From Streptosporangium sp. NBC_01495 (GTDB lineage Bacteria > Actinomycetota > Actinomycetes > Streptosporangiales > Streptosporangiaceae), in contig NZ_CP109430.1 in the NCBI RefSeq assembly GCF_036250735.1, forward strand, positions 124,001 to 188,000: a DNA stretch of 64,000 nucleotides, written 5' to 3'. A model generated the notes under the pieces. It was not told the DNA's origin. It ran no database searches and saw only the letters and a list, made by a program, of their open reading frames with translations. Shown one piece after another: positions 1-64,000 of the stretch (positions are counted from its first letter, which is position 1; each line of letters opens with the position of its first letter). The position numbers were made by a program, and so were the translations under genes.

Positions 1-204
1 GGCCGCGGGTCCGACCGTGACGGCGCGTAGCGCCTCGTAGGATCCCGACCACGGGGAGTTCGCCCAGATCATCGCCGCCACCGCACCGGCCAGCAGCAGG
101 GCTCCGCCGACGGTCTCCCCGCGCAGGATGTCCGCGACGCGGCGGGCCTCGTCCCACGAACCTCGGCTGAACAGGCGAGGCGTGCCGGGTGAGGTGCCGC
201 TCAT
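1..204 (-). CDS. nhaA: Na+/H+ antiporter NhaA, N-terminal part only
   Basis: This is the first 68 residues of a gene that continues beyond the left window edge. NhaA is an inner-membrane antiporter that exports sodium in exchange for protons. The visible part has a soluble N-terminus, then [16 protein letters not shown] and the motif [12 protein letters not shown], which is typical of the first helix and following loop of NhaA. The ATG at 204 is preceded by a GGAG ribosome-binding site about seven bases away. No other part of the protein can be judged. The family call is from recognised motifs and is fairly secure for so short a fragment. Confidence 0.8.
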
Positions 205-301
205 GAGTGCTCCACTTCAGGGGTCGGGTCAGCCACTGCCGACCAGACTTCCCGGCGCACCAGCGTTCACCCTACCGGCGGGTTCACCGCAACCCGGCGG
301 G

Positions 302-438
302 GGGTGCCGCGCGGGAGCCCGGTCCCCCACCGCATGATCTCCTCTAAGGTGCCGCGCGGGAGTCCGGTTCTCCCACGGCATGATCTCTTCCGAGGTGCCG
401 CGCGGGAGTCCGGTCCTTCCACGGCATGATCTGCTCCA
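302..438. repeat. 46-bp tandem repeat, three copies, at amidase 3' end
   Basis: Three near-identical 46-base units begin near 302, 347 and 393, each containing gtgccgcgcgggag and gcatgatct. Copies two and three lie inside the 3' end of the amidase gene and encode its C-terminal tail, whose stop codon sits at the junction of copies one and two. The array therefore appears to have extended the protein by duplication. Confidence 0.8.
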
Positions 439-1801
439 GCCGGGCGGCGACCCGGAGCAGCAGGTCCTCGCGGCCGTAGGGGGCGACGAGCTGCACCCCG
501 ATCGGCAGCCCCTCCTCGCTCCAGCCCAGCGGCAGGCTGATCGCAGGCTGGCCGGAGATGTTGAACACCGCGGTGAACGGCCCGTACTCGAAGATCGACT
601 CCAGCCAGCTCGTCACGGTGTGGCCGGGGTCGTCGTACCGCAGGGTGCCGTGCGGCGCGGGAAGGCGACCCAGGGTCGGGGTGACCAGCAGGTCGTACCC
701 GGTGAAGAAGGCCCCCACCGACCGGCTCACCCTGTTCTGCGCGTCGAAGGCTCCCATCAGCCGCATGACGCTCAGCTCCCTCGCCTCCTCGAAGGCCCGC
801 GACGTGACGGCCTCCACCTTGGCCGGGTCCGGTGGTCGCAGAGCCGTGAGCAGGGGCGCGGCGACGGCGAGGGTCGCGGACGGCACCATGGCGCCCATGA
901 CGGTGTCCCAGTCGACGGCCGGGCTCGCCTCGGTGACGAAGTGTCCCTCCTTCTCCAGTACGCGGCCGACCGCGACGGTCGCCGCGGCCACCTCGGGGTC
1001 CACCGCGACACCCGACCATGCCCGCGTGGTCACGGCCACCCGCAGCACGCCGGGATCGGCCCCCGGCTCGTCGGCGTACCGGCGCGTGGGGGGCGGGGCG
1101 GTGTACTTGTCGCCGATGCCGGGCCCCTGGACGGCGTCCAGGTAGTGGGCGGTGTCGCGGACGGTACGGGTCAGCCCGAGCTCGTAGGAGAGCCCGAACA
1201 GCGACTCGCCCACGTCGGGCCCGCACGGGGTCCTGCCCCGGCTCGGCTTGAGGCCGACCAGCCCGCAGCACGAGGCGGGGATCCTGATGGACCCGGCACC
1301 GTCACTGCCGTGCGCGATGGGCACGGCACCGGCCGCGACCAGGGCGGCGGCTCCCCCGCTCGAACCGCCCACGCCGCGGGTGGGGTCCCACGGGTTGAGG
1401 GTGGGCCCGTACCTGACCGACTCGGTGGAGAAGCTGATCAGCATCTCCGGGACGGTGGTCATGCCCAGGGTGACCAGCCCGGCGGCACGGAACCGCGTCA
1501 TCAGATCGGTGTCGTGCCGGGCGACGACCCCCTCGATGCTCCGGCTCCCGCAGCAGAACGGCACACCCTTCGCCACCGGGCCGTTGTCCTTGATCAGGAA
1601 CGGTACCCCCGCCAGCGGTCCATCGGCGGAGTGGTCGAGGGCCTGCGGAAACAGCGGCAGCGCGAGACCGTTCACCTCCGCGTTCGCCGTCTCAAGGGCC
1701 TCCCGGGCGACGGTCTCGACCTCCGCGGCGGTGACCTCACCCGCCTCCATCAGGCCACGGAGCCCGACGGCGTCGTATTGCGGGTACTCGTGAAGTTCCA
1801 C
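344..1801 (-). CDS. amidase signature family hydrolase
   Basis: This is an amidase-signature serine hydrolase of about 485 residues that cleaves C-N amide bonds; its substrate cannot be told from sequence. The Lys-cisSer-Ser catalytic triad is visible: Lys71 in PFLIKDN, Ser148 in GGSSGG and Ser171 in GSDGAGSIRIP. I chose the GTG at 1801 because GGAAGG lies just upstream and the protein then begins where amidases usually do; an ATG at 1918 would add a low-complexity tail. The last 30 or so residues are encoded by the 46-bp tandem repeat and are probably not part of the fold. It lies tail-to-tail with nothing and is divergent from the LAL regulator at 2181. Confidence 0.85.
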   Translation of the reverse strand: MELHEYPQYDAVGLRGLMEAGEVTAAEVETVAREALETANAEVNGLALPLFPQALDHSADGPLAGVPFLIKDNGPVAKGVPFCCGSRSIEGVVARHDTDLMTRFRAAGLVTLGMTTVPEMLISFSTESVRYGPTLNPWDPTRGVGGSSGGAAALVAAGAVPIAHGSDGAGSIRIPASCCGLVGLKPSRGRTPCGPDVGESLFGLSYELGLTRTVRDTAHYLDAVQGPGIGDKYTAPPPTRRYADEPGADPGVLRVAVTTRAWSGVAVDPEVAAATVAVGRVLEKEGHFVTEASPAVDWDTVMGAMVPSATLAVAAPLLTALRPPDPAKVEAVTSRAFEEARELSVMRLMGAFDAQNRVSRSVGAFFTGYDLLVTPTLGRLPAPHGTLRYDDPGHTVTSWLESIFEYGPFTAVFNISGQPAISLPLGWSEEGLPIGVQLVAPYGREDLLLRVAARLEQIMPWKDRTPARHLGRDHAVGEPDSRAAP

Positions 1802-2180
1802 CGGCGTTCCTTCCTTTTCTGTCTCTGTGCCTGTGCGTTGTTCGTGTCTGTGCGTTGTTCCGGCGTCGTGTCGTCCGGCTCCGATGATCGGCCGGTGTGT
1901 CGAGCCTGGATCAGGCACGCGTCGTGGTCATCCGGGGCAGTACTGAACGCGGGTACTGAAACCGGCACCGGTACCGGATCCGCAGTACCGGATCCGGCAT
2001 CGTCACCGGATCCGGGCCGGGGGCGGAGCTCGGTATCCGGTGCCGGGCCGGGCGCGGAGGCCGGTATTGGGTGCCGGGCCGGGTGTGGGGCTCGCCATCC
2101 GGTACCGGACCGGGGGCGGAGCCCGCCGATCCGCGGTCGAGGGACCGGTGTTCCGCCGCCCGCGCTGTCAGACTTGAGGG

Positions 2181-5100
2181 ATGGACATCCGACGCGGTCC
2201 GGACGCCTTCGTCGGGCGCGAGCGCGAGACGGCGCTGCTGCGCGAGGCGATCGAGGCTGCTCGCGAGGGCAGGGGCGGCGTCGTTCTGGTCTCGGGACCG
2301 GCGGGAATCGGCAAGTCGCGGCTGGTGGAGGAGGCCGTCGCGGGCGAGGCGGCCGTACTGTGGGGCCGCTGCCTCGCCGAGGAGGGCGCCCCGCCGCTGT
2401 GGCCGTGGCTGCGCGTCATCGGGAGGATTTCCCCGAGGCCGCTCCCCGCCGGGGTCGTCGAGGTCGCAGGGGGCGCAGGGGTTACCGGGGTTGCCGGGGT
2501 CACTGGGATCGCCGGGGTTGCCGGGGTCACCGGGGTTGCCGGGGTCACTGGGATCGCCGGGGTTGCCGGGGTCACCGGGGTTGCCGGGGTTGCCGGGGTC
2601 ACTGGGATCGCCGGGATCGCCGGGGTCACCAGGGTTGCCGGGGGAGCCGACGTGATGGGCGCGTTCGAGCCCGCCGGGGACGCGTTCGAGTCGGCGGCGG
2701 CGCGCTTCCGGCGGCTGGCCGCCTTCACCGACGTTCTCATCGGGGCCGCGGAGGACGCCAAGGGACTCGTCGTCGTGATCGAGGACCTCCACGACGCCGA
2801 TGAGGCGTCGCTGGCCCTGCTCCGCCACGTCGCGGTCGAGGCCGCGGACTCGCGGCTGCTTGTCGTCGTGACCCACAGGAACGCCACCGCCCGGCGAGCC
2901 GCCAGGCAACCCGCCGGGTCGGCTGCCGGACGAGTCGCCGGGCCGGTCACCACTCGCCGGGTCGCCAGAGCCGCCGGGGTCGCCGGGACCCTCGCCGAGG
3001 TCGCCCGCAGCCGTGCGGCACGGACCGTTCCGCTCGCGCCGCTCACCGTGCCGGACGTCGAGCGATACCTCGCGGTCCTGCCGGGTGGCGCCCCCCGGGC
3101 CCGTTCGGTGGCCCGCTCGGTGCACGAGCGCACCGGCGGACTGCCGCTGCTCGTGTCGGTCATGGCGCGGATACTCGACGAGACCGGCCCCGGCGACAGG
3201 ACGGGCGACGGGGAGCGGCCTCCCTCGCTGCCGTCGGCGGATCTGCGCCTTCTCGTCGCAGAGATGCTCGACGGGCTCGATCCGGCGGTACGGGACACGG
3301 CGAGCACGGCGGCGGTGCTCGGCGAGGACCTCGACCCCGCGCTGCTCGCCGACGTCGAGGAACTGCCCCCCGCCGCGGTGTCCGGCCATCTCGACGCGCT
3401 CGCCGGGGCCGGCCTGCTCACCCGTACCGGTGACGCACCACCCCGATACCGGTTCGCCCACGCCCTGGTCCGTGAGGGGGTCGTCGCGGAGTCGATACCG
3501 GCCGCCCCCGAGTTACACCGGCGAGCGGCAGAGTCGTTGCACCGGCGGTTGGGCGCGGATCTCGCCCACGCCGCCCGCATCGCGGCCCACTGGAGACAGG
3601 CCGGTGACGACGCCGAGGCACTGCGCGCCACGGTGCGCTGGACGCGGACCGCCGCCGCGCACGCACTGCGGTCACTGGCTCCGGAGGAGGCGGCCCGGTT
3701 GCTCGACCAGGCTCTGGAGGTGCTCGGCCGCGTGGGAGCCGGGCAGGCCGAGCGGGCGGAGCTCCTCGTCGAGCTCGCGACCGCCGAACACCTCGCCGGG
3801 TGGATTCCGCGAAGCACCGGGCACTCCCGCGAGGCGGCGGACGCCGCGGAGTCCGCGGGGCGGCCCGACCTGCTCACCGCCGCCGCGCTCGTCATCTGCG
3901 GGGTCGGCGATCCGTCGGTCGTCAGGAGGACGGTCGCCCTGTGCGATCGCGCGCTGTCCGCCCTCGACACCATGACAGGAACCACCCGTCACACCGATAT
4001 CGCCCCTCACCTGGGCGCCGGCCACGACACCGGTGCCGCCTACGGCGCGGGTATCGGCACCGGAGCCGCTCACAGCGCTCGCGGTGCGGACGGTGTCGAG
4101 GGCGTTCACGGTGTTCACGGCGAGGACATCTGTGTCATGACCACCCCTGAGGTGGCCGTCGCCCGCTCCCGCCTGCTCGCGCGGAAGGCATGTCTGGAAG
4201 TCGAGGCGGGCAGGTCGGCGGGTGCCGTACAGGAGTCGGCGGAGGTCCTGCGGCTGGCGGAGGCCTGCGGCGATCCGGTCGCGCTGCTCGACGCCGGGCG
4301 AGCCAGGGTCGCGGTCCTCGACGGGCCGGACGACGTGGCCGAGCGCCTGCGGATCGGTGAGCTCGCCATCCGGATCGCGTTGCGCGCCGGCAGGCCGATG
4401 GCCGCCGTACGTGGCCACGTCTGGCGCGTCGACGCGGGTTACCAGCTGGTCGATCTCGCCGCGGTCGACGACGAGATCTCCAGGCTCGGCGAGCTGGCCG
4501 CCACCACGCGCCTGCTCCGGGTCCGCTGGTACCACCTGCGCGTGTCGGCGGCGCGCGAGGCGCTGGCGGGCCGGTTCGAACAGGCCCGCTCCCGGTCGGC
4601 GGAGGCGGGGGAGATCGCCGTCCGGACGGGCGATCCTCTCGCGTCCGTGATCACGGACGTCTTCGGGCAGCTCGTCGCGCTCGTACGCGGTGATCGGAGC
4701 GACCTGCCCACCGGCTACCGGGAGTCCTTCACGGTGTTTCCCCCCATCCCCGCCATCGAGGCCGCCCATGCCCTGTGCCTCCACCTCGACGGGGCCCCGG
4801 AGGAGGCGTTCGCCAGGTACGAGCACCTGCGCCTGCTGTTGCGGGAGCCGGCGCACGGGGTGCGGGGGATGGGAATCCTCCAGCATCTGACCGAGCTCGT
4901 CGAGGCGTTCGACGACGCCGAGGCCGCCGGGTGGGCGTACGCCCTGTGGCTGCCCTGGGCCTCCGCCGGCGGCCTGCCCGGTAACGCGGACAGCTTCTGC
5001 GGAGGTTCCTCGGCGCGGGCCCTCGGCCGGATGGCCGCCGTCATGGGACGGCTCGACGAGGCCGCTGAGACGCTGCGGGCCGCGGCCGAGATCAATCTCC

Positions 5101-5492
5101 GGCTCGACGCGCGGCCCTGGCTCGTCCACACCTGGCTCGCCCTTGCCGACGTGCTGCGGCGCCGGGGAGCGACCGGTGATCACGCCGAGGCGGCGGCGCT
5201 CGCCGTCCGCGCCGCCGCCTCGGCGCGGCGGCTGGACCTGCCGGGGCCGCTGGCCCGCGCCGACCGGCTGCTGGCCGACGTCGAGGCCCGGCATCGCGCC
5301 GCCGACCCACTGACCGTCCGGGAACGCGAGGTGGCGGGCCTCGTCGCGCGGGCGCTGTCGAACCGGCAGGTCGCAGAACGCCTCGTGCTGAGCGAGCGTA
5401 CGGTCGAGAGCCACGTGCGCAGCATCCTCGCCAAGCTCGGCCTCACCAACCGGGCGGAGCTCATCGCCCACCTGCTCGGCGATCATCCCTGA
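2181..5492 (+). CDS. LuxR-family transcriptional regulator of the LAL type with AAA+ domain
   Basis: This 1103-residue protein is a large ATP-binding LuxR (LAL) regulator, a cytosolic transcription activator. An N-terminal AAA+ ATPase carries Walker A at residues 39-46 (GPAGIGKS) and Walker B near 197-206 ([12 protein letters not shown]). A long helical TPR-like middle follows, and a LuxR helix-turn-helix lies at about 1040-1100 ([20 protein letters not shown]). An unusual block of Gly-Val-Ala/Thr triplets at residues 94-155 interrupts the ATPase domain between Walker A and B, and a second low-complexity insert lies near 600-650. The start at 2181 gives the usual DAFVGRERE opening. The adjacent GAGGG is almost abutting the ATG, so initiation may be inefficient. 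Its target is unknown. Confidence 0.88.
2461..2645 (+). repeat. 9-bp-based triplet repeat inside the LAL ATPase domain
   Basis: About twenty copies of a nine-base motif (ggggttgcc, ggggtcacc, gggatcgcc and variants) encode Gly-X-Y triplets GVA, GVT and GIA. The array stays in frame, so the host gene is not broken. Higher-order units of 27-45 bases recur, which points to slippage or unequal exchange. Confidence 0.9.
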
Positions 5493-5615
5493 AGGGCAGG
5501 GCTCGCGGATCACGTCGGTGCCGTCGGCGACCGCCGGGTAGCCGACGGAGGGCAGGGCGGCCGGCAGGTGGCGGGTGATCGCCCGTCCCTCGTCGATTCC
5601 GCGATGAGAGGGCCG

Positions 5616-6248
5616 TCAGGTCAGCGAGCCGGACAGCTCCGCGGCGGCGGCGGCGACCCGGGGGCCCACGGTGCCCGGGTCGAGCTGGGTGAAGGCGACC
5701 ACGCCCACCGACGCCTCCAGCCAGGGGATGCCGGGCACGGGGGCGGCGACGCCTCTGGCGCCCTCCTGGAGCTGGCCCTCGGAGACCAGATAGCCGGTGC
5801 GGCCCTCGCGCAGGGCGAGGATGGCCAGCCCCGCGGCGCCCCGGCCCAGCGGGTGGCGGGAGCCCTCACGGTAGGCGACGTGCATGTTAGTCCAGGAGGG
5901 TTCGACCACAGCCACGGCCAGGCCGTCGTCGCCCTCGGCCACCGTCAGGTGCGCGGTCGCCCCGACCTCCTCCGCCAGCCTGCGCAGGGTCGGAAGGGCC
6001 CCCTCCCGCAGCAGCGGCTGCACGGCACGGGCCAGGACGAGGACCCCGAAGCCCAGGTGGACCCGTCCGTCACCGTCCCGGCGGACGAAGCCCTCGCTCT
6101 GGAGGGTGGTGAGCAGTCGGTACACCGCCGGGCGGCTCAGCTCCAGCTCCGCCGCCAGCTCCGTGGGTGTACGGCCCCGCCGCCCGTCGGCGAGCAGGCG
6201 CAGCAGCCGCAGGCCGCGCTCCAGGGTCTGCGAGGATTCGGCCGGCAT
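5616..6248 (-). CDS. IclR-family transcriptional regulator
   Basis: The 210-residue protein begins with a winged helix-turn-helix (residues 5-65, including ELAAELELSRPAVYRLLTTL) and ends with a compact IclR effector domain. It is shorter than the usual 250 residues because the C-terminal domain is trimmed. IclR proteins usually bind small metabolites and repress neighbouring catabolic genes, but no obvious target gene adjoins it: the LAL regulator is convergent and a receiver gene lies beyond its promoter. The ATG at 6248 has no clear Shine-Dalgarno sequence, so a leaderless transcript is possible. Confidence 0.82.
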   Translation of the reverse strand: MPAESSQTLERGLRLLRLLADGRRGRTPTELAAELELSRPAVYRLLTTLQSEGFVRRDGDGRVHLGFGVLVLARAVQPLLREGALPTLRRLAEEVGATAHLTVAEGDDGLAVAVVEPSWTNMHVAYREGSRHPLGRGAAGLAILALREGRTGYLVSEGQLQEGARGVAAPVPGIPWLEASVGVVAFTQLDPGTVGPRVAAAAAELSGSLT

Positions 6249-6333
6249 CTAGGAGGCCCGCTGGGCTGGAAGCATGTCCCGATTATCGCCCGGTATCCGC
6301 GACGCCCGTCGAACGGGAACTCGCCTGTCGTCC

Positions 6334-6385
6334 GGAACGCCCGCCGGTGAGAACCGTTCGGAACGCCTGCCGGTGAGAACCGTGC
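6334..6385. repeat. 26-bp direct tandem duplication
   Basis: Two adjacent 26-base copies start at 6334 and 6360 and share ggaacgc and gccggtgagaaccgt. They lie in the roughly 370-base gap between the IclR gene and the receiver gene. The rest of this gap (6249-6619) holds only G/C-rich low-complexity sequence, in which I see no gene. Confidence 0.7.
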
Positions 6386-6619
6386 CCTGATCGTCGCCTG
6401 CCGTCCAGGACATCCGTTGGGCGGGAACCACGCTCCGATCGTCGCTGCCGTCGCTGCCGCTCCGGTCCGGAAAGCTCGCCATTGCTCCGGCCCGGCCCGG
6501 GGACCCCGCCGTCGCTCAGCTGCGGAGCGGAAGCCCCGTAGCTGCTCAGGTGCGGACAATCCCCCGGGTTTCCCGCTAGCTGCAATGCCCCGGAGCCGTT
6601 TTCCTGGGATCCTCGACAT

Positions 6620-7021
6620 GTGGCCATACGTTGCCTCATCGTCGACGACAATGATCACTTCCGCAGTGCCGCCCGCGCGTTGCTCGAGGGGGAGGGGATC
6701 ACCGTGGTCGGCACGGCCTCCGCGAGTGGCGACGCTCTCCGGCAGATCGACGACGTCCGGCCGGACGTCGCGCTCGTCGACATCGATCTCGGTGAGGAGA
6801 ACGGTTTCGAGGTGGCCCGGCGGCTCGTGGCCGTGCGACTCCGCCCTCCGCGCGTCATCCTGATCTCGACGTACGCGGAAAAGGACTTCGCGGAGATGAT
6901 CGCGGTCAGTCCCGCCATCGCGTTCCTCTCGAAATCAGCCCTTTCCGGGGCGGCCATCCGTGAGATTCTCTGGAAAGCCGGTGGGGAGGGGGATCTCGAC
7001 GGATCCGTGCGCCTCCCGTGA
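6620..7021 (+). CDS. stand-alone response-regulator receiver domain
   Basis: This 133-residue protein is a single CheY-like receiver with no output domain. It has the acidic pair in IVDDND near the N-terminus, the phospho-acceptor Asp in ALVDIDLGEENG, Thr/Ser in ILISTY and Lys in FLSKSA. It probably acts as a phosphate sink or a connector in the two-component group around it, being convergent with the NarL-type regulator at 7077. The start is a GTG at 6620 overlapping an out-of-frame ATG; the ribosome-binding site is weak. The C-terminus is slightly extended and low in complexity. Confidence 0.82.
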   Translation: MAIRCLIVDDNDHFRSAARALLEGEGITVVGTASASGDALRQIDDVRPDVALVDIDLGEENGFEVARRLVAVRLRPPRVILISTYAEKDFAEMIAVSPAIAFLSKSALSGAAIREILWKAGGEGDLDGSVRLP

Positions 7022-7076
7022 CACCGGGCCGGCTCTCCGGGCCCCGTCGGGGCCTGTACGCCCCCGGGCGGGTCTC

Positions 7077-7736
7077 TCAGTGGGCGTCGAGAAAGGTCAG
7101 TACGGCGAGAACGCGGCGATGGTCGTCCTCCGTCCCCGATATCCGCATCCTGGACAGGATGCTGTGCACGTGCTTCTCGACCGTCCCCTCGGTGATCCAG
7201 AGTTTGTGCGCTATGCCGGAGTTGGAGCGTCCCTCGGCCATCAGGGACAGCACCTCCTGCTCACGCGCGGTGAGAAGCTCCAGCGGATCGTCCCTGCGGT
7301 GGGTCCTGATGAGTTCCCGCACGAGACTCGGATCGACGACCGAGCCGCCCTGGACGACGCGCTCAAGCGTCTCCACGAAGTCGTCCACACCGGTCACCCG
7401 GCTCTTGAGCAGGTAACCGACCCGGTGCCCCGTGGCGAGCAGTTCCATCGCCTCCTCCACCTCGATGTGCGCCGACAGCAGGAGAATCCCCGTCTCCGGG
7501 AACTCCTCGCGGATCACCCGCGCCGCGTCGAGACCCTCGTTGGTGTGGGCGGGGGGCATCCGGATGTCGAGGATGACGAGATCGGGCCGGTGCAGCCGGA
7601 CGAGGGTGAGGATCTCCACCGCGTCTCCGGCCTGGCCGACGACCTCGAAGCCCGACCGCGACATGAGGCTCGCCACCCCCTCGCGGAAAAGCACGTCGTC
7701 GTCCGCCAGCGCTATCCGTATCCGCTCCTCGCTCAC
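7077..7736 (-). CDS. NarL/FixJ-type response regulator
   Basis: This DNA-binding response regulator has an N-terminal receiver (ALADDDVLFREGV, phospho-Asp in LVILDIRMPP, Lys in YLLKSRV) and a C-terminal LuxR-type helix-turn-helix (LTAREQEVLSLMAEGRSN and later GTVEKHVHSIL). I chose the GTG at 7736, which follows GAAGGGG at good spacing and places the receiver at the N-terminus; an in-frame ATG at 7793 would add 19 residues of no recognisable character. It is divergent from the histidine kinase at 7914, its likely partner, and convergent with the lone receiver. Confidence 0.9.
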   Translation of the reverse strand: MSEERIRIALADDDVLFREGVASLMSRSGFEVVGQAGDAVEILTLVRLHRPDLVILDIRMPPAHTNEGLDAARVIREEFPETGILLLSAHIEVEEAMELLATGHRVGYLLKSRVTGVDDFVETLERVVQGGSVVDPSLVRELIRTHRRDDPLELLTAREQEVLSLMAEGRSNSGIAHKLWITEGTVEKHVHSILSRMRISGTEDDHRRVLAVLTFLDAH

Positions 7737-7913
7737 GGCTCTCGCCCCTTCGCCACGTATTCCCCGCCGGATTTTTGTTACAGGAATGGTCATACGGGGT
7801 TAAAGGAATTGCATCTCGACTGCTCCGGGTAGTCGTCCACACGCCGTCAGGCCGGAATACGATCGGACGAGAACCGTCAATCACCCCTTTGACCTGCGAG
7901 TATCTTAGTCTCT

Positions 7914-9758
7914 ATGCGCGAACGGCTTTTGTCGTTATTGCTGCGTACAAAGCGCCCGCCCCTCGTGATGGGGATCATCTCCGGCGCCATCTGCATCGCG
8001 GCGGAAGCCCTGCTGTCCATTTTGCTGGAGCGCGTGACATCGGGTGATTTCCTGGAGGGGATCTACCTGCTCGGTGTTCTGCTGATCTCGATCGAGTGGG
8101 GGCTGGGGCTGGGGGTGGTGACCCTGGCGGCCAGCGCGGTCGCCTTCAACTACTTCAACCTCCCGCCCGTGTGGAGCTTCTCGTACGGGACGCGCTGGCT
8201 CTGGACCCCGCTCCCGGTCTTCCTCTTCGTCGGGCTGGTGACCAGCTCGATCGCGGCACTGGCGCGCTCACTGGGCATCCAGGCGGACAAACGCCGTCGA
8301 GAGGCGGATCTCATCGCGCAACTGGCCCACATCCTGTTGCGTACGGAGGATCTGGAGGCGGCGCTGCGACCGGCCTCCCGTCTCCTGGCACGGGCTCTGG
8401 GGGCGCCGAACCTGGAGATCCGGCTTGGGGAGGTCCCCGCGGAAGAGCACGGAGAGGCGCTGCCGCTCATGGAGAACGGCGTCAGGATCGGCACGCTGGT
8501 CCTGCCCGTCCGCGTTCCCGAGGCGGTACGGAGGCGCCTGCGCGAGCGGATGGTGCCCTCCCTGGAGGCGCTGCTGCGGGCGGCCCGTGATCGCGAGAAC
8601 ATCGAGATCGTCCTGGCGTCCAGCCGTGACGAGATCCGCCGGATCGCGCAGGAGCAGGCGGCGCTGCGGCGCGTCGCGACACTCGTGGCGCGGGGCATCT
8701 CCTCGACGGAGCTGTTCAACGCGGTCGCCTTCGAGATGGGCTCCCTCATGAGGGCGGACCACGTGGCGATCAGCCGTTACGATCCCGGCCACGTGACGGT
8801 GCTGGGCTCGTGGAGCTGCCGGGACGGCGTGGAGAAAGTGCTGCCCATCGGCTCGCAGTGGCCGCTCAACGAGGTGAGCGTCTCGGCCACCGTGCTGAGG
8901 ACGGGGCGTCCGACGCGAAGGGCGAGCTACGACCAGAACGTCGGGAAGATCGCGACATGGGCCAGGAAAATGGGGGTCACCTCCGCCGTCGGCTCTCCCG
9001 TCATCGTCGACGGGTCCCTGTGGGGTGTGATGCTGGTCTTCTCCAGCGCCCGGGAACCGAGGTTCGAAGGCGTGGAGGAGCGCATGATGGACTTCACCGA
9101 GCTGGTCGCGACCGCCATCTCGAACGCCCAGGCCCGCGCCGAGCTCGCCGCCTCCCGCGCCCGGGTCGTCGCGGCGTCCGACGAGACCCGCCGGCGCATC
9201 GAGCGCGACCTGCACGACGGAGCCCAGCAGCGCCTGGTCTCGCTCGGGCTCGAGCTGCGCGCCGCGGAGGCCGGCGTGCCGCCGCCGATGACCGAGCTCA
9301 GAGGGCAGCTGTCCCACGCGGTCCAGGGGCTGACCGGGGTCATGAGCGACCTGCAGGAGCTCTCCCGGGGCATCCACCCGGCGATCCTCTCGAAGGGCGG
9401 GCTCGTGCCCGCGCTGAAGACGCTCGCACGCCGCTCCGCCGTTCCCGTCGACCTCGACCTGGACTCCGTCCCGCGCCTGCCTGAACGCGTCGAGGTGGCC
9501 ATCTACTACACGGCGGCGGAAGCGCTGGCCAACGTGGTGAAGCACGCGAACGCCTCCGTGGTGTGCGTCACCCTGAGCGTGGCCGGAGCGGCCGTCCGGC
9601 TCTCGATCCGCGACGACGGAGGCGGCGGAGCCGACTACGGCAAGGGGTCGGGGCTCATCGGGCTCAGGGACCGCGTCGAGACGCTCGGCGGCAAGCTGAC
9701 GGTCGTGAGCACCGAGGCGGAGGGGACGTCGCTCTCCGTGACGGTTCCGGTCTCGTGA
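7914..9758 (+). CDS. sensor histidine kinase with DUF4118-like membrane domain and GAF domain
   Basis: This 614-residue membrane kinase has about four transmembrane helices in residues 15-120 that resemble the DUF4118/KdpD-type membrane module (FNYFNLPPVWSF). A region that may be GAF-like follows, then a clear GAF domain at about 245-405. The HisKA_3 dimerisation domain has phospho-acceptor His434 in RRRIERDLHDGAQQRL. The HATPase domain has AEALANVVKHA and IRDDGGGG with a GLIGLRDRVETLGG G2 box. This architecture pairs with NarL-type regulators, and the divergent gene ending at 7736 is the obvious partner. The stop codon falls inside a 17-bp tandem repeat. Confidence 0.9.
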   Translation: MRERLLSLLLRTKRPPLVMGIISGAICIAAEALLSILLERVTSGDFLEGIYLLGVLLISIEWGLGLGVVTLAASAVAFNYFNLPPVWSFSYGTRWLWTPLPVFLFVGLVTSSIAALARSLGIQADKRRREADLIAQLAHILLRTEDLEAALRPASRLLARALGAPNLEIRLGEVPAEEHGEALPLMENGVRIGTLVLPVRVPEAVRRRLRERMVPSLEALLRAARDRENIEIVLASSRDEIRRIAQEQAALRRVATLVARGISSTELFNAVAFEMGSLMRADHVAISRYDPGHVTVLGSWSCRDGVEKVLPIGSQWPLNEVSVSATVLRTGRPTRRASYDQNVGKIATWARKMGVTSAVGSPVIVDGSLWGVMLVFSSAREPRFEGVEERMMDFTELVATAISNAQARAELAASRARVVAASDETRRRIERDLHDGAQQRLVSLGLELRAAEAGVPPPMTELRGQLSHAVQGLTGVMSDLQELSRGIHPAILSKGGLVPALKTLARRSAVPVDLDLDSVPRLPERVEVAIYYTAAEALANVVKHANASVVCVTLSVAGAAVRLSIRDDGGGGADYGKGSGLIGLRDRVETLGGKLTVVSTEAEGTSLSVTVPVS

Positions 9759-9822
9759 CGGTTCCGGTCCCGTGACGGTTCCGGTCCCGTGACGGTGCCG
9801 ATCCCATGACGGTGCCGATTCC
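9738..9822. repeat. 17-bp tandem repeat, five copies, over kinase stop codon
   Basis: Five 17-base units of the form gtgacggttccggtccc run from 9738, beginning in the last codons of the histidine kinase. The kinase TGA is created within the second unit. A separate run of pentamers (gcggt) follows at about 9838-9860, and the rest of the gap to 10033 is G-rich filler without a gene. Confidence 0.85.
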
Positions 9823-10033
9823 GTGGTGACGTCGATCGGTGCGGTGCGGTGCGGTGCGGTGAGGGGCGGGGCGGTGAGGGGCGGGGCGGGGACGGGTGAC
9901 CGCGGCTCGCCCGCGACGGCCGGCCGTTGAGCGGCCCCGTACCGGAGAGACGCCTACCGGAGAGACGCCGACGTCAGGATCATGCCGGTGAGTGGCCCGC
10001 ACACCAGGGGTACGCCGACGAGAGGCTCCGGCG

Positions 10034-10843
10034 TCAGGGGTGTTCGGACACCTGGTGACCGGCGAGCGGGAGGCGGAGGATGAACCGCGCGCCGCCCATG
10101 GCGGAGTCCTCCACGTTGATGGTTCCCCGATGGGCTTCGGCGATGTCACGGGCGATCGTGAGGCCGAGGCCGGTGCCTCCCCGGTTGCGGCAGCGGGCCG
10201 TGTCCAGCCGGGTGAACCGTTCGAAGATCCTTTCTCGGTCGGCGGCGGCGATGCCGTCACCGTCGTCGGCGACGGCGAGTTCGCCGTACCGGCCGTTCCG
10301 GCACACCTCGACCAGCACCGCGTGCCTGGCGTGGCGCTGGGCGTTGTCCAGGAGATTGGCGAGGAGGCGGGCGATCTCCGCGTCGACGACGTTCGCCCTC
10401 ACCCCGGGAGCGAGCCGCAGCCGTACGGGGACACCGTTTCCGCGCCGCGAGACCGCGGCGCGCACCGTTTCCCCCAGATCGACGTTGACGAACGCGTCAG
10501 GTGTGTTCGCCCCCACCTTCGCCAGCACCAGCAGGTCGGTGACGATCGTCTGGAGCCGGTCGACGCCCTCCAGCGCGTCCTCCAGAAGCTCGTCCAGATC
10601 TGTCTCCTCGGGGTGCAGCCGCGCCTCTTCCAGAAGCGTTCTGAGTCCGGCGATCGGCGTGAACAGCTCGTGTGAGGCGTCGGACACGAATCGGCGCTGC
10701 TGGGTCAGCGACTTGTCGATCCGGCTCCTGGCGTTCTCCAGCCGGTTCAGCAGGTTGCCGGTGGCCAGAGCGAGATGCATGATCTCGTCTGACCTCGGAA
10801 GGCCGTGGAACCCGTTACTCAGATCCTTGGCACGCGGCGACAT
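10034..10843 (-). CDS. histidine kinase lacking its sensor region, possibly decayed
   Basis: The 269 residues contain the end of a HAMP-like linker (LALATGNLLNRLENARSR), a HisKA segment and an HATPase domain (LLANLLDNAQRHA, VADDGDGI, GGTGLGLTIARDIAEAHRG). The usual transmembrane sensor and full HAMP domain are missing, and 400 bases upstream do not encode them. The H-box reads SHELFTPI rather than SHELRTPI, replacing a strongly conserved Arg with Phe. No Shine-Dalgarno sequence precedes the ATG and no response-regulator gene adjoins it. This may be a remnant of an OmpR-partner kinase or a soluble kinase; the nucleotide-binding half looks intact. Confidence 0.65.
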   Translation of the reverse strand: MSPRAKDLSNGFHGLPRSDEIMHLALATGNLLNRLENARSRIDKSLTQQRRFVSDASHELFTPIAGLRTLLEEARLHPEETDLDELLEDALEGVDRLQTIVTDLLVLAKVGANTPDAFVNVDLGETVRAAVSRRGNGVPVRLRLAPGVRANVVDAEIARLLANLLDNAQRHARHAVLVEVCRNGRYGELAVADDGDGIAAADRERIFERFTRLDTARCRNRGGTGLGLTIARDIAEAHRGTINVEDSAMGGARFILRLPLAGHQVSEHP

Positions 10844-11264
10844 GGAAGTCCGTTTCGGTATGCGTCGATGAGTGCGCTTTCGTTGACGGCGATGGAGCCT
10901 CTCACCTGCGGCTCGACGGCCGGGGGGGAACCTTCCAGCCCTGGACGGTTGCCCATCGCCTCATGATGCCGCCCACGCCGCCCGCCGTCTGCGCTGGCAG
11001 CCTCCGTTTGCCCCTTCATGCCAGCCGGGCTCCCGGCATTCCCGCCAGCCGTAATGCGCCGCCGCCCTCTCCCGAGTACCATCCGCCGCCCGCGGCCGGG
11101 ATCCGTCCACCCGGCGTGGTCGAGGTGTCCAGCGCGACGACCGGTACGGGTTCGGCGGGAGGTATCGGAATGCTGATGATTCTTGACCAAGGCTGTCGAG
11201 CCCATCGTGATCTGGGTAAAGTGCGGATCGATCGTTTTGCCCAGCTTTCCGGGGAGTTCAGGAC
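10844..11264. other. gap between truncated kinase and secreted-protein gene
   Basis: About 420 bases without a convincing gene. Open frames here are short and lack coding character. The promoter of the secreted-protein gene must lie in the last 100 bases, where the sequence is less G/C-rich. No clear -35/-10 pair stands out; a TTGACC at 11183 lacks a good partner. Confidence 0.5.
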
Positions 11265-12590
11265 ATGCGACTTACACTGCGCCGGGCTCTCGCCGTGGGC
11301 GCCACGCTCGCGCTCGTCGGTGTTCTGACACCCGGGGCCGCATACTCACAGGAAGACCCCCGCAGCTGTAACGACCTGCTGGGGCCGGACACCCCGGCCT
11401 ACGTCGTCTGCGAGTGGCTGGCCAAGCCCGACGAGGCCCTCGGGGTCGCGCTGTTCTGGGGGGCCGACGACAACGCCAACCTCAAGGAGGCCACCCCGAG
11501 CGACGGCAAGTTCATCGACTGCTCGGCCGCCGGGTCGGTCTGCCCGGAGGCGCCCGGTGGCGGTTCCGAGGGCGACGAGAACTCGCCCTTCCCCGAGGGG
11601 GCCGGAGACGGTGGCCTGCCCGAGTGCGAGGCGGGCCAGCCGTGCTCGGTCGACGGGCACGATGAGGGCGGCGACGGCACGGTCGCCGGATCCGAGCAGA
11701 CCGGCACTCCCGTCCCGACGCCGACCCCCACCGGTGCCCAGGACCCGGCGGCGGCCGCGGCCGCGGCGCAGACTCCGGCCGGTCAGGCGATCACCGCGGC
11801 GAAGGCCGTGCAGCTGAGGGTCTGGGTCGACACCGAGCTGGCCGACGACTGGAAGGCCGGCGCCGAGACCTTCGCCGCCGCCGTCAAGCGCATCGGCGCG
11901 CTGGCCGCGCGCCCCGAGGTCGCGGGCATCCGGTTCACCTCCCAGCTGGGCTACAACACCACGTTCAAGACGGACGAGGAGATCACCGCGTTCGTCACCG
12001 CGGCCTCCGACGCCCTCCGCCAGGTCGCGCCCGGCAAGCGGCTGGGCATCCACACCGTGGTGCCCGAGCTCGCCTGCGGCGCGAACGACACCTGCAAGGC
12101 CGAGATGCGCAAGCGGTACCCGCTGCTCGCTCCCGAGAAGATCGAGTCTCCCCTGATCGCGGGCCGCGTCGACCAGCTCTCCCTGGACAGCGGCCTGCTG
12201 TACGGCGGCTACGACGCCTGGAAGATCAACGCCGAGCAGGCCCACCTCAACCAGTGGATCCAGGTCCGCGCCCGGTCGTGGGACGTCCTGGCCCAGATCG
12301 CCGCGGAGGAGACCGGGCTCGTCGGCCAGGTGACCGACACCAAGGTCGCCTCCCGGCTGTCGGTGCCCGTCAAGGACGGCGCCGCCCAGCAGGTGAACGT
12401 GTGGACCAGCGTCCAGAACGCCCAGGGCACCGTGACCCGGCTGACCGCCTGGGACCAGCTGAAGAAGCTCAACCCGATCCAGCGTCGCCTGGCCGCCGTC
12501 TACAACCCGGCCGGCCCCGAGACGGACATGACCACCGACATCAAGAAGCTCTCCGAGGTCTTCGGCCAGATCTATCTCACGACCGCCTGA
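11265..12590 (+). CDS. secreted protein of unknown function
   Basis: The 441-residue protein has a classical Sec signal peptide (MRLTLRRALAVGATLALVGV... cleaved near GAAYSQ). A small Cys-containing segment follows at 30-130, then an acidic Gly-rich region and a Thr/Pro/Ala linker (TPVPTPTPTGAQ) at about 145-180. The C-terminal 260-residue domain is alpha/beta in character, with LRVWVDTELADDW and RLGIHTVVPELACG. I do not recognise the family. The C-terminal half has the alternating pattern of a TIM-barrel-like enzyme, which is speculation. The ATG at 11265 follows GGGGAG by eight bases. Confidence 0.75.
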   Translation: MRLTLRRALAVGATLALVGVLTPGAAYSQEDPRSCNDLLGPDTPAYVVCEWLAKPDEALGVALFWGADDNANLKEATPSDGKFIDCSAAGSVCPEAPGGGSEGDENSPFPEGAGDGGLPECEAGQPCSVDGHDEGGDGTVAGSEQTGTPVPTPTPTGAQDPAAAAAAAQTPAGQAITAAKAVQLRVWVDTELADDWKAGAETFAAAVKRIGALAARPEVAGIRFTSQLGYNTTFKTDEEITAFVTAASDALRQVAPGKRLGIHTVVPELACGANDTCKAEMRKRYPLLAPEKIESPLIAGRVDQLSLDSGLLYGGYDAWKINAEQAHLNQWIQVRARSWDVLAQIAAEETGLVGQVTDTKVASRLSVPVKDGAAQQVNVWTSVQNAQGTVTRLTAWDQLKKLNPIQRRLAAVYNPAGPETDMTTDIKKLSEVFGQIYLTTA

Positions 12591-12617
12591 GACCCCGCCG
12601 GCGAGCCACCTCGGGAG

Positions 12618-14291
12618 TCACCTGCTCTCGAGGTCGGTGAGGTGCTCCATCGCGGTGAGGTCGATCTCCATGGCGCTCGTCCCCGAGGGCAGGCCCAGCG
12701 CCTGAACCGTACCGGCGCGCAGCTCGCCCGCATGGCCCAGCACGGTCTCGCCGACGAGTAGCTCCAGGCAGCGGCCGGGCAGCCAGGGCGCGTACTCGGT
12801 GGGCCGGGTGACCAGTCCGGCCCCCATGACGTGCGCCGCCGTGCGCGCGGCGTCGACCGCGCGGGCCCACGACGACTCGCCGGTCAGGGCGGCGGCGAGG
12901 TGGCGGGGCTGGACCGGGATGGTGGCGTTCAACGCGGCGAGCTGGTCGTCGGTGGGGCGGTGGTCCGCCCGGGGGAGGGGCGGGAGGCCGTCGCTCGGGC
13001 GGGGCGCGAAGACCGCCCCCTGATCGAAGAGCGCCGGATCGTGGTTTCCCCGGGTGAGGTTGAGGCCCAGCGCGGTCAGCAGCCCGGGGAGGAGCGTGGT
13101 GCGCAGCGACGGCTCGCGCGGGCTGATCGGGTTCGTGAGCGTCAGCGTGGCGCGGCGCGGGTCGTCGGCCGCGAGGCCGAAGGCGTCCCACACGGCGTCG
13201 CAGACGAAGGGGAAACCCGGCGTCTCGACGTATCCCGCTCCCGCCAGCGCGTGCCCGATCCGCCGCCGCAGGCTCTGCGATCGGGACAGCCCTCCACCGG
13301 CCTCCCGTCTCCGCACACTCCTGGCACCGTGGCCGCGCGCCAGCGGGATGGTCTCCATGTCGGGTACGGCCCGCGCGGCCGGTACGGCCCGCGTCGTGGC
13401 CGTGGCCCGGGGAAAGGGCCTGGGTCGTGGCCTGCCGGGGGCGAACTCGTCCATTCCGAGGGGGAAGCGGATGTCGCCGTCGACGACGTCGCGCATGTCC
13501 CTCAGCCCGTGCCGGAGCATCAGCGTGCGCTCGATGCCCATGCCGAAGGCGAAGGCGCCGTACTTGTGCGGATCGACGCCGCAGGCGGCCAGCACCCGGG
13601 GATGGACCATGCCGCACCCGCCCCACTCGATCCAGCCCTCGCCGCCGCACGTCCCGCACGGATCCGCAGGGCCCTCTGCGGGGCCCTCCACGGGGGTGCC
13701 CTCCCGGGGATCCTCTTCCGAGACGTCACGGCAGACCGCGCACTCCACGTCGACCTCCGCCGACGGATCGGTGTAGGTGAACCGCCGGGCGCGGAGCCGG
13801 GTCGCCGTGCCCCTGCCGAACATGGAGGTGGCGAAGTGGTCGAGGGTCTTCTTCAGGTCGACCATGGTGAGGCCCAGGTCGACGGCGAGGCCCTCGACCT
13901 GGTTGAACACCGGGCTGTGGGTGGCGTCGGCCGCGTCGGGACGGAAGACGCGGCCCGTACAGATCATCCGGAGGGGCGGGGGCGTGCCGAGCATCGCCCT
14001 CACCTGCACCGGTGAGGTGTGCGTACGCAGCACGAGGCCCGATCTCCGGCCGGGACCCGAGGGGTCCTCGACGTAGAAGGTGCGTTCGGGGGCGCGGGAG
14101 GGGTGGCGGTCGTCCATGTTGAGGGCGTCGAAGGCGAACCACTCGGCCTCGACCTCGGGCCCCTCGGCGACGCGGTAGCCGAGGTCGAGGAAGACATCGG
14201 TTATCTGCTCGGCCATGACGGTCACCGGATGCCGGGCCCCACGCGAGTCATGCGGCGCGCTCCCGGCGCGGCCGCTGGATGCGCTCCTCAT
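12618..14291 (-). CDS. single-chain fusion of phenylalanyl-tRNA synthetase alpha and beta core pieces
   Basis: Residues 15-280 match the catalytic core of Phe[42 protein letters not shown], Zn-ribbon-like CAVC and CGTC pairs, [14 protein letters not shown] and motif 3 [11 protein letters not shown]. After a low-complexity Arg/Pro/Ala linker (about 285-340), residues 345-557 match the core domain of PheT ([52 protein letters not shown]). The PheS tRNA-binding coiled coil is absent, as are the PheT B1-B5 editing region and the C-terminal anticodon-binding domain. This cannot replace the normal enzyme fully. It may be a drug-insensitive paralogue, an amino-acid-activating enzyme or a remnant. 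The ATG at 14291 keeps the conserved RGARHPVT segment; an ATG at 14354 is possible. Confidence 0.8.
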
Positions 14292-14991
14292 CAACTGCTT
14301 CTGCCTTCTTCCTCTGTGGGTGCTTCCCGCGTTCTCCCGAGGAGGGCTGCTCACGAGGCGGTCAGGCGAAAGCCGCCGGATCGCCTTCCGGCCGGGATGT
14401 GACGGGAAGCGAGCGGAAGCGCGGATCGTGGCGACCGGACGACCTCACGCGTGAGACGCGAGATCACCTTCTGGAAAGGGATCGGTGTGCGACGCCCGTT
14501 CGGGAACATCGGCGTTCACACGTCACTCCGAGCCTTCGCTACGCTGTGCGCTCATGTGACTACCCAAAGTTATTGCCCGGTCAATGACGAGTCAACATGC
14601 CGCCAGGTCGGTGGCGGAGCCGGGGGGCGGGGAGGCCGCCCGATCGTGAGTGGGGGATCGGCGGCGTACGTCCGCTTTCCCGGCGAGGATTTCCCGGCGG
14701 GGATTTCCGGCGGGATCCAACAGGGCCGGTGGGGCGGCCGGGGTGGGACCGGCGAGGGCGGGGCTGACCGGGGCGAGGCCGGTGGGATCGGGGACGGCGG
14801 GGCCGGACCCGATCGGGGCGCCCGGCCCGGGTGTGGGCGGGGTGCCCCGATCAGGTCCGGTTCGTTGACCGGTCAGGGCCTGGGGCGTCCGGATCGGATC
14901 CGGAGGAGGTCGGACCGGTCCGGGTGTCCGGGTCGGGGCCTGAAGGTCAGGCCGGTCCGGGTTCTCGGGTGCCCGGGTCGGGTCCCGAAGG
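14292..14991. other. G/C-rich gap with repeated gggtcgg/ccgggt motifs
   Basis: Seven hundred bases with no convincing gene. From 14690 to 15000 the + strand is an irregular chain of short direct repeats built on ggtcgggtc, ccggtccgg and gaaggtcagcc. The 5' leader of the PheS-PheT fusion gene lies at the left end; I could not identify a T-box specifier or antiterminator in it. Confidence 0.5.
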
Positions 14992-15207
14992 TCAGCCCGC
15001 CCGGGTCTGGGCGAGGTAGCCGGCGAACTCCTCCAGGGAGATGAGGCCGTCGCTGTCCTGGTCGATCCTGGCGACGGCCGTCGCGGCCGCCTCCGGGGTG
15101 ATCGGCTGGCCGAGCACCTCCATGAGCCTCGTCAGCTCGGGGACCGAGATGAGGCCGTCACCGTCAACATCAACGATCTTAAAAGTCGTCGCGTAGTCGT
15201 CCGCCAC
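14992..15207 (-). CDS. small EF-hand calcium-binding protein
   Basis: This 71-residue protein consists almost entirely of two EF hands. The loops DVDGDGLISVPE (residues 13-24) and DQDSDGLISLEE (about 49-60) have the D-x-D-x-D-G-x-I-x-x-x-E ligand pattern, so both should bind calcium. The length and layout match the small calmodulin-like (calerythrin/CabD-type) proteins of actinomycetes, which buffer or sense cytosolic calcium. The start is GTG at 15207 with a modest AAGGCGG upstream. It stands alone and no partner gene is evident. Confidence 0.9.
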   Translation of the reverse strand: MADDYATTFKIVDVDGDGLISVPELTRLMEVLGQPITPEAAATAVARIDQDSDGLISLEEFAGYLAQTRAG

Positions 15208-15429
15208 GATTGCATCCGCCTTCGGCAGCAGGGAAATCAGACGCCAAGCACACTAGCGGGATTCGAGGCGCATCCTCCGGTTGATCGGATAGGGATACGC
15301 GTGCAGGGGGGCGCCGCACGGCGGGTCCGCGACGGCGTTCGTCCTCCCGAATGTCGCCACCGGCACGGCGGGCGGCCGAGGATGACCCGCCGTCGTTCGC
15401 CGCCCGCGTCCAGCCGCAGGCGATGCCGA

Positions 15430-16635
15430 CTACGTCAACAAGGCGGCCGGGACCGGGATCGGCCGGCCTCCGGTCTCCTGGGGTTCCCGGCCCAGCCGCC
15501 TGACCGGCTTGATCAACAGCAGCGCCGCCACCACGCCGACCGTCACCAGGGCCGACCCCAGCATGAAGACGCGCGGTTCGACCAGCGTGGTGACCGGACC
15601 GGCCAGCGCCTGCCCGACCGCCATGCCCGCGACCGACCCGGCCACCTGGTAGGCGTTGACCCGGTTCACCACGTCCGGCGCGATCTGCGTCTGCACGCTG
15701 GTCGACCACATCACCGACCAGAACGCCAGCGCGCACCCCCCGAGCAGGTGCCCGGCCATCAGCAGCGGCAGCGGCAGCCCGAGCGCGACCGTCAGCGGCA
15801 CCGCCACGTACCCGCTCAGCGCCACCGCCCCGGCCGCCAGTGGCCTGCGCGGCCTGAGCCTGATCGCCACCAGCCCGCCCAGCACGGTGCCGAGGCCGAG
15901 CGCCGCCATCACCCAGCCGTAGTCGGCCCCGATGACCTGCGACGACAGCGGCACGTACGGCCCGATCACCAGAACGCCCCAGAACACCCAGACCAGGATG
16001 ACCGACCACATCCAGCTCCTGGCCTTGAACTCCTCCCAGCCTCTTCGCAGGTCGCTCAGCACGTCGGAGGGCTCCGGCCTGGGGACGGTGACCCGGACCA
16101 GCAGCAGGCACACCCCGCTGACCAGGAACGTCGCGGCGTCCACCGTGTATACGAAGACCGGCCCGGCGACGACGACGAGGACTCCGGCCAGTGCGGGACC
16201 CATCAGATGGGTGACCGCCTCGGCGATCTTCAGCGTCGCGTTGGCCCGCTGCGGATCCCTGGCGACCAGGGAGACCATGCCGTTGACGCCCGGTTCGAAC
16301 ACTCCGGCGGCCATGCCCGACAAGCACGCCGTCACCAGCAACAGGGCGTACGGCGGAGCACCGTCCAGGAAGGCGACGGCCACGACCCCCTGGGTGACGA
16401 CCCTGACCACGTCCGCGCCGATCATCAAGCGCCGGGCGCCGATCCGGTCGGCGACCACCCCGCCGAACAACATGACCAGCACGGCCGACGCGGTCCAGAG
16501 CGCGAGCACGTAGCCGACGCCCGCGATCCCATAGACTTTCCCGATCGCCAGCGCCGAGGCGACGGGCATCATCGCGTCACCGAGCAGCGAGATCGTGCGG
16601 GCCACGAAGTAGAGGGTGAAACTCCTCGTCCACAT
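15430..16635 (-). CDS. MFS efflux transporter
   Basis: A 401-residue major-facilitator transporter with about twelve hydrophobic helices. It has the loop 2-3 motif GGVVADRIGARRL and resembles the enterobactin-exporter/MFS_3 (EntS-like) group, which export drugs or siderophores. The ATG at 16635 puts the first helix at the N-terminus; an earlier in-frame start would add 40 residues that overlap the divergent regulator's promoter. It is divergently transcribed from the GATase1-AraC regulator at 16708, with only 72 bases between the start codons. Control by that regulator is likely. Confidence 0.88.
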   Translation of the reverse strand: MWTRSFTLYFVARTISLLGDAMMPVASALAIGKVYGIAGVGYVLALWTASAVLVMLFGGVVADRIGARRLMIGADVVRVVTQGVVAVAFLDGAPPYALLLVTACLSGMAAGVFEPGVNGMVSLVARDPQRANATLKIAEAVTHLMGPALAGVLVVVAGPVFVYTVDAATFLVSGVCLLLVRVTVPRPEPSDVLSDLRRGWEEFKARSWMWSVILVWVFWGVLVIGPYVPLSSQVIGADYGWVMAALGLGTVLGGLVAIRLRPRRPLAAGAVALSGYVAVPLTVALGLPLPLLMAGHLLGGCALAFWSVMWSTSVQTQIAPDVVNRVNAYQVAGSVAGMAVGQALAGPVTTLVEPRVFMLGSALVTVGVVAALLLIKPVRRLGREPQETGGRPIPVPAALLT

Positions 16636-16676
16636 GAGCCCCAATTCTGGATTTTTCCAGATCAGAGCACCGGTGT

Positions 16677-16695
16677 CCCAAATGACATCATTGGG
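16677..16695. promoter_or_regulatory. candidate operator between MFS and AraC-type genes
   Basis: An interrupted palindrome CCCAA-N9-TTGGG lies midway in the 72-base divergent region. It is A/T-rich in the middle and well placed to control both promoters. Binding by the adjacent regulator is inference. Confidence 0.4.
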
Positions 16696-16707
16696 TACAT
16701 TTGCGCC

Positions 16708-17679
16708 ATGCCCCTGGATTGCCCGGAAACGCCCTCGACGTCCTCCAGCCCGCATCGCGTGGTCGCCTTGGTCGCCCCGAACCAGGAGCTCTACCCGGTC
16801 ACCTCCGCCTCAGCCGTCTTCGGCTACCACGGCCCCGACATCCCCCAGCACTACAGCTTCAGCCAGTGCGCCGAACACCCCGGCTCCCTGCCCACCACCC
16901 TCGGCGTCCCCATCCAGGTGGACAGCGGCCTCGAAGCCCTCGACGACGCCGACACCGTGCTCATCGCGGGCTGGACCTTCACCCCCTCGCCCGCCGTACT
17001 CCACGCGGTCTCCCAAGCCCATGCCCGAGGCGCCCGCATCGTCGCCGTCTGCGCCGGAATCTTCATCCCCGCCGCCCTGGGCCTCCTGGACGGCCGCCGC
17101 GCCTCCGTCCACTGGGAACTCTCCGGCGAACTCGCCGCCCGCCACCCCCGCGTCATCCCCGACGACACCGTCATCTACGTCGATCACGGCGACGTCGCCA
17201 CCGCCGGAGCCTCGGCCGCCACCCTCGACCTCTGCCTTCACCAGGTCCTCCAGGAGTACGGCGCGGCCCACGCCATGCGCATCGGCCGCCAGCTCGCCGC
17301 CGGTCCGCACCGCGAGGGCTGCCAGCGCCAGTACCCTCCCCTCCCCACCACCGGCCCCATGCCGGACTCCCTGGCCCCCCTGCTCGAATGGCTCCTCTCG
17401 CGCCTGCCCGACCAGACCACGGTCGAGGACATGGCCGCCTACTCGGGCGTCTCCCCCCGTACCCTCACCCGCCAGTTCGCCGACCAGCTCGGTGTCCCAC
17501 CCGCCCGCTGGCTGCTGGAACGCCGCCTGGCCGCCACCCGCGCCCTGCTGGAGGAGACCGACCTGCCCGTCGAGACCATCGCCACCCGCGTCGGCCTCTC
17601 CTCGGCGGTCAACCTCCGCCGCCGCTTCCACACCGCCCTGCGCACCACCCCGGCCGCCTACCGCCGCTCCTTCCGCTGA
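16708..17679 (+). CDS. GATase1-like/AraC-family transcriptional regulator
   Basis: A 323-residue regulator with an N-terminal DJ-1/PfpI-like (class I amidotransferase fold) domain at about 15-190, including the elbow IVAVCAGIFIPAALGLL with Cys. The C-terminal AraC domain lies at 215-320 and has two helix-turn-helices (TVEDMAAYSGVSPRTLTRQF and ETIATRVGLSSAVNLRRRF). This architecture is typical of FtrA/GlxA-like activators. It faces the MFS transporter and probably controls it. The ATG at 16708 is immediately upstream of the conserved region. The strand is strongly C-rich, giving long open frames in other phases that are not genes. Confidence 0.9.
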   Translation: MPLDCPETPSTSSSPHRVVALVAPNQELYPVTSASAVFGYHGPDIPQHYSFSQCAEHPGSLPTTLGVPIQVDSGLEALDDADTVLIAGWTFTPSPAVLHAVSQAHARGARIVAVCAGIFIPAALGLLDGRRASVHWELSGELAARHPRVIPDDTVIYVDHGDVATAGASAATLDLCLHQVLQEYGAAHAMRIGRQLAAGPHREGCQRQYPPLPTTGPMPDSLAPLLEWLLSRLPDQTTVEDMAAYSGVSPRTLTRQFADQLGVPPARWLLERRLAATRALLEETDLPVETIATRVGLSSAVNLRRRFHTALRTTPAAYRRSFR

Positions 17680-17761
17680 AGATCCCGGGCGGTTCCGCCG
17701 CGATCACGACCGATGGACGGGACCCTCTCCGGCTTCCGGTCGTCCCGGGCCCGGCCATGGC

Positions 17762-17794
17762 AGGGGCGCCGCCGATTCGATCGGCGGCGCCCCT
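17762..17794. terminator. hairpin terminator, 15-bp stem
   Basis: A perfect 15-base inverted repeat (AGGGGCGCCGCCGAT and its complement) with a TCG loop lies 82 bases after the AraC-type gene and 90 bases before the end of the convergent Cys-rich gene. It probably serves both. There is no U tract, as is common in this group. Confidence 0.7.
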
Positions 17795-17883
17795 CCGGCC
17801 TCGCGTCCCTTCACGTCGTCCCGCGTTCCGTCACGTCGTCCCTCCGCCGACGTGGACGGCCCGGCGAGGACCGGTCGGACGGT

Positions 17884-18240
17884 TCAGGCTCGCGCACCGG
17901 CCATGGCCTGGCACGCCTCGGCGCACACCCGGCACGCGTTGGCGCACTCCTTCATCATCGCGTCGCTGCCCATGGACATGCATGCCTCGGCGCACTTGCT
18001 CGCCACCTTCGCGCACATCGCGGCCATCTCCATCGCCATCGGCGACTGGCGCATCATCATGTCCGCGCACATGCGGGTCATGTCGGCGCAGTCCATGAGC
18101 GGACCCATCATCGCCATGTCGGCATGCCGGCCCCCCTGCATGAGGCAGTAGGTCATGGTCTGCTCGCAACGGCTGTGGCTCTCCATGCACGCGTCGATGC
18201 ACTTCTGCATCTGAGGGCTCATCTTTACCGCCTGGCTCAT
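17884..18240 (-). CDS. Cys-rich four-helix-bundle copper-storage-like protein (DUF326)
   Basis: The 118-residue protein carries about thirteen cysteines spaced along predicted helices (KCIDACMESHSRCEQTM, DCADMTRMCADMMM, MCAKVASKCAEACMSMG, ECANACRVCAEACQAM), plus many Met and a few His. This matches the DUF326/Csp family of four-helix bundles that store Cu(I) inside the bundle. It has no signal peptide, so it is a cytosolic Csp3-like form. It has a good start context and no clear operon partner. Copper binding is inferred from the family and the Cys pattern. Confidence 0.88.
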   Translation of the reverse strand: MSQAVKMSPQMQKCIDACMESHSRCEQTMTYCLMQGGRHADMAMMGPLMDCADMTRMCADMMMRQSPMAMEMAAMCAKVASKCAEACMSMGSDAMMKECANACRVCAEACQAMAGARA

Positions 18241-18407
18241 GCTTTCTCCCCGTTTTCGTGACCGCTCTACTTCAACGGCCGAAGATCTCGCAACAGTGTT
18301 GTGCCCCTGTCGAGTGCCGCTGCCTGCCGAGAAGTTCTGCCTTTAGCCACAGATGGGAATAGTTTTGTGGATAAATTCACCCATCATTTGTAGGGTTAGT
18401 AGGAAAA

Positions 18408-18448
18408 GGGGGAGGCGGTCCGACTCCCCTGGTCGGACCGCCTCCCCC
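18408..18448 (-). terminator. rho-independent terminator on the minus strand
   Basis: A perfect 17-base inverted repeat (GGGGGAGGCGGTCCGAC and its complement, 7-base loop) is followed on the minus strand by CCTTTTCC. It lies about 200 bases beyond the secDF stop codon, past the 14-bp repeat array, and should end secDF transcription. Confidence 0.75.
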
Positions 18449-18509
18449 CGGCCGCCACCGGGCCGCCACCGTGGTCGGCCGGGTGTCACCAGGCCACCGT
18501 CGTGGTCGG

Positions 18510-18593
18510 CCCGTCTCCACCGGCCCGTCTCCACCGGCCCGTCTCCACCGGCCCGTCTCCACCGGCCCGTCTCCACCGGCCCGTCTCCACCGG
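18510..18593. repeat. 14-bp perfect tandem repeat, six copies
   Basis: Six exact copies of cccgtctccaccgg run without interruption, flanked by degenerate copies on both sides and by three copies of a gtcaccgc-type motif. The array lies in the 3' untranslated region of secDF, before its terminator. Confidence 0.95.
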
Positions 18594-18646
18594 GCCACCG
18601 CCGTCAGGTCACCGCTGTCAGGTCACCGCCGTCGGATTCATCGTGG

Positions 18647-20923
18647 TCAGACCACCGCGCCCGAACCCTCGCGGGCCGGCGCCGGTCCCCTCCGCTTGGG
18701 CCGTGGCGGGGCGCCGGGCCTGCGCTTCTCCAGCACGATGGCGAGCGGCCCCGCGACCAGCGCGGAGGAGAGCGTGCCGACGACGATCCCGATCAGCAGC
18801 GCCACCGCGAAGTCGGTCAGCGAGTCGCCGCCGAGCACCGCCAGCGCGGCCAGGATGAACAGCGCGCCCAGGCCTGTGTTGACCGTACGGGGAACGGTCT
18901 GCAGGATCGCGGTGTTCGTCACCTCGGCGAACGAGGTCTTCGGCCGTGCTCCCCACAGCTCGCGGACCCGGTCGAAGACCACGACCTTGTCGTTGACCGA
19001 GTAGCCGATCACGGTGAGCATCGCGGCCAGGAACACCCCGTCCACCGGCTTGCCCAGCCACGCGAACGCGCCGACCACGATCGCCGCGTCGGCGACCAGG
19101 GCCAGCACCGCCGCCAGCCCGAACGTCCAGCGGAACCGGAAGGCGAGATAGGCGAGCTGCGCGGCGAGCGCGACACCCAGCGCGATCAGCGCGTTGCGGC
19201 GCAGCTCGTCCCCGAGGCTCGGCCCGACGAGCTCGTCGCGCTCCTTGACGACCTGCCCGCCCCCGCTCTCCAGCGCGCTCTCGATCCGCACCACGTCGGC
19301 GGGACTGATCTGACCGGTCCGTACGGAGATGTCCTCGCCGGAGGACTGCACCACCGCGTTGGGGAACCCCGCCCCGCTGACGAGCTCGCGGGCGGCGTCG
19401 GCGGTCATCGGGGTGCTCGTGGAGTACTCCACGAGCCTGCCCCCGGTGAACTCCACGCCGAAGTCGAGCCCCCGCACCGCCACCCCCGCCGCGGAGACGG
19501 CCACCAGCACGCAGGTGACCCAGAAATACACCACGCGGCGGCTCATCAGGTCCGGTTTGCGGGCGTTCAGCCAGGTGCGGACGCGGCCGATGTCGGACAG
19601 GCCGGTCAGCCTGGGCCGCGAGGACACGGCCTGGAGGCTCACCGCCCACTGGGCCAGGACGCGCGTGATGACCATGGCGGTGATCAGCGAGGCGATCACG
19701 CCGATGCTCAGCGTGACGCCGAAACCGCGTACCGGCCCGGACGCCAGGAAGAACAGCAGCCCCCCGGCGAGCAGCGTGGTGATGTTGGAGTCGGCCACCG
19801 CGCTCCACGCGTTGCGGAAGCCCTTCTCCAGCGCGCCCCTGAACTTCGGCTCCGCCGCGTACTCCTCCCGCGCCCGTTCGAAGACCAGCACGTTGGCGTC
19901 GACCGCCATGCCGATCGCCAGGACGAAGCCCGCGAGTCCTGGCAGGGTGAGCGTGGCGCCGAGCCCGACCATCGCCGCGTACGAGATCAGCGCGTAGCAG
20001 GCCAGGGCGAAGGCGGCGATGAGGCCCACCAGCCGGTAGGTCACGACGATGAACAGCGCGGTGAGCGCGATGCCGATGACCGCCGCCTGGGCGCTGGCCG
20101 TGATCGCGGCGGCGCCGAGCGTCGGGCCGACGGTCCGCTGTTCGATGATCTCGACGGGTACCGGCAGCGAGCCGCCCTTGATCAGCAGGGCCAGGTTCGC
20201 GGCCTCCTCCGAGGTGAAGGTGCCGGTGATCTGGGTGGAGCCGCCGGACAGGCCGACGTCGCAGGCCACGTCCTCGTTCACCTGGGGTGAGACGATCACC
20301 TTGGAGTCGAGCACGATGGCGACCCTGCGCTTGGGGTCACCCGCCTGGTTGCAGGCGGCCTGGCCGGTCAGCTTGGCCCACTCCGCGCGTCCCCCGTCGC
20401 GGAAGTCGACGGTGACGAACCAGCCGCTGCCCTGCTGGGCGTCGATCCCCGCCGCGGCGCCGCTGACGCCGTCGCCGGTGAGGGCGGCCGGTCCGACGTG
20501 CAGCGGGGCTCCGCTCTCGTCGGGCAGGATCTGCTCGCCCTTTTTCGGCTGGGTCCCGGCCGTCGGGTCGGGGACGCCGAGGACGGGGTGGAAGGTGAGC
20601 TGCGCGGTCTTGCCGATGACCTCGGCGGCCTTGGTCGGATCCTGCACGCCCGGTAGTTCCACGATGATGCGCCGCTCGCCCGAGCGGGACAGTGGCGCGT
20701 CCGCCACGCCCAGGCCGTCGGCCCGGCGGCGGAGTACCTCAAGGGTGCGGTCGGTGGCCGCGGCGTCGGCCTTGACGGTCGGTGAGTCCCTGGTCTCCAG
20801 TACGAGCTGGGTGCCGCCGCGCAGGTCGAGACCGAGGCGCGGCGACATGGTCAGGGCGATGAACAGCGAGGTGGCGATGACGGCGAGCGCCGCCACCGCG
20901 CGTACCACCGGGGCACGCGACAT
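18647..20923 (-). CDS. secDF: protein translocase subunit SecDF (fused)
   Basis: A 758-residue membrane protein that fuses SecD and SecF, which use the proton gradient to pull secreted proteins through SecYEG. The SecD half has the N-terminal helix, the LGLDLRGGTQLVLE motif, a periplasmic P1 domain and LAIGMAVDANVLVFERAREE. The SecF half has RGLDFGVEFTGGRLVEY and TVIGYSVNDKVVVFDRVRE. SecDF is usually split into two genes in actinobacteria, so this is probably a second, fused paralogue. The ATG at 20923 is chosen because GGAGG lies five bases upstream. The gene stands alone with a small membrane-protein gene upstream. Confidence 0.93.
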   Translation of the reverse strand: MSRAPVVRAVAALAVIATSLFIALTMSPRLGLDLRGGTQLVLETRDSPTVKADAAATDRTLEVLRRRADGLGVADAPLSRSGERRIIVELPGVQDPTKAAEVIGKTAQLTFHPVLGVPDPTAGTQPKKGEQILPDESGAPLHVGPAALTGDGVSGAAAGIDAQQGSGWFVTVDFRDGGRAEWAKLTGQAACNQAGDPKRRVAIVLDSKVIVSPQVNEDVACDVGLSGGSTQITGTFTSEEAANLALLIKGGSLPVPVEIIEQRTVGPTLGAAAITASAQAAVIGIALTALFIVVTYRLVGLIAAFALACYALISYAAMVGLGATLTLPGLAGFVLAIGMAVDANVLVFERAREEYAAEPKFRGALEKGFRNAWSAVADSNITTLLAGGLLFFLASGPVRGFGVTLSIGVIASLITAMVITRVLAQWAVSLQAVSSRPRLTGLSDIGRVRTWLNARKPDLMSRRVVYFWVTCVLVAVSAAGVAVRGLDFGVEFTGGRLVEYSTSTPMTADAARELVSGAGFPNAVVQSSGEDISVRTGQISPADVVRIESALESGGGQVVKERDELVGPSLGDELRRNALIALGVALAAQLAYLAFRFRWTFGLAAVLALVADAAIVVGAFAWLGKPVDGVFLAAMLTVIGYSVNDKVVVFDRVRELWGARPKTSFAEVTNTAILQTVPRTVNTGLGALFILAALAVLGGDSLTDFAVALLIGIVVGTLSSALVAGPLAIVLEKRRPGAPPRPKRRGPAPAREGSGAVV

Positions 20924-21049
20924 GGAAGCCTCCACAGGCTGGGGGAAAGGTTGGTCCTTGGGTATGCCGGAGGGGCCTTCACGGTGGCTCTCAAAGCCGG
21001 GAAGGGCGTTTCCGGGTACGGCGGAAGGCCCGGAGTGGCTTCGGGTGGT

Positions 21050-21436
21050 TCAGCCGGCTGTGGAGGCGGGCGGTGCGCGCCCCGGCCTGACGAGCAGGGC
21101 CGCGAGCGAGCGGGTGTCGTCGTCGCGGGCCGGGCGCGAGGTCCGGCCGGTGGCGGGGGAGAGCCGCCGGAGGTCCGCCGGTGGGGTCGCGAGCGGGTGA
21201 CCGCCCCCGCCCCCCAGGCCGATCCCGGCGGCGGAGAGGCCGGTGACGAGGGCGTTCCTGTGCCCGCCGTCGGAGACCGGGCGAGACAGCCGCTGGTGCT
21301 CGCCGGAGGCCTGGGCGACGGTGGCGTGCCGCAGGAGGACGGCGGCGCCGCCCCCGCCCAGCCCTCCCGAGACGAGCATCGGCAGCAGCAGGGCGAGCAG
21401 CCAGCCGAAGGGCGCGCCGCGCCTCAGCTGTCGCAT
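21050..21436 (-). CDS. small membrane-anchored or secreted protein of unknown function
   Basis: A 128-residue frame with a strong AGGAGGAG ribosome-binding site seven bases before its ATG. The N-terminus has positive residues (MRQLRRGAP) and then a hydrophobic Leu/Gly stretch (FGWLLALLLPMLVSGGLGGGG), like a signal anchor. The remainder is polar and Arg/Pro-rich with no recognised domain. It points toward secDF, 126 bases downstream on the same strand, and might share its transcript. Coding status rests mainly on the start signals. Confidence 0.55.
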   Translation of the reverse strand: MRQLRRGAPFGWLLALLLPMLVSGGLGGGGAAVLLRHATVAQASGEHQRLSRPVSDGGHRNALVTGLSAAGIGLGGGGGHPLATPPADLRRLSPATGRTSRPARDDDTRSLAALLVRPGRAPPASTAG

Positions 21437-21553
21437 GGTCTCCTCCTGGCCGTCCCGTCCACCGTAACGTGCCGGAGGCTTCGTGATCTCGGTGGCGCCG
21501 CGCCAATGTCCGCGTTATCTCATAAACACCCCAAGGGAGGGTAGTGCGGACGC

Positions 21554-23215
21554 ATGCGACTCACCTATACAGCTGATCTGTGGTGGAAGAACGCCGTCGT
21601 CTACTGCCTGGACGTGGAGACCTACAAGGACGGGAACGGTGACGGCATCGGTGACTTCCGGGGCCTCACCCAGCAGATCGACCACCTGGACCGGCTCGGG
21701 GTGACCTGCATCTGGCTGATGCCCTTCTTTCCCAGCCCCAGCCGCGACGACGGCTACGACATCAGCGACTTCTACTCGGTCGACCCCCGCCTGGGCACCC
21801 TCGGCGACTTCGTGGAGTTCATGCGCACCGCCAGGGACCGGGGCATGCGGGTGATCGCCGACCTGGTGGTCAACCACACCTCCGACGAGCACCCCTGGTT
21901 CAAGGAGGCCCGCTCCAGCCGCGACTCTCCCAAGCGCGACTGGTACGTCTGGCAGGACGAGCCCGGCCCCGTCGACCCCAAGGCGATCGTCTTCCCCGAC
22001 AAGGAGGACAGCCTCTGGGAGCTGGACAAGAAGACCGGCCAGTACTACTACCACAGCTTCTACAGGTTCCAGCCCGACCTGAACACGGCGAACCCGCAGG
22101 TCCGCGACGAGATCGCGCGCATCCTCGGCTTCTGGATGGAGCTCGGCCTGTCCGGCTTCCGGGTGGACGCGGTGCCGTTCCTGATCGAGGGCATCGGCGG
22201 CGACCCGCACGAGTTCCTCGCCGACCTGCGCGCCTTCATGAACCGCCGCGACGGCACCTCGATCCTGCTGGGCGAGGTCAACCTGCCGTACCCGGACCTG
22301 ATGAGGTTCTTCGGTGACGCGGGGAACGGCGACGAGGTCACCATGTGCTTCGACTTCATCGCGATGCAGCGCTTCCACCTGTCGATGGCCCGGCAGAACC
22401 CCGAAGCCCTCGCCGAGGCCCTGCGCGACCGGCCGGAGCCGCCCGACGACTCCCAGTGGGCGATGTTCGTCCGCAACCACGACGAGCTGACCCTGGACAA
22501 GCTCACCGAGGCGCAGAAGCACGAGGTCTTCGACGCCTTCGGCCCCGACAAGAACATGCAGGTGTACGACCGGGGCCTGCGCCGCCGCCTCCCCCCGATG
22601 CTCGGCGGCGACATGCGGCGGCTCAAGCTGGCCTACAGCGTGCTGTTCTCCCTGCCGGGCACGCCGGTGCTCTTCTACGGCGAGGAGATCGGCCTCGGCG
22701 AGAACCTGAAGGCCGAGGGCCGGATGGCGGTCCGGGTCCCGATGCAGTGGTCGGCCAAGGGCGGCTTCTCGCCCGATCCGAAGACCGATGTCCCCTCACC
22801 TGCCGGCAGGTACGGGCCGCGCAACGTCAACGTCGAAGACCAGCGCCGCGACCCCGACTCGCTGCTTCGGTGGATCATGCTCCTGGTCGAGCGCTACCGG
22901 GAGTCGCCCGAGCTGGCCTGGGGCGCGTACGAGATCCTGGACGCCGGTGACGTGGCCGTGCTGGCCCACCGGGCCGACGCCGAGGGCGGCACCGTGGTCG
23001 CCGTCCACAACTTCGCCGACCGCGAGGCGAAGGTGGATCTCGTGCTCGAGAAGCTCGACCACTGCGAGACGCTGGTCGACCTGCTGGTGGACGGCACCCT
23101 CGACCTGCCCTCCGACGGCCGGGTGAGGTTCACGCTGGAGCCGTACGGCACCCGCTGGCTCCGTGCCTCCGTCCCCGACGCGGCACCGGAGGAGACCTCG
23201 GCCAAGAGCGGGTGA
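21554..23215 (+). CDS. GH13 alpha-glucan enzyme, trehalose-synthase-like
   Basis: This 553-residue glycoside hydrolase family 13 protein resembles trehalose synthase (maltose alpha-D-glucosyltransferase). It has a (beta/alpha)8 barrel with the four conserved regions: VIADLVVNHTSDEHPWF, nucleophile Asp205 in GFRVDAVPF, acid/base Glu241 in LLGEVNLPY and Asp310 in VRNHDEL. A C-terminal all-beta domain follows. Like TreS it begins with WWKNAVVYCLDVETYKDGNG. A typical TreS runs to about 570-600 residues. Other glycogen/maltose genes are absent nearby, so the physiological substrate is uncertain. A cytosolic location is likely because there is no signal peptide. Confidence 0.85.
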   Translation: MRLTYTADLWWKNAVVYCLDVETYKDGNGDGIGDFRGLTQQIDHLDRLGVTCIWLMPFFPSPSRDDGYDISDFYSVDPRLGTLGDFVEFMRTARDRGMRVIADLVVNHTSDEHPWFKEARSSRDSPKRDWYVWQDEPGPVDPKAIVFPDKEDSLWELDKKTGQYYYHSFYRFQPDLNTANPQVRDEIARILGFWMELGLSGFRVDAVPFLIEGIGGDPHEFLADLRAFMNRRDGTSILLGEVNLPYPDLMRFFGDAGNGDEVTMCFDFIAMQRFHLSMARQNPEALAEALRDRPEPPDDSQWAMFVRNHDELTLDKLTEAQKHEVFDAFGPDKNMQVYDRGLRRRLPPMLGGDMRRLKLAYSVLFSLPGTPVLFYGEEIGLGENLKAEGRMAVRVPMQWSAKGGFSPDPKTDVPSPAGRYGPRNVNVEDQRRDPDSLLRWIMLLVERYRESPELAWGAYEILDAGDVAVLAHRADAEGGTVVAVHNFADREAKVDLVLEKLDHCETLVDLLVDGTLDLPSDGRVRFTLEPYGTRWLRASVPDAAPEETSAKSG

Positions 23216-23300
23216 CCCGACCCGGAGATCACCCCGGCTCCGAACGGCCCGGCCGAGGCAGGGAAGCCCGCCGGAGCCAAGGGGCTGGGGCCGACCGGGA

Positions 23301-23717
23301 CTAAGGGGCGTCCTGGGGATCGGCGGGCTCTCCCAGCTCGGTGAAGAGCGTGAGCTGTAGCCCGGCCGGACCCTCAAGGCGGGAGTTGAGCGAGTTCCAC
23401 GGGGTCCGGACGGGTTCGGCGATCACCGTTGCCCCGGCCCCGGCCAGCTCGGCGGTGACGGCCGCCGAGTCGTCCACCTCGAACGCCACCCGGATGTGCC
23501 CGGCCACCCTCCGCCCCACCTCGACCCGGTCGATGAACTCCGCCTGCGACGGGTCGGCGATCTCCAGGGTGGCCCGGCCCGCCTCCAGGATCGTCACCCG
23601 GCCGTCGGGCGAGGAGTACGCGGCCCGCTCGGGCAGCCCGAGCACGTCGCGGTAGAAGCGCAGCGCCTCGTCGTAGTCGGCGGCGGTGACGACCAGGCGC
23701 AACTCTCGAACGGTCAT
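23301..23717 (-). CDS. VOC/glyoxalase-fold protein
   Basis: A 138-residue vicinal-oxygen-chelate protein with two beta-alpha-beta-beta-beta modules. Typical segments are LRLVVTAADYDEALRFYRDVLGLPE and, near the end, PWNSLNSRLEGPAGLQLTLF. Metal-ligand positions are only partly conserved, so it could be a bleomycin-binding or dioxygenase-like variant. The ATG at 23717 follows GGGAG by six bases. It is convergent with the trehalose-synthase-like gene and otherwise isolated. Confidence 0.85.
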   Translation of the reverse strand: MTVRELRLVVTAADYDEALRFYRDVLGLPERAAYSSPDGRVTILEAGRATLEIADPSQAEFIDRVEVGRRVAGHIRVAFEVDDSAAVTAELAGAGATVIAEPVRTPWNSLNSRLEGPAGLQLTLFTELGEPADPQDAP

Positions 23718-23918
23718 GACGGCTCCCAAGGCGATCGCGGATGTCCCGACCACGACAGCACGACCACCCGCCTCCGGCATTCCCTGCCATTCGGGGTGTC
23801 CTCCGGCCGCCTCACCCGTCCTCGCACCGATGAACGGCGTCGTACCTCCTCCGGACCCCACCGCGCCTTCGACTTTCACCCGACACGGCCCCGTATCGAT
23901 GAACCGCCAGGACGAAGC

Positions 23919-24032
23919 GTGTTGGATGTTCAGCACACCGATCAGATCGTGGACGAGGAGGTGGCCGAGGTCACGACCGTCGTCACACCCGAGCGCCACC
24001 TGATCGTCGAGACCCGGTTCCCGCTCGCCTGA
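23919..24032 (+). CDS. candidate 37-residue ORF upstream of the PLP decarboxylase
   Basis: A GTG-initiated frame encodes a short acidic peptide (LDVQHTDQIVDEEVAEV, ending in VETRFPLA). Third positions are almost all G or C over its second half, as in real genes here. It ends 32 bases before the decarboxylase start and would be co-transcribed with it. No ribosome-binding site is evident, so it may be a leader peptide, a small subunit or the remnant of a longer gene. Confidence 0.35.
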   Translation: MLDVQHTDQIVDEEVAEVTTVVTPERHLIVETRFPLA

Positions 24033-24064
24033 CGTCCTGTACCGCCACGATTGGAGAGAACGCA

Positions 24065-25156
24065 GTGACAGCCACAGTCGCGGCGCAGCCGCAGACCTCG
24101 GAGTCGTTCCTGGCCGGGCCGCTGCCCGCATACGTCTACGACCTGGTCGAACTCGACGCCCACGTCAAGGCCATCCGCGCCGCGCTGGGAGACGTCGAGC
24201 TGTACTACGCGGTGAAGGCCAACCCCGACCCGAAGCTGATGCGGATGCTCGCCCCGTACGTCGACGGCTTCGAGGTCGCCTCGGGAGGCGAGCTCGCGCA
24301 CGTGCGGGAACACTTCCCGGACACGCCGGTCGCGCTGGGCGGGCCGGGCAAGACGGACGCCGAGCTGTTCGGCGACGTGACCCGGCTGCACGTCGAGAGC
24401 CCCGGCGAGCTGCGCCGCCTGCTCGCGTCCGGCCGCTCGGCGGACGTGCTGCTGCGGGTCAACCTGGACATCCCGATCGAGGGGGCCTCGCTGGCGATGG
24501 GCGGCGGTGCCACGCCGTTCGGGATGGACCCCGCCGGGATCGCCGAATGCGTCGCCCTGCTGGAGCCCCAGGGGGCCGTACGGCTGCGCGGGATCCACGC
24601 CCACCTGGCCAGCGGGCTCGACGCGAGCCGGATGCTGGAGCTGGCGGCGGCCGTCCTGGACTACGCGCGGACGCTGGGGGTGGCCGAGATCAACCTCGGC
24701 GGCGGCATGGCCGTCTCCTACGCCGACCCCGACGACCGGTTCGACTGGCCGGCCTACGGCAGGGGCCTGGCCGCGCTCCGTCGCCCCGGCGAGACGCTCC
24801 GGATCGAACCGGGACGCTCGCTGACCGTCTACTGCGGGAGATACGTGACGCGCGTCATCGACGTCAAGCGCGTGCACGGCGAGCTGTTCGCGGTGGTGGC
24901 GGGCGGGACCCACCACATCCGCACCCCCGCCACCAAGGGCCACGACCAGCCCCTGGTCATGACGGAGGCCGGTGAGCCGATCACGATCGTCGGCCAGCTC
25001 TGCACTCCCAAGGACATCCTGGCCCGCCGGGTCCCCGTCGCCCTCAAGCCCGGTGACCTGGTGGAGTTCACGATGGCGGGCGCCTACGCCTGGAACATCT
25101 CCCACCACGACTTCCTGATGCACCCGAAGCCGAGCTTCCACTACCTGAGCCGATAG
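24065..25156 (+). CDS. fold-type III PLP-dependent decarboxylase (ornithine/diaminopimelate decarboxylase family)
   Basis: The 363-residue enzyme has the alanine-racemase-fold N-terminal barrel, with the PLP lysine at Lys51 in YYAVKANPDPKL, the His/Gly-rich HAHLASG and GGGMAVSY, and IEPGRSLTVYCG for phosphate binding. The C-terminal beta domain carries the conserved Cys in GQLCTPKD. It is shorter than DapC/LysA (about 420) and resembles the SbnH-like group found in siderophore and diamine pathways, which decarboxylates an amino-acid conjugate. No siderophore synthetase is visible nearby. The GTG start follows GGAGAG at good spacing. Confidence 0.88.
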   Translation: MTATVAAQPQTSESFLAGPLPAYVYDLVELDAHVKAIRAALGDVELYYAVKANPDPKLMRMLAPYVDGFEVASGGELAHVREHFPDTPVALGGPGKTDAELFGDVTRLHVESPGELRRLLASGRSADVLLRVNLDIPIEGASLAMGGGATPFGMDPAGIAECVALLEPQGAVRLRGIHAHLASGLDASRMLELAAAVLDYARTLGVAEINLGGGMAVSYADPDDRFDWPAYGRGLAALRRPGETLRIEPGRSLTVYCGRYVTRVIDVKRVHGELFAVVAGGTHHIRTPATKGHDQPLVMTEAGEPITIVGQLCTPKDILARRVPVALKPGDLVEFTMAGAYAWNISHHDFLMHPKPSFHYLSR

Positions 25157-25356
25157 GAGCCGGCGGACGCCGAGCCGGGAAAGGCGCAGAGCCGGAGAAG
25201 GACCCGAGCCGGGCAACCGGAGAGAGGCGCCGAGCCGGGAAAGCCTCCGGCGGGCTCCGACCCGGGTACGAGGACTCCCTCCGGTACGCATATGCTGCGC
25301 ATCGTCGTTTTCATGTGTCAGGCAGTGTCCCAAGCGTCCAGAGGGAGAAGCTCACC

Positions 25357-25449
25357 GTGTACAAGGAGTTCGCGATCGAGGCCGTGGTCTGGCTGATCCC
25401 CGTCGTAGTGCTGCTCGGGCTCGCTTTCATGATCACTGCCCCCCAGTAG
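25357..25449 (+). CDS. 30-residue single-pass membrane peptide
   Basis: A GTG start preceded by GAGGGAGAAG encodes a 30-residue peptide with a charged N-terminus (YKEFAIE) and one hydrophobic helix (VVWLIPVVVLLGLAFMI), ending in TAPQ. Its strong start signal and textbook membrane-helix pattern support it as real. It ends 18 bases before the stop of the convergent ion-channel gene. It may be a small regulator of a membrane complex; I do not recognise the family. Confidence 0.55.
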   Translation: MYKEFAIEAVVWLIPVVVLLGLAFMITAPQ

Positions 25450-25467
25450 GGCCCTCGCCCCGGCGGG

Positions 25468-27333
25468 TCAGCGCTCGGCCAGGACGATCACCGAGTCGCC
25501 GGTGCCGAGGCGCAGGGGCCGTGATTTGTCCGGGTTGAGGACAACGCCGAAGTGGGGGGCCTCGTTCACGCGGTCCGCCAGGCGGTAGCCGATCGCGGTC
25601 TCCCCACGGCGCCGGGCCGACTCGATCACCGAGGCGAAGTCGACCGGCGCCCCCGGGCGGACGTACCGCTCGGCCGGGCGCGGGTAGATCTCCGAGCCCC
25701 CCGAGTCGAAGAGCCGGCCGAACACCTCGGCCAGATGCCGGTTCTCGGCGAGCTGGGCCAGCAGCAGGCCGATCACCGTGTCGCTGATCACGATGTCGTC
25801 GGCCTTGGTGACCTCGGCCAGGCTCCGGTTGTTCTCGTCGTGCATCTCGCTGACGATGGAGTAGCGCTCGCCGAGTGAGGACTGCATGTCGCGCAGCTGG
25901 AGCAGGGTCATCAGCGTGCGCGTGTCGGCGTGGCCGGGGCTGTAGCGGTCGTCGGAGAGCACGATCACGTGCTGGTAGAGGCCCAGGCCGAGCGACTCCA
26001 GCGCGTAGCGGTCGGAGGTGTCGCACTCCTTGATGTTGACCGTGAGGTTGGACAGAGCCTCGGAGTCGACCGCCGCGCCGGGGTGGTCGGAGGCGATGTC
26101 CAGGACCGAGCCCGGCGCGACGTAGCCGTTGAGATAGCGGATGATCCGGCGGCCCCGGCCGTTCCAGTTGAGGACCAGGGTGCGCTCGGGGCCCGGCCTG
26201 GTGTGCTCGACCAGGACGATCGACTCCTCGCGGGCCGAGGGCATGCCGGCGGCCAGGTGGATCATCGAGTCGTCGTGGGCGATCACGATGATCTCGTCGG
26301 AGGCGGAGATCACGGTGTCCATGGGCGGGTTCAGCATGGCCGCGCCGGCCCGGCGCAGCCCGATCACCGTGGCGGTCTGGTACGCCGGGAGCACCTCGCC
26401 GTACGTCATGCCGGTGAAGTCGGGGTCGGAGCGAAGGTAGATCTCCCCGTCGCTGAAGTTGAGCAGGTCCATGCAGACCACGGACATGCCCGACTGCCGC
26501 GACGACTGCACGATGAGCCGGGCGGCGGTGTCGTCGGAGTCGACGAGGTGAACCTCCTGGCCGCCGGCGAGACGCGCGGCGGCCATGTTGGAGCTCTCGG
26601 CGATGGCGGCCACCACCGGTGGGTGGGTGTCCGGCCGTTTGGCCAGGGCGAGCAGCGTCTTGATGACGTGCGCGTCGGGGTCCTCGCCCTGCGGGGAGAG
26701 GACGACCACCGAGCGGGCCCCGGCCAGGTTCATCAGGTCGAGGTCGGTCGGTTCGGTGGGCCGCCCGGTCCGGCAGACCAGCCTGGTCCTGCCGGTCTCG
26801 CCCGCGAACTGCCGGATCTCGTCCTCCATCGCGATCTTGTCCTTGTCGGCGAGGATCGCGATGACCGATCTGCGGTCGCTCGCGTGCGCCTGGACCAGCT
26901 CGCTGACGATCGTGAAGACCTGCTCCGACCAGCCCAGGACCACGATGTGGCCGGTCTCGATGATCCGGGACCTGCCCTTGCGCAGCTCCTCGAACCTGCT
27001 CTTGAGATCGTTGGAGAGGACGCCGACCAGGGCGCTGACGATGAAGAGCCCGCCCAGCGACGCGGCGAACATCAGGGCGATGAACGGCGCGCTGCCGGTG
27101 TCACTGGCCACCTTCCCCGGGCTCAGCGCGCGCATCAGCGTCATCCACAGCATGCCGGGGGCGCCGTTGTGCTTCGCGGCCTCGTCCGGGGTGAGCCACA
27201 GGCCCAGCGCCGTGACCAGCAGGATCAGGCCGAGAGAGATGAGGGCGAGCCATCCGATCAGCGCCGTTGTACCCCGTGACATCGTGTTGTCGAACCAGTA
27301 GCGCAGGCGTTCTCGGAACGTCGCCCTCGGCAC
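25468..27333 (-). CDS. CASTOR/POLLUX-like ion channel with RCK/TrkA-N-type domains
   Basis: A 621-residue membrane protein. The N-terminus has two or three transmembrane helices (ALIGWLALISLGLILLVTAL and LGGLFIVSALVGVLSNDLK) around a pore-like segment. Long cytosolic NAD-binding-type domains follow, each starting with a Rossmann strand (IETGHIVVLGWSEQVFTIVS and later ERTLVLNWNGRGRRII). The spacing matches the bacterial relatives of the plant CASTOR/POLLUX channels, which pass potassium or calcium. The GTG at 27333 has GGAGG at ideal spacing. It is divergent from the IclR regulator at 27644. Confidence 0.88.
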   Translation of the reverse strand: MPRATFRERLRYWFDNTMSRGTTALIGWLALISLGLILLVTALGLWLTPDEAAKHNGAPGMLWMTLMRALSPGKVASDTGSAPFIALMFAASLGGLFIVSALVGVLSNDLKSRFEELRKGRSRIIETGHIVVLGWSEQVFTIVSELVQAHASDRRSVIAILADKDKIAMEDEIRQFAGETGRTRLVCRTGRPTEPTDLDLMNLAGARSVVVLSPQGEDPDAHVIKTLLALAKRPDTHPPVVAAIAESSNMAAARLAGGQEVHLVDSDDTAARLIVQSSRQSGMSVVCMDLLNFSDGEIYLRSDPDFTGMTYGEVLPAYQTATVIGLRRAGAAMLNPPMDTVISASDEIIVIAHDDSMIHLAAGMPSAREESIVLVEHTRPGPERTLVLNWNGRGRRIIRYLNGYVAPGSVLDIASDHPGAAVDSEALSNLTVNIKECDTSDRYALESLGLGLYQHVIVLSDDRYSPGHADTRTLMTLLQLRDMQSSLGERYSIVSEMHDENNRSLAEVTKADDIVISDTVIGLLLAQLAENRHLAEVFGRLFDSGGSEIYPRPAERYVRPGAPVDFASVIESARRRGETAIGYRLADRVNEAPHFGVVLNPDKSRPLRLGTGDSVIVLAER

Positions 27334-27570
27334 AGAATTCCTCCCCGTCGGTAAAGCAGAGTCAACAAGTGTACAAAAACTACAGGTCGCCGAAGGGAAG
27401 GTCGGGTGGACGGGATCGCGTCCGGCGGAGGGGAGCCCGCAGGGCCGGCCCGGACGATGGCACACGCTCTGGTGGGACATATGTCTGATTGTGGCGCTTT
27501 GTCATTGTTTATAGCTACAAGTCCGACTGTGCCTACCTAACTCGGTACGGGAGGTATTTGTGCGCGAGGG

Positions 27571-27599
27571 TTGACAGGGGTTATCGCCAATGTAACTAT
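27571..27599 (+). promoter_or_regulatory. candidate sigma-70-type promoter for the IclR gene
   Basis: A perfect TTGACA at 27571 is followed after 17 bases by AACTAT with a TG one base upstream (extended -10). It lies in an A/T-rich island, 45 bases before the IclR start codon. Confidence 0.55.
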
Positions 27600-27628
27600 C
27601 GCAAAATCTTACAAATATCTGAAAATAG

Positions 27629-27645
27629 ATTCGAGTAACTCGAAT
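27629..27645. promoter_or_regulatory. palindromic operator overlapping the IclR start codon
   Basis: A perfect palindrome ATTCGAG-TAA-CTCGAAT of seven-base arms ends on the first two bases of the ATG at 27644. Its size and position suit autorepression by an IclR dimer. Confidence 0.55.
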
Positions 27646-28426
27646 GAAGAGCGGTAGGAAGTCATCAAGCGTCGATAAGGCATTTGAGCTGATCAGTGCG
27701 GTGTCCGGAAGCGGTCAGTCCGGAATGACCCTGGGCGAACTCGCGGCGCACACCGGTGTCGCCGTCAGCACCGCCCACCGCTATGCCATCTCGCTCCTGG
27801 AACTGGGAGTTCTGGAGCGGGACGCCGCCGGCGCCTTCCGGCTCGGCGTCACCCTCATCACCCTCGCCGGGCGCTACCTGGAGGAGGACGGGCTCCGCGC
27901 CGCCGCCCAGCCGTACCTGGCCGAGCTGGTCGAGATCAGCGGTGAGACCGTCCACCTCGGCGTCCCGGTGGGCCACCACATCGTCTACGTCGACAAGGTG
28001 GAGAGCGCCAAGTCGGTGCGCCTGGTCTCCAGGATCGGCAGCCGCGTACCGCTGCACTGCACCGCGATGGGCAAGGCGGTCCTCGCCTTCCTGGACGAGC
28101 CGCGCCGCGCCGAGATCCTGGCCGCGCAGACGGAGCCCCGCACCCCCAGAAGCCTCACCGGCGACGCGCTGCTCGCCGAGCTCGAAACCGTACGAGACCA
28201 GGGCTTCGCGATCGACGACGAGGAGAACGAGGAGGGGGTGCGCTGCATCGGCCTGCCGATCATGAACGCCTCCGGCCGCCCGGTGGGGGCGTTCAGCGTG
28301 TCCGCACCGGCCGGAAGGTTCAGCCTCGGCGACTGCCACCGCCTGGCGCCGGTCGCGCTCGGGATGGCCGCGGACATCGGCCGCCGCATCGGCTACGCCG
28401 CTCCCAGGACCCGCAAACCCGCCTGA
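27644..28426 (+). CDS. IclR-family regulator of the sugar-importer operon
   Basis: The 260-residue protein has the usual IclR layout: a winged helix-turn-helix at about 8-70 (LGELAAHTGVAVSTAHRYAISL) and an effector domain at 80-250 (LAELVEISGETVHLGV, RIGSRVPLHCTAMGKAVLA, IGLPIMNASGRPVGAFSVS). It stands just upstream of, and on the same strand as, the aldehyde dehydrogenase-ABC importer operon, so a role in sugar- or polyol-responsive control is likely. No Shine-Dalgarno sequence precedes the ATG, which overlaps its own candidate operator. Confidence 0.92.
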   Translation: MKSGRKSSSVDKAFELISAVSGSGQSGMTLGELAAHTGVAVSTAHRYAISLLELGVLERDAAGAFRLGVTLITLAGRYLEEDGLRAAAQPYLAELVEISGETVHLGVPVGHHIVYVDKVESAKSVRLVSRIGSRVPLHCTAMGKAVLAFLDEPRRAEILAAQTEPRTPRSLTGDALLAELETVRDQGFAIDDEENEEGVRCIGLPIMNASGRPVGAFSVSAPAGRFSLGDCHRLAPVALGMAADIGRRIGYAAPRTRKPA

Positions 28427-28491
28427 TCCCGCCCCTCCCAACGGGGCGTGAAGCTCGTAACGCAAAGCTTGTATGGAAGGAAGTGCAACGA

Positions 28492-29907
28492 ATGTCCGCT
28501 CTCACCTCGTCGGACGCCTCCGTCATCACCGTCCGCAACCCCGGCACCGGCGAGCAACTCGGGGAGGTGGAGGCGGCGAGCGCGGAACGGGTGGCCGCGG
28601 TGGTCGAGGCCGCGCAGGAAGGCCAGCGGGCGATGGCGGCGATGCCCGCCCACGAGCGCGCGGACCTCCTGCGCCGGGTGGCCGATCTGATCGAGGCCGA
28701 GCGGGACGGCCTCGCCACGCTGCTCGCCGCCGAGAACGGCAAGCCCGTGCAGCAGACCCGGGGCGAGGTCGACGCCGCGATCCGGATCTTCCGCGGGTAC
28801 GCGGGCGAGGCCACCAGGCTCTTCGGCCGCCAGATCCCGCTCGACGCCGTACCCGGCCTGGAACGGCACCTCGCGGTGACGATGCGCGAGCCCCTCGGCG
28901 TCGTCGCGGCACTGGTCCCGTTCAACTACCCGGTCGAGCTGTACGCGCACAAGGCCGCCGCGGCCCTCGCCGCGGGCAACGCCGTGATCGTCCAGCCGCC
29001 CGCCCGCTGCCCGCTCGCCCTGGTCAGGGTGGCCGAGCTCGTCGAGCGGGCCGGTGCGCCCGCCCACGCCCACCAGCTGGTCGCCGGAGGCGTCCAGGTG
29101 TCCCAGGCGCTGGCGCAGCTCCCGGGGATCGCGGCGGTGAGCCTCACCGGCAGCACCGCGGCGGGCCGCGAGATCGCCCGCCTCGGGTCCGCGACCCTGA
29201 AGAAGGTCTTCCTGGAACTCGGAGGCAACGACGCGCTCATCGTCTGCGACGACGCCGACGCGGAGGAGGCCGCCCGCGCCGTCGTCCTCGGCCGCCTGGC
29301 CAGGGGAAACGGGCAGATCTGCTGCGCGGTCAAGCGCGTCTACGTCCAGGACGGCATCCACGACGCCTTCGTCGAGTCGCTGCTCGGCCAGACGGCGAAG
29401 CTCTCCGTGGGCGACCAGCTGCTTGAGGAGACCGACGTCGGCCCCCTCATCGCCGAGGAGGCCGCCGAGCGGGTCGAGGCCGCCGTCGGCAGGCTCGTCG
29501 GGGAGGGCGCCAGGCTCGCCGCCGGGGGCGGCAGGCGCGGCGCGTTCGTCGACCCGGTCGTGCTGGTCGACGTGCCCGCCACCAGCCCCACCTTCGCCGA
29601 GGAGATCTTCGGCCCGGTGGCGCCCGTCGCCCGCTTCGCCGACCCCCTCGACGCGGTGCGGATGGCCAACGAGTCCCCGTACGGCCTGCACGCCGCGGTC
29701 TTCACCCGGGACGTCTCGCGGGCGTTCGCCATCGCGCGGCGCCTCGACGTCGGCGGGGTCGTCATCAACGGCTCCACCGCGCTGCGCGCCGAGAACCTGC
29801 CCTTCGGCGGTACCAAGGACACCGGCGGCTACCGCGAGGGCCTGCACGAGACCGTCCTCGACTTCACCCGGCAGAAGACGGTCGTCGTCATGGAGGCGTT
29901 CGGATGA
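28492..29907 (+). CDS. NAD(P)-dependent aldehyde dehydrogenase
   Basis: A 471-residue ALDH-superfamily enzyme that oxidises an aldehyde to the acid. It has the catalytic Glu in KVFLELGGND and Cys277 in NGQICC, the NAD-binding VPFNYPVELYAHKAAAAL, and the C-terminal FGPVAPVARF and LPFGGTKDTG motifs. The ATG at 28492 follows GGAAGGAAG. Its stop overlaps the start of the ABC ATPase gene by four bases (ATGA), so the two are translationally coupled. The substrate is probably a product of the imported sugar or polyol (inference). Confidence 0.92.
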   Translation: MSALTSSDASVITVRNPGTGEQLGEVEAASAERVAAVVEAAQEGQRAMAAMPAHERADLLRRVADLIEAERDGLATLLAAENGKPVQQTRGEVDAAIRIFRGYAGEATRLFGRQIPLDAVPGLERHLAVTMREPLGVVAALVPFNYPVELYAHKAAAALAAGNAVIVQPPARCPLALVRVAELVERAGAPAHAHQLVAGGVQVSQALAQLPGIAAVSLTGSTAAGREIARLGSATLKKVFLELGGNDALIVCDDADAEEAARAVVLGRLARGNGQICCAVKRVYVQDGIHDAFVESLLGQTAKLSVGDQLLEETDVGPLIAEEAAERVEAAVGRLVGEGARLAAGGGRRGAFVDPVVLVDVPATSPTFAEEIFGPVAPVARFADPLDAVRMANESPYGLHAAVFTRDVSRAFAIARRLDVGGVVINGSTALRAENLPFGGTKDTGGYREGLHETVLDFTRQKTVVVMEAFG

Positions 29908-31646
29908 GCCTGGAGCTCCGGGGCGTCCGCAAGGACTACGGCGGCGTCGAGGTGCTGCACGGGGTGGACCTCGTGGGCCACCCCGGCGAGGTCCTCGCCG
30001 TGGTCGGCGCGAACGGGGCCGGCAAGTCGACCCTGATCAGGATCCTCGCCGGCGCCCAGTCCATGAGCGCGGGCGAGATGTGGATGGACGGTGAGCGGGT
30101 CGAGCTGCGCTCGCCGCACGACGCGCACGCCCGGGGCATCCGCACGGTCTACCAGGAGCTGACCCTGGTACCCCAGCTGTCGGTCACCGAGAACCTGCTG
30201 ATGGGGCACTTCCCCAGGAAGCGCGGCGGGCTCATCGACTGGACGGCGGCGCACGCCCGCGCCCGGGAGCTGCTGGAGAGCATCGGCTTCGGCGCGATCG
30301 ACCCGCGTACCGTCGCGGGCCGCCTGACGGTGGCCAGGCAGCAGATGGTGGAGATCGCCAAGGCGCTGGTGGACGAGCCGCGCGTGCTGGTGCTCGACGA
30401 GCCCTCCGCCGTACTGGCCGGAAGCGACCTTGAGTCGCTGTTCGCGCTGATCAGGCGGTTACAGGAACGCGGAGTGCTGGTCGTCTACGTCTCCCACCGG
30501 CTCGCGGAGGTCCTGGAACTGGCCACCTCGATCGTGGTGATCAAGGATGGCAGGATCGTCGAGACGACCGAACCCGCCCGTACGGGCGAGAACGAGCTGA
30601 TCCGCCTCATGGCGGGCCGCCGCCTCGAACAGATCTATCCCGACCGGCGTGCGGGACACGGTGAGGTACGGCTCAGTGTCTCCGGGCTCACTCGCGGGGG
30701 CGAGTTCGAGGACGTCTCGTTCTCCGTGCACTCGGGGGAGATCGTCGGCCTGTTCGGCCTGGTCGGCTCCGGCCGCAGCGAGCTGGCCCGGTGCGTCTTC
30801 GGCGCCGAGCCCGCGTCCGCCGGCCAGGTGCGTGTCCGGTCGGGCGCCGAGTCGGCGGATCGGTCGCGTGCCGGTTCCGATGCCGGGTCGGCGGATCGGT
30901 CGCGTGGCGGTTCCGGTTCTGAGCCGGCGGATCGGTCGCGTGGCGGGTCCGGCGCCGGGTCGGCGGATCCGGAGCGTGGCGGTTCCGGATCCGGCGCCGA
31001 GTCGGTGGACGGGGAGCGTGCCGGGTCGGTGGAGCGGGAGGGCGCCGGTTCCGGTGTCGAGTCCCCGTCCGCGGGGCGGTGGCGCGGCCGGTCCGGCACC
31101 GTCGGCTTCCGTACGCCGGCCGAGGCCATCGCGGCCGGGCTCGCACTCGTCACCGAGGACCGCAAGCGCACCGGCCTGGTGCTCGGGATGAGCGTGCTCG
31201 ACAACATCACGCTCACGACCCTGTACTCGGCCACCCGGGGCCCGCTGATCGACACGGGCCGCAGGCGCAGGAACGTCGCCGAGATGATCGACCGGCTGGG
31301 CATCCAGCCCTCGGGGTGCGCCTCGATGCCGGTGGTCAACCTCAGCGGCGGCAACCAGCAGAAGGCCGTGCTCGCCAAGTGGCTGCTGGCCGAGCCGCGC
31401 GTGCTCATCCTCGACGAGCCGACCCGCGGCGTGGACATGGCGGCCAGGGTCGACATCTACCGCATGATCGACGACCTCGCCCGGCAGGGCCTCGCCGTCC
31501 TGCTCATCTCCTCGGACCTGACGGAGGTGCTCGGCGCCACCGACCGGGTCCTCGTGATGAACCAGGGGCGCATCACCGGCGATCTGCGTTCCGACCAGAC
31601 CACGGAGGACGAGATCCTCGCCCACTCGATCGGGCGGACCGCATGA
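29904..31646 (+). CDS. ribose-type sugar ABC transporter ATPase with a repeat insert
   Basis: A 580-residue double ATPase of the RbsA/MglA class that energises sugar import. The first half has Walker A GANGAGKS and VLVLDEPSAVL. The second half has the degenerate Walker A GLVGSGRSEL, NLSGGNQQKAVLAKWL and ILDEPTRGVD. Residues 316-400 of the second ATPase domain are a low-complexity insert of about seven imperfect twelve-residue repeats of the type ADRSRGGSGS, absent from relatives. It sits at a surface loop before RTPAEAIAAGLALV, so activity may survive. The gene starts within the ALDH stop and ends where a 27-bp repeat array begins. Confidence 0.93.
   Translation: MSLELRGVRKDYGGVEVLHGVDLVGHPGEVLAVVGANGAGKSTLIRILAGAQSMSAGEMWMDGERVELRSPHDAHARGIRTVYQELTLVPQLSVTENLLMGHFPRKRGGLIDWTAAHARARELLESIGFGAIDPRTVAGRLTVARQQMVEIAKALVDEPRVLVLDEPSAVLAGSDLESLFALIRRLQERGVLVVYVSHRLAEVLELATSIVVIKDGRIVETTEPARTGENELIRLMAGRRLEQIYPDRRAGHGEVRLSVSGLTRGGEFEDVSFSVHSGEIVGLFGLVGSGRSELARCVFGAEPASAGQVRVRSGAESADRSRAGSDAGSADRSRGGSGSEPADRSRGGSGAGSADPERGGSGSGAESVDGERAGSVEREGAGSGVESPSAGRWRGRSGTVGFRTPAEAIAAGLALVTEDRKRTGLVLGMSVLDNITLTTLYSATRGPLIDTGRRRRNVAEMIDRLGIQPSGCASMPVVNLSGGNQQKAVLAKWLLAEPRVLILDEPTRGVDMAARVDIYRMIDDLARQGLAVLLISSDLTEVLGATDRVLVMNQGRITGDLRSDQTTEDEILAHSIGRTA
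30849..31100 (+). repeat. 36-bp in-frame repeats inside the ABC ATPase gene
   Basis: Three clear 36-base units starting at 30849 share tcggcggatcggtcgcgtg and encode twelve residues each. They grade into diverged copies up to about 31080. All length changes are multiples of three, so the reading frame is kept. Confidence 0.85.
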
Positions 31647-31816
31647 CCCGCCCAGCCCGGAGGGACAGCATGACCCGGCCAGCCCGGAGCAACCATATGA
31701 CCGGGCCAGCCCGGAGCAACGACATGACCGGGCCAACCCGGAGCAACGACATGACCTGCCCAGCCCGGAGGGACCGGACGACCCGGCGGCCCGCCCGGCC
31801 CGGAGGGATCGCGTGA
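31643..31816 (+). repeat. 27-bp repeats duplicating a translation start region
   Basis: Five 27-base units, each with an SD-like ccggag and a following ATGACC, lie between the ATPase and permease genes. The real permease start, ccggagggatcgcGTGACCGGGCA, looks like a further, diverged copy. The array is open in one frame from 31643 to 31816 and could yield a 57-residue peptide of nine-residue repeats (MTGPARSND and variants), ending in overlap with the permease GTG. Confidence 0.85.
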
Positions 31817-32871
31817 CCGGGCAACCGGCGGGGCCCGCGCGGACCTCGGCCTCCACCGCTCCGAACCCCAAGGGGGCGGCCTCCTCCGCCCCGGTGCCCG
31901 CCGGTCCGGCGGTCCCGGGCCCCGGGAGGTTGCCCCGGCTGGTCCTGGCCGGCCGGGACGTCACCGCGCAGGTCGCGTTCGTCACGCTCCTCGTGGCGCT
32001 CGTCGCGGTGGCGGCGCTCACCTCCGACACGTTCCTGACCCCGACCAACCTCACCAACCTGCTCAAGCAGATGGTCACCACCGGCCTGCTGGCGTACGGC
32101 ATGCTCGTGGTGATCCTCACCGGCGGCATCGACCTGTCGGTCGGGTCGGTGGTGGCCTTCTCCGGCATCATCACCGCCGGTCTCGTCTCCAGCCTCCCCA
32201 TCCCGATGGCGACGATCGTGGGCGTCGCCTGCGGGATCGGGTTCGGGCTGGTCAACGGCATGCTGGTCGCCCGGTTCGGGCTGGCGCCCTTCGTGGTGAC
32301 CCTGGCGGCGCTGACCACCGTCAGGGGACTGGCGTTCGTCTACTCCGAGGTGCCGATCACCCCCGAGGACCCGGCGTTCCTCACCCTCGGCTCGGCGATG
32401 GTCGGTCCCATCCCGCTGAGTACCGTGATCATGCTGGCCGTGTTCATCGCGGGCGGCCTGTTCCTGACCCGCTTCCCGGCCGGGCGCTCCATCGTCGCGA
32501 TCGGCGGCAACGCCGAGGCCGTAAGGCTCGCGGGCATCAACGTGCGCAGGCACGTGATCCTCGCCTACACCATCAGCGGCGCGTGCGCCGGCCTGGCCGG
32601 CGTCATCCTGGCCAGCCGGGTGGGCATCGCCCAGCCGAGCGTCGGGGTGGCCTTCGAGCTCGACGCGATCGCCGCGTGCGTGATCGGCGGGGCGAGCCTG
32701 GCGGGCGGGCGCGGGTCCGCGAAGGCCACCTTCGGCGGCGTCCTGGTCCTCGTACTGATCAACAACCTCCTCAACCTGTACGGCGTGCAGAGCTTCTGGC
32801 AACAGGTGCTCAAGGGCTTGATCATCATCGCCGTCATCCTCGTCCAGCGCGCCAACCAGGTGCGCACCTGA
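31813..32871 (+). CDS. ribose-type sugar ABC transporter permease
   Basis: A 352-residue membrane permease of the RbsC family that forms the channel for the importer. A disordered Pro/Ala N-terminus is followed by eight to ten helices and family motifs such as MLVVILTGGIDLSVGSVVA, RFGLAPFVVTLAALTTVRG and AVRLAGINVRRH. The start GTG at 31813 has GGAGGG seven bases upstream and overlaps the end of the repeat-encoded frame by four bases. It is part of the ALDH-importer operon. Confidence 0.94.
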   Translation: MTGQPAGPARTSASTAPNPKGAASSAPVPAGPAVPGPGRLPRLVLAGRDVTAQVAFVTLLVALVAVAALTSDTFLTPTNLTNLLKQMVTTGLLAYGMLVVILTGGIDLSVGSVVAFSGIITAGLVSSLPIPMATIVGVACGIGFGLVNGMLVARFGLAPFVVTLAALTTVRGLAFVYSEVPITPEDPAFLTLGSAMVGPIPLSTVIMLAVFIAGGLFLTRFPAGRSIVAIGGNAEAVRLAGINVRRHVILAYTISGACAGLAGVILASRVGIAQPSVGVAFELDAIAACVIGGASLAGGRGSAKATFGGVLVLVLINNLLNLYGVQSFWQQVLKGLIIIAVILVQRANQVRT

Positions 32872-32909
32872 CTTACCCGCTCCACAACACCCCCCCGAGG
32901 TATATCGAA

Positions 32910-33899
32910 ATGAACACTAAGAAATTCAGCAGCCTGCTGGCCACCGGCCTTCTCGCTCTCAGCCTTGCCTCCTGCTCGTCCAGCGAGGGCGAGCCCTCCA
33001 CCGCCACCGCCGCCGCCTCCGGTGACGGCTCCTACACGATCGGCGTCGCCAACTTCATGTTGAGCGGCCCCTACTTCAGCGGCATGGACAAGGCGATCGC
33101 CGCCCAGGCCAAGAAGAAGGGCAAGATCGAGATCATCAGCACCGACGCCAACGGTGACGCGGCCAAGCTCGCCTCCAACGTCGAGGACCTGCTGAGCAAG
33201 AACGTCGACGCCATCATCATCTCCGGCGGCCCGTTGGAGTCGGCGCCCGCGGCGCTCAACGCGGCCAAGACGGCGAACAAGCCCGTGGTCCTGGTGGACC
33301 GCAAGTTCCAGACCGGCGAGTACACCAGCTGGATCGGCCCGGACAACAAGGCGATCGGCGTGCAGAACGGTCAGTTCCTCGCCGAGAAGCTGCCCAAGGG
33401 CGGCAAGGTCGCGATCATCAAGGGCGGTCCTGCCGACAACAGCATCGGCCTGGCCCGTACCGAGGGCGTGAAGTCGGTGCTCGCGGGCACCGCGGGCATC
33501 ACGCTCGTCGAGGCCCCCGACTTCGGCGGCTGGGGATCCGACGGCGGTCTCACCGTGATGGAGAGCCTGCTGGCGACCAACCCCGATCTCGTCGCGGTGT
33601 TCTGCGAGAACGACGCGATGTGCCTGGGCGCGCAGCGTGCCATCGCGGACGCGGGCAAGGCCAAGCAGATCATCATCGCGGGCGTCGACGGCCAGGCCGA
33701 GGCGCTCAAGGCGATCCTCGACGGCACCAACTACCTGGTGACCGGTCTGAACGACGCGGACATCATCGGCGCCAAGGGCCTGGACCGGGCGGTCGAGATC
33801 CTGAGCGGGGCCAAGGTCGAGAAGGACACCGTGGTGCCCTCCCCGAGGGTCACCAAGGAGAACGCGGCCGAGTACTTCGACCCGAACGGCGGCTTCTAA
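32910..33899 (+). CDS. sugar ABC transporter substrate-binding lipoprotein
   Basis: The 329-residue periplasmic-binding-protein-like receptor has a lipoprotein signal (LALSLASC, lipobox Cys about 22) that anchors it outside the membrane. Two RbsB-type alpha/beta lobes follow, with IGVANFMLSGPYFSGM, DAIIISGGPLESAPAAL, KPVVLVDRKF and the hinge KQIIIAGVDGQAEAL. It delivers the sugar to the permease. It is the last gene of the importer operon, 38 bases after the permease. A run of ttct-rich repeats follows the stop codon. Confidence 0.94.
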   Translation: MNTKKFSSLLATGLLALSLASCSSSEGEPSTATAAASGDGSYTIGVANFMLSGPYFSGMDKAIAAQAKKKGKIEIISTDANGDAAKLASNVEDLLSKNVDAIIISGGPLESAPAALNAAKTANKPVVLVDRKFQTGEYTSWIGPDNKAIGVQNGQFLAEKLPKGGKVAIIKGGPADNSIGLARTEGVKSVLAGTAGITLVEAPDFGGWGSDGGLTVMESLLATNPDLVAVFCENDAMCLGAQRAIADAGKAKQIIIAGVDGQAEALKAILDGTNYLVTGLNDADIIGAKGLDRAVEILSGAKVEKDTVVPSPRVTKENAAEYFDPNGGF

Positions 33900-34131
33900 T
33901 CCGTTCCGACCTGTTCCAGCCAGTTCTAACTCGTTCTAACCCTTTCTGATCCGCGGCCGTTCGGGGGAACGGCTCGTGGAGTACGGCCGGTTTGCACGGC
34001 GGCCGGGTGGCGGTCGGCGACGCCACCCGTGTTCGCCCGGTATCGGAACGGAGGTGCGGACACCCGCGAGGACGCGGGGCGCGTTCAGGCACGAGCAACG
34101 CCTTACTCGTCGAGTGAAAGGCACGTAACCC

Positions 34132-36117
34132 ATGCGAAGAAACGTCAGAGGGGCCGCGCGCAAGGCGGCCCTCGCCGCGGTCACCACGACCGTCGTGGCA
34201 CTCACCTCGTTCGGGGTCAGCACCCCCGCTACGGGTGACACCGCCGCGCCGGCCGGCGCCGGTACTCCCAGCCCGAGCAGCCCGAGCACTCCGAGCACTC
34301 CGAGCAGCCCGAGTACGTCAGGTAAGTCGGGCACGTCGGGCACGCCGAGCGCGCAGGCCAAGGCGGGCGCGGAGAGCAAGGCGGGCGCGGCGAGCAGCGC
34401 CGCCGCCGTCGACTGGACCCTGCTGCACTCCGAGAACTTCTCGGCCCCCATCAACACGGGCAACGCGCCGTGGGTCAGGGAGAACTACACCACCCCGTTC
34501 GACACGATCATGGATGACTCCGGCCAGTGGTACCGCAACGACTACGGGCCGGCCTGGACCACCGCGTTCAACTCCTTCGCCACCTACCGCAAGGAGTTCC
34601 CGGTCGGCCAGGGCGGCTGGCTGACGGCTTCGCTCTCCGCCCGCGACTGGAACAAGGACGGCGTCATCGAGTCGCCGCCGTCGATCACCACCGCGACGGT
34701 GGGCGGCGCGCCCGCGGCGGTGCTGAACGTGCCCGACCACACCGGCGGGGCGATCTTCCGGCCCACCAACAAGCTGCCCGACCAGTATCGCGTCGAGTAC
34801 AAGCTCAAGACCATCGACTTCGGTGGCAAGCGGAACGGCTCGATCGAGTACAACGGCAAGGTCAACGGTTACAGCACCCAGGGATGCAAGACCCAGCACC
34901 CCTGGGGCGAGGGTTCCAGGAGCCCCGGCTGGAGCGGTAACGCCGCCGCGCCCTACTGCGAGTGGCAGGACGTGCGGTCGGGCCCGTACGGCTACAACGG
35001 CTTCCACTTCATGTCGATCGTGGACTTCGCCAACCCCGCCCCGAGGAACAACCACTTCTGGCACTACCGCCGCAAGGTGCTGATGGACTCCTTCTCCCAG
35101 CACCCCGACCGGGTCGGCAGCGGCACCGGCGGGCGGGTCTGCAACTCCAACACCAACCAGTACTACAACTACCGCGACGGCAACTTCAACACGGTCAACA
35201 TGTGGATCAGCGGCCTGCCCAACTGGACCCCCGGTCAGGGCGGTCTCGCGGGCAACTCCCAGTGGTTCATGACGAACTGCTCCGGCGGTGTGGCCGAGCA
35301 GCAGCTGTCGTCGGCGGCCGAGATCCAGCCCGAGCTGATGCCGAACCAGTCCTACACCTTCGCCATCGAGCGCGACGCCACCGGCTACGTCCTCGAGGCC
35401 AGCGGCAACTTCGCCCGGGTCGGGCAGAAGACGATCCGCTTCCACCGCCCCTTCATCGTGAACAACGCGCCGATCTGGCACTACAACGTCAAGCCCGGCG
35501 AGTACGACGGCCGCTACAACGCCACCCTCGTCCAGAACGACGTGAACGGCAGCGCGTCCTGGCCGAACCAGTGGCCGGCCGGCTCCCAGTATCCCGACTA
35601 CTTCGTGATCGGCGACCTCTACACCAACGTCTACGAGGGCAGCGCGAGCCTGACGGACATCCGTCTCTACGTTCCCCAGACGACGCCGCCGGTCACCAAC
35701 CTCGCGCTGAACAAGCCGGCCACCGCCAGCAACCAGTGCGCGGCCGCCGAGGCTCCCGCCAAGGCCGTCAACGGCAGCTGGACGGCCGGCAACTCCGACA
35801 AGTGGTGCGCGCTGGGCGCCAACAAGTGGCTCCAGGTCGACCTGCAGTCGAACACGCAGGTGGGACGGTTCGTGGTGCGCCACTCCGGTGCGGGTGGTGA
35901 GAAGGCGAGCTGGAACACCCGCGACTTCGACCTCCAGGTCAGTACCAACGGCACCACCTGGACGAACGTCGTGAGCGCCCGGGGCAACACCGCCAACGTC
36001 ACCACCCATACCTTCACACCCGTCACCGCCCGGTACGTCCGGCTCAACGTCCTCACCCCGACCAGCGACAGCGATGCCGCGGCCCGCGTCTTCGAACTGG
36101 AGGCCTATGCCAGCTGA
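34132..36117 (+). CDS. secreted glycan-binding protein with C-terminal F5/8-type (CBM32) domain
   Basis: The 661-residue protein has a Sec signal peptide and a Ser/Thr/Pro/Ala linker (residues 35-90). A large Trp/Tyr/Asn-rich domain at about 95-510 resembles a beta-sandwich glycoside hydrolase or lyase but is not recognised, and a discoidin/CBM32 domain lies at about 520-661 (NLALNKPATASNQC, KWLQVDLQ, ARYVRLNVL). It probably binds or degrades an extracellular polysaccharide. It lies 230 bases after the sugar-binding-protein gene on the same strand, so it may act on the source of the imported sugar (inference). Confidence 0.82.
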   Translation: MRRNVRGAARKAALAAVTTTVVALTSFGVSTPATGDTAAPAGAGTPSPSSPSTPSTPSSPSTSGKSGTSGTPSAQAKAGAESKAGAASSAAAVDWTLLHSENFSAPINTGNAPWVRENYTTPFDTIMDDSGQWYRNDYGPAWTTAFNSFATYRKEFPVGQGGWLTASLSARDWNKDGVIESPPSITTATVGGAPAAVLNVPDHTGGAIFRPTNKLPDQYRVEYKLKTIDFGGKRNGSIEYNGKVNGYSTQGCKTQHPWGEGSRSPGWSGNAAAPYCEWQDVRSGPYGYNGFHFMSIVDFANPAPRNNHFWHYRRKVLMDSFSQHPDRVGSGTGGRVCNSNTNQYYNYRDGNFNTVNMWISGLPNWTPGQGGLAGNSQWFMTNCSGGVAEQQLSSAAEIQPELMPNQSYTFAIERDATGYVLEASGNFARVGQKTIRFHRPFIVNNAPIWHYNVKPGEYDGRYNATLVQNDVNGSASWPNQWPAGSQYPDYFVIGDLYTNVYEGSASLTDIRLYVPQTTPPVTNLALNKPATASNQCAAAEAPAKAVNGSWTAGNSDKWCALGANKWLQVDLQSNTQVGRFVVRHSGAGGEKASWNTRDFDLQVSTNGTTWTNVVSARGNTANVTTHTFTPVTARYVRLNVLTPTSDSDAAARVFELEAYAS

Positions 36118-36304
36118 CGGGTCCTGCCCGGCAGGACCGGCACGCGCCGCGGCGGGAAACCCCCGCCGCGGCGCTCCGCCCGCCGGGCGCGAGTACCCGG
36201 CGGGCGCCCGGACGGCCAGCAGCCGGACGGTCGCCGGAGCGCCCACGCCGGATGAGAGGTCCGGATCCTGCGTGCGGCGCCGATCCGAATCCGGTGTGAC
36301 CGGT

Positions 36305-36400
36305 GTGAGTCGCCGGTCCGGATCCCGCGTGAGTCGTCAGTCTGAATCCGGTGTGAATTGCCGGTCCGAATCCCGCGTGAATTGCCGGTCTGAATCTCGC
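36305..36400. repeat. 24-bp tandem repeat, four copies
   Basis: Four 24-base units of the type gtgaattgccggtccgaatc begin at 36305, 36329, 36353 and 36377. They lie in the 370-base gap before the SDR gene, which otherwise holds only G/C-rich sequence and the SDR promoter. Confidence 0.85.
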
Positions 36401-36487
36401 CAGCCCGAAGTCGCACGCCCGCCATAGCTTTGCCCACGTGCAGGGCCCCTCCCGCCATACGGGGCCCGACGACGAAAGGGCAATTCC

Positions 36488-37294
36488 ATGGACCTGCAGC
36501 TTTCCGGCCGTGTCGCGGTCGTCACCGGCGCCTCCAAGGGCATCGGCCTGGCCGTCACCCGTACCCTGCTCGACGAGGGGGCCCGCGTCGTGGCCGCCTC
36601 GCGCAAGAGCACCCCGGAGTTGGAGGCGCTCGGTGGCGCCGACCTTCTCCACGTACCGGCCGACCTGACCGACCCCGAGGCGCCGGGCCAGATCGTGGCG
36701 CGGGCCGTGGAGGTGTTCGGCGGCCTGGACATCCTGGTGAACAACGCCGGTGGCCCGCCGCCCGGTGTGGCCCTGCCGCGCTTCTCGTTCCTGGCCCCCA
36801 ACGACGACGACTGGCGGGCGATGTTCGAGTTCAACCTGTTCTCGGTCGTACGGGCCGTCCGTGCCGCCGTCCCGGTGATGCTCCAGCGGGGCGGTGGCTC
36901 GATCGTCAACGTGTCCTCGGGCGGCGCCCGGCTTCCGGCCCCCATGAACGTCGACTACAACGCCGCCAAGGCGGGTCTGAACAATCTCACCAAGGCGCTG
37001 TCGGAGGAGTTCGCGCCGCAGGGCATCCGGGTGAACACCGTGTCTCCGGGACCCGTGCGGACGGCGTGGTGGACCGAGGAGGGCGGCGCGGCCGACATCA
37101 TCGCCGCGCAGGCGGGGACCGACCGTGACACTGTGATGAACAGTGTCGCGGTGGAGATGATGAAGCTGACCACCGGCCGCCTCGTCGAGCCGCAGGAGAT
37201 CGCCGACGTGATCGCCCTGCTCGTCTCGCCGCGCTCGGCGAGCACCACCGGCGCCGACTTCGCCGTCGACGCCGGGTTCCTCAAGGAGATCTGA
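36488..37294 (+). CDS. short-chain dehydrogenase/reductase
   Basis: A classical 268-residue SDR that reduces a carbonyl or oxidises an alcohol with NAD(P). It has the cofactor motif TGASKGIG (residues 14-21), LVNNAGG, catalytic Ser in IVNVSSGGA, and Tyr and Lys in DYNAAKAG. The C-terminal VSPGPVRTAWW is typical. The ATG at 36488 follows GAAAGGG. It stands alone after the CBM32 gene, and its substrate cannot be predicted. Confidence 0.92.
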   Translation: MDLQLSGRVAVVTGASKGIGLAVTRTLLDEGARVVAASRKSTPELEALGGADLLHVPADLTDPEAPGQIVARAVEVFGGLDILVNNAGGPPPGVALPRFSFLAPNDDDWRAMFEFNLFSVVRAVRAAVPVMLQRGGGSIVNVSSGGARLPAPMNVDYNAAKAGLNNLTKALSEEFAPQGIRVNTVSPGPVRTAWWTEEGGAADIIAAQAGTDRDTVMNSVAVEMMKLTTGRLVEPQEIADVIALLVSPRSASTTGADFAVDAGFLKEI

Positions 37295-37342
37295 CACACC
37301 CGGCCCCGGTGGGCATCGGCTTACCCCAGCTCACCCGGTGCT

Positions 37343-37393
37343 CGTGGTCACCTGATGTTCGTGGTCACCTGATGTTCGTGGTCACCCGATGTC
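37343..37393. repeat. 17-bp tandem repeat, three copies
   Basis: Three 17-base units of cgtggtcacctgatgtt follow the SDR gene and run into the 3' end of a kinase remnant on the minus strand. Confidence 0.8.
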
Positions 37394-37486
37394 CGTGGGC
37401 TCCACGCCGACCTTGGCCGCGATGGTCCGCGCGGCCGGCGTCGGCGAGATGCCGGCACCGAGCGTCCCGTTCAACCAGATGATCAT
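37382..37486 (-). pseudogene. remnant of a P-loop (TmrB-like) ATP-binding protein
   Basis: A 34-residue frame begins MIIWLNGTLGAG, the start of TmrB-like P-loop proteins (compare MLLWINGPFGGGKTQT at 43216). It diverges exactly where the GKT/S of the P-loop should be and soon ends. No ribosome-binding site is present. The rest of the gene is lost or replaced, probably by a deletion. Confidence 0.4.
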
Positions 37487-37548
37487 GACGTTCAGCGCAT
37501 GCGTCTCGCCGTTTTCGTCGTAGGGGAATGCCAGACTTGCGGCACCGC

Positions 37549-37684
37549 GACGCGGTGTTCCCCGCGACGCGGTGTGCCTGCGGCGTGGTGTGCCCGCGGC
37601 GCGGGAAACCGGCGTCGTGGGGTGCCTGCGGCGTGGGGTCCCCGCGAGGCGGGGTCCCTCACGGCGAGGTGTTCCCCGTGACGC
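37549..37684. repeat. degenerate 18-bp-type repeats ahead of the HhH gene
   Basis: Irregular copies of gcgacgcggtgttccc and gcggcgtggggtgcc fill this stretch. It is G/C-rich and open in several frames by composition; I see no gene in it. Confidence 0.6.
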
Positions 37685-37719
37685 CGGGCGACCGACCACC
37701 CGTTCCGCAAGGAGGCATC

Positions 37720-37944
37720 ATGACGACCCGCGACCAGGACGACGCCCCCACCGACATCCCCGCCAACATCGGACGTCCTGCGCGTGGGGCCCTGTCCGCG
37801 GCCGGCTACACGACGCTCGCCCAGGTGGCCTCCATGACCGAGCGGGAGCTCCTGCGGCTGCACGGCGTTGGCCCCAAGGCCATCCGCCTGCTGCGCGATG
37901 CCCTCGCCGAACGCGGTCTCGCCTTCGCCGACCGGGAGGCGTGA
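37720..37944 (+). CDS. small helix-hairpin-helix DNA-binding protein
   Basis: This 74-residue protein is made mostly of one helix-hairpin-helix pair (IGRPARGALSAAGYTTLAQV, then LLRLHGVGPKAIRLLRDAL), resembling the C-terminal domain of RNA polymerase alpha and UvrC-like HhH modules. It should bind DNA backbone non-specifically or mediate protein contacts. The ribosome-binding site AAGGAGG is perfect. It is a common actinomycete single-domain protein of unknown role. Confidence 0.88.
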   Translation: MTTRDQDDAPTDIPANIGRPARGALSAAGYTTLAQVASMTERELLRLHGVGPKAIRLLRDALAERGLAFADREA

Positions 37945-38042
37945 GTTTCAGCGACCAACCGGAGCGACCAACCGGAGTGACGAGCCTCGGACCTCCAGAT
38001 GAAGGGGCCGAACGGGACGCCGACCTTGCGGGCGGCGGAATG

Positions 38043-39602
38043 TCAGCTGTGGTGCCGCATCTCCGGCCAGAGCTGTGACCAGGGGCGCAGGGGGTCGCGG
38101 CAGACAAGGATGGGCAGATTCTGCTCCTCGTTGGACAGGCCGACGCCGTTGTCGATCCTGCCGCGTTCCTCGCAGGCGGTGAACGCGCGGGCGTAGCCGC
38201 CGGGGGAGTCGGTCACGACCACGGCGATCCGCGCGGACGGGGACGGCGGCCCGCGCCAGTAGAGCTCGTTGTGCCCGCTGTGGACCTCGGGCAGGCCATA
38301 CTCCCCGGCGTAGCGGTCCAGCGCCCCGGCCTCGCCGTAGTTGTCGGTGAGGAGTACGGTCCGTGCGCGCTCCTGGGGCGTCAGCCCGCCGACCACCGCC
38401 GCGACGCGCGCGGCGAACTCCGGCCAGCCGATCGACTCGCGCGCCACCTCGTTGATCCCGGCGACCGGGGTGCCCTCCAGGGCCGAGGGAGGGATCACCG
38501 GTAGCGCGACGACGACGGAGACGACCGCGTTGACCGCCAGGGCGCCGACGACCAGCGCACGCCGTCCCGTACCCGACATCCACCGGCTGACCGGGCCGCA
38601 CCCCGCCGCGAAGAGCAGCACGAGCAGGCCCGCCACGTAGTCGGGGCGCCCGCCGGAGTAGAGCGTCAGCGCGCAGGCCAGCGGGTAGGCCAGGGCGAGG
38701 CAGCGCAGGCGGGGTTCCCGCCACAGCCGTACGGCACCGACCGCCTGGAGGACCGCCTGGGGCGGGCCGAGCAGCAGGATCTGCAGCGGTACGAAGGCGA
38801 GGCGGTTGTCGGCGCCCTCGTCCGCCTCCAGTGCCTCGGCCATCACCAGCTGCGGCCAGCCGTGGGTCGCCTGGTAGACCAGGTTGGGCGCGGCGACCAC
38901 GAGGGCCAGCAGCGCGCCGAGCCAGAGCCTGCGGTCCCGCAGCACGTCGCGCGGCCCCGCCGCCAGCACGCCCACGCCCAGGCTGACCAGGAACAACACG
39001 ATCAGCTGCCGGTTGTACGTCGCCACCCCCGCGACGGCGCCCAGCGCGAGCCACCAGCGGCCGTCGCCCCGCAGCGCCCGTACGGCGAACAGCGCCGCCG
39101 CGACCCAGAGCGGCAGGTCGACCCCGAGGGTGAGCAGGGAGTGGCCGCCGATCAAGAGCAGGGTCGTGGTGGCGATTCCCGCCGCGGCGACGATCTGCGC
39201 CCTCCGGTCGCCGCCGAGTTCCCGGGCCAGGAGGGCGACCAGGACGACGACGAGCGACGCGATCAGGGCGGGAACGACGCGCAGGGCGACCACGGTGTCG
39301 CCGAACACGGCGACCGAGGCCCGCGCGATCAGCGGGGTCAGCGGCGGGGTGTCGAAGTATCCGAGGGCGGGCCGCTCACCCAGCATCCGGAAGTACAGCT
39401 CGTCCCGGTGGTAGCCGTAGCGAGGGCTCGCGACCAGCAGCACGGCGAGCGTGGCCAGCGCGACCGCGCCGACGGGCCGCCCGGCGAAGGGTGCGGCCGG
39501 GGCGGTCGTGCCGGCGGTGCGCGGGGCGGAGGGAGCGGACACCCGTTCATCATCGGCTTTCGACGCCGGTGACGCGAGAGGCGATCCCGATCTGTCCGTC
39601 AT
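38043..39602 (-). CDS. GT39/ArnT-like membrane glycosyltransferase
   Basis: A 519-residue integral membrane protein with about ten to twelve helices. It has the DE motif in the first external loop (GYHRDELYFRMLGE) and the APNLVYQATHGWPQ region seen in the dolichyl-phosphate-mannose mannosyltransferase (GT-C) superfamily. Such enzymes move a sugar from a polyprenyl carrier to protein or lipid outside the membrane. The start at 39602 has no strong ribosome-binding site; an in-frame GTG about 60 bases downstream is an alternative. Its C-terminus is convergent with the HhH gene. Confidence 0.85.
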   Translation of the reverse strand: MTDRSGSPLASPASKADDERVSAPSAPRTAGTTAPAAPFAGRPVGAVALATLAVLLVASPRYGYHRDELYFRMLGERPALGYFDTPPLTPLIARASVAVFGDTVVALRVVPALIASLVVVLVALLARELGGDRRAQIVAAAGIATTTLLLIGGHSLLTLGVDLPLWVAAALFAVRALRGDGRWWLALGAVAGVATYNRQLIVLFLVSLGVGVLAAGPRDVLRDRRLWLGALLALVVAAPNLVYQATHGWPQLVMAEALEADEGADNRLAFVPLQILLLGPPQAVLQAVGAVRLWREPRLRCLALAYPLACALTLYSGGRPDYVAGLLVLLFAAGCGPVSRWMSGTGRRALVVGALAVNAVVSVVVALPVIPPSALEGTPVAGINEVARESIGWPEFAARVAAVVGGLTPQERARTVLLTDNYGEAGALDRYAGEYGLPEVHSGHNELYWRGPPSPSARIAVVVTDSPGGYARAFTACEERGRIDNGVGLSNEEQNLPILVCRDPLRPWSQLWPEMRHHS

Positions 39603-39606
39603 CGGG

Positions 39607-39724
39607 TACGAAGGGTGATCCTGATCCGCCCGTCGTCCGGGACGAAGGGTGATCCTGATCCGCCCGCCGTTTGATACGAGGGGTGATCCTGATCCGCCCG
39701 TCGTGCGGCGCGAGGGGTGATCCC
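39607..39724. repeat. 34-bp tandem repeat, three and a half copies
   Basis: Units of 34 bases with the core gggtgatcctgatccgcccg recur at exact 34-base spacing between the GT39-like and SRPBCC genes. They lie in the upstream region of the GT39-like gene and could affect its promoter. Confidence 0.9.
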
Positions 39725-39767
39725 TTCCCGGACAGGGTCTTCGACGGAGATCTGCGTTCGGCGTGAC

Positions 39768-40199
39768 CTAACCCGCGGCCGCTCCCTCCGCTTCCTCCGC
39801 TTCCTCCAGCGTTCGTTTCATGTCCGCCGCCCCCCGTTCGACGCGCGCGCGGATCTCCGCCGCGAGCGCGTCCGGCAGCACATCGGTTATCCAGACAAGT
39901 CGGCTGTGGCCGGACTCTTCAGGGAAGACCTGGAACGAGGCGTGGTGGTGCGTGATGGCCGGTTGCGCGCCTTCGACCACCGCGTAGGCGAATCGGCGAG
40001 TCGTGTCGTCGACATCGACGATCAGCTCGCGGATGACCTTCCCGTTGGGAAAGACGAGAATCCTGACGTCGCCCTCGATGTGGGTGTCGGCGACACGGTC
40101 CGGCAGGAGACGCCGGTGCACCGCGCCCACGTCGCGTATCGCCGCCCACACTCGCTCCGGGCTGGAGTTGATCACGACTTCTGTACGGATGGAAGCCAT
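39768..40199 (-). CDS. SRPBCC (START-fold) protein
   Basis: The 143-residue protein has the SRPBCC ligand-binding fold, beginning IRTEVVINSSPERVWAAIRD and containing SRLVWITDVLPDALA. The family includes polyketide cyclases and MxaD-like proteins that bind hydrophobic ligands. AGGAGAACGGG precedes the ATG. It follows the MarR regulator by 24 bases on the same strand, so the two form an operon and the regulator probably controls it. Confidence 0.87.
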   Translation of the reverse strand: MASIRTEVVINSSPERVWAAIRDVGAVHRRLLPDRVADTHIEGDVRILVFPNGKVIRELIVDVDDTTRRFAYAVVEGAQPAITHHHASFQVFPEESGHSRLVWITDVLPDALAAEIRARVERGAADMKRTLEEAEEAEGAAAG

Positions 40200-40223
40200 T
40201 TCCCGTTCTCCTGTCTGCTCGGC

Positions 40224-40805
40224 TCACGGCCGGGTGTCATCCGTGCCGTCGTTCTGGCTCAGGTGCCGGGAGAGCCGGTGCTGGTTCTCGGCGAGGCGCA
40301 GGCACAGGTGCCGCAGTTGGGTCAGCTCGTCGGGCGTGAAGTCGCGGAAGATCGCCGCCATCGCGGCCTGTGTCGGCCGGCGGAAGGATTCGATCCACGC
40401 CTGTCCCGCGGGGGTGATCTGGGCCAGGACGGAGCGCCGGTCGTGACGATCGGGGACCCGCCGCACCAGCCCGTCGCGTTCGAGGGTGTCGACCAGCCCG
40501 GTGACGTTGCGGGAGCTCACTCCGGCCGACTGGGCCAGGTCGCCGATGCTGACTCCGTCGTCGGTCGAGGCGCTCAGCCGCATCAGGATGTCAAGCGCCC
40601 CCGAGCTCAGCCCGCGGCCCTGAGCTCCGTGGGCGCGAATGCGCTCGACGGCGTGGAAGGCGGTGCGGACGGCGGTCGCCGCCTCAAGGGCGAGGGTGTC
40701 GTCTCCGGCGGTGAACCGGGCCATCGCCGCCCTCGCCCCGGGATCGAAGAGGGAGCCGCCGGGATCCCGGTCGAACTCTGTCGGTGATTTATGTACGTCC
40801 TTCAT
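40224..40805 (-). CDS. MarR-family transcriptional regulator
   Basis: A 193-residue MarR-type winged-helix repressor with helix-turn-helix VSIGDLAQSAGVSSRNVTGLVDTLERDGLV and wing RRVPDRHDRRSVLAQIT. MarR proteins usually repress their own operon and release DNA on binding a phenolic or hydrophobic ligand. It is the first gene of a pair with the SRPBCC protein. The upstream 40 bases (40806-40845) are unusually A/T-rich and hold its promoter. Confidence 0.9.
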   Translation of the reverse strand: MKDVHKSPTEFDRDPGGSLFDPGARAAMARFTAGDDTLALEAATAVRTAFHAVERIRAHGAQGRGLSSGALDILMRLSASTDDGVSIGDLAQSAGVSSRNVTGLVDTLERDGLVRRVPDRHDRRSVLAQITPAGQAWIESFRRPTQAAMAAIFRDFTPDELTQLRHLCLRLAENQHRLSRHLSQNDGTDDTRP

Positions 40806-41071
40806 GATGAAGACATACTTTAATACCTACTTCGCTAAATTGTCGATGCGGGATCCCGTGTCGGCAGGGGAGGGGTGACGAGGACGGGCTTCGGACGTCG
40901 GAGGATCTGTCTGTCCGCACAGGCCCTGGACCGGGAGGTCACCGTGGCCTTGGACGCTCGCATGGCGGTCGTGATCGTCCCGGGATGACATCCCCCGGTC
41001 TGATTCGCCGTCTCCGGAATCAGACCGGGATCCGATGTGGCCGGGGTGGTCGTTCGGAGATCGTGGCCATC

Positions 41072-42448
41072 ATGCTGAAATCAATCGCCATCGCCCTGAC
41101 CCTCCTGGGCTCGGGCGCGCAGGCACCACAGGCCGATCCCCTCGACTGGAGCACCTGCCCGGGTGACAAGATCGGGATGGAGTGCGTCGACCTGCGGGTC
41201 CCCGTCGACCGGCAGCAGGCCGCCGGCCGCGAGATCACGCTGAAGCTGGGCCGCCTGAAGGCCACCGGCACCTCCGAGGGCTCCGTCCTGATCGCCTACG
41301 GCGGGCCGGGCGGGCCGGGGATCGCCATCACCCAGTCCGGGAACCAGTGGGCCAAGCTCCGCGAGCGCATGGACATCGTCACGTGGGACACGCGGGGCTA
41401 CGGCGAGCAGTTCGGCGGCCTGAGCACGGGTCTGCCGTGCACCTGGACACGCGTACCGCTGCCCGAATTCCCCGAGGACGACGCCGACTTCGGGCGGCTC
41501 TCCGACACCAACCGCGGCTACGCCGAGGCCTGCCGCAACAAGGACCCCGAGTTCTTCGCCAACATGAGCTCGGCCGACAACGCCAGGGACATGGAGGCGA
41601 TCAGGAAGGCGCTCGGCGACGCCAAGCTCAACTTCTACGGCGCCTCCTACGCCGGGTTCTACGGGCAGGCGTACGCCAGGCTCTTCCCCGGCCAGGTGCG
41701 CACGATGGTGCTCGACGGCACGTGGAACCACAGCACCGCCGACTGGGTCGGCGAGCTGGAGAAGATGGCCGGGAGCAACGAGGAGGCCATCGGCCGCTTC
41801 TTCGACTGGTGCGCCTCGGGGAAATGCCGGGACGTCGTACCCGCGAAGTGGCGCAAGCTGGTCGCCAGGGCCGATCGCGCGCCGATCCCCGCCAGGCAGG
41901 CCGGCATCGCGTACGACGGACGCGACCTGCAGGCCTTCGCGGTGAGCTCCGCCAGGCAGGGCGCCGAGGCGTGGCCGAAGCTGGCGAGGGACATCCGCGC
42001 GGCCATCGGCGGTGACGCCTCCGGCTTCGTCCCCGCGCGCGGCGCCCGCTACCCCGACCAGGCGACCGGCGTCACCGAATGCGTCGACTGGCCCCGTCCC
42101 GCCGGCCGCGCCGAGCTGGACGCGACGATCGCCCGGCTGCGCGAGATCGCGCCCAACACGGGCACCGCCAACACCCTGGCGACCGGGACCCTCGGCTGCG
42201 TCGGCTGGCCGGTGCGGGTGACCAACCCGCCCGCCCCGCTGCCGAAGGGCCTGCCACCCATGCTCGGCGCGGGTGCCTGGGGCGAGTCCGACGCCGTGGA
42301 GCGGGTGCTCAAGCAGGTACCGGGCAGCGTCACTGTCCGGCACGAGGGTCCCGGCCACACGCTCCACGCCTCCAACCCCTGCGCCCGTGACCACATCGAC
42401 CGCTACCTCACCGACCGCGTACTGCCCGCGGCGGGGACGAAGTGCTGA
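41072..42448 (+). CDS. secreted alpha/beta-hydrolase, S33 tripeptidyl-aminopeptidase type
   Basis: The 458-residue enzyme has a short signal peptide (LKSIAIALTLLGSGAQA) and an alpha/beta-hydrolase fold. It has oxyanion segment IAYGGPGGPG, nucleophile Ser192 in YGASYAGFYG, and a C-terminal TAP-like cap with PCARDHIDRYL. It matches the TAP family that removes N-terminal tripeptides from secreted proteins. The paired cysteines suit an extracellular protein. The ATG at 41072 is preferred; a GTG at 41063 is also in frame and GGAG lies nearer to it. Confidence 0.88.
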   Translation: MLKSIAIALTLLGSGAQAPQADPLDWSTCPGDKIGMECVDLRVPVDRQQAAGREITLKLGRLKATGTSEGSVLIAYGGPGGPGIAITQSGNQWAKLRERMDIVTWDTRGYGEQFGGLSTGLPCTWTRVPLPEFPEDDADFGRLSDTNRGYAEACRNKDPEFFANMSSADNARDMEAIRKALGDAKLNFYGASYAGFYGQAYARLFPGQVRTMVLDGTWNHSTADWVGELEKMAGSNEEAIGRFFDWCASGKCRDVVPAKWRKLVARADRAPIPARQAGIAYDGRDLQAFAVSSARQGAEAWPKLARDIRAAIGGDASGFVPARGARYPDQATGVTECVDWPRPAGRAELDATIARLREIAPNTGTANTLATGTLGCVGWPVRVTNPPAPLPKGLPPMLGAGAWGESDAVERVLKQVPGSVTVRHEGPGHTLHASNPCARDHIDRYLTDRVLPAAGTKC

Positions 42449-42670
42449 CGCCGGGCTGAAGCCGCACGCGCCGATCCGGTAAAGCATGATCAACGATCTC
42501 CTCGCGCGGGTTCCTCGGTTCCGGCTCGTCGCCGGGTTCGCTGTGGCGGTGACGGCGAGGGCTGCCTATCATCGCGTTCCGGTACCAAACGCCGTCATCA
42601 CCCGGGCGGGACGTACGAGGACCTGGGATCTCGCTCGTGAGAGGCCCGGGAAGGCTGGGGGAATCCGATC

Positions 42671-43057
42671 GTGTCCGTCGAACTGAACCACACCATCGTC
42701 ATGGCCCGCGACAAGCGGGTCTCCGCCGAGTTCATGGCCGAGATGCTCGGCCTGGAGGTCGGAGCGCCCTTCGGCCCGTTCCTCCCCGTCACCACCGTCA
42801 ACGGCGTCACCCTGGACTTCGCGGACAGCGACCGGGACGAGATCGTCTCCCAGCACTACGCGTTCCTGGTGTCCGAGGACGACTTCGACGTCATCTTCCA
42901 GCGGATTCAGCGGGCCGGGATCACCTACTACGCCGACCCGGCCCGCGAGCGGCAGGGAGAGATCAACCGCCGCGACGGCGGGCGCGGCGTCTACTTCCTG
43001 GATCCCGACGGACACTTCCTGGAGATCCTCACCCGCCCGTACGGCAGCGGCGGCTAG
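42671..43057 (+). CDS. VOC-family protein (glyoxalase/bleomycin resistance fold)
   Basis: A 128-residue vicinal-oxygen-chelate protein with LNHTIVMARDKRVSAEFMAEMLG at the start and VYFLDPDGHFLEILTRPYG at the end. The metal-ligand His and Glu are in place, so an enzyme or a metal-dependent binding protein is possible. The GTG start follows GGGGGA. Its stop codon overlaps that of an SDR remnant on the other strand. Confidence 0.9.
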   Translation: MSVELNHTIVMARDKRVSAEFMAEMLGLEVGAPFGPFLPVTTVNGVTLDFADSDRDEIVSQHYAFLVSEDDFDVIFQRIQRAGITYYADPARERQGEINRRDGGRGVYFLDPDGHFLEILTRPYGSGG

Positions 43058-43206
43058 AACCCCCGGTCCAGGGCCGTCTGGCCGTTCAGTACGGCGCGAA
43101 GCCGCGCGTTGTCGCGGACACCTCCCCCGCCGAAGTCGGTGGCCACCGGGCCGGGGGCGACCGTGTTGGCGGTGATGCCGCGCGGGCCGAACTCGTGGGC
43201 CCGTAG
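43054..43206 (-). pseudogene. C-terminal remnant of a short-chain dehydrogenase
   Basis: Fifty codons encode FGPRGITANTVAPGPVATDF and a further stretch (LRAVLNGQTALDRGF) that match the C-terminal third of SDR enzymes. The Rossmann part, active-site Ser/Tyr/Lys and any start are missing. The adjoining TmrB-like gene begins immediately beyond it, which suggests a deletion or an insertion of that gene. Confidence 0.65.
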
Positions 43207-43215
43207 GCTCGGCGC

Positions 43216-43848
43216 ATGCTTCTGTGGATCAACGGCCCCTTCGGCGGAGGCAAGACGCAGACCGCGTACGAGCTCCGGCGACGGCTGCCGGGAAGTGTCG
43301 TCTGCGACCCCGAACACGTCGGCTTCGGCCTGCGCCGGATGATGCCGCCGCCGCTGCGCGAGGACTTCCAGAACCTTCCGGCATGGCGGCAGGGCGTGTA
43401 CGAGGTGCTGGACCTGGCTCTCACCAAGCACGACGGCACGGTGATCGCACCGATGACGGTCGTGGAGTCCGCGTACTTCCAGGAGACCGTCGGCCGGCTG
43501 CGGGAACGCGGCCACGACGTCAGGCACTTCGCGCTACTGGCCGACCGGGAGACGGTGCTGCGCCGCCTGCGCGAGCGCGGCTTCGGGCATGTCGCACAGT
43601 TCGTGGCCGGCAAGAGCGCCGCCCTGCGCCTGGAGAGCTTCGCCGTCTCCAAAGTCGACCTGTGCCTGGAGCGATTGCGCGAGGCGGAGTTCGCCGAGCA
43701 CGTGTGGACCGACCGCCTCACGATTTCGGGGGTCGCCGACCACATCGCCGCCTCGTCCGGGCTGACGCTCGCCCCGAACACGGACAGCGCGCTACGAGGC
43801 CGCCTGCGGCGTGCGTGGACGGGTGTCAAGCACATCCGATTCGACTGA
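43216..43848 (+). CDS. TmrB-like ATP-binding protein
   Basis: A 210-residue P-loop protein that starts MLLWINGPFGGGKTQTAYEL (Walker A GPFGGGKT). It has VVCDPEHVGFGLRRMM, a kinase-like lid region with repeated Arg (LRRLRERGFGH) and ends in a basic tail. The pattern fits the TmrB family, which confers tunicamycin resistance in Bacillus and is common as an uncharacterised ATP-binding protein in actinomycetes. It is cytosolic. Resistance function here is only a family inference. It starts ten bases after the SDR remnant. Confidence 0.85.
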   Translation: MLLWINGPFGGGKTQTAYELRRRLPGSVVCDPEHVGFGLRRMMPPPLREDFQNLPAWRQGVYEVLDLALTKHDGTVIAPMTVVESAYFQETVGRLRERGHDVRHFALLADRETVLRRLRERGFGHVAQFVAGKSAALRLESFAVSKVDLCLERLREAEFAEHVWTDRLTISGVADHIAASSGLTLAPNTDSALRGRLRRAWTGVKHIRFD

Positions 43849-44010
43849 GCGCGCCCACCGGTTACACGATCCGAGGACCTCCTGATCCGCCTCGTCGGCC
43901 CCTGTCGACGCGGCATAACCGGGCACGGTGGCGACGTCCCGCCGAGGCGGGCCGCTTCGGGTAAAAGGCCGCGAACCGGCGAAAGTCATTCCCTCTTCAT
44001 TCATTCGAAC

Positions 44011-44373
44011 GTGGCCACATCGCTGATTTCGCGGGAATGGGCATTGGGCAGCAAAGATCGTTCCGGCTTGTCTCGATCGTTGATATGGAGGGTTTCTAAT
44101 CAAAACATTCTCGGAGGGAATTGGTATAGAGGTGGTGGCTATTTCAATTCTCACGGAGATGCGCAGGCGGTGCTCGACGCCTACCACTCGGGGGCGGCGC
44201 AGATAATGGGAATAACCAGGAGTGGGAATATCCAAATTAGGGTCACTTCCATTGTGGGCTACGACAATAATCCAGCAATGAATCGTCTCGGGGTGCCCAC
44301 GAATATTTTCATGATCAAGGGAACCAAGAGTCCGAGTGTTGTGCCGATGAACCCAAACGCGAGCGCGCCGTGA
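44011..44373 (+). CDS. orphan C-terminal domain of a polymorphic toxin
   Basis: The last 85 residues (from NILGGNWYRGGGYFNSHGDA through VLDAYHSGAAQIMG to VPTNIFMIKGTKSPSVVP) resemble the C-terminal toxin domain seen on secreted or contact-dependent polymorphic toxins. I cannot give its exact toxin class. The secretion and trafficking part is missing: the first 35 residues from the GTG at 44011 look random, and a TTG just before the domain may be the true start. Base composition is clearly lower in G/C than its neighbours. It overlaps the next frame by four bases, as toxin-immunity pairs often do. Confidence 0.6.
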   Translation: MATSLISREWALGSKDRSGLSRSLIWRVSNQNILGGNWYRGGGYFNSHGDAQAVLDAYHSGAAQIMGITRSGNIQIRVTSIVGYDNNPAMNRLGVPTNIFMIKGTKSPSVVPMNPNASAP

Positions 44374-44705
44374 TCGACGGTCAAGGGCATCGGCGCGAGA
44401 ACGAGATAACGCTTCTTGCGGTGCAAGCACTTCTTGGCCTGATTTCCAAGGATTTGATTGCCGTGGCGGTGCGTATCGAGGAGGGGCGTGTAGAACTTAT
44501 TTTCTGGGCTCATTGTCAATCGAGTGAAATTGAAAATGATGCCGAGGAAGCCGCGTTCGAGCTGGACACCCTTTTTTCCGATGATCATCCGTTGATTGAA
44601 TACGCGATCAAAATAGGCGAACCGGATCTGAAGTCAATGGGGGCTGGGGATCGCATGATCTATTGGGCGAAGGGCCGGAATGGGGATCGCGACAGTAACG
44701 GATAG
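44370..44705 (+). CDS. candidate cognate immunity protein
   Basis: A 111-residue acidic protein (VELIFWAHCQSSEIENDAEE, LFSDDHPLIEYAIKIGEPD) that starts at a GTG overlapping the toxin stop. Small acidic proteins right after a polymorphic-toxin domain are usually immunity proteins that bind and block it. No family is recognised with confidence. It shares the low G/C composition of the toxin and so arrived with it. Confidence 0.6.
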   Translation: MIDGQGHRRENEITLLAVQALLGLISKDLIAVAVRIEEGRVELIFWAHCQSSEIENDAEEAAFELDTLFSDDHPLIEYAIKIGEPDLKSMGAGDRMIYWAKGRNGDRDSNG

Positions 44706-45583
44706 ATACGGGTGCCACCGGAATACGGCGGAAACGGGCCGCGAGGGTGGATGGCTACTGGCCGGGGTACGGGTGCGGAGCCTGAGCCGGTGCGGCTCGA
44801 CCCAGGGGCGGCCAGGAGGAAGGCCTCCCAAAAGGAGTATGGACAGTCTATGGGAACAGCGGATGCCTCGAATCAAGTGAAGAGGAGGTCGGGCTTGGAT
44901 CCTCGCAGTCTCGGACAGGTGCAGGCGTGGATGGCAGACAGAGGGACTTTGATCTGCGCGCGTTTACTCTGTCCAGCATAAGCATTTACCTAGGTGATCT
45001 CGGCGACGCTCATTTCAGATAGCCGTGTTTGAAATGGGTGAGAACGGTGGCACGATAGGTGATCACGTGGGGTTTTCTGGACTGAAGAAGACTTGTGGTG
45101 ATACCTATTCCATCGAAAGCTCCACGCCCATTTCAGGGGCATCGCGATCCATCCCGATTCATGTATGCAGACGTCGCTTTGAAGGCGTCGAATCACAACT
45201 GCCCTTATTGATCTTGCTGAGATCACCTCAATGAGCCTGATGAGAGCCGATCTGTCGGCTCTCATCAGGCTCATTGAAGGTGAGCCGCCTGGTAAGGCTC
45301 GGATACCCGTCGACTTCGTGTTGTCAGCAGGAGTCGCATGTTCAAAACCGGTGGGATGCGTCCCGTCTGGCGCGGGTGCGCACTCCAGGGGTGTCCCGTA
45401 TCACGTGACCGAGGGCATGTCGCCTCCGCTTTCTCTGAGGCGTGATCGGGTGGGTGAAGGGCGTCGCTGATCGCGCGGCTGTTCCCATGCATGTGATAGT
45501 CGCATGATCCGCTTCTTGATTACGTGAACCACCCACGTCGAGACGCTTTCTGGCCGACTCGGTGTCCGGTTTCCATGCAAGCG
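44706..45583. other. A/T-richer barren stretch with short inverted repeats
   Basis: About 880 bases without a convincing gene. Its composition differs from the surroundings. Several short inverted repeats occur: CATTTCA/TGAAATG around 45008-45037, and ggtgatctc near 44993 mirrored by gagatcacc near 45220. With the long hairpin at 45228 these look like the wreck of a small mobile or MITE-like element; no transposase is visible. Confidence 0.5.
45228..45277. repeat. perfect 23-bp inverted repeat with a 4-base loop
   Basis: The left arm (45228-45250, core aatgagcctgatgagagccg) is repeated exactly in reverse complement at 45255-45277 around the loop TCTG. No U tract follows on either strand, so it is not a typical terminator. 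Both strands are open and encode the same start MSLMRAD, merely because of the symmetry. Confidence 0.95.
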
Positions 45584-45644
45584 TTGACACCTCCCTTCCG
45601 GCGCCTCATAATGAACGAGCGTTCATGAACAAGTGTTCATTATG
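45584..45644 (+). promoter_or_regulatory. promoter with overlapping double TetR-type operator
   Basis: TTGACA at 45584 is followed by 17 bases and CATAAT at 45607, a near-ideal promoter. Two palindromes, ATGAACG-AG-CGTTCAT (45611-45626) and ATGAACA-AG-TGTTCAT (45625-45640), cover the -10 box and the expected transcription start. Together they form a larger palindrome CATAATGAAC...GTTCATTATG. A repressor there would block the methyltransferase gene at 45713. Confidence 0.8.
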
Positions 45645-45712
45645 ATGATGTCGCCGTCCAGAACCGGTGAGGCCGCCCGGCGACACCCGGATGCCACCAC
45701 GGGAGGGATTCG

Positions 45713-46558
45713 ATGCTTTCCATCGTCAACACCGAGCAGGCGGAAGCGTGGAACGGTTACGAGGGCACCCACTGGGCCGATCACCAGGCCCGGTATGACG
45801 CCGTGAACAGCGGGTTCAACGGCTGCCTGCTCGCGGCGGCCGACATCGGCGACCGGGACCGCGTACTCGACGTCGGGTGCGGCAACGGGCAGCTGACACG
45901 GCTGGCCGCCCGGCGGGCGCGACTCGGAGACGCGACCGGGATCGACCTGTCGGCGCCGATGTCGCGACGGGCGCGTGCCGGTGCGGCCGACGAGGGGGTC
46001 GTCAACGTCACCTTCGAGGAGGGCGACGCCCAGGTCCACCCCTTCCCGGCCTCGCGCTTCGACGTGGCCGTGAGCCGGTTCGGGATCATGTTCTTCGCCG
46101 ATCCGGTCGCCGCGTTCGCCAACATCGGCCGCGCGCTGCGACCGGGCGGGCGCCTGGTGATCCTGTCCCTGCGGAGGATGGAGGAGAACGACCTGGGTGC
46201 CGTCTTCGCGGCGATGGCGGAGCACCTGCCGTCGAGCCCCGCCCCGGCCGGGCCCGGCGCTCCCGGACCGGAGTCGCTGGCCGACCCGGTCCGCGTCCGC
46301 GAGGTGCTCACCGGCGCGGGCTTCGAGAAGGTGACCTCCACGCCTGTCGAGGCGCCTCAGGTGTGGGGCCGGGACGCCGCCGACGCGGCCGGTTTCCTCG
46401 GAGCGTGGGGGCCCGTCCGCTTCATCCTCGACCAGGTCGACAAGGCCACCGCGGCCCGCGCCCTCGACGCGCTCACGGTGGCGCTGCGGCCCTACGAGGA
46501 GCCCGGCGCCGTACGGCTGCGCGGCGCCGCCTGGCTGACCACCGCCACCCGCCCCTGA
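45713..46558 (+). CDS. class I SAM-dependent methyltransferase (UbiE-like)
   Basis: The 281-residue enzyme has the SAM-binding motif I VLDVGCGNGQLTRL (residues 46-59), then GIDLSAPM and the later LRPGGRLVILSLR. It matches the UbiE/COQ5-like small-molecule methyltransferases. A GGGAGG precedes the ATG. It is the first gene after a TetR-type operator and is followed 306 bases later by a TetR-family gene, the probable regulator. It may detoxify or modify the ligand sensed by that repressor (inference). Confidence 0.9.
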   Translation: MLSIVNTEQAEAWNGYEGTHWADHQARYDAVNSGFNGCLLAAADIGDRDRVLDVGCGNGQLTRLAARRARLGDATGIDLSAPMSRRARAGAADEGVVNVTFEEGDAQVHPFPASRFDVAVSRFGIMFFADPVAAFANIGRALRPGGRLVILSLRRMEENDLGAVFAAMAEHLPSSPAPAGPGAPGPESLADPVRVREVLTGAGFEKVTSTPVEAPQVWGRDAADAAGFLGAWGPVRFILDQVDKATAARALDALTVALRPYEEPGAVRLRGAAWLTTATRP

Positions 46559-46559
46559 C

Positions 46560-46770
46560 CTTCGGCGGTCCGTCACCCGCCCCTGACCGGGTCCGTCTAC
46601 TCCGGTCCTGGCTTCCGGCCGTCCGTCTTCGACGGTCCGCCGCCCACCCCCGACCTCCGGCCGTCCGCCTTCGACGGTCCGTCACCCGTCCCTGGCCGGT
46701 CCACTCACCCCGCCCCGGACTGCTTCACTCACCCCGCCCCGGACCGCTTCACCCACCCCGCTCCTGAACG
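46560..46770. repeat. degenerate tandem repeats after the methyltransferase gene
   Basis: Several imperfect families run together: ggtccgtcacccgcccctgacc, ccggccgtccgtcttcgacgg and cactcaccccgccccgga. They fill most of the 306-base gap before the TetR gene; no gene is seen in it. Confidence 0.7.
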
Positions 46771-46864
46771 GCTCGCCCGATCCGCCCGCCGGGGGCCGGT
46801 CGTTCACCGGTTCGCGATCCTCGCGGCGACGGCGGCCGGGCTCCGATGGTCACTACGATGCGAT

Positions 46865-47515
46865 GTGATGTCACCGAGAAAAGCAGCCGCCCTGCGTGAC
46901 GGCGAGGGCGACCGGAGCCTGCGCGAGCACCTGATCGCCGCCGCCGAACGCCTCATGGCCCAGCGCGGCACCGCCGGGCTCACCGTACGCGACATCGCCC
47001 GCGAGGCCCGGGTCGCCGACGGCGTGCTGTACAACCACTTCGCGGGCAAGGAAGAGTTGCTCGCGCTCGCCCTGCACGCCCACGTCCAGACCGTCGAGCG
47101 CGAGCTGGGCGAGCTGCCCATCCGTGCCGGGAGCGATACGGTCGAGGACAACCTGCGCGTCTATATCACCCGGGGGCTGGCGCTGCACGCCGCGATCCTG
47201 CCCTCCTTCGCGGGCCTGCTCGCCCAGCCTGAGGTTCTCATCCGGTTCGCGAACCTGCCCAACCCGATGGCGGGCGGCCGGGGACTACGCGCGGACCTGG
47301 CCGTATACCTGCGTGCCGAGCGGAATCTCGGCCGTCTGGCCCCGGACGCCAACGCCGAGGCCGCCGCCACGATGATCATCGGCGCCTGTCACGAGCTGGT
47401 CCTGCCCCACCTGCTCCGCGGCGGCGCGGCGACCGCGCTGGAGATCCCCTCCGGCTTCGTCGAGGACCTGCTCACCACGGTGCTGAACGGCATAGGCCCG
47501 GCCCGTACCCTCTAG
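46865..47515 (+). CDS. TetR-family transcriptional regulator
   Basis: A 216-residue repressor with the TetR helix-turn-helix at about 22-65 (LIAAAERLMAQRGTAGLTVR, IAREARVADGVLYNHFAGKEELL). The rest is an all-helical ligand-binding domain (LRADLAVYLRAERNLGRL). The start is the GTG at 46865 or the ATG at 46868. The twin palindromes at 45611-45640 lie upstream of the methyltransferase on the same strand and are the likely site for this regulator, but none lies directly before this gene. Confidence 0.9.
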   Translation: MMSPRKAAALRDGEGDRSLREHLIAAAERLMAQRGTAGLTVRDIAREARVADGVLYNHFAGKEELLALALHAHVQTVERELGELPIRAGSDTVEDNLRVYITRGLALHAAILPSFAGLLAQPEVLIRFANLPNPMAGGRGLRADLAVYLRAERNLGRLAPDANAEAAATMIIGACHELVLPHLLRGGAATALEIPSGFVEDLLTTVLNGIGPARTL

Positions 47516-47803
47516 AACCGATTCCCGGCGCGGCGATATCGGCGCCGTCGAATGTCCGGAGGGGTAGGAAGTGAAAAGCTCGGCGGCCGGAGGATTTTCC
47601 AATAAATGGGATGCCTCCCTGCCGCCGACCACCTGATACGGCGAGGTGTCGTTCTCGCGGTTCCGAACCCGGTCATCCGAGATTCCGCCGGAAACGGGCC
47701 GGAACTTTTCCGGCTTCGCACACCCGTGCCGGTCGTGATGAATAATCTCAGAAATCGTGCTCTGATGATCTCGGCCGGAAAACGTCGGGAAGGCAGGAGG
47801 CTG

Positions 47804-49264
47804 GTGAACACCGAGGGATGGGCGGTCAGTGTTCCCCGAGGGTATCGAGTCGGTGACTGGCGGGTCGGCAGGCCCATCGCCACGGGGAGCTGGGCGAGTG
47901 TCTACCTGGGAGTTCGAGACGGTGAGGGGGCGACGCGCTCGGCGTTGAAGTTTCTGCCCACGGGCACGGTCACCCGGCGGCAGTTGAAATATCTCAGGGA
48001 GATGACGCAGCGGGAAATACGCCTGCACAGCAGGCTCCAGCATTCCCGGCTGATCCGGCTACGCGAAACGCTCGTCGTCGACGACGCCGGAAATCCCGAA
48101 CTCGACGGCGCGTGCGTTCTGGTCATGGACCTGGCGGAACGGTCGCTGGCCGATCTGATTCGAGCGGGGGCTCCCGTTCCCGACGCGCCAAGACTGATCG
48201 CCGAGATCTGCGAGGGAATAGCGTACATGCACGCCGAGAGATGGGTGCATGGAGATCTCAAGCCCAATAACGTGCTCATGATGGCCGACGGCTCGGTACG
48301 CCTCGCCGACTTCGGCCTGACCACCGAGATGGACGGGACTCACGGTTATCTCCCCCCGGTGGGCTCCGCGGACCACGTGCCCCCCGAGCGCTGGGGCGAA
48401 CCCGTGAGCGAACGGGGGCACGCCGTGCGATTCTCGGCCGACGTCTGGGCGCTGGGCGTGACGGCGTGCCAACTGCTCACCGGCCATCTCCCCTTCAGTG
48501 CCTCGACCGCTCGCGCACGTTACGTCGCCGCCGCCGAGTACGCGGCCGGCGAGCGCCCTCTGACGCTTCCGGTCTCGCTTCCCGAGGCCTGGCGTTCCTG
48601 GGTGGGTGACTGCCTGACCCCCGACGCGAGGGTCCGGCCCACCGCGGCCCGCCAGCTCTACCGGGCGCGGATGCTGGCCGGCACCGTCGGAGCCTCGCCC
48701 CGGCGAACGGGCACCCGGATGGCGGGGGCGCTGGCCGCGGCCCTTCTGGTGCTCGCCGGCGCCTCGGGGGCCGGGATGGTCGCCCCATCCCTGGCCGACC
48801 CGTTCGGGCGTTGGTTGCGCTCCGACTCCGACATCCCCCGGGAGTATCGCGCGCTGATCGTCGAAGCCGGCACGATGTGCGGCGAGCCTGGGCTGAGCCC
48901 GGCACTGGTCGCCGGAATACTGAAGGCGGAGAGCAACTTCGACGCGAAGCTGTTCGACGCGGCCAAGAACGAGTACGGCCTCGCGCGCTGGACGCCGTCG
49001 GTGCTGCAGTACTACCTGCCCGCCGACCGCCGCGGCGTCGTCCCCACCCCGCCCCTGTCACCCGAGGACAGCATCCCCGCCGTCGGCCGCTATCTGTGCG
49101 TACGGCTACCCCTGCTGGCCAGGGTGCCCGGAGATCCCGGCCTGCTGGGAGCCGCGGCGTTCCGCTCCTCCGACGAGGTGATCCGCCAGGAGAACGGGGT
49201 TCCCGAACGTTTCCGGGCGTTCGTCGAACGGGTGCGGAAGCACCGGGCCGAATACCAGCCGTGA
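47804..49264 (+). CDS. transmembrane Ser/Thr protein kinase with external lysozyme-like (SLT) domain
   Basis: The 486-residue protein has a cytosolic eukaryotic-type kinase at about 18-290: Lys49 in SALKF, HGDLKPNN with Asp151, DFG at 169-171 and an APE-like region. A single transmembrane helix lies at 306-327. An outside domain at about 340-470 reads LVAGILKAESNFDAKL...YGLARWTPSVL, the pattern of transglycosylase/SLT lysozyme-like folds, with Glu376 as the candidate catalytic acid. The GTG at 47804 follows AGGAGG. Kinase ectodomains are usually PASTA or sensory folds, so a muralytic-type one is unusual. The convergent neighbour has an FHA domain. Confidence 0.85.
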   Translation: MNTEGWAVSVPRGYRVGDWRVGRPIATGSWASVYLGVRDGEGATRSALKFLPTGTVTRRQLKYLREMTQREIRLHSRLQHSRLIRLRETLVVDDAGNPELDGACVLVMDLAERSLADLIRAGAPVPDAPRLIAEICEGIAYMHAERWVHGDLKPNNVLMMADGSVRLADFGLTTEMDGTHGYLPPVGSADHVPPERWGEPVSERGHAVRFSADVWALGVTACQLLTGHLPFSASTARARYVAAAEYAAGERPLTLPVSLPEAWRSWVGDCLTPDARVRPTAARQLYRARMLAGTVGASPRRTGTRMAGALAAALLVLAGASGAGMVAPSLADPFGRWLRSDSDIPREYRALIVEAGTMCGEPGLSPALVAGILKAESNFDAKLFDAAKNEYGLARWTPSVLQYYLPADRRGVVPTPPLSPEDSIPAVGRYLCVRLPLLARVPGDPGLLGAAAFRSSDEVIRQENGVPERFRAFVERVRKHRAEYQP

Positions 49265-49343
49265 TCAGATGGGAGGCCGGGCCGAGTACCAGCCATGATC
49301 ACGTGGGAGGCCGGGCCGGATGTCGGCCGTGATCAGGTGCCCA
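49247..49343. repeat. 34-bp tandem repeat between convergent kinase and FHA genes
   Basis: Two full 34-base units and most of a third, with the core ccgtgatcagatgggaggccgg, start in the last codons of the kinase gene. The third overlaps the stop codon of the FHA gene on the other strand, so both 3' ends lie in the array. Confidence 0.85.
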
Positions 49344-50061
49344 GCCGTTTCAGGTGCTCCTCCCGCACCAGGTCGAAGCGCAGCGCGACGGAGACCAGCG
49401 CGGCGCGTTGCCAGTCGGCCTTGCGTGAACCGGACGACGGTTTGACGCGCAATTTCGTACGTGCCAGATAGTCGATGTGGAAGTTGACCGCGGCCCGGGT
49501 CAGTCCCGCGCAGCCGGGAACCTCACGCAGCCGCTCCAGCACCTCCGGCACCGTCGGGATGACCGAGGACGCGCAGTCACGGAGGCGCGGCTCGCAGAGC
49601 GCGATCAGCACGAGGAAGTATTTCGCGGTCTCGTCGAGGGGAAAGCCGGAGACCGTCGGCTCGCCGACCGCCGAGGTCTCGGGCGCGTCGGGGTCGATGA
49701 AGCTGTGCTGTGAGGCGAACACCAGGAACGAACAGGCGCCGCCCGCCACCGGGAGCACCACGCGGGCGAACTCGAACGGCACGGGCGCCGCCGCCCGCCG
49801 CGGAGCTACCTTGAGGAACTCCCCTCCACCTTCGGGATTCTCCACGACCAGGGTGGAGTCGTGGCTGAGATTGGTGAGCAGCCAGTAATCCTCCACGGCC
49901 TGGATGATCCCGGCCCGCCGGGATATTCCCGGATGGTCCAGCAGGAAGTCGACCGGGGCGTTCGACGTTCCGCGACCAAAAATGACCTCGTGGCCTGGAG
50001 AAAGTTCGACGACGGCCGGTTCGGTGTCGGAGCCATCGGCTTGCAAGAGGATCGTCCGCAT
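49333..50061 (-). CDS. FHA-domain protein with C-terminal winged-helix-like region
   Basis: Residues 20-100 form a forkhead-associated domain with the phosphothreonine-binding residues visible: Gly29-Arg30 in VIFGRGTS, Ser47 in PGISRRAG and Asn64 in LLTNLSHDST. Residues 145-240 hold a helical segment (VPEVLERLREVPGCAGLTRAA, VNFHIDYLARTKL) that resembles a winged helix and could bind DNA. It faces the Ser/Thr kinase across 70 bases, so it may read that kinase's phosphorylation and pass it to transcription (inference). The ATG at 50061 is the best-placed start. Confidence 0.8.
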   Translation of the reverse strand: MRTILLQADGSDTEPAVVELSPGHEVIFGRGTSNAPVDFLLDHPGISRRAGIIQAVEDYWLLTNLSHDSTLVVENPEGGGEFLKVAPRRAAAPVPFEFARVVLPVAGGACSFLVFASQHSFIDPDAPETSAVGEPTVSGFPLDETAKYFLVLIALCEPRLRDCASSVIPTVPEVLERLREVPGCAGLTRAAVNFHIDYLARTKLRVKPSSGSRKADWQRAALVSVALRFDLVREEHLKRLGT

Positions 50062-50231
50062 CCATCCCGCCCTCACAGCACCCTGGAATCTTCCAGGTTC
50101 ACAGAACCCCATCCTATGCCGAACGATGTTCCTGTCAGCGCTGAATCTCAGGGGGACCAACGCGCTGACAGTTGCCATTCGGTGGGGACCGAAACGGCAT
50201 GCGGGAAAAACAATTTCACGAAAGGAAAAGC

Positions 50232-50675
50232 ATGTTCGCAGCACGTACGCGGGCGGGAGCCGCCGTATTGGGGGGCACGGCGTTGCTTCTGATGCTCACG
50301 GGAACGCCGAGCGCCCACGCCGACCCGGTGCCGCCGAAGGACGCACTGGTGATGACCGACGAACCCCGCGATGGAGAGGTCGGTACGCTGGGAACCTCAT
50401 GCGGCGGCATCACCAATCCCTGCGGGATCGCCTACAACCGCACAGGCTCCACGCTGCAACTGAGCCGGGACGCCAGCAGCCATTTCTACTGCGGCGCGAA
50501 GGGCCCCTACCGCGACCTGCCCAGCGGGCAGAACTCCAACGCCTACGGATCCCCGCACTGGCCCGACGTCGACTGCGTGCGATCCAACACCCGCTGGATC
50601 GTCACCAACGGCCGCGTCTACCCGCCGGGCGAGTGGATCAGGATCTGGACGTCGAAGTGGTTCTACGGCGCCTGA
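50232..50675 (+). CDS. small secreted protein of unknown function
   Basis: A 147-residue protein with a clear signal peptide (AAVLGGTALLLMLTG, cleaved after AHA). The mature part of about 115 residues has four cysteines (TSCGGITNPCG, FYCGAKG, VDCVRSN) suited to two disulfides and many aromatic residues near the end (WIRIWTSKWFYGA). AAAGGAA precedes the ATG. It is probably an extracellular small domain; I do not recognise the family. Confidence 0.75.
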   Translation: MFAARTRAGAAVLGGTALLLMLTGTPSAHADPVPPKDALVMTDEPRDGEVGTLGTSCGGITNPCGIAYNRTGSTLQLSRDASSHFYCGAKGPYRDLPSGQNSNAYGSPHWPDVDCVRSNTRWIVTNGRVYPPGEWIRIWTSKWFYGA

Positions 50676-50724
50676 TGTCTCGCTCGTCCTGAGCCAGGCG
50701 AGGTCTGTTCTCGTCTCTCGTCGA

Positions 50725-50761
50725 GACAGCGGCCGGTCCACACGGTGGACCGGCCGCTGTC
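50725..50761. terminator. bidirectional hairpin terminator, 17-bp stem
   Basis: A perfect 17-base inverted repeat (GACAGCGGCCGGTCCAC and its complement, loop ACG) lies between the convergent ends of the secreted-protein gene and the SnoaL-like gene. It can serve both, but lacks a U tract. Confidence 0.8.
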
Positions 50762-50852
50762 CCCCTTCCAGGACCCGAAGCCGGGTGGCGGCGCCCGCCC
50801 GGCGCGCATCTCCGGATCGGTGACGCCTACCGCTCCAGGGTGAGCGTCTGAC

Positions 50853-51293
50853 CTACGCGGCGTGGAGATCGAGCCTGGCCAGGCCGAAGCCGAGCTGGCT
50901 GTACATCTCCAGCTGATCGAAGTACTCCCGGTGCGTAATGATCATGTCGTCGGCGACGTAGGACACGCATGAACCGCGGACGATGATGCGACGTTCGGTC
51001 CCTTCCGCCTCGCGCCCGTCAGGCAGAAGGAAGGACCCCGTGTGGGTGCCGGTAAACGTCCATTCCGCGACCACGGGATCGTCGCAGGGGACCTCCATCC
51101 AGATCGTCTGGTGAAGGTCAGGGAAACCCTTGAAGAGCTGCTCGTAGACCCAGGCGATCTGCTCATGTCCTTCCGCTATGCCCGTCGGTGAGACGAGGAC
51201 GGCGTCCGGGCTGTAGAACCCGAGTACTCGGTGCAGATCATGGGTGTTGACCGCCTCGGACAGCCGGCGTTTGATCTGCCAGGCATTGGGCAT
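50853..51293 (-). CDS. SnoaL-like (NTF2-fold) protein
   Basis: The 146-residue protein matches the SnoaL-like polyketide-cyclase family of the NTF2 fold: AVNTHDLHRVLGFYSPDAVL, EGHEQIAWVYEQLFKGFPDLH and EYFDQLEMYSQLGF. Members are small enzymes or ligand-binding proteins. The ATG at 51293 has AAGGGT upstream. It is isolated and its substrate is unknown. Confidence 0.87.
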   Translation of the reverse strand: MPNAWQIKRRLSEAVNTHDLHRVLGFYSPDAVLVSPTGIAEGHEQIAWVYEQLFKGFPDLHQTIWMEVPCDDPVVAEWTFTGTHTGSFLLPDGREAEGTERRIIVRGSCVSYVADDMIITHREYFDQLEMYSQLGFGLARLDLHAA

Positions 51294-51672
51294 GACGACG
51301 ACCCTTCGCTGATGCGGGGTGAGGCGCTGGACTTTGCGGCTCCCGAATGCGATCGGGAGGCCATGCGTCGCGGCGCTCAGGCGACATCGAGCCGGGTCTC
51401 GGGAGCCTCGGCGGCGCTCTTTCCACGCTACCCACCGGTGAGTCAGCCATCGGTCCCGATGACGTTGTATTCGCATCACGGAAGATGCCGCGATTTTTCG
51501 GTCATCCCATAACGGTGCAAGCAAGGCCAAAAGAACTTATAGCCCCGGTCTTTGACCGGCGAAGCGATGATCCACCGGACCTCGGTCACCCTTCTCCTGT
51601 GGCTCTCCTGTGGCGAACGTGGTGAATGTGGCGAACATGATGAACGTGACAAATGTGGCAAGTCACCCGAGG
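51294..51672. other. gap upstream of the SnoaL-like gene
   Basis: About 380 bases with no convincing gene. It must contain the SnoaL-like gene's promoter on the minus strand. A short run of gtgaatgtggcgaacatgatgaacgtg-like sub-repeats (about 51615-51655) is the only local structure. Confidence 0.45.
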
Positions 51673-51966
51673 TTATCCTCCCCGGCGGCCCGGATCCCGC
51701 CCGCTGAGCACGTTCAACGAGCCCGCGATGCGTCCGCCCACCGGCCGCGAAATCCGGAAGGTATCAGGATCGCCCTGCCCGCCCCCGCCGCTTTCGCCCT
51801 CGGGGTCGTCGAAGCCCAGTTCCTCCCGCGCCCGTGGCCCCAGGACGACGCGCAGCACCTTCTCCTGCAACGTGACCTCGACGACACCGCTGTACGTGGT
51901 CGCCTGACCGGCCGTGACCAGGCAGTAGGTCTCATCGTCACTGTCCTTCTTCTGTCGATGCCCCAC
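51673..51966 (-). CDS. putative Imm10-like immunity protein
   Basis: A 97-residue frame whose central part (YCLVTAGQATTYSGVVEV, VLRVVLGPRAREELGFDDPE) resembles the Imm10 immunity family of polymorphic-toxin systems. The C-terminal third is low in complexity (SGGGGQGDPD and later). Its only available start, GTG at 51966, lies inside a strong hairpin, so expression is doubtful unless the transcript starts within it. No toxin gene adjoins it. It may be a genomic relic. Confidence 0.45.
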   Translation of the reverse strand: MGHRQKKDSDDETYCLVTAGQATTYSGVVEVTLQEKVLRVVLGPRAREELGFDDPEGESGGGGQGDPDTFRISRPVGGRIAGSLNVLSGRDPGRRGG

Positions 51967-51990
51967 GGGCGAACCCGCGGGGCATCGACA
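51953..51990 (-). terminator. hairpin with UUCG-type loop after the sigma operon
   Basis: Seventeen-base arms with one mismatch (TGTCGATGCCCC...) enclose CGAA on the + strand and TTCG on the minus strand, the very stable tetraloop class. It lies 45 bases after the stop codon of the sigma operon and also spans the start of the Imm10-like frame. Confidence 0.7.
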
Positions 51991-52034
51991 CGGTGCGTTC
52001 CGGCCGGGAGTGAGCAGTGCCTACCGGTGCGTTC

Positions 52035-52958
52035 TCAGTCGGTGAGGTCGGCGTACCACTCAGGAGTGGAGGCCCGCAGCGGATCGGGGGCGGGGCCGGC
52101 GCCGGGACCGGGGATGACGAAGAGATCGACGGTGTCGGAGCTGTGGTCGCGGGAGCCGTTGACGATCCAGTCGTCCTCGACCCGGTCCGCGGGGACGGTC
52201 TGGTCGAAGGAACTGGTCTGCTCGGCGGTGTCCGCAAGGATCCACAGCAGGCGGTAGCCCACCTTCAGCCCGCGTCGTCGCACCTCGGCGCGTACCTCCG
52301 CGACCGTCTTGCCGTGCGTGGTGTAGCCGTCCAGGGCCTCCTCTCCCGAGGGGTCGTAACCAGGGCCGGAGGCATAGGGTTCGCCCGGTGCGGCGGGGCG
52401 GCCCACCCCGAAGACGACCCGCTGGGAGAGGTCCGCGGGCATCCAGACCTTGCCGCAGAAGGCGGATGAGCAGGGCTCCGTGTGCTGTACCCCGATGGTT
52501 CCCGGTCCTTTGAAGCCCTCGGGAACGATCGGGCCGTCCAGCGTGCCCACCCTCTCCGGCGCCACCGGGATGACCTTCACCGTGACGTTGAGCCCCACCG
52601 CGCGGAAGGCCTCCTCGAAGCGCCGATAGTCGGCCGTCGGATCGGTGATGGTGACGCTGAAATGGCCGGTGGCCTTCTTGATGGAGACGGCCGCGTTGGC
52701 GTACTCGGTGGCCGGACCACCCGCCGGTAGGCCGACACCGATCGCGGCGGCCACGGCCAGGGCGGCGACCCCCGAGACCAGTACGGGCCAACGGGCCCGC
52801 CCCAGGCCGAAGGTTCCGCCTCCGGCAAGCCAGGACATCCGGCGGCGCGGAGGAGAAGTCGCCATGATCGCCGCGCGCAGCTCGCGCGCGCCACGCCCCT
52901 GCTCCGGCGCGTACGGTGCGAGGTCGATGGCTTTCACCAGGCGGTCGACGTCATTCAT
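52035..52958 (-). CDS. membrane protein partner of the ECF sigma factor
   Basis: The 307-residue protein has a short cytosolic N-terminus (MNDVDRLVKAIDLAPYAPE), a transmembrane helix at about 55-80 (PVLVSGVAALAVAAAIGVGL) and a 220-residue external domain (ATGHFSVTITDPTADYRRF, VKVIPVAPERVG). Its ATG overlaps the sigma stop codon (ATGA), with GGAGG upstream. The position is that of an anti-sigma factor, but the N-terminus lacks a clear zinc-binding ASD motif, so the role is inferred from coupling only. Confidence 0.82.
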   Translation of the reverse strand: MNDVDRLVKAIDLAPYAPEQGRGARELRAAIMATSPPRRRMSWLAGGGTFGLGRARWPVLVSGVAALAVAAAIGVGLPAGGPATEYANAAVSIKKATGHFSVTITDPTADYRRFEEAFRAVGLNVTVKVIPVAPERVGTLDGPIVPEGFKGPGTIGVQHTEPCSSAFCGKVWMPADLSQRVVFGVGRPAAPGEPYASGPGYDPSGEEALDGYTTHGKTVAEVRAEVRRRGLKVGYRLLWILADTAEQTSSFDQTVPADRVEDDWIVNGSRDHSSDTVDLFVIPGPGAGPAPDPLRASTPEWYADLTD

Positions 52959-53467
52959 GCTTCCTCCATCACGATCGTTGAGGACCGCTGCCATTTCAGC
53001 GCCGCCGCCAGCCGTTTGCGCGCCCGGTGCAGGCGGGTCCGGGCGGTGATAGCCGTACACCCCATGACTTTGGCGATCTGCTCGCTGGTCAATCCCTCCC
53101 AGCAGGCGAGTGCCAGGACCTCGCGGTCACGCTCGGGCAACTGGTCGAAGGCGGCGCGGACATACTCCAGATCGACCGGTGTGGTCGGCCGGTCGGCGAT
53201 CAACTCGTCACGGAGCCGGTCGGCCAGTACGGCTCTGCGTGAGGTACCGCGTTGTTGGTTGGCCAGCACGCGGCGGGCCACACCGTACAACCAGAGCAGC
53301 GCCCGCTCGCCCTCGGGCACGTCGCCGATGCGCCGCCAGGCGGTGAGAAACGTCTCGGAGATGACGTCGGCCACGTCGTCGGGGGAGCGGGTACGGCGGG
53401 CGGCGTACTGATGTATCGCCGGGTAGTGCGCGTCATAGACCGCTTCGAAGCGATCTCGCTGTGTCAC
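52955..53467 (-). CDS. ECF-type RNA polymerase sigma factor
   Basis: A 170-residue sigma-70 family factor of the extracytoplasmic-function type. Region 2 has FEAVYDAHYPAIHQYAARRT and DVADVISETFLTAWRRI; region 4 has LPERDREVLALACWEGLTSEQIAKVMG. I chose the GTG at 53467, which has AGGAG five bases before it; a GTG at 53497 lies inside a hairpin. It is followed by its membrane partner with translational coupling, so it is probably released by an envelope signal. Confidence 0.9.
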   Translation of the reverse strand: MTQRDRFEAVYDAHYPAIHQYAARRTRSPDDVADVISETFLTAWRRIGDVPEGERALLWLYGVARRVLANQQRGTSRRAVLADRLRDELIADRPTTPVDLEYVRAAFDQLPERDREVLALACWEGLTSEQIAKVMGCTAITARTRLHRARKRLAAALKWQRSSTIVMEEA

Positions 53468-53485
53468 AGGGTCTCCTAGCCGAAG

Positions 53486-53517
53486 GGTGCCGGACACCTT
53501 GATTAGTGTCCGGCACC
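53486..53517. promoter_or_regulatory. inverted repeat upstream of the sigma gene
   Basis: Twelve-base arms (GGTGCCGGACAC and complement) with an eight-base loop lie 19 bases before the sigma GTG start. This could be an operator or an RNA hairpin in the leader. Confidence 0.5.
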
Positions 53518-53715
53518 TTTCGGGACGTTGCAGCCCGCCATGACCCGACTCGTACGGTTGGTTCCAGGTTCGGCATGTCCTGGCACATCGCTCGAACTCG
53601 TGAACAGGCCGCGCACATCTGCCCCCCGAAGTCCGAGCCGGATGGCGGCGGTTCGGACGAACTCGTGAGACGCGTCATGATCGCCCGGTGGTGGACCCGC
53701 GGTTTCCGGGTCGTA

Positions 53716-54924
53716 CTATCGGCCGGGCTCTCCTTCCGGCCGGTCCTGCCAGGTGGCCTCGGAGCACAGGACGCGGGCCGCCTCGTGTGGTTCGGCGTCC
53801 CTGACCACGTAGTGGTCGGCGCGTCCGTTGTAACGCTCCGGGCGGAGCACGGTCACGATGCCCGAGACGAAGATCTGGCGACTGTGCGGATAGCGGACGT
53901 GCACCTGCCGATCGACGGTGAGGCTGCCGTCGAACGGCTCTCCACCGATGATGTCGTCCTCCCACCGCCAGAGGCGGCAGCTGAGACCCGGCGACAGGAA
54001 TCCCCTGCCCTCGTAGGGCATGGAGAAAGTCCGGGAGTTCTCCGGATTCAACTCCTCGGCGATGCGCTCCTCGTCGGACATCTCCCGCAGCCGCTCTTCC
54101 TGCTCGTGCGGTTCCCAGTCGGGAAAACGGTGCGGCAGGAATCCGATGGCCTCCTGCCGCGCGTAGTACCGGTCGACGAGGGGATCGGCGAACCGGCCAG
54201 GGCGGTCCTCAGGACGGACGACGCTCTTCGGCGTGACCTCGGCCCCGTCCTCGATCTCGACGCCCTGCGCCCGCAGCCATTCGTGGATCGTCATGCCCTT
54301 CCCGCGAAGCCCCTCCTCCATCGTGCTCAGCCACTCCTCGAAGGTCGGCCGGGAAGGATCGACCCACATCGAGACCCAGTCCTGGGCGACCGTCAGGGGC
54401 ACGGGCACCGACTGGGGCCTGACCGGCGGAGGCAGCAGCTCAGGCGGGAGCGGCAAGGGAACATACTCTTTCGGCATCGGCACGATGTACGACGCGGCCA
54501 GCGAGTGCACCAGCGGATCGAACGCGTCACGGATCGGCCAGAAACGCAGCAGCCACCGCTCCTCGGGGCCATCCGCGTCCTCGTCCATCTCCTCGTCCGG
54601 CTCGCCGTCCTCGGTGAGCGGCTCGAAGTGCAGCGTCATGCCGTACTCGAAACACGGCGGCCCGATGAGGAAGTCGTGGCCACGCTCCTCCATCATCAGG
54701 GACAGGTGAACGACACCGCTGTCCGCCACGAAGGTCACCTGGTCGACCGGTGTCCAGGAACCTTCGGGACTCGGCGGCTCGCCGTCCCACGCCTCCATCC
54801 GGACATCCGCCACGAAGTGGTAGCCCTCCGGGCTGCTCCACTCCTCGAGGTCGGTGCCCGCCAGGGCGAACATCCCGTACTCCACGTAGACCTCTTCGTC
54901 GATGCTGCGGAGCATGCGTGCCAT
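53716..54924 (-). CDS. large uncharacterised cytosolic protein
   Basis: A 402-residue acidic, Pro/Glu/Trp-rich protein with no signal or membrane helix. It begins ARMLRSIDEEVYVEYGMFAL, has a mid-region Pro-rich stretch (PLPLPPELLPPPVRP) and ends with PERYNGRADHYVVRDAEPHE. GAGGG precedes the ATG at 54924. Composition and codon use are those of a normal resident gene. I do not recognise the family; it resembles no toxin or enzyme I can name. Confidence 0.75.
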   Translation of the reverse strand: MARMLRSIDEEVYVEYGMFALAGTDLEEWSSPEGYHFVADVRMEAWDGEPPSPEGSWTPVDQVTFVADSGVVHLSLMMEERGHDFLIGPPCFEYGMTLHFEPLTEDGEPDEEMDEDADGPEERWLLRFWPIRDAFDPLVHSLAASYIVPMPKEYVPLPLPPELLPPPVRPQSVPVPLTVAQDWVSMWVDPSRPTFEEWLSTMEEGLRGKGMTIHEWLRAQGVEIEDGAEVTPKSVVRPEDRPGRFADPLVDRYYARQEAIGFLPHRFPDWEPHEQEERLREMSDEERIAEELNPENSRTFSMPYEGRGFLSPGLSCRLWRWEDDIIGGEPFDGSLTVDRQVHVRYPHSRQIFVSGIVTVLRPERYNGRADHYVVRDAEPHEAARVLCSEATWQDRPEGEPGR

Positions 54925-55072
54925 CTGCGTCCCTCTATAGATCCAACTCCGGCCGGTCGCGGGTAGCCTGCCGCAAACGTCCGACAAAACCACGCATGCC
55001 CTCGACCGGATGGCCCCTGGGTAGCCGTTCGTCGAAGGGGGTGGGTGTGGTGCATCCTGGCCCGCGCGTTGT

Positions 55073-56323
55073 TCAGCTCGTCGCGGGCCAGGAGATCGTG
55101 ACCAGACCATGGGTCTTGTCCAGGACCGTCGCGCCTTCGGGTACCTGGGTGAGGTCGCTACCGGACGGCCAGAAGACGAACGTGGGGGCCGGACCGCTTC
55201 GGGCTCGCCGATCCCACGCCTGGATCCGCTCGACCATCGCGGTCGCGGCCTCCTGACCATGCGCTCCGTAGGCGCGCGCCCCGAACTCGACTCCGGCACT
55301 CTCCAGGGCCGGACGTATTGCCAGGTAGGCGAACGAGTCACCGCGCACGACACCGAAGGGGAACCACTTCCCGCGCTCCTCGGCCAGCTCGGTTCCCTCG
55401 TCCACGGCGAGCTTGCAGAAGCCGGGCAGGAAGCAGGCGAACCACAGGTGCAGGTCGGCGAACGAAACCCCGTGTTCGATCGTGACGCCGGACCACACCG
55501 CGGCGCGCTCGGTCGCGAGTACGCCGTCAAGCAGGCTCGGATTCTCCGGCACCCCGGTGTCGAACCGGAGGTTGACATGGCAGCCTTGGGCGCCGGGAAG
55601 CCGGAAGACCCGCTCGGAGTGTTCCCCATCACCCTGCATCGCGACGAACCCGCACACTTCAGCGGATGTGCTCACCAGGTGGTCTCCTACGCGCCGGAAC
55701 GCGATCGAGCGGGTGATCCCGTTCATCCGCAGCGGCACGACGATCACTCCGTCCTTGGCCAGCTGTCCCAGCCAGGCCGGAGGGAGGTCCCACGCGCCCA
55801 CCGTCACGATGATCCGGTCGAACAGCCCGGACGCGGGCACACCGTGCTCGGCGTCGGCCAGCACGACCGTGACCCGATCGCCGTACCCGGCCGCCTCCAG
55901 CAGGGCCCTGGCCCGGTCGGTCACCTCCGGGTCGATGTCCACGCTGACCACACGCCCCTCCGGGCCGACGACCTCGGCGAGGAGTGCGGCATTGCAGCCA
56001 CCCGAACCGATTTCCAACACGCTCATTCCCGGCCCGAGCTCCGACTGTTCGATCATCCGGGCCTGGATGAACGGGGCACTGATCGAGGAGATGATCATGC
56101 CGTGCTCATCCGTCTTGGTCGCCACCGAGTCGTCCGCGTTGTAGGTGGCCTCCAGCGGCGTACCTTCCGGAACGAACACGTGCCGCTCCACCACCGCGAA
56201 CGCGTCGGCGACCCGGTCGCCGTGGATGAACCCTCGCTTACGCAACTGCTGGATGAGAGCCTCGCGCAGCAGCTCAGCGGAGGGAGAGTCGGCGTCGGCG
56301 TTCGTCTGCCGTGTGGTCATCAT
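55073..56323 (-). CDS. FxLD-system methyltransferase (protein-L-isoaspartate methyltransferase-like)
   Basis: The 416-residue protein has a PIMT-like SAM domain at about 20-210: FVPEGTPLEATYNADDSVATK, SVLEIGSGGCNAALLAEVVG, VVSVDIDPEV and FDRIIVTVGAWDLPPAWLG. The C-terminal half (FADLHLWFACFLPGFCKLAVD) matches the extended methyltransferases of FxLD lanthipeptide-type clusters. Those enzymes convert an Asp in a ribosomal peptide to an activated methyl ester. No LanB/LanC-like enzyme or FxLD precursor lies nearby, so this may be an orphan. The ATG at 56323 follows AAGGAA. Confidence 0.85.
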   Translation of the reverse strand: MMTTRQTNADADSPSAELLREALIQQLRKRGFIHGDRVADAFAVVERHVFVPEGTPLEATYNADDSVATKTDEHGMIISSISAPFIQARMIEQSELGPGMSVLEIGSGGCNAALLAEVVGPEGRVVSVDIDPEVTDRARALLEAAGYGDRVTVVLADAEHGVPASGLFDRIIVTVGAWDLPPAWLGQLAKDGVIVVPLRMNGITRSIAFRRVGDHLVSTSAEVCGFVAMQGDGEHSERVFRLPGAQGCHVNLRFDTGVPENPSLLDGVLATERAAVWSGVTIEHGVSFADLHLWFACFLPGFCKLAVDEGTELAEERGKWFPFGVVRGDSFAYLAIRPALESAGVEFGARAYGAHGQEAATAMVERIQAWDRRARSGPAPTFVFWPSGSDLTQVPEGATVLDKTHGLVTISWPATS

Positions 56324-56497
56324 CGGATTCCTTCGAGGGTTGGCGAGGGCGGCCGATCGCCGCCACGGCGATCGTGGCCTCTTTCCTCAGCCGGTATGGC
56401 GTCTTCATGAAACATCCAGGCGTGGTGTCCGGACGCCCCCACTGGTCGAGGGCGTGGCGGCGCGGCTCCTCCAGGCTCGCGCCGCCACGCCGGTCTG

Positions 56498-57103
56498 TCA
56501 GGTGAGTTCGAACCAGATGACGGTTCCGGTGGGGTCGCGGTGGAAGCCCCAGCGGGTGGCGAGGTCGTTGACGAGCACGAGCCCTCGTCCGCCGGTGGAG
56601 TCCAGGCCGGAGTTCCTGGTGCAGGGGATCTGGGTGGAGCCGGTGTCCTGGACGGTGATGATGACGCCGTGGGAGAGGAAGGCCACCGTGACAACGAACT
56701 CCTCGGACCGATCGCTCGGTTCGACGTCGATGTCGATTGGTTCGGGGTTGGGCGGTCGGCTTTCGCGCGGCCGGTCTTCGTACGGTCGGTCTTCGCGTGG
56801 TGTGGTGGAGTGTTCGACGGCGTTGGTGGCGAGTTCGCTGGTGAGGAGCATGGCGTCGTCGCGGAGCGGGTGGTCGTCGCCGAGGATCTCGGCGACGAAG
56901 TTCCGTGCGGGCCTGACCTGGTCGCGTGTGGCCGGGAAGCGCTGGGAGATCACCGGTGTGGGCCCCGGGAAGGTCGACCAGCCGGGAATTCGGCCCAGGT
57001 GCGGCGACCACATGGTGGTGGCCGGTCCCATGACGTCGCCGGCTGTTGGACGAAAGCGGTTAGCGAACACGCCGACGAGTACGGACAGGAGCCGCGCGGC
57101 CAT
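56498..57103 (-). CDS. ATP-binding protein, RsbW-type HATPase
   Basis: The 201-residue protein carries a histidine-kinase-like ATPase domain of the anti-sigma/RsbW type (LRDDAMLLTSELATNAVEH, VTVQDTGS, GGRGLVLVNDLATRWGF). In streptomycetes and relatives such proteins are encoded beside XRE-DUF397 genes and modulate sigma factors or development. A microrepeat-encoded insert (EDRPYEDRPRESRP) interrupts the domain near residue 110. The ATG at 57103 follows GGGAGG. It is the last gene of a three-gene operon. Confidence 0.87.
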   Translation of the reverse strand: MAARLLSVLVGVFANRFRPTAGDVMGPATTMWSPHLGRIPGWSTFPGPTPVISQRFPATRDQVRPARNFVAEILGDDHPLRDDAMLLTSELATNAVEHSTTPREDRPYEDRPRESRPPNPEPIDIDVEPSDRSEEFVVTVAFLSHGVIITVQDTGSTQIPCTRNSGLDSTGGRGLVLVNDLATRWGFHRDPTGTVIWFELT

Positions 57104-57512
57104 CCCGGTCACCTCCCTTACCCGTGATGCCCATGGTGCTCTCGTCGCTTCCGGCGACCCTGACACTCCCGCCGAGGACTTCGGGCCGCGCCGTGGGATG
57201 CTGCTCTGCCCTGGAGAGGGGATGGCGTGGCCGTTGGTGCCGGTCGGGGATGAGGTGGGGACGGAAGTCCTCGATGTGCCGTATCCGCGCGGCCAGTTCG
57301 GCGGAGGTATCGGCCTCGACCAGGCCGACGCGCTCCCGGCACCAGGTGGGGGAGAGCGCCCACCAGCGTTCGGTGGCCTCGCCGTACCAGAGACACCAGT
57401 CTGCGAACCGGAGCGCCAGCGCGACGGTGTCCTCTTCCTCGGGCTCGTACGAGAGAGGAGCGGGAAGGTGTTCCGTTGTTCCGGTGGACACTTCGACGGG
57501 TGGCGGGCTCAT
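57060..57512 (-). CDS. hypothetical protein of the ATPase operon
   Basis: The 150-residue protein has a conserved-looking centre (LRFADWCLWYGEATERWWALS, LVEADTSAELAARIRHIE) with a Trp-rich helix and a basic low-complexity tail. GGGG at good spacing precedes the ATG at 57512. It overlaps the ATPase gene downstream by 44 bases and the upstream gene by four, so the three are coupled. The family is unknown to me but recurs next to such ATPase genes in actinomycetes. Confidence 0.7.
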   Translation of the reverse strand: MSPPPVEVSTGTTEHLPAPLSYEPEEEDTVALALRFADWCLWYGEATERWWALSPTWCRERVGLVEADTSAELAARIRHIEDFRPHLIPDRHQRPRHPLSRAEQHPTARPEVLGGSVRVAGSDESTMGITGKGGDRDGRAAPVRTRRRVR

Positions 57513-57991
57513 ACCGTCACCCCTTTCCGGTACGACTCGCGCCTGCCCGGCCAGGGCCGTACCCCCGGCGACTCCCGCCCGTACGGCGGCTGTCCGTACG
57601 GCGGCGCGGCCATCGCGGCCGGTCGCGCGTGGCGTTCCCTGCCCACGGGAGAACCCGCGAAGGGACGGCTCGTCGGGCGTACGGTCACGGTGATGAACGG
57701 GTTCGGCGGGGTGGGTATGGCGGGCGCGGGTGGCACCGGGGGTGCCGGGGGCACGGCCGAGGGCAGCCGACCGCAGAGCCCGAGGCGCCGCCGGGCCGTC
57801 ATCCGGGTGCGGACCTGGGCCGGAGTGGGCTGCTCCCACAGGTGACCGGGCCGATGCGGCAGGCTGGCGGCGTCGTGCGCGTACGGGGGATGGCCACACC
57901 AGCGGCAACCGAGGGGCGAGGGCGGCTGCTCGGCATGCCAGCGGACCCGGATGATCTTGGGGGTTCTATTAGGGTTGGACACAGGTCGCAC
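57509..57991 (-). CDS. hypothetical Cys/His-containing protein heading the ATPase operon
   Basis: The 160-residue protein has an N-terminal segment with GCRWCGHPPYAHDA and HLWEQPTPAQVRTRMTAR, which could bind zinc. The rest is Pro/Ala/Arg-rich and repetitive (PPAPPVPPAPAIPTPP). The start is the GTG at 57991 with GGAG immediately before it. Its stop overlaps the next ATG. The role is unknown; the small Cys motif is the only conserved element. Confidence 0.65.
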   Translation of the reverse strand: MRPVSNPNRTPKIIRVRWHAEQPPSPLGCRWCGHPPYAHDAASLPHRPGHLWEQPTPAQVRTRMTARRRLGLCGRLPSAVPPAPPVPPAPAIPTPPNPFITVTVRPTSRPFAGSPVGRERHARPAAMAAPPYGQPPYGRESPGVRPWPGRRESYRKGVTV

Positions 57992-58009
57992 CTCCAGCGT
58001 GCGGTTGAG

Positions 58010-58043
58010 GTTCTGCCAGACGACGCCATTCGTCTGGCAGAAC
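58010..58043. promoter_or_regulatory. perfect 13-bp inverted repeat upstream of the ATPase operon
   Basis: GTTCTGCCAGACG and its exact complement flank an eight-base loop, 19 bases upstream of the operon's first start codon. It may be an operator bound by the nearby XRE protein or a leader hairpin. Confidence 0.5.
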
Positions 58044-58317
58044 CGTTTTCTGGAGCGTCCTCAGCCTGGTGATGGCACCGGACGAACCGAGCTCTCTCCC
58101 GGCCTGCATCGGGCCGCCATCTCCGAGGGACTGCTCCCTGAGTTTCAAAAGATGCGTTAAGTGAGAGCCGCACCTAGATCACTCTCAGTGATGGATACTC
58201 TTCACATAGTGGCGGCCGGTCGCAGAATTTTCAAGGCCAAAATTTCATCGCCGGTATTGTCTAGTTTCGGCGGGCAGATTGCGTGATTCGCTTACTTAAC
58301 GTGCGAGAAGAGGGCAG

Positions 58318-59169
58318 ATGACCGGTAGTCCGACCGTCAAACGGCGGCGTCTGAGCGCCGAGCTCATCCGGCTACGCGAGCAGGCGGGCCTTACCCACGA
58401 TGAGGTTGCCAGGCGCTTGGAATGGTCACGTGGCCGCCTCACCCACATGGAGCAAAATAAGTGGGTTCTGCCGGATATCGGTAACGTTCGGCTCCTGCTC
58501 GACCTCTACAACGTCGTCGACCCTGCCGTACATGAGGCGATACTCGATCTCGCCCGGCAGTCCCGGGAAAGAGGCTGGTGGGCCAAATACAAGGACGTGT
58601 TCGGTGGCAGCCTCCCCGGCTTCGAGGCAGAGGCAACCCAGATCCGCACCATCGAGCTCGTGACCATCCCTGGCCTGCTACAAACGGCCGACTACGCCAA
58701 TGCGATCTTTCAAGCCGGGCAGGTTCTCGATCAAACCGCCGTCCAACGACGTGTTGAGGCACGTCTGGCCAGGCAGGCGATCCTCAGCCGTGACAACCCG
58801 CCGCAGATCTGGGCCGTCATCGACGAGGCGGCGCTGAGGAAGATGGTCGGTGGTCCGAAGGTCATGGCGGAACAGCTCGGCCATCTTGCTGACATGGCGA
58901 TGCGACCGAACATCGCTGTCCAGGTGCTACCTGACTCAATCGGTGCACATGCGGCGATGGGGAGCGGGTTCGTCATCTTGGACTTCATGGGCGAACTGGA
59001 TCCGTCGATCGTCTACTTGGAGACACCGACAGACAATCTCTTCCTGGAGCGACCAGAGGAGATTCAGGCGTATACGCTCACTTTTAACCGAGTAGTGGCG
59101 GCAGCCTTGACCGTCGAGGAGTCCGTACGCTACGTGGCTGCCTTGGCTGATCAGCTACAGCAGAAATAG
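58318..59169 (+). CDS. XRE-family regulator with DUF5753 domain
   Basis: The 283-residue protein has an N-terminal XRE helix-turn-helix (LIRLREQAGLTHDEVARRLE, WSRGRLTHMEQNKWVLP) and a C-terminal DUF5753 domain (IRTIELVTIPGLLQTADYA, FVILDFMGELDPSIVYLE). Such proteins are paired with DUF397 proteins across actinomycetes and control antibiotic and developmental genes. AGAGGG precedes the ATG. The upstream region has a short palindrome TCACT-CTC-AGTGA at 58179. DUF397 follows by 11 bases in the same operon. Confidence 0.95.
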   Translation: MTGSPTVKRRRLSAELIRLREQAGLTHDEVARRLEWSRGRLTHMEQNKWVLPDIGNVRLLLDLYNVVDPAVHEAILDLARQSRERGWWAKYKDVFGGSLPGFEAEATQIRTIELVTIPGLLQTADYANAIFQAGQVLDQTAVQRRVEARLARQAILSRDNPPQIWAVIDEAALRKMVGGPKVMAEQLGHLADMAMRPNIAVQVLPDSIGAHAAMGSGFVILDFMGELDPSIVYLETPTDNLFLERPEEIQAYTLTFNRVVAAALTVEESVRYVAALADQLQQK

Positions 59170-59180
59170 AGGCGACGACT

Positions 59181-59393
59181 GTGGATCGAATCCCCTCAGG
59201 GCTCATCTGGCGCAAGAGTAGTCAGAGTGCTCAGCAGGACAACTGTGTAGAGACAGCAGCTCTTCCTGGCGGAGGCTGTTCTTTACGAGACAGTAAGGAT
59301 CCGAATGGGCCAGTGCTGAGTTTCGCTGGCGATGAATGGCGTAAATTCGTCGGCAGCGTCAAGAGTGGACTATTTGATGGTCTGAGCCATTAA
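59181..59393 (+). CDS. DUF397-domain protein
   Basis: A 70-residue DUF397 protein (LIWRKSSQSAQQDNCVETA, LRDSKDPNGPVLSFAGDEW), the usual small partner of XRE-DUF5753 regulators. The pair acts like a regulator with a modulator or, as some propose, a toxin-antitoxin-like unit. The GTG at 59181 has a weak ribosome-binding site. Its end is convergent with the caspase-SRA-HNH gene, where A/T content rises sharply. Confidence 0.93.
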   Translation: MDRIPSGLIWRKSSQSAQQDNCVETAALPGGGCSLRDSKDPNGPVLSFAGDEWRKFVGSVKSGLFDGLSH

Positions 59394-59461
59394 CTGGAAG
59401 GCGTTTAAGGTCTTCGCGGCGCGAAGTCAATTGGCCGACGAGTGGGGGGCATGGATGGCGG

Positions 59462-61144
59462 CTAGGGAGATTGACGATGATCACTCTGAGTGAGTGTCGT
59501 TTTGTGTAGATCCCGATGATACCTAATGAAACTGAGGTCGACACGATGCTTTGGAGTTACTCGAAGGTCGTCGATGAGTTCTCCGGTTATCTTGTCGACA
59601 ACTTGGAGGTTGTCGTCGATCGTGACTGCCCCAAGATCAAAGAGTATGCGATGATTGGGGCATAGGCATAGAATATTGTTCAATGTATCTGGGCCATTGT
59701 GAGGGATGCCTAGGCCGCGAATATGAGTAGTCTCGGCGTACCTTATCCCTCCAATCGTTTCGAGTGCTATGCCGCAGATCTGGCACTCATTGTCATACAT
59801 TTTTTTAATTCGCTCAGACAGCTGTCGATCTTGATAAATGCCGCGAGAGATTCGTTCCCATCGGTCGGGAGCAATGTGTGGCTGAGAGTGTTGATGCTCC
59901 GTGCTTGGATATTCAGTATCTGATTCGTCATTCAGGGCTTCTAGGCGAAACTGTAAAATTCTAAAGCCGTCTAAGCCGATTGTGGACCAGTGGTCGGCGA
60001 CGGTAAACAGGCCATCGTAGCTGTATCCGCTAGATGGAGAATGTTCAGTTCCTGCGTCTGCCCCACGAATTACGCGGACGGGCAATCGGCTCATTTGGCT
60101 GGAGATCAAGGCAGCATTGCCTGGATGGTTTGCCTGCTGGTCAGATACTTGCTTCTTAGTATCAGGGTCTCTACCGCCGTGACCTGTGTAAATGATGAGG
60201 TCACCGTGATCTTGATCGTCCTTGTAGCCGCCTGATATGCAGATCGATTCTGCACCGCCTGCGCTTTGAGTTCCGCAAATCCCAGCTTGCAGAGGGCGGT
60301 GAACTTTCGCGTCATGCAGTGCTTTCCGATCGGGAAATTCTGTTCCTACTTCAATGCCAGGGACAGGCCCGTAGCCGGGAGGATTTGACCCTGGAGAGAT
60401 AACGGCTCGATTATTGATGAGCTCTAAATGTCCGGCCGTGTTGCGATTGAGTATTTGCGGCAATGGCCGTGCTTTAGATTGCAGGGCTCGATGAATATGG
60501 CTAAATATCTTGTCCAGTGACAGGCGCCTTGGATGCCCCTCAATTCCGTTTTTGAAAACCTCGACAAGTTCGGCTGTGAAGCTCGTGTATAGCTCTCCAG
60601 GGGGTGCTAGGGATTTCTTTGTTTTCGAGGCCGAAGTTATTACGCATGTGCCTTCAATGTTCGCCTGGTCCGACATGTTGTTCTCGTGGCCGGACATAGC
60701 CCCAAGGGCGTATCCACTGTAACAGCAATCCAGTACGACTACTCGCCGCTTAGCATTACTGTGCACTATTGCTCGCCGGATGTGATCGTAGGCGACAGCT
60801 GTAAAAGAAACACGCCTTAAATCGCTATCCGAGTTGGTGAGCGTTAAATATAGTTCTCCAGCTTCTGAGTCAGCTAACCCGTGCCCTGCGAAATAGACAA
60901 ATAATGTATCAGTCGCTTCCCCGGCCGCCGTTACGATCGGATCAACCATCTCGGAATGCGTAGTTGGCTCCGAAATAACTTTGCAGTTTTGCGGTGGAAG
61001 TCCCCACGTTCTGTGGTCACAAAGAGACTCTTTTATGGCTGCTAGATTGTTAGCTACGGCCGGTAAGTCCGGCATATTATCGAGGCTATATTTGCTTGTT
61101 CCGATGAGGACTGCACGCGACAAGCGAGGATCGGGAAGCTTCAC
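59462..61144 (-). CDS. caspase-like protease fused to SRA (YDG) and HNH nuclease domains
   Basis: The 560-residue protein joins three domains. Residues 5-245 are a caspase-like protease with the His/Cys dyad visible: His88 in YFAGHG and Cys141 in LDCCYSG. Residues 257-405 are an SRA/YDG domain (GIEVGTEF, VHRPLQAGICG, SICISGGYKDD, PVRVIRGADAG, SYDGLF), the fold that reads 5-methyl- or hydroxymethylcytosine. Residues 450-505 are an HNH nuclease: CQIC, His474 in TTHIRGLGIP and NNILCLCPNHRILFD. SRA-HNH pairs form modification-dependent endonucleases; a caspase in front of one is not an arrangement I know. The GTG start overlaps the EACC1-like stop by four bases. Composition is far more A/T-rich than the flanks. 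A defence function is inferred. Confidence 0.9.
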   Translation of the reverse strand: MKLPDPRLSRAVLIGTSKYSLDNMPDLPAVANNLAAIKESLCDHRTWGLPPQNCKVISEPTTHSEMVDPIVTAAGEATDTLFVYFAGHGLADSEAGELYLTLTNSDSDLRRVSFTAVAYDHIRRAIVHSNAKRRVVVLDCCYSGYALGAMSGHENNMSDQANIEGTCVITSASKTKKSLAPPGELYTSFTAELVEVFKNGIEGHPRRLSLDKIFSHIHRALQSKARPLPQILNRNTAGHLELINNRAVISPGSNPPGYGPVPGIEVGTEFPDRKALHDAKVHRPLQAGICGTQSAGGAESICISGGYKDDQDHGDLIIYTGHGGRDPDTKKQVSDQQANHPGNAALISSQMSRLPVRVIRGADAGTEHSPSSGYSYDGLFTVADHWSTIGLDGFRILQFRLEALNDESDTEYPSTEHQHSQPHIAPDRWERISRGIYQDRQLSERIKKMYDNECQICGIALETIGGIRYAETTHIRGLGIPHNGPDTLNNILCLCPNHRILFDLGAVTIDDNLQVVDKITGELIDDLRVTPKHRVDLSFIRYHRDLHKTTLTQSDHRQSP

Positions 61145-61497
61145 TCGGAGTCCTCTTTGAAGGAGCGAATTATTTTCTTCACGGTTTCCTCGTCGTCGCC
61201 ATCGACAGTAATTTCAAGATCGCCATGTTTGAATGTCACCTTAGGCTTTTCTCTGCGCGTATACCGCCAAGCAAGATAAGCTAATGTGAGGTTGGCTACC
61301 TCGAAGCTATTGCTTAGAACTAGTTCGATAGCCTCTAGTGCGGTGCCCATCTCGCTTTCTTTGGGTGGGCTCCATCGCAAGGCCACTTGCGCGTGCTGCC
61401 GAATGTCTTCATCATCCCGTAGCCAATTATAAAAAGACTGTAGTTCTTTTTCCGCCTCTTCGCCGCTCATGCCTATGTGGATGGTATTTGCGGTCAT
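61141..61497 (-). CDS. EACC1-like adaptor protein
   Basis: The 118-residue protein reads IHIGMSGEEAEKELQSFYNW, LRDDEDIRQHA, PPKESEMGTALEAIELVLSN, LTLAYLAWRYTRREKPKVTF and EITVDGDDEETVKKII. This is the layout of effector-associated constant component 1: a small alpha/beta part, the EMG motif, a hydrophobic helix and a C-terminal ITVDG strand. In actinobacteria EACC1 is the fixed partner of caspase-like and other effectors in proposed ternary conflict systems. AGAGGAG precedes the ATG at 61497. It overlaps the effector gene by four bases, so the two are translated together. Confidence 0.85.
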   Translation of the reverse strand: MTANTIHIGMSGEEAEKELQSFYNWLRDDEDIRQHAQVALRWSPPKESEMGTALEAIELVLSNSFEVANLTLAYLAWRYTRREKPKVTFKHGDLEITVDGDDEETVKKIIRSFKEDSE

Positions 61498-61866
61498 GTC
61501 GTCTCCTCTTTTTTGAATTAAGGAAGTGCTGAAGTGGCACTTGTGTATGACGAGTACGAAAAGACGCCTCACGTCAGATCCTACTAAGATCACATGATAT
61601 CCGCAGATTTGTTCCGAAGTGGAGTGATGTCTGATTCGTTGCACTGGACACGGTGGCTAGTGCTGGCCTCACTTGCGCCTTTGACCAGCAGGTTTGTCCG
61701 TGCGGTCCTTGGCCTTTTGCTGTGGGCCCTCCGCCTTCGGGGATGTCGCACGACGTGTAAGCGTTCCGCTTGATCAGCCAACAGAAAAGCGACAGATGCA
61801 CTATTAAGTGGATGATGGATGCATCGCTGGGACAAACATCGCGGTTATGGCTTAGGGTGCTGGGCT
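61498..61866. other. A/T-rich divergent region between EACC1-like and helicase genes
   Basis: This 370-base stretch has no convincing gene. It must hold the divergent promoters of the EACC1 operon and the helicase. Its right half includes a short run of mixed G/C-rich sequence with no recognised repeats. Confidence 0.5.
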
Positions 61867-64000
61867 ATGAGTGATCTCACGCCTGGCGTCTACGAGCAAC
61901 TCGTCACTCACGCTCTTGGTCGACGATTGCAAGCGGTTCCAAGTGAGTTGGCGAAGGTTGTGCCTGTTGATCGCGTGGAGGCAGAGGATTATCTCGTCCG
62001 GCATATTGCCGGCCTGACGCGTCATGCGTTACGTGCAGCCAAGACCCCCGAGCAGCAGATCGACCGAGCGAATCATGTCGCTGAGGCGATCATCAGGGCG
62101 TTCCTCGACACTGAGGATGAAGGGGAACAGATAGCGCAACCCGGCCAGTTGCTCACCGAGGTACGGAAGCCATCGGGAGTGCCTGGACGGCCGGAGCCGT
62201 TGATCCGGCCTGAGACTCCGCTGTCTGCCAGTGCTCTCCTCGTGAACGGGCGGGGTCAGCCGAGCATCGGCACCGAGGTCATGCGGGAGTTCGCGACCGC
62301 CGACCGGGTCGATCTGATCTGCGCCTTCATTAAGTGGTACGGCCTGCGTCTCATCGAAGGGCCGATCAAGGAGTTCATCGCCAGAGGTGGTGAGCTCAGG
62401 GTGATCACCACGACATACATCGGGGCCACAGACAGGACCGCGCTGGATCGTCTGGTTGCTCTCGGGGCCACGGTCAAGATCTCTTACGAGACGCTCAGCA
62501 CCAGGCTTCACGCCAAAGCATGGATGTTTCACCGGAATACCGGTTTCTCGACCGCCTACGTCGGCTCATCCAACCTGTCGAAGGCCGCGCAGTTGGACGG
62601 CCTGGAGTGGAACGTGCGGCTCTCTCAGGTTGAACAGGCTCATCTGCTTTCGACGTTCACCGCTACCTTCGAGCAGTACTGGGCTGATCCGGCGTTCGAA
62701 GGCTACGATCCGGCCCGCGATGGGGCTCGGCTAACTGAGGCGCTCAGGCGCGAAGGCGGGTCGACCCCGGCTGAGCTTCCTTTGGAGATCGCCACGCTGG
62801 ATGTACTCCCGCGCTGGTATCAGGCCGAGGCGCTGGAAGAGCTGGAAGCCGAGCGCGAGGTGCATGGCCGTACGCACAACTTGGTTGTCATGGCGACAGG
62901 CACTGGCAAGACCGTGGTCGCTGCCCTCGACTATCGACGGCTGGCTGCTGCGGGGAAGGCCGACAGTGTGCTGTTCGTGGCTCACCGCGAAAGCATCTTG
63001 AACCAGAGCAGGGCCACCTTCCGGCAGACGCTCCGGGATGGAGAGTTTGGAGAGAAGCTCGTCGCCGGAAACCAACCGAAGAAGTGGAGACATGTCTTCG
63101 CCTCGATTCAGTCGTTGGCCAACATCAACCTCGATGAGCTCGATCCGACCCGATTCGATATGGTGATTGTGGATGAGTTCCACCATGCGGAGGCTCCTAC
63201 ATATCGACGCCTGCTAGAGCATCTTCAGCCGCGTTACCTCCTGGGTCTGACCGCTACTCCTGAGCGAACCGACGGTATCAATGTTGGAGCGTTCTTTGAC
63301 GGGCGAATCGCCTACGAGCTGCGCCTCTGGCAGGCGCTTGAGCAGCAGCTTCTCGCCCCGTTTCACTACTTCGGCATCCACGACGAAGTGTCGCTGGCCG
63401 ACGTAGCCTGGCGCCGTGGACACTACGACGAAAAGGCCCTCAGTAACCTATACACCGGAAACCACGCCCGAGTCCGTCTCATTTTGCAAGCGGTGCAAGA
63501 TAAAATTGCCCATCCGGGCGAGATGCGCGCCCTTGGTTTCTGCGTGAGCGTGCAGCACGCCAGATTCATGGCTGATCAATTCGCCAAGCACGGTATCCCC
63601 TCTCTGGCTGTAACTGGCGAAACGTCACGCGATGAGCGCCGCCACGCCGTACAGCGCTTGAGGAAACGCGAGGTCAACATACTGTTCACCGTGGATCTTT
63701 TCAACGAAGGTGTAGATATCCCAGAGGTGGAAACTGTCCTCTTTCTGCGTCCTACGGAGAGTGCCACGGTCTTTCTGCAACAGCTCGGTCGTGGTCTACG
63801 GCGTGATCCAGACAAGACATGTCTCACTGCCCTGGATTTTGTTGGACATCAGCGTGCCGAATTCCGCTTTGACCTGCGACTATCTGCGCTCACGGGAGTG
63901 CCCCGCCGTAAGCTTCCCGGAGCGTTGGCCAACCCCACGCTCCCTGCTGGATGTCACCTCCAGCTCGACAACGTAGTAACTGAGATGGTCCTCGATAACG
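61867..64000 (+). CDS. PLD-like nuclease fused to superfamily II helicase (DUF3427 type), 3' end cut by window
   Basis: The visible 711 residues contain an N-terminal region of unknown fold (1-130). A phospholipase-D-like nuclease domain follows at about 135-245, with the HKD-type motif LHAKAWMFHRN and GSSNLSKAA. The SF2 helicase has Walker A MATGTGKTVVAA at 342, DEFHH at 436-440, LLGLTATPERTDG and motif VI QQLGRGLRR at 638. The gene runs past the window end, so the DUF3427-type C-terminus is not seen. Such PLD-helicases resemble restriction and phage-defence proteins. It is divergent from the EACC1 operon. No good ribosome-binding site precedes the ATG at 61867. Confidence 0.85.
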   Translation, partial: MSDLTPGVYEQLVTHALGRRLQAVPSELAKVVPVDRVEAEDYLVRHIAGLTRHALRAAKTPEQQIDRANHVAEAIIRAFLDTEDEGEQIAQPGQLLTEVRKPSGVPGRPEPLIRPETPLSASALLVNGRGQPSIGTEVMREFATADRVDLICAFIKWYGLRLIEGPIKEFIARGGELRVITTTYIGATDRTALDRLVALGATVKISYETLSTRLHAKAWMFHRNTGFSTAYVGSSNLSKAAQLDGLEWNVRLSQVEQAHLLSTFTATFEQYWADPAFEGYDPARDGARLTEALRREGGSTPAELPLEIATLDVLPRWYQAEALEELEAEREVHGRTHNLVVMATGTGKTVVAALDYRRLAAAGKADSVLFVAHRESILNQSRATFRQTLRDGEFGEKLVAGNQPKKWRHVFASIQSLANINLDELDPTRFDMVIVDEFHHAEAPTYRRLLEHLQPRYLLGLTATPERTDGINVGAFFDGRIAYELRLWQALEQQLLAPFHYFGIHDEVSLADVAWRRGHYDEKALSNLYTGNHARVRLILQAVQDKIAHPGEMRALGFCVSVQHARFMADQFAKHGIPSLAVTGETSRDERRHAVQRLRKREVNILFTVDLFNEGVDIPEVETVLFLRPTESATVFLQQLGRGLRRDPDKTCLTALDFVGHQRAEFRFDLRLSALTGVPRRKLPGALANPTLPAGCHLQLDNVVTEMVLDN

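Follow-up and report, generated by a model that had tools for sequence, protein, structure and literature searches.

Caspase-SRA-HNH fusions with a degraded HNH active site: a possible modified-cytosine alarm in Streptosporangium and its relatives

Introduction

The locus considered here raises the question of what a protein may do that carries a caspase-like protease, an SRA domain and an HNH domain in one chain, and which of these parts senses and which acts. It lies in Streptosporangium sp. NBC_01495, in a stretch of 64,000 nucleotides (contig NZ_CP109430.1, positions 124,001-188,000), which is called the window in the following. The original prediction, made from the sequence alone, held that the SRA domain reads modified cytosine in phage DNA, that the HNH domain cuts it, and that the protease or the small partner protein EACC1 gates or escalates the response. 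SAD fusions to EACC1-caspases have been known since 2020: in the accessible parts of Kaur et al. 2020 (PMC7159879), "SAD modified DNA-binding" is one of up to 50 domains given as fusion partners of EACC1-associated caspases, and the C-terminal modules of these caspases are treated as effectors.

Domain layout of the locus

The fusion is real, with C14, SRA and HNH domains in one 560-aa open reading frame and an overlapping EACC1 gene. The features are as follows, in window coordinates:

59462..61144, minus strand: caspase-SRA-HNH fusion CDS, 560 aa, GTG start (single ORF)
60446..61117, minus strand: caspase (Peptidase C14) domain, residues 10-233 (Pfam; fold)
60881-60883 and 60722-60724, minus strand: codons of the caspase dyad, His88 and Cys141, respectively (Pfam, conservation in homologues)
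59930..60373, minus strand: SAD/SRA domain, residues 258-405 (Pfam; mapping onto TagI)
59615..59785, minus strand: HNH_2 domain, residues 454-510, predicted to be nuclease-inactive (Pfam; residue comparison)
59648..59650, minus strand: codon of Arg499, in the place of the metal-binding His254 of TagI (alignment to TagI)
61141..61497, minus strand: EACC1 gene, 118 aa, with a 4-nt overlap (GTGA) with the fusion (Pfam)
61498..61818: intergenic region between the EACC1-fusion operon and the divergent SauUSI-like gene
61819..64000, plus strand: SauUSI-like gene (PLD nuclease, SF2 helicase, DUF3427), exceeding the window with its end at about 64911 (Pfam); an alternative start is the ATG at 61867

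A domain search had been suggested along with the prediction, and Pfam indeed finds Peptidase C14, SAD/SRA, HNH_2 and EACC1. The N-terminal caspase matches NF047832 (1.5e-73), and the small partner, proposed to be EACC1, matches PF19953 (1e-24). The His88/Cys141 dyad in a single chain and the complete SRA domain were thus seen correctly, but an HNH domain with all metal and His motifs was not, as Arg499 occupies the position of TagI His254. Horizontal transfer, which had been proposed from local A/T-richness, fits the foreign composition, and a defence role fits as well. A further A/T-rich patch (GC 0.58) is found at 44001-46000 of the window.

Conservation was assessed in 79 fused proteins, which are those of at least 470 aa among the best 120 of 1045 homologues (the short rows P0075, P0080 and P0082-P0090 were omitted). 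In all 79 of them, His88 and Cys141 of the caspase are present, and so is Asp139, two residues before the catalytic Cys, which is why the protease probably cuts after a basic residue; MALT1 offers a parallel. The SRA domain is conserved just as strictly. TagI is a solved relative of the fusion (E 6e-75; the structure match aligns 276 residues with 46% identity), and its base pocket residues Tyr55, Asp58 and Tyr67 align with Tyr307, Asp310 and Tyr319, which are invariant in the same 79 proteins from the best 120 of 1045. The fusion is also the sole SRA match in each of the 23 fused genomes that were found among 345 genomes of the order. A site for self-cleavage in the linker that would be specific to SRA was considered and discarded, as the RNRA-like stretch occurs also in caspases without SRA.

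The HNH active site

According to the accessible account of TagI (PMC6212794), its HNH domain requires His229 (general base), Asn245, His254 and Asp258 (metal), and zinc is bound by Cys210, Cys213, Cys250 and Asp253. By alignment, the catalytic residues correspond to His474, Asn490, Arg499 and Asp503 of the fusion, and the zinc ligands to Cys454, Cys457, Cys495 and His498. The metal site of the window copy is thus incomplete, with Arg499 instead of the essential histidine. His474, Asn490, Asp503 and Glu471 are retained, and given these residues, the window copy may still have a weak nicking activity.

The same tendency is seen in the 79 fused proteins from the best 120 of 1045 homologues, in which His499 is present in 9, Asp503 in 17 and His474 in 61, and 35 have Lys or Arg at position 503; two of them (P0004 and P0005) have His499, but Glu503. 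The full set H474-N490-H499-D503 is found in only 4 of these 79 fused proteins, in contrast to 32 of 32 stand-alone SRA-HNH proteins (Fisher 8e-24; the stand-alone set comprises the 24 of the 30 rows P0091-P0120 that are below 400 aa, and 8 loci). Within the order (345 genomes), His499 is kept in none of the 23 fused loci, one of which (G079) has a TAG within the matched stretch, whereas the HNH set is intact in all 7 stand-alone loci that were read out of 15 found. The claim that the HNH cuts the modified DNA thus does not fit what is seen in the window copy and in most of the family.

Other parts of the domain have been kept. Asn490 and the zinc ligands Cys454, Cys457 and Cys495 are present in all 79 fused proteins from the best 120 of 1045, and His482, the counterpart of TagI His237 close to the dimer interface of the HNH domain, is found in 79/79 fused and 24/24 stand-alone proteins of that same selection. 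Since stand-alone enzymes have His482 and the zinc residues as well, this conservation shows a retained fold and not a new role. Pfam HNH_2 was precomputed for just 11 of the 79 fused proteins (from the best 120 of 1045). Judging from the residues, the fused HNH domain appears to have retained its fold and a probable dimer surface, but not its active site.

Repeated origin of the fusion

The caspase-SRA-HNH fusion arose at least two times, and active-site residues were lost in both lineages. In a tree of the SRA-HNH half, from which the active-site columns had been taken out beforehand, 62 fused rows form one clade (100/99), while the fusions of Streptomyces form a clade of their own (100/98) that is nested among stand-alone enzymes, and a tree that unites all fused rows in a single clade is rejected (AU test, p 0.00014). 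A single origin is rejected also in trees of the caspase half, both with 27 EACC1-caspases without SRA (AU p 0.0007) and with 58 of them (AU p 6e-54; 8 divergent caspases of the smaller tree omitted and the main lineage thinned to 17 rows); all three trees carry long-branch warnings, and both protein halves agree.

All four fusions with a full HNH set belong to Streptomyces, and the main lineage has none in 72 (best 120 of 1045 homologues), but it may have lost His499 once, and its 72 proteins therefore do not count as 72 events; by parsimony, there are two changes of His499 on the SRA-HNH tree. Within the Streptomyces lineage, the full set is present in 4 of 7 proteins, and the other 3 have Tyr474 in the place of the general base (same best 120 of 1045). 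Three relatives in this lineage (P0084, P0087, P0090), known from metagenome contigs of 2.0-2.8 kb, have only 404-405 aa and end just past the SRA domain. These losses suggest that HNH catalysis is dispensable after fusion. A fourth short protein (P0088, 347 aa) was dropped as an HNH-less form, as it ends out of frame within the SRA domain. When the Streptomyces fusion was used as the query across 394 genomes of the class, no Streptomyces locus came up, and a scan of the genome contigs gave one distant locus.

Two matches on Rhodococcus plasmids, taken at first for HNH-less caspase-SRA proteins, were also rejected, since their C-terminus is unrelated and without SRA by Pfam. These plasmids (L089, L090) encode an EACC1 followed by a caspase with a C-terminal module of no assigned family (Pfam on L089), close to genes for a ParB-like protein and nrdH, and thus carry a plasmid-borne EACC1 system.

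Genomic neighbours

The most constant neighbour is EACC1. In the neighbourhood survey, which had likewise been suggested with the prediction, an EACC1-like ORF is found directly upstream of 23/23 fusions, in contrast to 0/7 stand-alone SRA-HNH genes (profile built in this analysis, flanks up to 1.5 kb). EACC1 of System 4 has a TM helix with a conserved Gly patch. In the EACC1 of the window and in most of those that accompany fusions, this patch is missing and polar residues take its place, but their hydrophobicity overlaps that of other EACC1s. Because of this overlap, the absence of a membrane helix was abandoned as a mark of a subfamily. Two more EACC1 matches (L002, L004) are found elsewhere in this genome, on its second contig of 358 kb (G000:C2:46874-49548), and carry the Gly-patch segment, unlike the EACC1 of the window.

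The divergent gene next to the operon encodes a protein with PLD, SF2 helicase and DUF3427 in the same order as in SauUSI, and its HxK, Walker A and DEFH motifs are present. SauUSI recognises and shreds methylated DNA, as described in the available parts of Tumuluri et al. 2021 (PMC7913695). A SauUSI-like gene or DUF3427 lies within 4 kb of the fusion in 12 of 23 genomes, including that of the window. DUF3427 occurs in 87 of the 345 genomes of the order in about one copy each, and with 6 kb allowed on each side, the probability of a chance neighbourhood is about 3e-4 per genome. The remaining 11 of the 23 genomes have no SauUSI-like neighbour, and 10 are without any DUF3427 match. Order and strand of the two genes vary between loci. 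When the genome G304 (L039) is compared with that of the window (L035), the helicases are 88% identical, but the fusions only 51%, which indicates that the pair persisted although one of the two genes was replaced or evolved quickly.

In 20 loci of 10-20 kb, the only likely real genes that recur in more than half are those of EACC1 (20) and of the SauUSI-like protein (11; a 27-aa match in L052 dropped, the frameshifted L047 counted, and the twelfth genome, G267, outside these loci). HTH regulators recur in 10 of the 20 loci and belong to a family that is common in such genomes. ORFs antisense to the fusion in 16 loci were taken for artefacts and not for constant neighbours. In L047 (G265), the SauUSI-like gene is found in two overlapping frames and is probably broken, or there is a sequencing error. 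Of the stand-alone SRA-HNH genes, 3/15 have a DUF3427 helicase at a distance of no more than about 3 kb (G141:C51, G146:C22, G156:C51), and SauUSI-like and SRA-HNH enzymes thus pair even without a caspase.

C5-methyltransferases in host genomes

The accessible text on TagI (PMC6212794) describes toxicity towards Dcm+ cells and a host in which no C5 enzyme was found. If the fusion senses 5mC with harmful consequences, its hosts should be devoid of C5-methyltransferases as well. PF00145 was therefore searched in the 345 genomes of the order. With matches of E <= 1e-20 regarded as strong, a threshold chosen after the list had been viewed, a C5-methyltransferase is present in 2 of 23 fused genomes (G149 and G267) versus 190 of 322 others (p 2.4e-6; genus-stratified p 1.8e-4). 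At the looser threshold of 1e-3 the contrast is weaker (7/23 versus 232/322; genus-stratified p 3.6e-4).

Genomes with EACC1-caspases that are not fused to SRA have strong matches in 30 of 42 cases (33 at 1e-3), these 42 being drawn from 101 genomes with the loci read for 27 caspases; two of them (G073, G295) also hold a stand-alone SRA-HNH gene, and without these the count is 30/40. Genomes with stand-alone SRA-HNH genes have strong matches in only 2 of 15 cases (5 at 1e-3). The scarcity thus tracks the SRA domain and not other EACC1-caspases, which fits SRA as the trigger. In the fused genomes with neither DUF3427 nor a McrC-like gene, strong matches are found in 0/8, and SauUSI or McrBC alone do not explain the scarcity. 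The genome of the window has one weak, half-length PF00145 match (E 5e-7; G000:C2:135581-136099, L088) in a 408-aa ORF, and it is doubtful that this methyltransferase-like protein is active. The scarcity in fused hosts is a correlation. That the apparent incompatibility with methyltransferases persists without the nuclease site suggests a role of the protease.

Proposed mechanism and alternatives

It is reasonably likely that EACC1 and the caspase-SRA-HNH protein constitute a modified-cytosine alarm, in which a former restriction enzyme is the sensor and the protease the effector. The identity of its pocket predicts that the SRA domain recognises 5mC or 5hmC in foreign DNA. The HNH domain, being without the metal-binding His, would serve only to pair molecules and to hold the DNA. 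Modified DNA, with several sites per molecule, would gather two or more of the proteins, similar to the HNH dimer of TagI, and the caspase could then be activated by proximity, with EACC1 being either a partner and activator or a restraint of the caspase. Growth arrest or cell death would be the expected effect of the caspase. In about half of the hosts, destruction of this modified DNA would fall to the SauUSI-like enzyme, and the caspase would form a second line.

The original prediction fits in its domains, partner, foreign composition and defence role, but its model, in which the HNH domain cuts modified DNA under the control of caspase or EACC1, is unlikely. Pfam still finds HNH_2 in the window copy, which retains His474, Asn490 and Asp503, and the 4 of 7 Streptomyces fusions with all four residues (best 120 of 1045) look catalytically intact; however, the essential metal ligand of TagI is replaced by Arg499, the full set is present in 0/72 main-lineage fusions as opposed to 32/32 stand-alone proteins, and position 503 is occupied by Lys or Arg in 35 of 79 (both fused counts from the best 120 of 1045). 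The data favour SRA as the sensor and the caspase as the effector.

An arrangement in the opposite direction follows from the proposal made for EACC1 systems generally in the available text of Kaur et al. 2020 (PMC7159879): a membrane EACC1 would sense, the caspase would cut itself, and the released SRA-HNH part would be an effector that binds or blocks modified DNA. The RNRA-like stretch at the end of the caspase domain would suit such a cut, though it is shared with caspases without SRA. This reading is rather unlikely, as the supposed effector lacks catalytic residues but has an invariant ligand pocket, and as the methyltransferase scarcity accompanies SRA but is not seen with other EACC1-caspases. 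It is very improbable that the fusion is an accessory that marks modified DNA for the SauUSI-like enzyme or tunes that enzyme by proteolysis. The vicinity in 12 of 23 genomes, with DUF3427 in just 87 of 345 genomes at about one copy each, speaks for a connection, but 11 of 23 fusions are without such a neighbour, 10 without any DUF3427 match, gene order and strand vary, and the constant partner is EACC1 and not SauUSI.

Relation to known systems

Like the EACC1-caspase "System 4", as presented in the accessible parts of Kaur et al. 2020 (PMC7159879), the operon has a 5' EACC1 gene and a 3' gene of an N-terminal caspase with a variable C-terminal module. Unlike in the reading given there for System 4, the module of the fusion is a nuclease in decay, fused at least twice, whose reader pocket is intact. 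The original prediction knew of no described system with this domain order, which holds in part: SAD is on the 2020 list, but HNH is not named alongside it in the available text (PMC7159879). In Kaur et al. 2021 (PMC8195603), as far as accessible, the words SRA and YDG are absent from the main text, and in the open-access literature searched, including the available part of a paper on EVE domains (PMC7641849), no description of this fusion was found beyond Kaur 2020. The dead nuclease, the repeated origin and the SauUSI pairing were not found in the open-access literature searched, nor was an experiment on the EACC1-caspase switch or on the module as sensor versus effector.

With TagI and other ScoA3IV-type SRA-HNH endonucleases (Kisiala et al. 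2018, PMC6212794), the fusion shares the SRA-HNH order, the zinc site and the base pocket, but it differs by Arg499 in the place of His254 and by the caspase attached in front. The neighbour resembles the type IV restriction enzyme SauUSI in its domain order, as far as described in the available parts of Tumuluri et al. 2021 (PMC7913695), but is here a separate gene beside 12/23 fusions. In comparison to metacaspases and the MALT1 paracaspase (14-16% identity), the activation of the fusion would be by modified DNA.

The wider reading is evenly balanced: a restriction enzyme for modified DNA may at least twice have been made a pure sensor, with a caspase joined and the nuclease dead, yielding a methylcytosine-triggered protease as a lethal backup behind a SauUSI-type nuclease. 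As the module comes from enzymes with a known ligand (5mC/5hmC), the trigger is directly testable in dcm+ and dcm- strains. The pairing with SauUSI-like genes suggests a layered defence against modified DNA. If true, the fusion would link restriction enzymology with cell death of the caspase type, with methylation as a danger signal that is read by a protease, and would in effect be a bacterial DNA inflammasome.
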